DNA from: a virus | Reading direction: 5' to 3' (one strand) | DNA length: 26,182 nucleotides | IMG/VR virus record: IMGVR_UViG_3300037882_001601 | Location: 1 to 26,182 of that record | In this document: positions 1 to 26,182 of the stretch, piece after piece | Layout: each line of letters begins with the position of its first letter | Numbering within the stretch: the stretch's first letter is position 1 | Program-made: the position numbers and the translations under genes | Notes under the pieces: generated by a model | Database searches by the model: none | The model's input: the letters and a program-made list of their open reading frames with translations, nothing else | What the model was told of the DNA's origin: nothing

Positions 1-2
1 AG

Positions 3-302
3 GGTAGTGTTGAATTTGATGCCGGAAGGTCGATTAACCAACAGCTACACGACGAAATAGCCGCGCAGATAGAGGATTTCTTGAAAAGAGGCGGGAAAAT
101 AACTGAGGCCGAACCTCGGAGAGATGGCGTTTTTTCTGACGACATTGAAGATGGCGCATGGACTGGTATAACCGCCATGCCTGACGGGACTTTTAAGACA
201 ACTTTTAGGGGTAGGCTCGTCGGAAAAGGCTACTACGAATCACGAAAAAGCGCTGAGGCTTTTTTGACAAAATTGCGCTTTAAAGATGGTAGCCTGCAAT
301 GA
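3..302 (+). CDS. Unknown phage protein, 5' end cut by window edge
   Basis: The frame is open from base 3, so the true start lies left of the window; the TTG at 81 is not a convincing start. The visible 99 residues begin GSVEFDAGRSINQQLHDEIA and continue with an amphipathic stretch (IAAQIEDFLKRGGKI), then a Gly/Phe-rich part ending FKDGSLQ. I do not recognise the family; the short helical N-terminus followed by FLKRGGKI is a style often seen in small phage proteins of unknown role. Its stop codon overlaps the ATG of the next gene (ATGA at 299-302), which supports co-translation in a plus-strand operon leading to the lysis genes. Confidence 0.7.
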   Translation, partial: GSVEFDAGRSINQQLHDEIAAQIEDFLKRGGKITEAEPRRDGVFSDDIEDGAWTGITAMPDGTFKTTFRGRLVGKGYYESRKSAEAFLTKLRFKDGSLQ

Positions 303-502
303 ACTCAGCAAAACTTGAACAGCAGAAGTACCTCCATAAGATCGAAGAGCTAGCCATACGCAAAGCCCTAGAAAAGGCGGAGCTTGAGCTAGTCAGTGTA
401 AAGATGGATGCGCTAGAAATGGCGAGGATTTTGGCGGTGTCGGACGATGATGGGGTCTCTGTGATCGGAATGATGATGGAGGCGAAATATGGCCCAAAGT
501 AA
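299..502 (+). CDS. Small hypothetical phage protein (67 aa)
   Basis: A 67-residue acidic and helical protein. It starts at an ATG that overlaps the upstream TGA by four bases. Residues 1-45 are rich in Lys, Glu and Leu (KLEQQKYLHKIEEL...), consistent with an alpha-helix or short coiled coil; the C-terminus is Met-rich (GMMMEAKYGPK). I see no catalytic motif and no membrane segment. It sits between two other tiny genes ahead of the holin and endolysin genes. Function unknown; the evidence for coding is operon overlap and an uninterrupted frame rather than homology. Confidence 0.6.
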   Translation: MNSAKLEQQKYLHKIEELAIRKALEKAELELVSVKMDALEMARILAVSDDDGVSVIGMMMEAKYGPK

Positions 503-644
503 CTCCGAAAAGCTGGCGCTGATGCTGTCGCGGACGCCAAAAAATATCGGCCAGTGGGATTACGTCAAAGCGTCCCACTTTAAGGCGGACTACCTCGATG
601 CAAAAAAGCTTTGGCGTCAAAAAATAAAAATCATGATAAAATAA
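489..644 (+). CDS. Small hypothetical basic protein (51 aa)
   Basis: ATG at 489 is preceded by GGAGG with six bases of spacing, a very good ribosome binding site, and it overlaps the end of the upstream gene by 14 bases. The product (MAQSNSEKLALMLSRTPKNI...) is 51 residues and Lys-rich, with a strongly basic C-terminus (KKLWRQKIKIMIK). There are no Cys pairs or membrane segments. The charge would suit nucleic-acid or protein binding, but that is only a guess. It is the last of three small genes before the putative holin. Confidence 0.6.
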   Translation: MAQSNSEKLALMLSRTPKNIGQWDYVKASHFKADYLDAKKLWRQKIKIMIK

Positions 645-674
645 ATCACTACTACCACAAAATGGGTCTTTATT

Positions 675-1142
675 ATGATTGGCGCACTTTCTAGTTTTTT
701 TGGCGGGACACTCTTCAGGGTGGCGTGGGGCGAGATTGCCAACTACTTCAACAAAAGGCAGGATCATGCTTTCGAGCTTGAGCGCTTGAAGCTGCAAAAC
801 GCACTTGATAGCGCCCAGCACGCCAGAAACTTAGAGGCGCTAAAATTGCAGGCTGATCTAGGTGTCAGAGCTATAGATGCACAGCGCGACGCAGATATAG
901 GCAGGATTGACGCTAACACCTATCTAGCCGCCGTAGAGGCGACCAAGGTTGTAACTGGAGTCAGGTGGGTTGACGCGTGGAATGCCTCTATTCGCCCTGC
1001 TGGTGCAACTATAGGTTACATAATATTAATATGCAGCATCGCCTCAGCTGGATGGGTCGTTAGTGCCGCAGTTTTTGAGTTGGTGTGCGGCATGATTGGC
1101 CTTTTCTTTGGTGGCCGAATCATGGAAAAGCAGGGTAAATAA
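675..1142 (+). CDS. Putative holin / lysis-associated membrane protein
   Basis: 155 residues. Residues 1-17 are hydrophobic to amphipathic (MIGALSSFFGGTLFRVAW). Residues 26-95 form a charged, Ala/Gln/Lys-rich helical region that could be a coiled coil. Residues 108-130 and 131-149 are two membrane segments, the second ending in an FFGGRIMEK tail. This layout resembles phage three-segment holin-like proteins (compare the GTA-type 3TM holin family), and its stop overlaps the endolysin start (TAATG), as in many lysis cassettes. The role would be timed permeabilisation of the inner membrane to release the endolysin. The ribosome site is weak (GGG upstream of ATG 675), which fits low, timed expression. 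The holin assignment rests on topology and neighbour, not on a clear family match. Confidence 0.6.
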   Translation: MIGALSSFFGGTLFRVAWGEIANYFNKRQDHAFELERLKLQNALDSAQHARNLEALKLQADLGVRAIDAQRDADIGRIDANTYLAAVEATKVVTGVRWVDAWNASIRPAGATIGYIILICSIASAGWVVSAAVFELVCGMIGLFFGGRIMEKQGK

Positions 1143-1582
1143 TGGACATCTCAAAAGCCGTCGACCTATGCATTAATCATGAGGGGTATGCATCTAAGCC
1201 CTACCTATGCCCAGCGGTGGTGCCAACCATAGGCTACGGCTCCACTTTTTACCCAAGCGGTAAAAAAGTTACATTGCTAGACCCTCCAATCACAAAAACA
1301 CAAGCAAAAAAACTTTTAATTTACACTTTATCCACAGTTTACGCGCCAGCCGTTAAAAGACTGTGCCCGACCCTAGAGGGTGATAGTTTTTGCGCAATTT
1401 TAGATTTTACCTACAATCTCGGCGAGAGGGCGTTACAGTTATCCACACTTAGAAAAAAGATCAATTCAGGCGACATTGAAGGCGCCAAAAAAGAGCTTAT
1501 GAGATGGGTGTATGGTGGTGGCAAGCCGCTCCTTGGCTTGGTGAGGCGTAGGCAAGATGAGGCTTTATTATTAATAATCTAA
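1142..1582 (+). CDS. Endolysin, T4-type lysozyme (GH24 muramidase)
   Basis: 146 residues, hydrolysing the MurNAc-GlcNAc beta-1,4 bond of peptidoglycan at host lysis. The glutamate of the HEG motif is E14; the second and third catalytic positions follow the family spacing E-8-(D/C)-5-T, here C23 and T29, so the T4 aspartate is replaced by cysteine, as in several phage lysozymes. TIGYG at 29-33 and the C-terminal GLVRRRQDEA motif are typical of the family. There is no signal peptide or SAR segment at the N-terminus, so export should depend on a holin. ATG overlaps the upstream stop, with AGGG seven bases before it. The 3' end overlaps the convergent tailspike gene by four bases. Confidence 0.93.
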   Translation: MDISKAVDLCINHEGYASKPYLCPAVVPTIGYGSTFYPSGKKVTLLDPPITKTQAKKLLIYTLSTVYAPAVKRLCPTLEGDSFCAILDFTYNLGERALQLSTLRKKINSGDIEGAKKELMRWVYGGGKPLLGLVRRRQDEALLLII

Positions 1583-3369
1583 ATAGCATAAGTCATGTTA
1601 ATAAAAATTGCGCCTGAGGATGCTATTGCTACTAAGGATGCATTGCCAACTGCATCTACACTGACAACCCTAATTTCTGTTAGTGTTCCTGTAAAAGTGC
1701 AGTATGACATAGGCCCACTTACAGCAATCCCCTCCACTGCAATTTGCCCTATTCTTTTCGGTGTAAAACTTACAGGTGTGAGCGCTGTCGGGATGCCCGA
1801 TACTAATATTGCGCCCGTTCCTGTGTGCTCACTCCATTGTATAGCTATCTCAACGTGTACATTTTCGCCAATTACTACAGCGGTACCAGAAGCAACTATT
1901 GGCGTGTAAGTCCCTGCGCTTGTCCCCCCAGAAATAATAGGGGTAAATGCGTACTTTGTTTGCTTGGCTATAGAGCTAATGTAGGTAAGTGACCCTGTTG
2001 GGGTGTTATCAAATGTAGAAGACCCACTCCTATACTCTGAAAAATTTAAATTTGTTGAATCTACATCATATAAAACTGTTCTACCGCCGCTACCCATATT
2101 AGGTGATATTACACAACAGCCATCAGTCTCTCTAGCTTTAAAGGCTGCGGATCCTATACTTGCAAAATGCTGTGTCCCATAAATGGTAGATTGAATGGCC
2201 CCGCTGAAATATATATCTGCCTCTGTGCACTGCTCAAAATAAGTCCCGCTTATCCTAGTTCCGCGACCCTGATCCCATACGCCTCTAACGTATCCTTGCG
2301 CATACCCACCATTAATTATAACCCCTTCGTTTGGGGTTCCGGCGTTTTGAATATGAACACCGTACCCCGTTCCAGCCCACCTTCCGGTTGTGTTGTCTAG
2401 GTTCGGATTATTTATTACCGCTGTAGCGGCATTTCCAATTGCGACAATAGGATTTGGGCATCCATTATAGGAGGTAAAATTTTCTATAGTTGCGCCAAAG
2501 CACCCATCGATTAGATATATGCCGTACTCGATATCAGTAATATATGCATCGTATATGCCAGAATTTAAGCGAAAATTAACTAGGTTGAATGCCAACCCAC
2601 CATCGAAGCCATTGCCGTCTATCCTTGGTGATCTTATACTGCAAAAGTATGCATGAGGGGATGTATTAAAAAAAATAACGTCATCTTGTGCTTGTTTTAA
2701 TACAGCTTTTTTTGAAAACACAAGCTCGATATTATCATATAAAGTTATTGTGTCATCGATTAGGTAGTCACCATCAAAAATATAAATAGTTCCTCCACCT
2801 ATAGAATTCAGGTAAGATATAGCATCATTTATATATTCTGACTCCATTTGAGATTCATCCCCAATAGCACCAAAATCGAAGGCGCAAATACTCCTGTCTA
2901 ACTTCCTCTTTGCGTAAACCCCGCCAGTATTCGTTGTTGATATAACCCCTGTGTCAGGAGTTAACCCAGATGAAGACACCCCAATAAATTCGCCACCACC
3001 TTTTCCGCCAGAAGTGTGCTGCTTTAGGTAGACCACTTGCCCGATAGATAGGTGGGTGCTTGCTAGATCAGCAAAGGTGTCAACAACTATAGGAACGCTG
3101 GCGGCTCCTATAATATCTTGCCGCCTTGACACTCCGCCAATTATGATATCGTAAGCGCCAGCGGGGATAAAAATCATTTTTTGACCAGAAGAATCCAGCG
3201 TTGTTGGTAAAGTTATTGGAGTTGTTCCGGCCTCATCCGAGTATATTGACGCAGCGCCGCCCCCCACCTTTACGATATTTAGAGATGCTCCAGCTACGAT
3301 ATTCTTTCCCGCACCTATAGTGTCATCTTCTGCTATACCAACCACCAAAAAAGGTACTAATGCCGTCAT
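1579..3369 (-). CDS. Tailspike with pectin-lyase (beta-helix) fold
   Basis: 596 residues. Residues 1-95 resemble the head/tail-binding N-domain of P22-type tailspikes (GTTPITLPTTLDSSGQ, FIPAGAYDI). A linker around 99-128 has the usual FADL...IGQVVYLKQ...GGGEF pattern. The pectate-lyase superfamily signature AFDFGAIGD sits at 163-171 and opens a long beta-helix region to about residue 450. The C-terminal 130 residues (FTPIISGGTSAGTYTP, HTGTGAILVSGIP) resemble a jelly-roll or trimerisation domain common on phage tailspikes. The protein should form a trimer at the tail tip, bind surface polysaccharide and probably cleave it. Catalytic residues cannot be assigned by eye. Last gene of the late operon; its ATG overlaps the upstream stop (ATGA). 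Confidence 0.88.
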   Translation of the reverse strand: MTALVPFLVVGIAEDDTIGAGKNIVAGASLNIVKVGGGAASIYSDEAGTTPITLPTTLDSSGQKMIFIPAGAYDIIIGGVSRRQDIIGAASVPIVVDTFADLASTHLSIGQVVYLKQHTSGGKGGGEFIGVSSSGLTPDTGVISTTNTGGVYAKRKLDRSICAFDFGAIGDESQMESEYINDAISYLNSIGGGTIYIFDGDYLIDDTITLYDNIELVFSKKAVLKQAQDDVIFFNTSPHAYFCSIRSPRIDGNGFDGGLAFNLVNFRLNSGIYDAYITDIEYGIYLIDGCFGATIENFTSYNGCPNPIVAIGNAATAVINNPNLDNTTGRWAGTGYGVHIQNAGTPNEGVIINGGYAQGYVRGVWDQGRGTRISGTYFEQCTEADIYFSGAIQSTIYGTQHFASIGSAAFKARETDGCCVISPNMGSGGRTVLYDVDSTNLNFSEYRSGSSTFDNTPTGSLTYISSIAKQTKYAFTPIISGGTSAGTYTPIVASGTAVVIGENVHVEIAIQWSEHTGTGAILVSGIPTALTPVSFTPKRIGQIAVEGIAVSGPMSYCTFTGTLTEIRVVSVDAVGNASLVAIASSGAIFINMTYAI

Positions 3370-5900
3370 ATAATCCTGCCTCGAATTGCTGTTGAGTTGT
3401 TGCCGCTAATGATGTCGACATTATAGCCGTTTTTGTTTATCGCCACACCTGCCGCGCCGCCAACCCCTCCATACGAGCTATTTGCCCCAGCCTCTCCCCA
3501 TGCGCCGCCGTAGTTTCCATTGCCGCCGCCTGCTTGAGAGCCATTGGACTGCTGACCATCTACGACTGGAGACCCGCTAATGCTGCCCAGAGTGTAATCA
3601 CCGCCATACGATTGCGAATACCCTTGGCCGCCGCCGCCGCCTGCCGCCGCCGACCAAATATCATCACCCAAAGGATCCTCAAGGATCACTACCGACAAGC
3701 TGCCAGCTCCACCACCCCCGCCAGCCCAGATTAGTCCGGCGCCGTTATCAATAGTGCAATCACAGCGGATATTTAGCGCTGGGCCTCCTGCGTAGCCGTC
3801 CTCGGCTGGCAAAGCGCCAGCAAAGCCACAATTGCCTCCCGCTCCGCCTTGCCCATAAACTTGCCAACGAGAGATAAACCTTAGGGTTACGCCACTAGCC
3901 TGCGGCCCCGTATCAAAAGCGTATTCAGATGTCGACGCAGAAAAAAATATTGCCCCACTCTCTATATATACGGTGTAAGTTCCTGCCGCTGGTGCAAAAT
4001 GGTCGGACAACACGTAATTGGCGTAAACCCCTGACGTGATTGTAAAATCTGAACTGGAAGGCTCATAAAGTAGATATCTATTTAGCTTTACGTCAAAGCC
4101 TTTATAAGCGTCGCCCTCAATCTTAACCGCCTGAAAAAGAGATGGGGTGGGCACCCCACTTGAATCGGTTATAGCTGCCGTCCTTATGGATACAATATCA
4201 CCCAGATGCAGCTCATCGCCGTCAACATCTTGGGCATCTAAAGTAACCTCCAAGGTCTCCGGTATTGTTCCTGCGGCCGATACAATCCTATCAATAGCCG
4301 ATGCGGCAACGAGATAATCAGCGCCACTAGCGTTGAGCAATGGCATAACCACTGATTTTCTTTCATTGATCTCATTTCTGCGCGTAGGGCCTTCCTGAGC
4401 AATATTTATGCCAGTTAGACTCACCTGCATATTTTTAAGGTCGCTATCTTTAGTTATGTCGTAAGGCGCCCAAGTCATGTTAAAGCGCGTATGCTGGTCT
4501 TGATAGCGCAAAGTTCTGTTGACCGAGCCGCGCTTGAAATTTTCATCATCATCTAGGTAGATCGGGCTTATATCCAGCTCTTTAATGTATTTAATAACTA
4601 TTTTATTTGTAATGTTATCAAAGTAAAAAATCAAATTTCCAAGAAAAATGCATCTATTAATTATATCGACAACGTCCGTCGGCGTGGTTATTGTGTAGTC
4701 ACTCAGTTTTATTGTTGGAGTTGCCGCTATTACAGAGTTGTAATCGTCTATATATGCCGCTGGTACGCTAGTCCAAGTCTCTAGCGCGTAAGTGATTACA
4801 TCAACTACATGCTCGTCAACGAACCTGATGCAATTTTGTATCGTGGCCCCCGCAGAGTGATCCTTTATTTGGGTATTTCCGTAACCACGAGTTACAACGT
4901 TTAGCGTTGTTGTGCCTGTTGCCGTTACCTCTATACACTCAGAGTCAATTCTGACGATCAGATTGCCGCTTACCCCAAAGTATCCGACAGGCGCATTGAC
5001 AAAAGTTATCGTGCTTGGTGTGCCAGTTATTGCGGCTGATAGTTGAGCTGTTGAGGCTAGAGGCATCTTTGCCTTTTTACCCTCAGTCAAAATCAGCGGA
5101 TCTAGCGCCGTGATGGAAAATTCGCCAGCGCTGAAATCTATGTCATCGATGATAAAAGATCTATCTACCCAATCAGGATCTACAAAAGAGCCTGTAGCTC
5201 TAAGCCCCTCAGAATAAACAATCTTGCGCCCTGAAAAGTGCGGATTACGCGCAATAAGCCTGCCGAATAGCGTGCCGCCGCTTGACCGACTGCCTTCATA
5301 GGGTACCACGCCGTAATCATCATGCACTTGGTCGTAAAGCGTGACAGATAGCCTAGCCCTAGACCCAATCGACTCGCCCACTTTTATCTCTGGCGACTCA
5401 TAACGGGCAGACTTAAAATCTAGCCCAGATATAAAAACATCACCTGACGGCAGTGGATGGGATGAAAAAACTACCTCTTTATATAGCCCGTCGACATAGC
5501 TATCAGTATTGCTGCAGGTCTGTGAAAAGCCTTTACACGACCCATCAAGCTCGCCTAAGTGGTGTACAGTAAAATCGCCATCAATGATGTCCGGCGTTGT
5601 GCCGAGCACCCCTCTTTCAAGTATGGTAAAAGTGCCGTCGACTCCGATTGAGCATCTCACAATCTCAAGGGTCACAGATATGCGCAGGTACACGGTCATA
5701 CCACCCCAAGTCGCGACTAAGCCGGATGACAACCCAAACGTGGTCATTGCGCCCGTGTAGGAGTCATCTAAAAAGTCATTCGTGGCGCCGTTTTTTTGAG
5801 TTAAAAAATCCCCAGTTGAATATTTGCATTGATTTAAAAAAAGCGTTACTTTTTTTACGCACTCTTGACCTACCGCGTATTTTTTTATGCTATATGACAT
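3366..5900 (-). CDS. Tail-tip (central hub, J-like) protein with Gly-rich C-terminus
   Basis: 844 residues. The middle third (FISGLDFKSARYESPE..., RSFIIDDIDFSAGEFSITA, TRGYGNTQIKDHSAG) is typical of tail-tip hub proteins with tail-protein-J-like roles in siphophages. Residues 679-844 are a separate glycine-rich domain with runs such as AGGGGGAG, AAAGGGGGQG and GGVGGAAGVAI, ending in SGNNSTAIRGRII. Comparable Gly-rich tips occur in receptor-recognition proteins (T-even gp38-type polyglycine layers) and at the ends of many J-like proteins. I infer that the N-terminal part closes the tail tube while the C-terminus contacts the receptor. TAATG overlap with the upstream gene; AAGGG eight bases before ATG. 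Confidence 0.82.
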   Translation of the reverse strand: MSYSIKKYAVGQECVKKVTLFLNQCKYSTGDFLTQKNGATNDFLDDSYTGAMTTFGLSSGLVATWGGMTVYLRISVTLEIVRCSIGVDGTFTILERGVLGTTPDIIDGDFTVHHLGELDGSCKGFSQTCSNTDSYVDGLYKEVVFSSHPLPSGDVFISGLDFKSARYESPEIKVGESIGSRARLSVTLYDQVHDDYGVVPYEGSRSSGGTLFGRLIARNPHFSGRKIVYSEGLRATGSFVDPDWVDRSFIIDDIDFSAGEFSITALDPLILTEGKKAKMPLASTAQLSAAITGTPSTITFVNAPVGYFGVSGNLIVRIDSECIEVTATGTTTLNVVTRGYGNTQIKDHSAGATIQNCIRFVDEHVVDVITYALETWTSVPAAYIDDYNSVIAATPTIKLSDYTITTPTDVVDIINRCIFLGNLIFYFDNITNKIVIKYIKELDISPIYLDDDENFKRGSVNRTLRYQDQHTRFNMTWAPYDITKDSDLKNMQVSLTGINIAQEGPTRRNEINERKSVVMPLLNASGADYLVAASAIDRIVSAAGTIPETLEVTLDAQDVDGDELHLGDIVSIRTAAITDSSGVPTPSLFQAVKIEGDAYKGFDVKLNRYLLYEPSSSDFTITSGVYANYVLSDHFAPAAGTYTVYIESGAIFFSASTSEYAFDTGPQASGVTLRFISRWQVYGQGGAGGNCGFAGALPAEDGYAGGPALNIRCDCTIDNGAGLIWAGGGGGAGSLSVVILEDPLGDDIWSAAAGGGGGQGYSQSYGGDYTLGSISGSPVVDGQQSNGSQAGGGNGNYGGAWGEAGANSSYGGVGGAAGVAINKNGYNVDIISGNNSTAIRGRII

Positions 5901-6703
5901 TATGCATACCCTTGGATTTCAAGATCCAGATCAGTGTAGTGTGAGTTTTTATATGACGGCTTAGTTAACGCTGTCGGGTTTTGCTGGCCAAAAACGCATT
6001 TGCTATTTTGATTGTTCGCCATAAAAAAAAGAGGTTTAGAGTCTAGCACGTGATTCATAAATTCTGGCCAGAAGGTGTCCACTTGGGTATAAGGTATATA
6101 CCTCAGTGATGCCTTTTCTTGCTTGCCATTGTACAGCCTGCGGGACTGTATAAAGTTATTTCCGTCAGTCCTAAAAGCCTCAACCTCATCAACGGAGGCG
6201 TTACGTGCTGGCTGATACCCAGTGCCTACCGTGCGATCAAATACAATAGCCTCGCCGCCGTAAATCGCTGATATGTAGCACTTAGATGTGAAATTTATAA
6301 CAACCTTAAATTCATTGGTTAAAACCGGATCAAAGGCAATCATCTGCGGCTCGCCATTAGAAAAAGACCCCCTAGATCCTAGGCTGACGTATGTCCCGCT
6401 ATCTAAGCTTAGGTAGGAGGCCTCAAAGGATAACCCGCAAGATCCGGCGTTTCTTGACAGCAACCCTATGTAATTTAAGGTAAAAACAGAATAACCGCTA
6501 ACGGTTATAGTAACTGGCCCAGATGTTGCTAGAGGGCTATACTCGGTATTTACCTTATAGTCATAGAGTAGCGCGACTGGGTAGCTTGTATCTACACTTG
6601 TCGCGGCGACAAAGCTGCTAGGGAGCATTGATCTATAGGCAAGATAAGCCTTGCATCTTGCTCCTGACGATACAGGGGTTGATATTACATAAGGGCTAGA
6701 CAT
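5900..6703 (-). CDS. Minor tail / distal tail-tip protein
   Basis: 267 residues between the tape measure and the tail-tip hub, the usual place of a distal tail protein or tail-tip adaptor. Residues 55-165 are beta-rich (PVTITVSGYSVFTLNYIG, EFKVVINFTSKCYI), compatible with a jelly-roll-like sandwich. The C-terminal third carries ASLRYIPYTQVDTFWPEFMN followed by a Cys-containing segment (CVFGQQNPTAL). No enzymatic motif is visible. GAGG lies nine bases before ATG; the stop overlaps the hub start. The position supports a structural tail role strongly, but the exact family is not recognised. Confidence 0.7.
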   Translation of the reverse strand: MSSPYVISTPVSSGARCKAYLAYRSMLPSSFVAATSVDTSYPVALLYDYKVNTEYSPLATSGPVTITVSGYSVFTLNYIGLLSRNAGSCGLSFEASYLSLDSGTYVSLGSRGSFSNGEPQMIAFDPVLTNEFKVVINFTSKCYISAIYGGEAIVFDRTVGTGYQPARNASVDEVEAFRTDGNNFIQSRRLYNGKQEKASLRYIPYTQVDTFWPEFMNHVLDSKPLFFMANNQNSKCVFGQQNPTALTKPSYKNSHYTDLDLEIQGYA

Positions 6704-8799
6704 TAAATAACACCTCTTCTTTGTGCGTTGGCCTGTGCGCCGTTAAGCATCACAATAGCCTTATCATCCCTCGATAGTATATCAACAAGCTGCGAGCCAG
6801 TCAGGAGAGAGTCAGCATTAATACCCCTAATATCAATGACTTGTTTTTGCACAAAAGCAGGCTCGCTGTTCGCTGTAGTGGATAGGCTGCCGCCGCTTAT
6901 AGAGCCAGCCGAAGCTGATCCGCCGGTGCCGCCAGCTCCGCCCCCGTAGTTTGTGCTCTTTATTTTCTGCACTTTCGCAAAGCCTGTCAGCGACGCAGCA
7001 GCTACAGCAGGTATGGCGGCGGGGTAGCCAAGCGCAACGCCTTTGGCTATCCCTTGGTAGGTGCTTATAATTGCGGACGCTATAGCCCCTTTTTTGGCTA
7101 TTTCAAAAGTTCTTCGCGAGTGCCCATCAGCCACAGACATTAATTGCTCGCCCAAGCCTAGAGCCTGAGTCAGTGCAACCGTATTCTGCGCCTCCTCGAT
7201 GGCTGCTCTTGACCTAACGCCTTCATCTTTAATTGCTGTCAACTGCTGTTGGTATGTCTCCTCTGCTACAAGAGATTGCTCTTTATAAGCCCGCTTGATG
7301 GCAAGCACCTGAGACTCTTCAAGGTCGGCATTTGCCAAAGCCTGCCTTAATTGCTCTTCTCGCCTAGCTTGGTCTTCCGCCCTGCGCTGATCCACCATGG
7401 CGCGGTCTTCGAGGTTTTTGGCGTTAGCCAGAGCGATTTGATATTTGTAGGTATTATCAATACCGACTAGATCAGCGTCGCGATAAAATTGCGCCACTTG
7501 GGTGCGCGTGGCCAGCTCCAGCCTCATGCTTTCGGTGGTCGCTTGAGCTGAGCTTATCTCCCTAGATGCCAGCTCTTGCGCACGCCCCTCGGCGTCCACA
7601 CTATCCCAAAACTCGTTATACGTATCAAACCTGTCTTGCATCTGCTTCTTGCGCAGCTCTTCAGCTTCTCTGGCTGCCGCTTTAGCAGCCGCCGCAGCTT
7701 CTTTGTCTACTTTCGGTGGCGCTCCAATAGCTATAAGCGGTTGTTTTGCTTCAAAAAATCCGCCACGCTTAACATTGGATTGTTTGACCATTGACGCTGT
7801 TTTTTGTGCAATCGCCATATCTCTAAGCTTGGCAGAGTAAGAGTCTATCGCCTGCCCAACGGTCGCATCTGTAAAAGCCGCCCTTACCAGATCCATCTCA
7901 AGCTTGATGAAGTAGCCAAAGCGCTTAAAAACGTCCATGGTCTTTGTAACGGACTCAGCAATATTGGTCATACCCTTGAGCAAGGCGGGATCAGCAAGCG
8001 CTTTACCAAGAGATGTTAATGCATTAGCAAATCCGGTGGTGGCCCCCGTCGCTTTGTCGTAATTGCCGAAAAGCACCGTCAGACCGGTTATTAGATTTGT
8101 AATGCCGTCGCCAACGGTTGTATTCGACGCGGCGAAGTCTTTATCTACTTTTTTTGCGTATCGCTCAAGGGATTGCACTAAAATGTCTGAAGTAATCGCG
8201 CCATCTGCCGCGAGCGCCCTAAGTTCGCCGGCGGTCTTGCCTGTGGCGGACTGCACTGCTCGCAAGATAGCGGGGGCTTGCTCAGAAACAGAGTTAAACT
8301 CTTCGCCGCGCAGAACCCCACTGGCGATTGCTTGCGATAACTGCCTCATGGCGCCGGCGCTTTCGGCTGCTGTTGCTCCGCTTATTGCAAGGCTTTTGCT
8401 GATCGTGTCTACAACACCAAAAAGCCGTTCGTTTGATAGCTTTGTCTCATCAATGGAGAGTCTGAAGCGGGTGTATAGGTTTGCCGTTTCGCCCAAGGAC
8501 TGGTTAGACCCTTGCGAAATTGCAATAAGCCGATTTGTAACAGCGGTCAGCTCCGCCGAGCTGTTAGTAGTTTGCCGGATTTGGTTTGTGATACGCGTGA
8601 AGGCTTCAGCAACGTCATAAGCCTGCTTCGCCAGTACAGCAAGACCAAGCGCCCCAATAGCTTTCGACAATTTATTCATTGCAAAAGTGGAGTTATTGGC
8701 GCTGGTCGATGTTGTGTTTAGCTGCTGGTTAAGCCTGTTTATATTGTTTTGTGAGTTTTGAGTGTTGATTACAATATTGATGTGATGCGTGACGGTCAT
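6703..8799 (-). CDS. Tail tape measure protein
   Basis: 698 residues. About residues 60-260 match the tape-measure N-terminal domain (LAKQAYDVAEAFTRITNQIR, SGVLRGEEFNSVSEQAPAIL, ELRALAADGAITSDILVQSL). Residues 365-545 are charged and Ala-rich, probably coiled coil. Around 570-620 a hydrophobic Ala-rich segment (GAIASAIISTYQGIAKGVAL) precedes a Gly/Ser linker, as in lambda-type tape measures. It sets tail length and is ejected with the DNA. At 698 residues and the usual rule of about 0.15 nm per residue, the tail would be roughly 100 nm (estimate only). Its ATG overlaps the stop of the GT frameshift extension by four bases. Confidence 0.93.
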   Translation of the reverse strand: MTVTHHINIVINTQNSQNNINRLNQQLNTTSTSANNSTFAMNKLSKAIGALGLAVLAKQAYDVAEAFTRITNQIRQTTNSSAELTAVTNRLIAISQGSNQSLGETANLYTRFRLSIDETKLSNERLFGVVDTISKSLAISGATAAESAGAMRQLSQAIASGVLRGEEFNSVSEQAPAILRAVQSATGKTAGELRALAADGAITSDILVQSLERYAKKVDKDFAASNTTVGDGITNLITGLTVLFGNYDKATGATTGFANALTSLGKALADPALLKGMTNIAESVTKTMDVFKRFGYFIKLEMDLVRAAFTDATVGQAIDSYSAKLRDMAIAQKTASMVKQSNVKRGGFFEAKQPLIAIGAPPKVDKEAAAAAKAAAREAEELRKKQMQDRFDTYNEFWDSVDAEGRAQELASREISSAQATTESMRLELATRTQVAQFYRDADLVGIDNTYKYQIALANAKNLEDRAMVDQRRAEDQARREEQLRQALANADLEESQVLAIKRAYKEQSLVAEETYQQQLTAIKDEGVRSRAAIEEAQNTVALTQALGLGEQLMSVADGHSRRTFEIAKKGAIASAIISTYQGIAKGVALGYPAAIPAVAAASLTGFAKVQKIKSTNYGGGAGGTGGSASAGSISGGSLSTTANSEPAFVQKQVIDIRGINADSLLTGSQLVDILSRDDKAIVMLNGAQANAQRRGVI

Positions 8800-9059
8800 G
8801 GTTTCGCGCTCCGACGGATTTTATCAGCACAAAGCTTGTGATAATGTCTATCTGCGGATTTTATCACAAAAACCGCCTTGTCAGGCTCATAGCCTACACG
8901 CTCAGCCAACCTTAAAATATCAGTTGATTTGATCGATTCTTTTTCTGATAAGTCGCCTAGTAGCTCGCTATAAATCCTGTATAGCGCCCAAACTCTGTCA
9001 GGCACTTTAGGCTCAGTTTGATACCAGCCATGAGGGTCGCCAAGGTCTCTGAAGTCCAT
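8796..9059 (-). CDS. GT extension of the tail assembly chaperone (made by -1 frameshift)
   Basis: The frame encodes MDFRDLGDPHGWYQTEPKVP... to IRRSAKP. It sits in the -1 frame relative to the upstream chaperone and stays open back through the slippery heptamer at 9104-9110, adding 15 residues (VVEWVFFENNTRQTW) before this ATG. It is therefore best read as the C-terminal part of a fusion of about 239 residues, equivalent to lambda gpG-T, which recruits tail tube subunits onto the tape measure. The N-terminal motif with DPHGWYQ and the location directly before the tape measure fit this role. Independent initiation at 9059 has no clear ribosome site. Confidence 0.8.
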   Translation of the reverse strand: MDFRDLGDPHGWYQTEPKVPDRVWALYRIYSELLGDLSEKESIKSTDILRLAERVGYEPDKAVFVIKSADRHYHKLCADKIRRSAKP

Positions 9060-9100
9060 CCACGTTTGCCGCGTGTTGTTTTCGAAAAAGACCCACTCAA

Positions 9101-9514
9101 CTACTTTTTTATGCTTTCTGCGTCCTCCTCCGCGATCTCGTGGAGGTAATTTTCGTAGCTTTGGCAGGCCGCAAAAAGCTCTGCGTTAAGGCTTAACCAG
9201 TAGGACTTATCTAAAAAGATCCTGCGCGCGGCTATTTTATCGTATTGGCAACCCACTTCTTTACCATCGTCATCCATAAATAACCCAGTCCAACCAGTCA
9301 CACCATACTCTGCAAGCCAGTGGGCCAAAATGGCGGGGAAATAATCTTCATCCGCTGGCACAAAAGGGCCAAAAACTTCTCGCTTGATCTTTTGGAGAAA
9401 GCTTTCAGATTCAATTGTGCCCCAGCGGCGAACAAAAAAAACAGCGGCCCCTATCGGGATCGCTGCGCCATTTTTTTGCTTTTCGGTGTCTTCTCTATAC
9501 GCTGATAACTGCAT
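9101..9514 (-). CDS. Tail assembly chaperone (gpG-like)
   Basis: 137 residues between tail tube and tape measure genes, the standard place for the lambda gpG-type chaperone that coats the tape measure during tail assembly. The sequence is acidic and helical in its C-terminal third (AACQSYENYLHEIAEEDAES) and ends KK-stop directly on a slippery site. No catalytic motif. The zero-frame product ends at TAG 9101-9103; a minority of ribosomes would slip at 9104-9110 and make the GT fusion. The start ATG at 9514 follows the tail tube stop by one base, with AGGA about 12 bases upstream, so coupling to the tube gene is likely. Confidence 0.83.
   Translation of the reverse strand: MQLSAYREDTEKQKNGAAIPIGAAVFFVRRWGTIESESFLQKIKREVFGPFVPADEDYFPAILAHWLAEYGVTGWTGLFMDDDGKEVGCQYDKIAARRIFLDKSYWLSLNAELFAACQSYENYLHEIAEEDAESIKK
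9104..9131 (-). promoter_or_regulatory. Programmed -1 ribosomal frameshift signal in the G/GT genes
   Basis: Read on the minus strand, the chaperone ends ATA-AAA-AAG-TAG. The heptamer A-AAA-AAG (9110 to 9104) is in the correct phase for a double slip and is the same heptamer used by E. coli dnaX. A purine-rich GGAGGAGGA (9131 to 9123) lies 12 bases upstream, similar to the internal Shine-Dalgarno that stimulates dnaX slippage. Downstream, CACG and CGTG can pair around seven bases, enclosed by a possible GGTCT/AGACC pairing. The -1 frame continues open into 8796-9059. Confidence 0.85.
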
Positions 9515-9517
9515 AGA

Positions 9518-10705
9518 TTACCAGTTCCTAAAGATTTGCATGGTCGCCGCTTTGGTTGCATCGCCCTCGCAGGCAAAGGATGCTTTAGAGTTAGCAATTG
9601 CATTGTTCCCGTCGTCCATTTCGTTTTCAGTGACAACTACGCGAGGAAAGTCAATATAGGTCTCTTGGCTTGACCCGTGAGACAAGAGCACCCCGATAGA
9701 TACCCTAGTGCCAGCCCAAGAATAATCGCGCCATGTAAAAGGAGCGGTCTTGAGCGAGCGGATTGACGCTGAGCCAGTAACGGCAATTGCCCCGCGGGTA
9801 TAGCGCTTGGAGCACGCCGCCGCGTCGTCAGCACTCTGGTTAAGTGCGATTGAACCACTGAGCGACTTAACCTTGCATGATGCTGACAGGCCATTAACGT
9901 AAAACCCAAGCACTCCACTGTAAGCACTAACAGCAGCGTCAGTAGTGGCGGATGAGTAAGATTGCCCGCTTATTGCGGCGGTGCCAGAAACTTCGCGCTC
10001 TGCAACATACTCAGAAGTGCAGCTCACAATCCCAGTTTCTCCAATTTCAAAGCTGCAGTTGTTTGGGATTGCGTCATAAATAGTGTGATAGTCGATATCA
10101 CCAGCTTTAGATAGATCGGTAGCGCGGGTCTGCAATGTTGAATAATAAGAATTATTCGCATTTTTGTACTTGTTGCTTATAAGCGTTACGCTTGCCCCTG
10201 CCGCTTCTGTGGCGGGCGGCGCAATTGTCGTAACAATTTTATTTGACGCGCCTTTGCTCGCAACGATATACGCCTTATTTATTGTCGAATCAGTAAAGCC
10301 TGAAACCCAAAAAACATCACCGACAGATAGACCGCTATAGGCAGTACTGGTAACGGTAAAGCCATCCGCTAAGGCTGCATAAGTCGTGCCGGAATTGGTT
10401 AAAAGGGATTCGGCAGCGTACATAGCCTCGATCATAAGGTCGATTGACTGCTTAGTCATCGAGGCTTCTATCGTGCATCCAAGCTCTTGCGAGTCCTGAA
10501 TTTGCTGCTGGCCCTGATAGTCGCTTAACACCTCCTCATCTGTGGTGTAAGCAATTTTTTTGGAGGTTTTCCCGCTCTTGCGACGAAGAGGGGTAAAGGT
10601 TGGCGAAGAATTTACCGCGCCATACGCCGTTTGAAGCGATTTGCCTACGCGGAAATCTAAGCCGCCTAAAAGGCCGTCGCCCACTGTAGTTGCTGTTAAA
10701 GTCAT
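9518..10705 (-). CDS. Major tail tube protein
   Basis: 395 residues, forming the hexameric rings of the tail tube. The N-terminus GDGLLGGLDFRVGKSLQTAYGAVNS... and the stretch DEEVLSDYQGQQQIQDSQELGCTIEASMT resemble tube proteins of siphophages related to Pseudomonas and Acinetobacter phages. The rest is Ser/Thr/Ala-rich beta sheet with paired variants of a TVTST/SGLSVGDVFWVSGF segment suggestive of an inserted Ig-like module around 110-170. GGAG sits eight bases before ATG. Length is greater than a minimal tube protein (about 200), consistent with a decorated two-domain tube subunit. Neighbours on both sides (tail terminator upstream, chaperone downstream) support the call. Confidence 0.85.
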   Translation of the reverse strand: MTLTATTVGDGLLGGLDFRVGKSLQTAYGAVNSSPTFTPLRRKSGKTSKKIAYTTDEEVLSDYQGQQQIQDSQELGCTIEASMTKQSIDLMIEAMYAAESLLTNSGTTYAALADGFTVTSTAYSGLSVGDVFWVSGFTDSTINKAYIVASKGASNKIVTTIAPPATEAAGASVTLISNKYKNANNSYYSTLQTRATDLSKAGDIDYHTIYDAIPNNCSFEIGETGIVSCTSEYVAEREVSGTAAISGQSYSSATTDAAVSAYSGVLGFYVNGLSASCKVKSLSGSIALNQSADDAAACSKRYTRGAIAVTGSASIRSLKTAPFTWRDYSWAGTRVSIGVLLSHGSSQETYIDFPRVVVTENEMDDGNNAIANSKASFACEGDATKAATMQIFRNW

Positions 10706-10710
10706 GGTAT

Positions 10711-11127
10711 TTACTCCGCTGTGTAAGAGCTAAAAATGTAATCAGAATTTATTTGCACATGATACCAGTTTTCTTCCTCGCCCAACACATTGATATTACT
10801 ATCAAAGGATACAGAATAGGCAAATGGCACTTTAGTGTATGAGTCTATAATTGATTGCGCCGCCGTTAGTGCTGCTGCCGAGCCGGTTCCTTTGGGGTAA
10901 AAAAGGTCGACGACAAAAAGGCCGCGATAAGTCTTGTAGCACTGTGATGCGTCCACGTCTATCACCACTGGTGAAATAACGGTTGCGCGCATCCACTTTG
11001 AATTGGCTGGTGTTGTGAATTTAGCGTTAGGTAGCTTAACCAAGGAGGAGGTAAAGCCGCTTGGTAGATTACCCAGTAGGTGATTAATTAAGTCGTTTTC
11101 AACATTTAAATGCGTCACGCTTGCCAT
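10711..11127 (-). CDS. Tail terminator / tail completion protein
   Basis: 138 residues. The pattern DLINHLLGNLP..., then ATVISPVVIDVD, the conserved YRGLFVVDLFYPKGTG stretch and AAQSIIDSY resembles small tail-terminator-like phage proteins (DUF4128-type). Such a protein forms the ring that stops tube polymerisation and joins the tail to the head. The start overlaps the upstream stop by one base (TAATG), so translation is coupled with the gp10-like gene. Position between the gp10-like protein and the tail tube gene fits exactly. No unusual features. Confidence 0.8.
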   Translation of the reverse strand: MASVTHLNVENDLINHLLGNLPSGFTSSLVKLPNAKFTTPANSKWMRATVISPVVIDVDASQCYKTYRGLFVVDLFYPKGTGSAAALTAAQSIIDSYTKVPFAYSVSFDSNINVLGEEENWYHVQINSDYIFSSYTAE

Positions 11128-11486
11128 TATCTATCCTCTGCTGCGCGCCGAATGACTATTCTATCTACGTACTTACTTGGGGCCTGTAATGAATGCCCAT
11201 CATTTAGTTTGGCAATGTAAGGTAAGTTATTCTGTATATAAACATCTGAGTAAACGGCGCATTTTTTGATGTTGCGACTACCCTCAGACCACGCCGCTGC
11301 GAAGTTGACCCTAGACTCTGATGAAAAAGAGTTCGGTGAGTCGCCTGAGACTATCCAGTTTGCTTTAGCGGCCCCAGTATCCACAGGGGTTTGAAATATA
11401 AGGTCTGTCAGGACTACAGTGGCTAAATGGTCTCGCTCCTGCTTGATTATCTGCTCTATGAGCGGGTTAAGGTTGATGCTTATCAT
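11127..11486 (-). CDS. HK97 gp10-like head-tail joining protein
   Basis: 119 residues. The family hallmarks are TPVDTGAAKANW (residues 35-46), followed by a segment with YIQNNLPYIAKLNDGHSLQAP (about 83-103) and a basic C-terminus. These are characteristic of HK97 gp10-like tail-component proteins, which help connect head and tail and are usually encoded between the head-closure and tail-terminator genes, as here. ATG overlaps the upstream TGA by four bases. No RNA-binding or enzyme motif is visible. Confidence 0.85.
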   Translation of the reverse strand: MISINLNPLIEQIIKQERDHLATVVLTDLIFQTPVDTGAAKANWIVSGDSPNSFSSESRVNFAAAWSEGSRNIKKCAVYSDVYIQNNLPYIAKLNDGHSLQAPSKYVDRIVIRRAAEDR

Positions 11487-11845
11487 AGAGGCCTTACCTG
11501 CAACTCTATCACAGCGTCCGCCGCATCTAGGTTAGTAGATACAATCTGCAAAGACTCGCCACCAAAAGTGCAAGTTGTATTGTCTGGGCGGATGCCAACC
11601 GTGACTAGCTGGTACTCTATCAGCAAGACAAAATCACCAACCCTAATGAAAGTGTTATCTATCTGGGAGGCCTTATAGTCGAGCCTGATCGCATCAACGG
11701 TTTGCGAGGTTGACGACGTATAAGTCTGCGTTGCGTAGTCGAAAGCGGTTGATTTTGTCAGCACGCAAGGCGCGGCGAAGTCTGAAAATTCTTCTTGCAT
11801 TAGCTCTTGTGCGAGAGCTTGAAATTCCGCCTTTGTTGTAGCCAT
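11483..11845 (-). CDS. Head closure / head-tail stopper protein
   Basis: 120 residues. The central segment (DAIRLDYKASQIDNTFIRVGDFVLLIEY) and beta-rich C-terminus with GGESLQIVSTNLDAADAVIELQVRP resemble small head-closure proteins that seal the connector after packaging. Order in the operon (connector upstream, gp10-like downstream) supports it. The start overlaps the upstream stop by one base (TAATG), and the stop overlaps the next ATG by four bases. Family assignment is by position and general pattern more than by a diagnostic motif. Confidence 0.72.
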   Translation of the reverse strand: MATTKAEFQALAQELMQEEFSDFAAPCVLTKSTAFDYATQTYTSSTSQTVDAIRLDYKASQIDNTFIRVGDFVLLIEYQLVTVGIRPDNTTCTFGGESLQIVSTNLDAADAVIELQVRPL

Positions 11846-12333
11846 TACATCACCCGCGTGCGAGTGGATGAGTAGGCTAGGTAAGGCTGTAGAAGCATGG
11901 TTAGATCACGCGGGATTATGCGAGAGTATCGTTGCGACGTGCCGGAGCGGTAAGACACTGACTTAGATAGTGTGCCAACTGATTTAGAGGATGACTCTAC
12001 CTCGCCATCCAAATCTAATGCAGCCGAGTCGACCAATAGCGCGTTCTGTAGTTGCAAGTATGCAGCTTTGGCGTTAGCGAGCGGGATATTATCCGGCAGG
12101 CTATCGAGATCAGTGGGGAATTTCATGCTCTGCGAGGCGGATACTTTTTCACCTCTAAAGGTGTGCTGGCCGTCAATCCAATCTTGGGCGGCTATGAGTA
12201 TGGCCGCCTCTAGCTGCGAGTCGCTATGAGTGTGCGCTATGCCTCTTTTATCTAAATAGCTCTCAAGATACGCCACCGAGCAATAACACTCAGCATCAGG
12301 CAAGCCCGTTCCATCTTCGACGATTAAAGCCAT
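11845..12333 (-). CDS. DnaT-like head-tail connector protein
   Basis: 162 residues starting MALIVEDGTGLPDAECYCSV, the standard N-terminus of the phage protein family often labelled DnaT-like ssDNA-binding, which in tailed phages occupies the adaptor position after the coat gene. I chose ATG 12333 because AGGTGAT sits just upstream and family members start MALIVEDG; a longer frame back to 12432 would run through the terminator hairpin and into the coat gene. Helical repeats (LEAAILIAAQDWIDG, NAKAAYLQLQNALLV) fit a connector ring protein. Transcription must pass the terminator at 12348-12368 or start after it. Confidence 0.82.
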   Translation of the reverse strand: MALIVEDGTGLPDAECYCSVAYLESYLDKRGIAHTHSDSQLEAAILIAAQDWIDGQHTFRGEKVSASQSMKFPTDLDSLPDNIPLANAKAAYLQLQNALLVDSAALDLDGEVESSSKSVGTLSKSVSYRSGTSQRYSRIIPRDLTMLLQPYLAYSSTRTRVM

Positions 12334-12347
12334 AGAATCACCTAAAT

Positions 12348-12368
12348 AAAAACCCCTCCGAAGAGGGG
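12348..12368 (-). terminator. Intrinsic terminator with UUCG loop after the coat gene
   Basis: On the minus strand, CCCCTC-TTCG-GAGGGG is followed directly by TTTTT. It is a perfect 6-bp stem closed by the very stable C(UUCG)G tetraloop, and starts 12 bases after the coat stop codon. It lies just upstream of the Shine-Dalgarno of the next gene, so it should work as a partial terminator that lowers expression of connector and tail genes relative to coat protein. Confidence 0.88.
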
Positions 12369-12380
12369 AAGAGAGGTAGC

Positions 12381-13538
12381 TTAACCTAAAAGTAGTGCGG
12401 TGTGCGCTGGCTTGATGTTTTTTACACCCCAAGCAAGTGCGATCTCATAACGAACCATGCGTTGCCCAGCGTATAAAGCAACTTCAAATGTCAGACCTGT
12501 GCGCGGATCAGTGATTGAGGTCACATCTCTCGCCATATCGCCTTCCATTGGCCGTGGAGGCTGACGGGTAGCTAATACGATTGCAGAGCGGTTAAAAGCC
12601 ATGTTGCGAGCGCTAGTCCCAACTACTGTTATTGCACGGGTAGCCGCTGATTGAGCTACGCGCAGCCCAGTATCAGCAAGTGTAATTGTGTCGCCGGAAG
12701 CAGGGTTTGCGCCAGCAAAAGATACCGAAGCAACGACATACTTGTTGCTATCGTTGGCAAAAGTCACAACATCACCAGCGGAAACAACACCTGTACCAGC
12801 GGTAGCTAATGGGATGACAGTTTGGCCGACGGTAAAAGCCGCGTTAGTACTGGTCGCTGAGGCCATTGTTCCAGCAGTCTTGGTCACAATCTGCGCAGAC
12901 TCACGCAAAGACATGCCAGCAATGTCAAGTAAAACGCCTTGACGTAAAATGCTGTCAGTACCTTGCCTATTAGCATCAGCCTGCTTACCAAGAAATTTCG
13001 CGCCAGCGGCGGTATTCATAACTAGATGATTGTCCATTATTGGGGCGCCATTGTCTTTAAGGATGCGCAAAGCCTCGCTTGCATCAGTAAAGTCGCCAGC
13101 GGTAGCAAAAGGAGTCGTTCCTGCTGTGCCGTAAGCGCGCGAGAATGTTGATTGAAGCGCACAAAGGTCGGTCTCTACCTCGTTAACTAGCGCACGCATA
13201 GCTTGTAGCATTTGGTTAGCGCGCAAAGGTAGGTAGGTTCCACCAAGGCTGCCTTGCTCGTTGCCGTTCCACGAAAAGGGACGGCCGCGCTGCTTATTGA
13301 TGATGATCGCAGTGCTTCCGATTGTCTGATCAGCAGCGGCAGGGATGCTCATTGATGGGGTGATGTCAAAACCGGTATTTGCCTCGGGAACAATAGGCAC
13401 ATAAACAGGCTGATCAATAGCCGCGCGATCAGCACGTGCATCCATTGTTACCGCTGGTATCATGCCAGTTAGCTCACGAGATACAACATCAAGAGCTGCG
13501 TAAAGGTCGGGGATTAAGTTATCTAAGGTGTTAGCCAT
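12381..13538 (-). CDS. Major capsid protein, P22 coat (gp5) family
   Basis: 385 residues. The start MANTLDNLIPDLYAALDVVS, followed by RELTGMIPAV, is characteristic of the P22 coat-protein family. Further on, SMSIPAAADQTIGS, VETDLCALQSTFSRAYGT and the C-terminal VALYAGQRMVRYEIALAWG are typical of the HK97-like fold in this family. A beta-rich insertion around residues 220-300 (TVGQTVIPLATAGTG, GDVVTFANDSNKYVVASV) may correspond to the I-domain or an Ig-like insertion. AGAGGC lies seven bases before ATG. It directly follows the scaffold gene and is followed by a strong terminator, consistent with high expression. Confidence 0.93.
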   Translation of the reverse strand: MANTLDNLIPDLYAALDVVSRELTGMIPAVTMDARADRAAIDQPVYVPIVPEANTGFDITPSMSIPAAADQTIGSTAIIINKQRGRPFSWNGNEQGSLGGTYLPLRANQMLQAMRALVNEVETDLCALQSTFSRAYGTAGTTPFATAGDFTDASEALRILKDNGAPIMDNHLVMNTAAGAKFLGKQADANRQGTDSILRQGVLLDIAGMSLRESAQIVTKTAGTMASATSTNAAFTVGQTVIPLATAGTGVVSAGDVVTFANDSNKYVVASVSFAGANPASGDTITLADTGLRVAQSAATRAITVVGTSARNMAFNRSAIVLATRQPPRPMEGDMARDVTSITDPRTGLTFEVALYAGQRMVRYEIALAWGVKNIKPAHTALLLG

Positions 13539-13564
13539 GGTGGTGCCTCTTTAAAAAAGATTGA

Positions 13565-14287
13565 TTACGATTTAAGTGTTCCGCCGTCTTTCATGAACTT
13601 CGCTCGACGATCCGGCGGCAAGTTGTCAAACTCCTGACGCGACATGGTTGCTTGAGGGACACCGCCCCTAGCACCTGATCCATTCAGGCCGCCACCGCCG
13701 CTGGTTGTCATAGACGCCTTTAGCAGTGGTTTAAAAAGCTGGTTCTTAGCAAGTGAAGCTTCAAACTCAGTATCGCTCATTGACGTGGCACGGCCATCAT
13801 CATCTAGGTATACATTTTGCATTGTTTCTGGGTTCGCGTCAATGTAATGGCGCAATAAACGCTCAAAAGCTGGTCTAGCATCGTCTGTCGCAAGGGAGCT
13901 TAAACCCTTAATTCTTGCCTCAGTAGCCTTCTTTTTAGCCGCCTCGGACATTGCTGCTATCCTATCTTCGTACTGTTTTTGCGTCTCTGCTCGCGTTTTC
14001 TTTTCATTTTCGAGTTGCTCAGTAAGCTGCTTTAGTACCACATCGGTTTTGCCCGTCTTGACCGCATCATCAAAAGCTTGCTTTCGAGCCTCGTCGATCT
14101 TTGCTTGCTCGCCTGCGCGAACTGCCTCCAGCTCTGCTGCGTAAGATCTAGCCTTTGCGTCTAACTGGTCAGCCGTGGTCTTAACCTTGGCAAAACCTGC
14201 ATGGCGGTATACTCCATCGACCTCGGTAAAATCTTTTTTTGCAAAGTCGGGTAGTTGCTCAAACTGCTCTTTTGTGTAGTCTGTCAT
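13565..14287 (-). CDS. Capsid scaffolding protein
   Basis: 240 residues between portal and coat, the normal scaffold position. Residues 35-125 are a charged Ala/Glu/Lys/Gln-rich coiled-coil region (LEAVRAGEQAKIDEARKQAF). The C-terminal part has a flexible Gly-rich linker (TTSGGGGLNGSGARGG) and ends in a basic tail (PPDRRAKFMKDGGTLKS) suitable for binding coat protein. No protease motif is visible. It should template procapsid assembly and leave before or during packaging. The start overlaps the portal stop by four bases (ATGA). Phage scaffolds diverge rapidly, so the call relies on composition and position. Confidence 0.85.
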   Translation of the reverse strand: MTDYTKEQFEQLPDFAKKDFTEVDGVYRHAGFAKVKTTADQLDAKARSYAAELEAVRAGEQAKIDEARKQAFDDAVKTGKTDVVLKQLTEQLENEKKTRAETQKQYEDRIAAMSEAAKKKATEARIKGLSSLATDDARPAFERLLRHYIDANPETMQNVYLDDDGRATSMSDTEFEASLAKNQLFKPLLKASMTTSGGGGLNGSGARGGVPQATMSRQEFDNLPPDRRAKFMKDGGTLKS

Positions 14288-15768
14288 TCTGGCACGGCCT
14301 CTTGATTTGTGTTTGCGTCACTGACGCCTTGGGCTGGTTCGGTTTCTTCCAGCTCGGCTATTATATCATCAATCTCAGAAGCTAAAACCCCGCCAACTTT
14401 TTGGCGGCGGTAGAACTCCTCCTTAGATATAAGCCCAGCCATATACTCTTGAAGGTCTTGCTGCCTTTCTTCTACTGAAGCTTTTTGCGCGCTAAAGTCT
14501 CGCTTAATAGCTATTTCGATTTGATCTAATTTTTTCTCAACATCTTCGGGCGCCCACAAACCTTCAAACATCGCGCAGTAAGATAGCGCGCGAGCAAAAG
14601 ATCTTTCCGCGCAATCGGCAACGCTTGACAGCACCGCGACTTGATCCGCCGCTATATGGCTTGCTTGGGTGGCTGTCATGGTGGTAGCGCCATCGACTCC
14701 GCCGCCTGACATCGTTTCGACTTTATCTTCTGAGTGTTTAAAGTACCACTGGTAATCTGACATATCAGTAGATGCTGACAATATTTTGACGTCCACGCCT
14801 TCGGGCAGGTTGTTGACGGCAAGCGGCCCCGTAGCTATGTAGTCGCGGCCCCCATTGGTCTCTTTAAAGCTGTCTATATCTCCCGCACGCCAGCCGCTAC
14901 TCATAATGGTAGGCGATAGGCTGCGCTGCACCTCTTTATAGCGTGCAGATACTTGATACTTGTGTAATGCAGTGCGACAAGACTCATCCATATAGCCAAG
15001 CTTAGTCGGCAGGCTGCCAGAGGGGATGCGCTCATCAGCGATAAACTCGACCGGAATCCACTTTAGGCTTTTGCCGCCAACTAAAATATAGTCTTTTTCG
15101 GTCTTTTCCGAGACCTGCCCACCGATAACCTCATATGACTGCTGGTAATATCCAGTTTCATCGAGGCCCAGAATCACATAACGGCACGACTTAACGTGAG
15201 ACCCCTCGATGATTTCTGAACCCTCTTCTAGCAACTCGATATAAACGAGCTGCATCACCCCGTTAACTCGCTTAAAGGCCCAGTTAATGACGTTCTCGCG
15301 CGCATACTGCTTTATATTGGCGCGGCGCTTGAGACCCTCCAGCTTTGACACTGTCAGCACTCCATCAAAAGCCTCGCTTTGATAGTCCGAAACGAGTACG
15401 TGCCACTTGGTTTGTAGCACATTTTTAATAGCAGACTCCATCGCCGCAGCAAGCGGGGTGCCATCGCCGTCACAGTCATCCAGTAGGTAGCTAATACCTT
15501 CCGGCAAAGCTATCTCTGCATCACCAATATGCATTTTACCGACCAAGCGGCGAAGCAGCCTATCAGGTGCGCCGTCAACCTCTGCGCCGCCAAGATACTC
15601 GCGGTAGCGAATTCTTTGCTCTTCGCTTTTAGTATCTATTTGCGAGGGATGCGGGAGATAAGTGGTAGTCTCGCGCTTGACCGCTGCCTCACCCTCTATG
15701 AAGTCACGGATGAGCTTGAGGTCTTGCTGTGTGAGATTGTAGTCTGGGTGTCTATATGGCTGCATCAT
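14284..15768 (-). CDS. Portal protein (DUF4055 type)
   Basis: 494 residues. The N-terminus (MMQPYRHPDYNLTQQDLKLI), then QRIRYREYLGGAEVDGAPDR and DAEIALPEGISYLLDDCDGDG, matches the DUF4055 portal group that occurs with P22-type coat proteins and SPP1 gp7-like proteins. It forms the dodecameric ring at one capsid vertex through which DNA is packaged and ejected. The C-terminal region (KRDFSAQKASVEERQQDLQE... to ETEPAQGVSDANTNQEAVPE) is helical then acidic. The start overlaps the upstream TGA; either of two adjacent ATG codons could be used. Confidence 0.92.
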   Translation of the reverse strand: MMQPYRHPDYNLTQQDLKLIRDFIEGEAAVKRETTTYLPHPSQIDTKSEEQRIRYREYLGGAEVDGAPDRLLRRLVGKMHIGDAEIALPEGISYLLDDCDGDGTPLAAAMESAIKNVLQTKWHVLVSDYQSEAFDGVLTVSKLEGLKRRANIKQYARENVINWAFKRVNGVMQLVYIELLEEGSEIIEGSHVKSCRYVILGLDETGYYQQSYEVIGGQVSEKTEKDYILVGGKSLKWIPVEFIADERIPSGSLPTKLGYMDESCRTALHKYQVSARYKEVQRSLSPTIMSSGWRAGDIDSFKETNGGRDYIATGPLAVNNLPEGVDVKILSASTDMSDYQWYFKHSEDKVETMSGGGVDGATTMTATQASHIAADQVAVLSSVADCAERSFARALSYCAMFEGLWAPEDVEKKLDQIEIAIKRDFSAQKASVEERQQDLQEYMAGLISKEEFYRRQKVGGVLASEIDDIIAELEETEPAQGVSDANTNQEAVPE

Positions 15769-16871
15769 AACGCATCTCTTTTTGCGATCTCGGCAAGGGT
15801 TAAGGGCCGCCCAGTCATATCGCTAAAGCTCGATAAGGGCTTGCCATCTGCAAACATTTTAGCACGCTTAGCGCCCAAAGTGTCCCGTATAAACCAATCT
15901 GGCTGCAGCCGCAGCCATTGGTCATAACTAAGACTTGCGTCAACCTGCTTTGGGTTAAAAATATTGGTATCTTTTTTGCCTTTATATTTTATTTGCTTGG
16001 TGGTTTTTTCCTGCTTTGCTTTAAAGGCTTTTTCAGCGTAAGCGCCGGATTGCCCACCTACTGAAGCTCTTGTCCCTGTTGGCTCCCAGCTTTTGGTTAC
16101 AGCTATCCGCCTAGTCCTGCACCCGTAGTGTAGTGGTGGCCTTGGCGCCCTTGGGTCGCCCTTGGCAAAGCGGTTATCAGACTTGTTGAAGCGAGTGACG
16201 CCTATACAGACGTCGCTAGTGCGATTGTCAAAAGTAACCACGTAATAGTACTGCTGCAATTGCGGGTTGGCATTATTAAAAGCCTCTGCCGCCATAGCTG
16301 CATAATGTACATAGCCTGTGCGCGCAAGTATCTCAGCGTCTCGCTTTAATATCCCGTTGCCGAAAGCCTTAACCTGCGCCGCGATCTGCGTCACGGTTTT
16401 CCCCGAGGAGTGACCAGCCCTAACGATACTATCGATAGATGCTGCACCAGAGGTCAGGTTAGAGTAGTAGTAGCTTTCCCAGACTCCGGCGTCAACTCTA
16501 CTGCCAGACCGCAACACCATAGGAGTGGTTTCTGTAAGCTTTTTTACTGCCGCTTCAGTAGGTAAAACAAGGGGCAGAGCCAAAATCTCCGCCGATAACT
16601 TTTGTTGATATCCAGCTTCATATTGAGCCATTGCCGCCATTGAAGTGGTGACCTCGGCCCACCCGCTAGGGTCTAGCATCTGCTTGCGGATAGCTTTAGC
16701 TATCTCATCTATCTGCTTTGGTGTGGTTGGCGTTCCACTCTCGTTGATAATTTTAATGACAGCCTTTATAGAGGCGTCTATAGATGGATAAAGCTTAGTC
16801 TTTATGGCATTTGTCGCCAGTCTATCTATATAGGTCTGATGGCGTAAATATTTATCTAATTCATCGCTCAT
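15765..16871 (-). CDS. Minor head protein, SPP1 gp7 / Mu gpF family
   Basis: 368 residues. The gp7-like domain lies at about 140-260, with RDAEILARTGYVHYAAMA and the conserved SDVCIGVTRF...PPLHYGCRTRR block (Cys222, His248, Cys251), typical of the head morphogenesis family. A few copies enter the procapsid and bind portal and DNA, influencing ejection. Residues 280-310 are very basic (KAFKAKQEKTTKQIKYKGKK). It stands directly before the portal gene. GAGGCGG lies upstream of ATG, and a TATAAT box sits in the short gap before it, suggesting an internal promoter. Confidence 0.9.
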   Translation of the reverse strand: MSDELDKYLRHQTYIDRLATNAIKTKLYPSIDASIKAVIKIINESGTPTTPKQIDEIAKAIRKQMLDPSGWAEVTTSMAAMAQYEAGYQQKLSAEILALPLVLPTEAAVKKLTETTPMVLRSGSRVDAGVWESYYYSNLTSGAASIDSIVRAGHSSGKTVTQIAAQVKAFGNGILKRDAEILARTGYVHYAAMAAEAFNNANPQLQQYYYVVTFDNRTSDVCIGVTRFNKSDNRFAKGDPRAPRPPLHYGCRTRRIAVTKSWEPTGTRASVGGQSGAYAEKAFKAKQEKTTKQIKYKGKKDTNIFNPKQVDASLSYDQWLRLQPDWFIRDTLGAKRAKMFADGKPLSSFSDMTGRPLTLAEIAKRDAL

Positions 16872-16886
16872 ATATATTGCCGCCTC

Positions 16887-16902
16887 TTACATTATAGTGT
16901 AA
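16887..16902. promoter_or_regulatory. Palindrome with minus-strand -10 box between divergent genes
   Basis: TTACA-N6-TGTAA forms a near-perfect 16-bp palindrome (two mismatched inner positions). Read on the minus strand, it contains TATAAT (16896 to 16891) followed by the leader of the minor head gene. A -35 match is poor, so an activator may be needed. The plus-strand zinc-finger-like gene begins 32 bases to the right, so the site lies between two divergent starts. Confidence 0.4.
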
Positions 16903-16933
16903 TTTATCTCAACCAATACAAATCGAGGTAAAT

Positions 16934-17089
16934 ATGTCCGAAACATTCTTTTGCAACAAATGCCGCTTAAGGCCGCCAATAGAATTTTTAGCAAAAATCA
17001 GTGCAGATAAGCGAGTCAAAACCTGCACTAACTGCGTGGTCAGGATAAAAAACAAGACGCCTACAAATGATCTTCGTCGAGGCGGCTAA
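16934..17089 (+). CDS. Tiny zinc-finger-like protein, antisense within the late operon
   Basis: 51 residues with two CxxC pairs (Cys7/Cys10 and Cys31/Cys34), the second followed by a basic VRIKNK tail. The spacing CNKC...TCTNC suggests one zinc-binding knuckle of the F-C-x2-C...K-x-C-x2-C type. GAGG lies six bases before ATG, a good ribosome site. It is on the opposite strand to all surrounding late genes and its 3' end overlaps the 58-residue minus-strand gene by 29 bases. It could be a nucleic-acid-binding regulator (small zinc proteins such as Mu Com regulate translation), but that is analogy only. Coding evidence is the ribosome site and the cysteine pattern. Confidence 0.6.
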   Translation: MSETFFCNKCRLRPPIEFLAKISADKRVKTCTNCVVRIKNKTPTNDLRRGG

Positions 17090-17237
17090 TGGCGATTTTA
17101 GCTATAAGTCTAACCTGCTCCGGCGTCGGTTCATAAGCGCCATTTGCTATCTGACGAATGAGCCAGACTGGCACAACATGCACGCAGTCCTGTTCTATAA
17201 CTACTGCATGTTCCAGCGGCATCTCGACTACCCGCAT
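17061..17237 (-). CDS. Small hypothetical protein between terminase and minor head
   Basis: 58 residues, MRVVEMPLEHAVVIEQDCVH followed by VVPVWLIRQI and a helical C-terminus ending SRLDEDHL. ATG at 17237 overlaps the last ten bases of the large terminase gene, with GGAG nine bases upstream, so it is translationally coupled to the terminase. Its 3' end overlaps the antisense zinc-finger-like gene. No motif recognised. The clean start and codon pattern in phase with the operon make it a real gene. Confidence 0.7.
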   Translation of the reverse strand: MRVVEMPLEHAVVIEQDCVHVVPVWLIRQIANGAYEPTPEQVRLIAKIAISRLDEDHL

Positions 17238-18454
17238 TTAGGTGCTCCTATATTTGCCCGTAGTGGAAAGCGTCTATGTATAAAGTAACCCATAGCATCG
17301 ACCCAGTCATCTATAGCGGGGTGCGTAGTGTACTTTTCTGGGTCGCCTTTTTTGTCGTACCCCTGAGACTCCAGTGCATCCGCAAGCTGAGGGCACAGCT
17401 CGCAGTTTACCATGAGTTCGTTATTCGCCAGCATGGCATTAACTCGGTTTACCCGATCACGAATAAAAGGGTTGGATGCTGGCGCGTCAACTGCATAGCC
17501 AGCATTACGAATAATCTCAACATCACTCGCGGCTGCGTTAGTACTGCGAGCCGATCCGCTGGCGTCAGGATAGACTGTTATTCTGTGGCCTTTATATTTA
17601 GCCAAATTATTGACGAAGTCCTGTGTATCATGTGACGTAAATTCGTCAACGGCAATGGCGCCGCGTCCGCTAAGTATAAAGACCACCGCGCAGCACCCGC
17701 CGACATTAAAGTCTAAGCCTATATGTAAGTGATCTCCAGCTTTTATCTTTGCATCGCTATGATGGGCCGCTCTTTTGAAAAAATGGTAAACCAATTTGCT
17801 TGTGAAATTAACAAACTCCCCGCGCAGGTAAGCATCACACAAGTCAGGATCGTAATTGGCAGATATTTGAGCAATGTACCCATCAGGTAAAAAGATATTA
17901 TCTATAGTGCTGGCCTTTATAAGCTCATAACCAGTTTCGGGATTTTTGCCCCACTTTTTATAGGTAAAGCCTTTTGTGCCATGGTCTGGGGTCGTTACGC
18001 TGCCCAGCGTATTTATACCTGCCCTTTTTTGTCGCACGCGCTCCGAAGCCTTACGCCATACCAGTTCAGCCTTTTCAATAGGTAAAGTGTCCAGCTCATC
18101 TAGCACCGCATGTGCCACCTCAAAAGCAACCCACCTATCGGGGTTATCATAGCTGCGGAAGTATATGGACCCGTAGCCAAGCACATCTATACAAAACTCA
18201 CTTTTGTTTAACTTGTACTTTCTACCGAGCGCCTTTAAGTCGGCCTCTACACCAGGGATCGCCCTAAGCCTCAAGAGGTCATAGGTAGGCATACCAATCA
18301 GCGTATTTGCCCCTTTATCAGCAAGCATAAGCAAGATGATGCGCATCGTTGCAGCAGCAGACTTGCCAGAGCCAAGCCCTCCACATATAGCAGGATGGGG
18401 GGCCTTGCTTGTGACAAAGGCTATTTGGTGAGGAAGCAACTCTATATCAGGCAT
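17228..18454 (-). CDS. terL: Terminase large subunit (packaging ATPase/nuclease)
   Basis: 408 residues. Walker A is GGLGSGKS at 25-32, Walker B is AVLDE at 116-120, and a coupling motif GSVTTPDHG follows around 151-159. The RNase H-like nuclease shows Asp248 (HIGLDFNVGG), Asp297 (YPDASGSARS) and Asp383/Asp387 (PAIDDWVDAMGY). All key residues of a large terminase are therefore present. It pumps DNA into the procapsid through the portal and cuts concatemers. It overlaps the small terminase gene by eight bases and follows in the same operon. The packaging mode (cos or headful) cannot be read from this alone. Confidence 0.96.
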   Translation of the reverse strand: MPDIELLPHQIAFVTSKAPHPAICGGLGSGKSAAATMRIILLMLADKGANTLIGMPTYDLLRLRAIPGVEADLKALGRKYKLNKSEFCIDVLGYGSIYFRSYDNPDRWVAFEVAHAVLDELDTLPIEKAELVWRKASERVRQKRAGINTLGSVTTPDHGTKGFTYKKWGKNPETGYELIKASTIDNIFLPDGYIAQISANYDPDLCDAYLRGEFVNFTSKLVYHFFKRAAHHSDAKIKAGDHLHIGLDFNVGGCCAVVFILSGRGAIAVDEFTSHDTQDFVNNLAKYKGHRITVYPDASGSARSTNAAASDVEIIRNAGYAVDAPASNPFIRDRVNRVNAMLANNELMVNCELCPQLADALESQGYDKKGDPEKYTTHPAIDDWVDAMGYFIHRRFPLRANIGAPKCG

Positions 18455-18881
18455 CTTCTTTGGTCGCCGGTAAAATATTAATTACGTACGACTCTTCAGG
18501 TGCCGCCTCTACGTCGATAGTCTTGCGGTCAGAAAAATTCCAAATCAGCTTGCCAAGTAGCCAGCGCCTAGAGTCTATGCGCAGTCTTGACCTAGCTACC
18601 GCCTCTTTGTCTGGCATCATCACCCCATTTTTTTCCATCCAGTCATTTCGCCCATCGTCAGCTATATCAACGATCTCATCAGCCCAAAAGATGCACTTAG
18701 CTCTAAAGGCGTCATAGTATCTGACACCGAAGCCCTCCTCATCTCTTATGACCCACCTAGTCACCGTGGCTCGGTTTGGCATATGCTCATCGTCGCATAT
18801 ACTCCTAAGGCTTTCCCCCATAGCCATGCGGGTTAAGATTTCCTCGGCGATCTCGTGTGTATATGTTGACTTTCCCGCCAC
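18447..18881 (-). CDS. terS: Terminase small subunit
   Basis: 144 residues. An N-terminal helix-turn-helix (YTHEIAEEILTRMAMGESL, then ICDDEHMPNRATVTRWVIRD at about residues 28-47) should bind the packaging site. It is followed by helical oligomerisation segments (YDAFRAKCIFWADEIVDIAD) and a C-terminal SRLRIDSRRWLLGKL block found in many TerS proteins. It starts with GTG, preceded by GGAGG at seven bases, a strong ribosome site. First gene of the minus-strand late operon; the region upstream is shared with the divergent plus-strand operon. Confidence 0.9.
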   Translation of the reverse strand: MAGKSTYTHEIAEEILTRMAMGESLRSICDDEHMPNRATVTRWVIRDEEGFGVRYYDAFRAKCIFWADEIVDIADDGRNDWMEKNGVMMPDKEAVARSRLRIDSRRWLLGKLIWNFSDRKTIDVEAAPEESYVINILPATKEDA

Positions 18882-18915
18882 GTCACAACCTCCGGTTGAT
18901 AAAAATAATTACCAT

Positions 18916-18959
18916 TTTACATTATTTTGTTTACTTTTCATAATCACCTACACTATACT
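18916..18959 (+). promoter_or_regulatory. Sigma70-like promoter with TTTAC boxes before the plus-strand operon
   Basis: TTTACT (18930-18935) and TATACT (18954-18959) are separated by 18 bases and point into the operon starting at 19003. A second box, TTTACA (18916-18921), lies 14 bases left. The TTTAC boxes resemble those in the repeated elements of the 21-26 kb region, so the same regulator might act here. The terminase operon diverges from this region, but I see no clear minus-strand promoter for it. Confidence 0.5.
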
Positions 18960-19002
18960 TAACTGGTAGAACTGATCTACCGATTTAATATTAGGAGTTA
19001 GA

Positions 19003-19176
19003 ATGAATTCATTAAAACAAGACTTGAAAGAGCCTTTGGATAGAGTGCAAAGAGCATGGATAAGAAAACCAGTAACGCTGCTTTTTATCCCCTTTGCATT
19101 TATTATCTTCGGAATATGTTGCGGCGCAATTTGCACAGCAAGATTGGTTGAAGAATGCTGGGGAGGAGATAAGTAA
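19003..19176 (+). CDS. Small single-span membrane protein (57 aa)
   Basis: 57 residues. The N-terminal 22 residues are charged (MNSLKQDLKEPLDRVQRAW), then one hydrophobic segment runs from about residue 24 to 45 (VTLLFIPFAFIIFGICCGAI), and a short acidic tail follows. AGGAG lies five bases before ATG, a good ribosome site. First gene of a plus-strand operon of tiny genes behind the 18930-18959 promoter. It probably sits in the inner membrane with its N-terminus in the cytoplasm. Function unknown. Confidence 0.65.
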   Translation: MNSLKQDLKEPLDRVQRAWIRKPVTLLFIPFAFIIFGICCGAICTARLVEECWGGDK

Positions 19177-19247
19177 TGCTCGAAAAAATATTAACTGAAG
19201 CCCGCAAAATACAGGATAGCCATGATGCACAACGAAATCTTTGCTAA
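19176..19247 (+). CDS. Very small ORF (23 aa)
   Basis: ATG overlaps the upstream stop codon by one base (TAATG) and is preceded by GGAGGAG, the best ribosome site in this operon. The product (MLEKILTEARKIQDSHDAQR...) is a short amphipathic helix ending in Cys. It overlaps the next gene by 26 bases. It may be a real micropeptide or a translational-coupling leader for the next gene; I cannot distinguish these. Confidence 0.42.
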   Translation: MLEKILTEARKIQDSHDAQRNLC

Positions 19248-19392
19248 AGATCTAGCAAGACGCGCTAGAATCGCACAGCTAACCGAGTCAATCACCGCTA
19301 TAAAGTCTAGCCTATCAATAAGTGATCGGTCTAAAAAATCAATCATTAATCTGGCCCTAGCTGAAATAGCACAACTGAGAAATAAATCATGA
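19222..19392 (+). CDS. Small hypothetical helical protein (56 aa)
   Basis: 56 residues (MMHNEIFAKDLARRARIAQL...), with no Cys, no membrane segment and a helical Ala/Ile/Ser-rich pattern through the C-terminus. AGGA lies five bases before the first ATG. Its stop overlaps the start of the following 24-residue ORF (ATGA), and both overlap signals suggest tight co-translation. Function unknown. Confidence 0.55.
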   Translation: MMHNEIFAKDLARRARIAQLTESITAIKSSLSISDRSKKSIINLALAEIAQLRNKS

Positions 19393-19463
19393 AACACAGA
19401 GATTATATGCGTGAACTGCTCAAAATGAGTGATGAGGCAATCATGAAGGCAATGCAAAAATGA
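19389..19463 (+). CDS. Very small ORF (24 aa)
   Basis: The ATG overlaps the upstream TGA (ATGA), and its own TGA overlaps the MazG-like ATG in the same way (19460-19463). The product is MKHRDYMRELLKMSDEAIMK plus four residues. The two perfect stop/start overlaps suggest it is translated, perhaps mainly to couple the MazG-like gene to the operon. No similarity recognised. Confidence 0.45.
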   Translation: MKHRDYMRELLKMSDEAIMKAMQK

Positions 19464-19867
19464 AAACCATTAAAGACCTAACGACAGAATGCCACCTAAA
19501 CGCCAAAACTGCAGGGTGGTGGTACGACGAAAAATCAAACCTGAATTTAATTCGGGTTTTAAGCACCCCGTTTAACGCGACTGAAGAGCTAATTGCAAAA
19601 CTGCTTGTTCCAACCAAGCTATGCTTATCGCATAGTGAGCTTTCAGAAGCTATGGAAGGGTATAGAAAGGGCCTGATGGATGATAAGCTCCCACATAGAT
19701 CAATGCTTGAGGTAGAGTTAGCCGACACAATCATCAGAATCTTGGATCTCGCCGGAGCTTTAAACTTAGATGTTGCAGGCGCCATTGAAGAAAAGCTGGA
19801 ATATAACAAGACCCGCGAAGATCATAAGATCGAGAATCGTAACCAATCTGGCGGGAAGGCTTTTTGA
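19460..19867 (+). CDS. MazG-like nucleotide pyrophosphohydrolase family protein
   Basis: 135 residues. The MazG-like metal-binding pattern is visible as HSELSEAMEGYRKGL (Glu60, Glu63) and EVELADTIIRILDLAG (Glu86, Asp89), with the conserved LPHR between them and the C-terminal EKLEYNKTREDHK typical of phage MazG-like proteins. Members hydrolyse nucleoside triphosphates, or in phages possibly (p)ppGpp or damaged dNTPs; the substrate here is unknown. The family motif is complete, so activity is likely. The start overlaps the stop of the previous ORF. Confidence 0.85.
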   Translation: MKTIKDLTTECHLNAKTAGWWYDEKSNLNLIRVLSTPFNATEELIAKLLVPTKLCLSHSELSEAMEGYRKGLMDDKLPHRSMLEVELADTIIRILDLAGALNLDVAGAIEEKLEYNKTREDHKIENRNQSGGKAF

Positions 19868-19868
19868 C

Positions 19869-20093
19869 ATGCAAGAATTTACCGCAAAAGACTTTAAGAT
19901 GCTACCAAAAGAGATCTACGACGCTGCTTACTTAGATGGGGCTGTAAAGGTTACGCACGAGAGGTATAAAGGTTTTTTTATCATCCAGTACCAAGAAGAG
20001 ATACCAGACGATAAAAAAGTTGTTATTGATGGCGACGTCTATGCAGTGGTTAGGATGATAAAGCCGCCACTAAAAGAAAGCACGAGCGATTGA
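19869..20093 (+). CDS. Hypothetical phage protein downstream of MazG-like gene
   Basis: 74 residues, MQEFTAKDFKMLPKEIYDAA onward, with a beta-rich middle (KVTHERYKGFFIIQYQEEI) and a short C-terminal VVRMIKPPLKES. I chose ATG 19869 because it lies right after the MazG-like stop with GGAAGG upstream; an in-frame extension to 19770 would lie entirely inside the MazG-like gene. The 3' end overlaps the convergent membrane-protein gene (20070-20246) by 24 bases. No family recognised. Confidence 0.65.
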   Translation: MQEFTAKDFKMLPKEIYDAAYLDGAVKVTHERYKGFFIIQYQEEIPDDKKVVIDGDVYAVVRMIKPPLKESTSD

Positions 20094-20246
20094 CGCCCCG
20101 ATAACAGCCGCAACGACTAATAAACTAAAATCTATAACCCCATCAAGGATGACGCCATTCTTTTTCTTTTTTACGCTCGCCGCAGGCTCAAGCACCTGTT
20201 GTTTTTGCATCTGAATCTTTGGGTTGTTATCTCCACCACTTGGCAT
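20070..20246 (-). CDS. Small single-span membrane protein (58 aa)
   Basis: 58 residues. A polar, Gln/Lys-rich N-terminus (MPSGGDNNPKIQMQKQQ...) with a KKKK cluster at 26-29 precedes one membrane segment at about 38-57 (IDFSLLVVAAVIGASIARAF). Its ATG lies within the last codons of the upstream 84-residue gene (20-base overlap), so it is probably coupled to it. Third gene of a membrane-protein trio. The positive cluster before the membrane span predicts N-terminus in the cytoplasm. It might modulate a holin or be an unrelated membrane effector; function unknown. Confidence 0.65.
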   Translation of the reverse strand: MPSGGDNNPKIQMQKQQVLEPAASVKKKKNGVILDGVIDFSLLVVAAVIGASIARAFF

Positions 20247-20481
20247 CTTTTTTTACCTCTCTTAAAAAGTTAATGAACTTGAAAATCATGTAAATTATCT
20301 GCATTGATATATAAACCGCACCAATACTCTGAAACAGAAAGACCCAGTCAAAGGGGTTTTCAACTGCCAGCGGCGCCGCCACCTGCACCCCAGCAACCCC
20401 CATCGACACAACTAGATTAGTCTTGCTTTTTAGGTACTCGTCTACAGCCTGCATCAGGCCGCTTGTCGTGTCGTGGTGCAT
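20227..20481 (-). CDS. Holin-like two-span membrane protein (84 aa)
   Basis: 84 residues. After a short acidic N-terminus, a weakly hydrophobic segment spans about 22-40 (NLVVSMGVAGVQVAAPLAV) and a stronger one about 45-70 (WVFLFQSIGAVYISMQIIYM), followed by a highly basic C-terminus (FLREVKKDAKWWR). Size, two spans and charged tail are those of many small holins. It overlaps both neighbours (28 and 20 bases), so the three membrane genes are translated as a block. A second holin-like candidate exists beside the endolysin at 675-1142, so the true holin is unresolved. Confidence 0.62.
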   Translation of the reverse strand: MHHDTTSGLMQAVDEYLKSKTNLVVSMGVAGVQVAAPLAVENPFDWVFLFQSIGAVYISMQIIYMIFKFINFLREVKKDAKWWR

Positions 20482-20888
20482 GTGCAGCCCTCAGCAGTGC
20501 GATAATCGCGATAAAAAGATGACAGAAAATTATAAAGATTGATCCGCAGGTTAGAAATGTGGGTAAATCCATAACGCACACCTCCGACCGTCAAGATAAT
20601 TAGCTCAAAAATAAACAATACGCACATTATACCGCCGTAGTGATTGCGATACCATATGGAGTTAGGCGCCAAAGTGATTTCTAGTACTGTGATAAGCATA
20701 AAAATCATTGCAGCTATTTCTATTGAGCACAGGTATTTAGATTCTCTTATTCGTATTCCAAATAAGACGATGATGCAGTACAAAAAAGACCACGCGGACG
20801 CTGCCGCGTAGTAAAGGTGTGTGTCGCTCGGTTTTGGTGTTAAGTAGTATAAAGCGATAGTAAGGGCGATTACTGTTAGGTATCTCAT
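20454..20888 (-). CDS. Multi-span membrane protein (144 aa)
   Basis: 144 residues with about four hydrophobic segments: 1-17 (MRYLTVIALTIALYYLT), 25-47 (YYAAASAWSFLYCIIVLFGI), 52-72 (LCSIEIAAMIFMLITVLEIT) and 84-104 (YGGIMCVLFIFELIILTVGG). The C-terminal 40 residues are polar with Cys-Thr repeats (TAEGCTCTTTRQAA). No enzyme motif is recognisable. It heads the overlapping trio of membrane genes. It might be a superinfection-exclusion protein, a lysis regulator or another envelope-directed effector; none of these is shown by the sequence. Confidence 0.68.
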   Translation of the reverse strand: MRYLTVIALTIALYYLTPKPSDTHLYYAAASAWSFLYCIIVLFGIRIRESKYLCSIEIAAMIFMLITVLEITLAPNSIWYRNHYGGIMCVLFIFELIILTVGGVRYGFTHISNLRINLYNFLSSFYRDYRTAEGCTCTTTRQAA

Positions 20889-20922
20889 CTCTTTATCTCA
20901 AGAGGTGTAAAGCCTTATTGTA

Positions 20923-21204
20923 TCACCCCATTATTATAGACGCCAATATTGACGCCTCTTGCTCGACAAGACTCGCATAAGCGCCACGCTCAAGATAGCG
21001 ATCCATTATGCGTTGCTCACCCCTGTCAACAAAGTCAGAGGCAAATTGATGCTCATCCTCAAGTCTTTCCTGCAGCGAGTGCCCACAAACGGTTGCGCCA
21101 GTAAGCAAGAGCATTTGCAGCGCCCTATGCTGGGCAACTGACTCATCATATAAAGGACAGTCGTGCTTAAGCTCATCTAAGCTTACTCTGCATAAGTTGG
21201 TCAT
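20923..21204 (-). CDS. Hypothetical soluble helical protein (93 aa)
   Basis: Starting at ATG 21204 the product is MTNLCRVSLDELKHDCPLYD onward: a helical, acidic protein with two Cys in the first 16 residues and a C-terminal half rich in Glu, Arg and Ala (SDFVDRGEQRIMDRYLERGA). A TTG three codons upstream would also be in frame, but ATG is preferred. It begins two bases after the stop of the upstream gene. No motif recognised. It lies just before the membrane-protein trio. Confidence 0.65.
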   Translation of the reverse strand: MTNLCRVSLDELKHDCPLYDESVAQHRALQMLLLTGATVCGHSLQERLEDEHQFASDFVDRGEQRIMDRYLERGAYASLVEQEASILASIIMG

Positions 21205-21205
21205 T

Positions 21206-21373
21206 TCAATCAAACCCCTTCAGTGTCCCATTAGCTTTAAAGTAAGCCTTACGCGCTGCTGCCTTCTCGGCTTGTAAAGCGACTAACTTTCTTTGATATG
21301 ACGCAAATATCTCTAACGCTGAATCTTTCATTTTTTTTAAATCCTCTTGGTTGATGTGTTTATTATTGTTCAT
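21206..21373 (-). CDS. Small Lys/Ala-rich helical protein (55 aa)
   Basis: 55 residues, MNNNKHINQEDLKKMKDSAL onward, predicted as one long helix (YQRKLVALQAEKAAARKAYF). ATG 21373 has AGG five bases upstream. A second in-frame ATG at 21331 (giving 41 residues) has GAGG upstream and would be the only start usable on a transcript from the 21362-21390 promoter, whose -10 box lies inside the first codons. The gene overlaps the DUF1289 gene by 11 bases. Function unknown. Confidence 0.6.
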   Translation of the reverse strand: MNNNKHINQEDLKKMKDSALEIFASYQRKLVALQAEKAAARKAYFKANGTLKGFD

Positions 21374-21414
21374 TAACACCTAAGTGTAAAGCATCTTTAC
21401 GTTTATTTACATTT
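21362..21414 (-). promoter_or_regulatory. Promoter with 30-bp operator-like element, copy A
   Basis: On the minus strand, TTTACA (21390 to 21385) and AATAAT (21367 to 21362) are 17 bases apart. The TTTACA is the last part of a 30-bp element (21385-21414) with two direct boxes (ATGTAAAT, ACGTAAAG, 10 bp apart) and an inverted TTTACA box. The same element occurs at 22146-22175 and 23471-23500. Here it lies in the last codons of the DUF1289 gene. Confidence 0.6.
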
Positions 21415-21548
21415 AGAAGAATCTGACTCTTTTCCTCGCTGGTGCAGCCATTCCACTCAATGACCTCTTTATAAGTTCGGTGGCAACCCTTGCAGATATC
21501 ATCTCCAAGAGAGGTCGAGCAGCGGCCTACGCATGGGGTTTTAGGCAT
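21363..21548 (-). CDS. DUF1289-family cysteine protein
   Basis: From ATG 21548 the protein is 61 residues. PCVGRCSTSLGDDICKGCHR supplies four cysteines (6, 10, 19, 22), the hallmark of DUF1289, a small family with a probable metal-binding or Fe-S-like Cys cluster common in proteobacteria and their phages; biochemical function is not established. An in-frame ATG at 21569 would add seven residues, but family members usually begin shortly before PCVG and AAGAG lies before 21548. The gene overlaps the upstream gene and carries operator copy A in its last codons. Confidence 0.8.
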   Translation of the reverse strand: MPKTPCVGRCSTSLGDDICKGCHRTYKEVIEWNGCTSEEKSQILLNVNKRKDALHLGVNEQ

Positions 21549-21784
21549 TGGCCAATCTCTTGAGTCCATCTGGCGGCAAATGTTTCATCTCCAATGTCGC
21601 CGGAGATAAATCGATCAACTATGTGTAGCATTTGCCCAGCCAAAAAAAGAGTATCAGCAGCAATTTTTAGCCTTGCTAGAGTCTCCTCGTCGCAAGTTTT
21701 GCTGTAATCTTTTATTTTCTGCTCGATCTCGACAGACGCATCATCTATGTTGTGCTGCAAATAATGAAAATTCCCGCCGCTCAT
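21527..21784 (-). CDS. Hypothetical phage protein of the MSGG-type (85 aa)
   Basis: 85 residues starting MSGGNFHYLQHNIDDASVEI, resembling small phage and prophage proteins that begin MSGGSF.Y and carry a helical body (LARLKIAADTLFLAGQMLHI...); their role is unknown. AGGAG lies eight bases before ATG, inside the last codons of the 29-residue membrane peptide gene, so the two are coupled. No metal-binding or membrane motif. Confidence 0.72.
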   Translation of the reverse strand: MSGGNFHYLQHNIDDASVEIEQKIKDYSKTCDEETLARLKIAADTLFLAGQMLHIVDRFISGDIGDETFAARWTQEIGQCLKPHA

Positions 21785-21786
21785 CT

Positions 21787-21876
21787 CTAAAACTCCTCAG
21801 CTCTGCTAACATAAAAATAAACCACTGCAGCCACTACAAACGATAAAACCAGTTCAGCTATATAAAAAGTTTCCAT
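21787..21876 (-). CDS. Membrane micropeptide (29 aa)
   Basis: A 29-residue single-span peptide, METFYIAELVLSFVVAAVVY followed by FYVSRAEEF. AGGTGAT lies just before ATG (AGGTGATCGAAATG), the same ribosome-site pattern as several neighbouring genes, which is the main reason to accept so small a frame. It probably inserts into the inner membrane with its C-terminus in the cytoplasm. Its last codons contain the Shine-Dalgarno of the next gene. Function unknown. Confidence 0.58.
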   Translation of the reverse strand: METFYIAELVLSFVVAAVVYFYVSRAEEF

Positions 21877-21888
21877 TTCGATCACCTA

Positions 21889-22086
21889 TTATTCAGAAAT
21901 CACAAAGCCATGCAATTTCATGCATGCTATGTAAGCTTCACGGTTGCTTTTAAAGTAAACCCCGTTAAAAGAGCTTCCGGCGTAAGATCCATCAAAGTTA
22001 TACGTAGCTGACTGCACCGCATTAAAGTCATGACCTTGAGCTATATAGGCATTTACGCACTCATCAAAGGTTGTGAAAGTTTTCAT
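21889..22086 (-). CDS. Hypothetical protein (65 aa) behind operator copy B
   Basis: 65 residues, MKTFTTFDECVNAYIAQGHD onward, rich in Tyr, Phe, Ser and Asn with a compact alpha/beta look (NFDGSYAGSSFNGVYFKSNR). AGGAGC lies nine bases before ATG. It is the first gene after promoter copy B (22123-22175), so it is probably individually controlled. No family recognised. Confidence 0.68.
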   Translation of the reverse strand: MKTFTTFDECVNAYIAQGHDFNAVQSATYNFDGSYAGSSFNGVYFKSNREAYIACMKLHGFVISE

Positions 22087-22122
22087 GTTGCTTGCTCCTA
22101 GTTGTTTCGCTTCAGTGATTAC

Positions 22123-22175
22123 AGTATGTGATATTCACACTAGAATGTAAAACATCTTTACATTTCTTTACATTT
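22123..22175 (-). promoter_or_regulatory. Promoter with 30-bp operator-like element, copy B
   Basis: TTTACA (22151 to 22146) and CATACT (22128 to 22123) are 17 bases apart on the minus strand. The element (22146-22175) has two direct ATGTAAAG/A boxes 10 bp apart and TGTAAA-N5-TTTACA as a perfect inverted repeat overlapping the -35 box. Intergenic; drives the gene at 21889-22086. Confidence 0.68.
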
Positions 22176-22194
22176 TAATCAGACGCATACAATG

Positions 22195-22473
22195 TTACCC
22201 ACACTCCATTCTAACGACAATGTAAACTTTGCCTGTATCATCATCAACGTAATATTTGTGTTTGGCGACGTGCCAATCTCCACTTGTGCACCAATGACTA
22301 TGCTCAAGCCTTGCTCGGTCCTTAGCATCTGCTTCGATGCGCACAAGGCAGTCCGCATACTCTTTTTGTAAGAGTGTGAGCACGTCATTATCTGGCTTTG
22401 GTACCGGCATCATTTCGCCCGATTCTCTTCGCCTGCGAACCAAATTTTCTATTTTCCCCAATCTCAAATTCAA
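22195..22473 (-). CDS. Hypothetical protein (92 aa), TTG start
   Basis: 92 residues, MNLRLGKIENLVRRRRESGE onward. The start is TTG, overlapping the upstream TGA as TTGA, with GGAG eight bases before it, which makes this start convincing. The middle is helical (DNDVLTLLQKEYADCLVRIE) and the C-terminus beta-rich with His, Trp and Tyr (HWCTSGDWHVAKHKYYVDDD). No catalytic pattern recognised. Last gene before promoter copy B. Confidence 0.7.
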   Translation of the reverse strand: MNLRLGKIENLVRRRRESGEMMPVPKPDNDVLTLLQKEYADCLVRIEADAKDRARLEHSHWCTSGDWHVAKHKYYVDDDTGKVYIVVRMECG

Positions 22474-22574
22474 GAGCTACACTCCGTAAGTTCTTTTGCC
22501 AGTCTGAAAATCGCCCTTCTAAGGGCTGCAAGCTCATCGGCCTTCGCGCAGGCCGAACCGAGGCGTATAAGCAT
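22470..22574 (-). CDS. Small ORF (34 aa)
   Basis: 34 residues (MLIRLGSACAKADELAALRR...), a short Ala/Leu/Arg-rich helix ending ECSS. It starts six bases after the stop of the upstream gene and its stop overlaps the TTG start of the next; that coupling is the chief evidence. The ribosome site (GAGAG) is weak and 14 bases away. May be a real micropeptide or only a coupling leader. Confidence 0.42.
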   Translation of the reverse strand: MLIRLGSACAKADELAALRRAIFRLAKELTECSS

Positions 22575-22580
22575 ATTCTG

Positions 22581-22880
22581 TTATGCTCTCAATTTATCTG
22601 TGATCGCTGCCATTTTTTCAGCGCATAAATTAAAAGCGTCTTGCGGTGTTTTTGCCCCCTCAATCAAAGCGATTTCATCGTTTGCATAAAAGAAGTCTAT
22701 AGCGCGAAAATAGTCGTTATCTCCCCCAATTAAATCATTCCACTGCTCATCAAAATCCCATTCAATGGTCGCACACCCGCAACCCAGCCAGCCGCCGCCA
22801 TATCGCCCCGCCATTACACGTATTTCGCCATTGCAAAAGTCCATATATTCAAACATCTTATTTATTCTATCGCTGCTCAT
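22581..22880 (-). CDS. Hypothetical protein (99 aa)
   Basis: 99 residues beginning MSSDRINKMFEYMDFCNGEI. The centre is rich in Gly, Trp, Cys and Asp (GRYGGGWLGCGCATIEWDFD), followed by a helical C-terminus (KTPQDAFNLCAEKMAAITDK). Three Cys within 25 residues could bind metal, but the spacing fits no standard finger. GAGGG lies nine bases before ATG. Function unknown; resembles small accessory phage proteins that carry Trp/Gly patches. Confidence 0.7.
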   Translation of the reverse strand: MSSDRINKMFEYMDFCNGEIRVMAGRYGGGWLGCGCATIEWDFDEQWNDLIGGDNDYFRAIDFFYANDEIALIEGAKTPQDAFNLCAEKMAAITDKLRA

Positions 22881-22916
22881 TTCTAAACCCTCTCAATATA
22901 TGCGGCCAAAGGCTAA

Positions 22917-23021
22917 TCAAAACACACTCCCAGCCAATCTAATCGCCCTAGCCATAAGCACCAGCGCAAGCCTGGCACGGGCCATGCGGTTCTCTTCGCG
23001 AAGCTCTTTGATTGATCGCAT
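22917..23021 (-). CDS. Small basic ORF (34 aa)
   Basis: 34 residues (MRSIKELREENRMARARLAL...), an Arg-rich amphipathic helix with a hydrophobic C-terminal half. AAGGTGAT lies just before ATG, the same leader pattern as several genes here, giving fair support despite the size. Possibly membrane- or nucleic-acid-associated by composition; not recognised. Confidence 0.55.
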   Translation of the reverse strand: MRSIKELREENRMARARLALVLMARAIRLAGSVF

Positions 23022-23058
23022 CTTAATCACCTTTAAATTTTAAATTTTGATTGCTTGT

Positions 23059-23087
23059 GCGGGCGTTACGGCCCGCGCCTTGTTTTT
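23059..23087. terminator. GC-rich hairpin after the 23086-23397 gene
   Basis: GCGGGC-GTTACG-GCCCGC is a perfect 6-bp stem. On the plus strand it is followed six bases later by TTTTT (an intrinsic-terminator layout), but no plus-strand gene precedes it. On the minus strand it starts 10 bases after a stop codon and has no T-run after it. It may protect a 3' end or block antisense transcription. Confidence 0.4.
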
Positions 23088-23397
23088 AGTTAACAGCGTT
23101 TGGCAATCTAAAACCTTCATGCCCACCTAAAGTTAGCACCACAAACCCCCATTCCGCGTAGTTTTCACGTTCGCACTCGGGGATCTCTCTATAATCAGGC
23201 GAATCTGCGCACTCCACGGTGCACTTGATTTTTGTTGGGTGAGTTGGCGCCTCGTCTTTTTGCCACTTAGTCCACTGACAACCGTACCCTGTCTGCTCCA
23301 TAGCTCTTTGAAACCAAGCTCCATCAACGCGCTGTGCGAGGCAGACGCGTCTACCACAAGAGTCATAACCAGAGTATGCTTTAATTGCCTTAGCCAT
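23086..23397 (-). CDS. Hypothetical protein (103 aa) behind operator copy C
   Basis: 103 residues, MAKAIKAYSGYDSCGRRVCL onward, with Cys/Trp/Gly-rich segments (EQTGYGCQWTKWQKDE) and a beta-rich C-terminus (YAEWGFVVLTLGGHEGFRLP). The repeated Cys (14, 19, 43, 62, 66, 77 region) suggest a compact or metal-binding fold without a standard spacing. AAGGTGAT lies just before ATG, so I start here rather than at the in-frame GTG three codons upstream. First gene after promoter copy C. Confidence 0.7.
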   Translation of the reverse strand: MAKAIKAYSGYDSCGRRVCLAQRVDGAWFQRAMEQTGYGCQWTKWQKDEAPTHPTKIKCTVECADSPDYREIPECERENYAEWGFVVLTLGGHEGFRLPNAVN

Positions 23398-23416
23398 CTC
23401 AATCACCTTTTCGTTT

Positions 23417-23442
23417 CGCCTCGCACTATTGCTTAGCTCATG
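23417..23442 (-). repeat. Conserved transcript-leader sequence, copy 1
   Basis: On the minus strand the leader begins CATGAGCTAAGCAA and, after four or five variable bases, GCGAGGCG. The same sequence occurs at 25665-25689. In both places it starts about six bases after the -10 box, i.e. at the predicted transcript start, and ends shortly before the Shine-Dalgarno. Confidence 0.6.
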
Positions 23443-23447
23443 TGATC

Positions 23448-23500
23448 AATATAGCAATCTCACATCGCAATGTAAAATATCTTTACATTTCTTTACGTTG
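23448..23500 (-). promoter_or_regulatory. Promoter with 30-bp operator-like element, copy C
   Basis: TTTACA (23476 to 23471) and TATATT (23453 to 23448) are 17 bases apart on the minus strand, a close sigma70 match. The element at 23471-23500 has boxes ACGTAAAG and ATGTAAAG 10 bp apart and an inverted TTTACA. It overlaps the last codons and stop of the upstream gene. Confidence 0.7.
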
Positions 23501-23773
23501 GTAGTCATCGCTTAAGTATTTCTCTGCTTTTGAAATCAATCGGCTTACTCTACCACTCATTTGATATGTGTAGCTTTTATAAGCATTTTCATGCTCAAGG
23601 TATTTAATTTCATCAATCGCCTCCTTTAGTAATGCTTCAAGCTCGGAAACTCGCGCAATAGCTTTTTCACCTACCTGAACTCTGTTTGCTGCCCATTCTG
23701 GCTCAAGCCTCACCATTTGGCAAATGCTACGCTCAACACCTTCGCTATCTCTATAAACCCTTGCAGTACTCAT
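23483..23773 (-). CDS. Hypothetical coiled-coil protein (96 aa)
   Basis: 96 residues. The N-terminal 35 residues (MSTARVYRDSEGVERSICQM...) are polar. Residues 36-65 form a heptad-like helix (AIARVSELEALLKEAIDEIK), followed by a Tyr-rich turn and a C-terminal helix. AGGAGG lies eight bases before ATG, a very strong ribosome site. Its last codons and stop form part of operator copy C. Probably an oligomeric helical protein; role unknown. Confidence 0.72.
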   Translation of the reverse strand: MSTARVYRDSEGVERSICQMVRLEPEWAANRVQVGEKAIARVSELEALLKEAIDEIKYLEHENAYKSYTYQMSGRVSRLISKAEKYLSDDYQRKEM

Positions 23774-23815
23774 GGGTTTGCCTCCTAGTAAATTTAATAA
23801 GTCAACATTATTGAC

Positions 23816-24175
23816 CTAGTCGCGCGTTATGGTTGCTGAATTTATCTCAGCCAAGTCTTCCCAGCCCACACCATTTGCAAAGAGTTTTCTGATTTGTTTT
23901 GCCCCATCAGGCATCTTAAACGGCGAAGAGTACTCCCAGCGTTCAGAGCCGTCATATTCATACCGCCACATCTTTGCGCCATCCGAGAAAACTATTATTA
24001 AATCGCTCGCAACTTTTTGGGCGCAAAACCCATCATCATAATCATTGTTTGCAAGAATCCCATACTCACGCCAAGTGCATGAGTGGCCGCTAGACTCTGA
24101 GCCAATAAAAACAATGTCTTCGATTTTGTGTCCGCTGCGTATAATATCCTCAATCGTTTCTTGTAGTAAGTTCAC
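23816..24175 (-). CDS. Hypothetical protein (119 aa), GTG start
   Basis: 119 residues, MNLLQETIEDIIRSGHKIED onward, with a GSESSGHSCTW segment, a beta-rich middle (DLIIVFSDGAKMWRYEYDGS) and a helical end. Many Trp, Tyr and Asp. Start is GTG with AGAGGATTTGA upstream, a leader also seen before the gene at 24970-25212. The 16 bases at 23827-23842 recur exactly at 24736-24751 in another reading frame. No family recognised. Confidence 0.68.
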   Translation of the reverse strand: MNLLQETIEDIIRSGHKIEDIVFIGSESSGHSCTWREYGILANNDYDDGFCAQKVASDLIIVFSDGAKMWRYEYDGSERWEYSSPFKMPDGAKQIRKLFANGVGWEDLAEINSATITRD

Positions 24176-24196
24176 AATTCAAATCCTCTCAGGTTA

Positions 24197-24235
24197 GGTT
24201 AAATTATCACTGCTTTAGCTGGCGCTATGTGTTGC
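24197..24235 (-). repeat. Gene-end repeat, copy Y
   Basis: Minus-strand GCAACACATAG (end and stop of the 24225 gene) continues to GCAGTGATAATTTAACC. It aligns with 24708-24745 at roughly four bases in five over 38 positions. Both copies span a stop codon and the gap after it. Confidence 0.55.
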
Positions 24236-24407
24236 CAAAAATTAGCCTGTAGTTTGTCGGGTCGTTGCAGGCCATTACTTCTTTGCACCTACGTAAAATG
24301 TCGCCTTGCTTTGCGATTTCTCTCTCTAAGTTTTCAATCTCACAAGCAGCCGCATCAGTTGCATCGTGGTTAAAAAACTCTCTTAAATTGTCTGCGTATA
24401 TGTTCAT
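24225..24407 (-). CDS. Hypothetical protein (60 aa)
   Basis: 60 residues, MNIYADNLREFFNHDATDAA onward, mostly helical with a coiled-coil-like centre (ACEIENLEREIAKQGDILRR). I chose ATG 24407 because GAGG lies seven bases upstream; a frame extending to 24467 lacks a ribosome site. Three Cys are present without clear spacing. The leader TTGTTATGT...GAGGAT resembles the one before 24970-25212. Function unknown. Confidence 0.66.
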   Translation of the reverse strand: MNIYADNLREFFNHDATDAAACEIENLEREIAKQGDILRRCKEVMACNDPTNYRLIFGNT

Positions 24408-24478
24408 TTTATATCCTCGCAAGCAAGCTTGCACATAACAAAAAGTTACAGCCGACGGAATTACCATCTAGCCATTAT

Positions 24479-24673
24479 TCATTTGCTCCCAGCCACTAGC
24501 TTAAGCATGGGGTTGTCTTTAGGCTTCACCGGTATATAATCATCACAGCATGATTCGGCGCCATTATCAAAGTCCATGTAGCTTTGGCGGCATTCGTTTT
24601 TAACGGCTTGCGCTCGGTAGCACTCACTAAAGCTTGGGCAATCTCTCTTTTCGCGCATCGCAATATCTGGCAT
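24479..24673 (-). CDS. Cysteine-rich hypothetical protein (64 aa)
   Basis: 64 residues, MPDIAMREKRDCPSFSECYR onward, with Cys at 12, 18, 28, 42 and 43. This could be a small metal- or Fe-S-binding protein, but the spacing matches no family I know. The C-terminus is Pro/Lys-rich (PVKPKDNPMLKLVAGSK). The ribosome site is weak (GAG ten bases upstream), so an internal Met6 start is possible. Confidence 0.6.
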   Translation of the reverse strand: MPDIAMREKRDCPSFSECYRAQAVKNECRQSYMDFDNGAESCCDDYIPVKPKDNPMLKLVAGSK

Positions 24674-24707
24674 ATCTTCGGTACTCTTAAAATATTTATA
24701 ACAAGTC

Positions 24708-24745
24708 GGTTAAATTACCACTGCCTTAGTTGGCTTTATGGTTGC
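24708..24745 (-). repeat. Gene-end repeat, copy X
   Basis: Minus-strand GCAACCATAA (end and stop of the 24736 gene) continues to GCAGTGGTAATTTAACC, matching copy Y at 24197-24235. The 16-base block TTATGGTTGCTGAATT (24736-24751, plus strand) also occurs exactly at 23827-23842. Confidence 0.55.
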
Positions 24746-24966
24746 TGAATTGGTATGCGGCTTCTTTCCCGCAGTTTATATTGTTCAGGCGTTTCATCGG
24801 CATATCTTCGCAATCTTTCTGGCACATCTTCGTCCATATTGAATTCTTTATTGTATTGCGTCACTGCCTCACGCAAAGTTCTTGCAAATGCAAATTTTGC
24901 ATTATGCTCAGGCAGACTCAAGCCATTTGAGCAGTACCACTTATCTCCATCAATTCCAACGTTCAT
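24736..24966 (-). CDS. Hypothetical protein (76 aa)
   Basis: 76 residues, MNVGIDGDKWYCSNGLSLPE onward. The first half resembles a short beta/turn domain with a GDKWYCSNG motif, as seen in small phage proteins that describe or bind nucleotides or proteins, without a recognised family. The second half is helical and charged (DEDVPERLRRYADETPEQYK). GGGTGATCT precedes ATG, matching the local ribosome-site pattern. It starts three bases after the stop of the upstream gene. Confidence 0.68.
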   Translation of the reverse strand: MNVGIDGDKWYCSNGLSLPEHNAKFAFARTLREAVTQYNKEFNMDEDVPERLRRYADETPEQYKLRERSRIPIQQP

Positions 24967-24969
24967 AGA

Positions 24970-25212
24970 TCACCCACTGTATTTGCTAGGATTAAAACAC
25001 TCATTTTTTCGGCAATCATAAGTTCTAACGTCATAATTGCATCTTTTGCATAAATCGTATTTAGCCCATTTATCCACATCCAATAGCTTGTATTCATAGC
25101 TGTATTGGTTGCTTTTTACGGTTAAAATCCCGCTTTCTACAGCTGGCTCATCAGTAACCGGATCAACCCAATCTTTTTTACCACTTCTGAAATCTATCTC
25201 TACGCCAAACAT
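24970..25212 (-). CDS. Hypothetical protein with C-terminal Cys cluster (80 aa)
   Basis: 80 residues from ATG 25212 (MFGVEIDFRSGKKDWVDPVT...). The N-terminal part is beta-like; the C-terminus carries CKRC...CRKNEC, four Cys in a C-x2-C...C-x4-C pattern suggestive of zinc binding. GAGG lies eight bases before ATG; a TTG two codons upstream is also in frame. The leader TGAGAGGATTTGA is shared with the 24175 gene. Function unknown; the Cys cluster suggests a small zinc protein. Confidence 0.68.
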   Translation of the reverse strand: MFGVEIDFRSGKKDWVDPVTDEPAVESGILTVKSNQYSYEYKLLDVDKWAKYDLCKRCNYDVRTYDCRKNECFNPSKYSG

Positions 25213-25387
25213 TCTCAAATCCTCTCATCAAGCATCTGGTACATAACAAGCAATCAAAAGCCCTTATCGGCACAGCGGGCCATTCTGCAATGAGGGAAAA
25301 ATCAATAAAACCCTGCCTACTCATTACCGCTACGATTTTCTGTTAGGTGAGGAGCACCAGCGGCCAGCACATGAGCTACATGCGAAT

Positions 25388-25412
25388 TAATCAGGCGGTT
25401 ACTGCCTAATTA
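25388..25412 (-). other. Hairpin downstream of the 25418-25645 gene
   Basis: On the minus strand TAATTAGGC-AGTAACC-GCCTGATTA can form a 9-bp stem with one G-U pair and a 7-base loop, starting five bases after a stop codon. It has no T-run, so it may stabilise the 3' end or be a weak terminator. The gap 25213-25417 otherwise shows only the leader of the next gene and no convincing ORF. Confidence 0.4.
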
Positions 25413-25417
25413 CGCTG

Positions 25418-25645
25418 TTATAAGTTTTGCACAGGCTCCCAATCAAGAAATACACCGAAGCACATTGGCCGCTCAATCCCTTGGTCAAGGTAATGTAAAT
25501 CACATGCCATAAGCTGATTTATGCTCATGGCTGCAAGTGCATCCCTAAAACCAATAAGTCTGTGGTAAGCCAAGCCGTATTGCTTGCTTGTTTTAGCGTT
25601 ATTTACTGCCTCAAGCAGCTCAATATGTTTTTCGAGTAAAGTCAT
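25418..25645 (-). CDS. Hypothetical protein (75 aa) behind promoter D
   Basis: 75 residues, MTLLEKHIELLEAVNNAKTS onward, mainly helical with a Leu/Ala-rich centre (LIGFRDALAAMSINQLMACD) and an aromatic C-terminus. I chose ATG 25645 because GGTGAT precedes it as in neighbouring genes; ATG 25657 in frame would add four residues. First gene after promoter D and its conserved leader. No family recognised. Confidence 0.68.
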   Translation of the reverse strand: MTLLEKHIELLEAVNNAKTSKQYGLAYHRLIGFRDALAAMSINQLMACDLHYLDQGIERPMCFGVFLDWEPVQNL

Positions 25646-25664
25646 TTTTATCACCATTAGATTC

Positions 25665-25689
25665 CGCCTCGCGTTTTGCTTAGCTCATG
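25665..25689 (-). repeat. Conserved transcript-leader sequence, copy 2
   Basis: CATGAGCTAAGCAA, a short variable stretch, then GCGAGGCG on the minus strand; same sequence as at 23417-23442. It begins at the predicted start of the promoter D transcript. Confidence 0.6.
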
Positions 25690-25694
25690 AGGTT

Positions 25695-25723
25695 ACTTTA
25701 TTTGATTAACATTAAAATGTAAA
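25695..25723 (-). promoter_or_regulatory. Promoter D, same geometry as copies A-C
   Basis: TTTACA (25723 to 25718) and TAAAGT (25700 to 25695) are 17 bases apart on the minus strand. The upstream direct boxes seen in A-C are not preserved here; only the TTTACATT box remains, so regulation may differ. Drives the gene at 25418-25645. Confidence 0.55.
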
Positions 25724-25732
25724 CAATTATTT

Positions 25733-25927
25733 TTATTTTCCTTTAATTTTATTAGCACCTTTAACTATAAAATCAGAAAGCTTTATAACCGTATCAAGAC
25801 TAGGATTGATATTGTTACCACGAGCTATCTTATAGACAGTGTTGTAATGCAGCCCAGTGGACTTAGCCACCGCTGAAATATTTGCCTTAGATAGCTTATC
25901 TCTGATAACTGACAGACTTAAAACCAT
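25733..25927 (-). CDS. Small Cro-like helix-turn-helix regulator
   Basis: 64 residues. The HTH covers about 16-38: ISAVAKSTGLHYNTVYKIAR, with the AKSTGL turn and recognition helix HYNTVYKIA; it continues NINPSLDTVIKLSDFI, as in Cro/CI-type (XRE) phage repressors. The C-terminus is short and basic with no dimerisation or cleavage domain, so Cro-like rather than a CI repressor. It heads the minus-strand run, so it may regulate the TGTAAA/TTTACA elements downstream and its own promoter; this is inference. ATG 25927 has only a weak ribosome site. Confidence 0.83.
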   Translation of the reverse strand: MVLSLSVIRDKLSKANISAVAKSTGLHYNTVYKIARGNNINPSLDTVIKLSDFIVKGANKIKGK

Positions 25928-25958
25928 AAAAATTACTCAAAAATGTTAGTGAATCTCC

Positions 25959-25986
25959 AGTTTACATTAAAATATGGAAGAGTCAA
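25959..25986 (-). promoter_or_regulatory. Promoter of the HTH gene
   Basis: TTGACT (25986 to 25981) and TAAACT (25964 to 25959) are 16 bases apart on the minus strand. A TGTAAA box overlaps the -10 (AATGTAAACT), which would allow autoregulation by a TGTAAA-binding protein. Confidence 0.5.
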
Positions 25987-26030
25987 ATAATCATTATTTA
26001 CAATATTTATAATAATAATCATATTAAAAA

Positions 26031-26182
26031 CCTTAGTTTTTCCTCACTAAGATTTTTTTGCTCGTAAGTCTTTGATTTATAAGGATTTTTTGACAAAACT
26101 GAAAAAAACCTTAGTGAGCAAAAACTAAGATTTTTTCGCTGTAAGTCATTGATTTATAAGGAGTTTTTACAATCTTAGTGAA
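26031..26182. repeat. Tandem repeat (~78 bp) with CTTAGT/ACTAAG hairpin cores, runs off window
   Basis: Unit 1 starts at 26031 and unit 2 at 26109. Each has CTTAGT-N8-ACTAAG (26032-26051, 26110-26129), then a T-run, then GTAAGTC, a variable base, and TTGATTTATAAGGA (from 26064 and 26141). A third CTTAGT begins at 26174. The eight loop bases of unit 1 (TTTTCCTC) match the reverse complement of unit 2 (GAGCAAAA) at seven of eight positions, so the core is inverted between copies. TAAGTCATTGATTTA is itself 12/15 palindromic. No gene fits in 25928-26182. Iterons, an attachment site or another recombination site are possible. Confidence 0.7.

Follow-up and report, generated by a model that had tools for sequence, protein, structure and literature searches.

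The right-hand end of the window, by which we mean the whole linear virus record of 26,182 bases analysed here, is best explained as an IHF-assisted replication-origin and divergent control region of a lytic, Guernseyvirinae-like siphophage, cut by the end of the contig, a reading to which we assign a probability of roughly two in three. The part of this reading that concerns the IHF-type sites is firmer than the part that concerns the origin. It draws on the repeats themselves, on their match to the IHF consensus and the pattern of constraint on that match, on the association of the same site with repeat arrays and primase, helicase or rep genes in other elements, and on a syntenic position in related phages. 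The features at this end are the following.

25733-25927, minus strand: gene for a Cro-like HTH protein of 64 aa (HTH_3, E 1.4e-5; PHROG transcriptional regulator, E 8e-12)
25943-25952, plus strand: isolated half-site TGTTAGTGAA, near the likely leftward transcription start and next to the Cro-like gene's promoter-like site (repeat search, 7-mer count)
25959-25986, minus strand: promoter-like site of the Cro-like gene, TTGACT-16-TAAACT (consensus scan)
26032-26051, plus strand: palindromic core 1, CTTAGTTTTTCCTCACTAAG (CTTAGT-N8-ACTAAG, perfect)
26064-26085, minus strand: predicted IHF-type site 1, AATCAAAGACTTA, with the consensus on the minus strand (IHF consensus scan, 26065; family conservation)
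26110-26129, plus strand: palindromic core 2, CTTAGTGAGCAAAAACTAAG, oriented opposite to core 1 (CTTAGT-N8-ACTAAG, perfect)
26141-26162, minus strand: predicted IHF-type site 2, AATCAATGACTTA (IHF consensus scan, 26142; family conservation)
26174-26182, plus strand: first bases of palindromic core 3, CTTAGTGAA, oriented as core 2 and truncated where the contig ends (read directly)

The last 255 bases of the window contain no genes and have a GC content of 24%, against 46% contig-wide, which agrees with the AT-rich, gene-free location next to a Cro-like gene described in the first-pass annotation; by its composition, this stretch fits a putative origin unwinding region. It lies upstream of the Cro-like gene, itself the first of a leftward early cluster, whose promoter-like site is a weak call because the scan of the region gave 4 such sites against 2.5 expected. 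The cumulative GC-skew minimum of the window falls at 26047, which is weak evidence since skew tracks gene strand here. An Rfam scan of the end region returned only sub-threshold, AT-rich matches of the miRNA type, and neither the Cro-like protein nor the portal protein gave any relative in scans of IMG/VR. Also within the early cluster, at 21363-21569, is a DUF1289 gene (E 4e-16), from a small family usual in bacterial genomes.

Both complete CTTAGT-N8-ACTAAG hairpins reported earlier are perfect, and no such palindrome arose in 100 shuffles of the contig. The claim that their cores lie in opposite orientations also held: read directly, cores 1 and 2 match at 19 of 20 positions as reverse complements, their 8-base loops agree at 7/8 positions when inverted and at 0/8 when direct (about 1 in 1000 by our own arithmetic), and the 34-bp blocks around them match at 31/34 inverted against 25/34 direct at best. 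Since both units have their outer flanks, C-CTTAGT...ACTAAG-A, in direct orientation, the inversion is confined to the palindromic core, and the remainder of the unit is likewise direct, as had been stated, with GTAAGTC(T/A)TTGATTTATAAGGA repeated beside the palindromes at 26064-26085 and 26141-26162. A third copy does begin at the edge, but the regular 78-bp period proposed for the array does not survive: the cores start at 26032, 26110 and 26174, so that the third begins only 64 bp after the second, and TRF reported no tandem repeat in the window. The contig stops inside the third unit, probably because assemblies often break in repeats. The last 255 bp contain the heptamer TCACTAA, on either strand, four times, a count reached by 0.6% of contig windows (shuffle p 0.002), two of the copies being paired as perfect palindromes, and thus the region has the several copies of one initiator-type site expected of an origin. 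A scan of virus contigs for the CTTAGT hairpin gave four matches, each a lone hairpin within coding DNA or at the end of a gene and none with an array like this one, and no relative was found with both the CTTAGT palindromes and the IHF site.

The direct repeats GTAAGTC(N)TTGATTTATAAGGA are, as far as their sequence can tell, predicted IHF-type sites. The IHF consensus YAANNNNTTGATW / WATCAANNNNTTR is matched exactly at 26065 and 26142 on the minus strand, with 2 other matches in 26 kb, and the invariant bases of the direct repeat are those of the consensus (YAANNNNTTGATW). IHF probably binds both sites in this phage. The 21 fixed bases of the site were found exactly in 73 IMG/VR stretches and 27 GTDB stretches, where chance would give fewer than one in the virus set (our arithmetic, with the set size an estimate); with four bases left free, at least 119 virus stretches match. 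The flanks of the site are unrelated between groups, and the site is mostly intergenic with no preferred orientation to genes, which speaks against an RNA or ribosome-binding element. The site or a close match occurs in phages without an annotated integrase nearby (Chivirus BP12C, Erwinia phage Kwan, Vibrio phage VCPH and Dickeya phage Amaethon) and also in the temperate Curvibacter phage PCA1, in prophages and in enterobacterial plasmids of 3-9 kb. A literature search for the exact motif gave no match. Xer dif/cer sites, Tus/Ter, FNR, Fis and oriT nic sites were set aside on sequence grounds, as was a rolling-circle nick site, to which there is partial likeness only.

Two results that do not presuppose the IHF reading bear on which bases of the site matter. 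Secondary copies with at most 4 mismatches lie near primary ones more often than in controls (32 against about 2.7), and in them mismatches fall on 8 of 288 IHF-consensus positions against 68 of 320 other fixed positions (p 5e-13), in a sample that is not fully independent because some copies may be local duplicates. When the centre triplet was freed and all virus contigs were scanned, only TGA (21 groups) or TGT (5) was found, while freeing an outer triplet gave at least 15 variants in at least 69 groups among the matches listed (difference from the centre triplet, p 2e-5). Constraint in the relatives is thus concentrated on the bases that IHF contacts, as in an IHF site. The in vivo IHF logo of E. 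coli is WAWCAACnnnTT, and the choice between TGA and TGT corresponds to its second W (PMC8407004). One E. coli element (L197) is a misfit, with a spacer that exceeds the spacing of IHF sites by 2 bp.

IHF classically acts at origins, attP sites and promoters, and the site is found in all three settings. At replication origins, the role of IHF has been reviewed (PMC4980987). Of 91 groups, 19 have a 7-mer present in four or more copies within 150 bp of the site, compared with 11 of 478 control windows centred on noncoding DNA (about ninefold; p 1.7e-9), and these 7-mers vary by group, as expected of initiator sites. In four stretches (L121, L142, L082 and L153) the site lies 41-57 bp past the stop codon of a primase or helicase gene; in the E. 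coli PCN061 element it comes after a TOPRIM-DUF927 gene and has inverted TGTTGTCTC repeats on either side, and plasmid pB5-8 has it ahead of RepA, next to TTGAGACA repeats. In 7 virus records and in Curvibacter phage PCA1 it adjoins a tRNA-type attP that an integrase accompanies; elsewhere it sits between a terminator-like hairpin and a promoter, or stands just before sigma-70-like promoters (L122, L124, L129 and L147). Because it is found also at attP sites and between terminators and promoters, the site alone does not signify an origin.

Several arrangements of the motif were noted along the way. In L012 (9874-9966) and L047 (653-745) the motif forms an inverted pair, one copy of which extends to a near-perfect palindrome (GTAAGTCGTTGATTTATAAGGACTTAC); a DnaA-box-like TTATCCACA lies near its partner. 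One virus contig of 101,655 bp carries four separate motif stretches (L020, L042, L043 and L070), like a dispersed element, three of the four with a nearby inverted partner (GTAAGTCATTGATTTATAAGGA...CAATAAAATCAATGACTTAC). Dickeya phage Amaethon (L188, 3001-3400) has two motif-plus-inverted-motif blocks with a TTGTTAACAA-like centre in a gene-free region of 1.1 kb. In Burkholderiales/Comamonadaceae chromosomes (L089, L091, L093, L103, L104 and L105), the context ..CATAGCGTTC-motif-TTTAAAAGTTTGCTTTTTTTC.. is conserved between species.

The closest terminase relatives place the window among phages whose corresponding region has a known gene order. Plesiomonas phage phiP4-7 (60.6% identity), Kagunavirus phages (57%) and contig L181 (59%) all have, at the equivalent place, a divergent gap that separates the early genes from a module with helicase/primase genes. 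Guernseyvirinae-type phages, the type to which these relatives belong, are lytic. The contig ends at 26182 before any replication gene is seen; by synteny, such genes would lie beyond that position. The gap of L181 carries inverted TTTTGGGTAAAT repeats, and that of phiP4-7 has TTCCCT-type repeats next to AAGTCATTGA; the full IHF consensus is absent from the gaps of all these relatives, AAGTCATTGA being all that phiP4-7 has of it. In phiP4-7 the cumulative GC-skew minimum, at 28035, is close to the gap, at 28363-28620. The divergent control region of L181 also holds a TTAC tetranucleotide run of about 11 units (6169-6212). In phiP4-7 (L200, 22832-24893) the terminase coding match runs past the annotated terminase toward an annotated homing-endonuclease gene, so the terminase call there may be truncated.

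We propose that the control region would sit between the leftward early genes, with the Cro-like gene first, and rightward DNA-replication genes past 26182, and that two kinds of protein site alternate in it, one phage-specific and one for host IHF. The CTTAGTGA half-sites, most of them paired as palindromes, could be bound by a phage initiator or regulator, and IHF at two strong sites would bend the DNA sharply and bring the phage sites together. Such bending might open a putative replication origin, set the divergent early promoters, or do both. A flipped spacer would be harmless to this arrangement, as a dimer would read both arms alike in either orientation.

The inverted core itself needs no recombinase, since spacers are known to be flipped when replication switches templates between short inverted repeats (PMC8604942). 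As each arm is the perfect inverted repeat of the other, the 20-bp core could be flipped with its arms unchanged. In that study, done in yeast (PMC8604942), spacers flipped only with arms of more than 9 bp, whereas the perfect arms here are 6 bp, which A and T tracts lengthen with a single mismatch. The most likely reading of the inverted loop is a neutral flip of the spacer within the palindrome. These observations bear on the three roles that the first-pass annotation had offered, attachment site, origin or folded-DNA recombination array, of which only the origin is retained. We found neither a tyrosine integrase (PF00589) nor a tRNA gene in the contig, the terminase relatives are of lytic type, and an integrase is present in just 8 of 49 records that share the repeat. 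The TTGATTTATAAGGA core, put forward as a possible attB, reads instead as the conserved part of the IHF-type site and is seen next to origins, attP sites and promoters alike.

Among other explanations, we think it rather unlikely that the palindromes serve as operators, bound by the Cro-like protein or by a divergent repressor, with IHF shaping a repression loop and no origin present. Palindromes with an 8-bp spacer would suit a dimer, the isolated half-site overlaps the point where the Cro-like transcript probably begins, the relatives have a divergent gap, and the same IHF site stands just before sigma-70-like promoters in the four stretches named above. However, two relatives of the Cro-like protein lack the CTTAGT palindrome upstream and share GTCAACACA instead, and wherever genes can be named, repeat arrays by the IHF site accompany primase/helicase or rep genes; origin and operator roles are, moreover, not mutually exclusive. 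It is improbable that the palindromes are intrinsic terminators that part convergent or read-through transcripts: although A and T tracts flank each core and both cores fold on the minus strand at about -11.6 kcal/mol (z -3.6 to -4.6), a terminator scan found none, the perfect stems have two G-C pairs only with the T tract inside the stem and not outside it, and any termination would be confined to the 5' region of the Cro-like gene.

That the region is an attP, with IHF sites and integrase arm sites, has the tRNA-type attP neighbours of the same site in its favour, but the lack of integrase and tRNA genes in the contig and the lytic type of its relatives make this very improbable. Least credible is a site-specific invertible switch that flips the core. 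A loop inverted between units with direct outer flanks is what such a switch would leave; against it, there are just two complete units and no tyrosine integrase in the contig, and known invertases act on sites longer than a 20-bp palindrome whose loop is 8 bp. Template switching, with the arm-length difference noted above, offers a route to the same inversion that involves no dedicated enzyme. We thus retain the IHF-assisted origin and control region as the preferred reading.

Beyond this phage, the 21-bp box GTAAGTNNTTGATTTATAAGG could be a shared cis-module, although we advance this tentatively: unrelated phages, plasmids and integrative elements may have come to share, through convergence or exchange, a single optimal and extended IHF site, used at origins, attP sites and early promoters and often as inverted pairs. 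A near-identical, longer-than-consensus IHF site of 21 bp common to unrelated mobile elements may be new. What looked like an odd inverted repeat becomes a readable control region, and GTAAGTNNTTGATTTATAAGG can serve as a searchable marker in virus contigs, by which origins, attP sites and promoter gaps can be located in many uncultured phages. The results also suggest that, in mobile elements, the effective site for IHF extends beyond the textbook one.

Origins of the iteron type that include an IHF site, such as those of pSC101, R6K and P1 (PMC4980987), likewise have repeated initiator-type sites by an IHF site and an AT-rich gap; unlike them, the repeats here are few, partly palindromic and partly inverted, and the sequence up to the contig end shows neither an initiator gene nor a DnaA box. 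The control regions of Kagunavirus (Guernseyvirinae) and phiP4-7, phages with terminases 57-61% identical to that of the window, occupy the same position between early genes and helicase/primase genes, but differ in their repeat sequence and in the IHF consensus. With respect to the IHF consensus WATCARNNNNTTR, every fixed position is matched by both copies in the window, and the relatives vary mainly outside those positions. The 5' side of the published site is described as merely AT-rich (PMC7581858), whereas the relatives found here additionally share GTAAG.. and ..TTATAAGG, which makes their site longer and more uniform than the published one.
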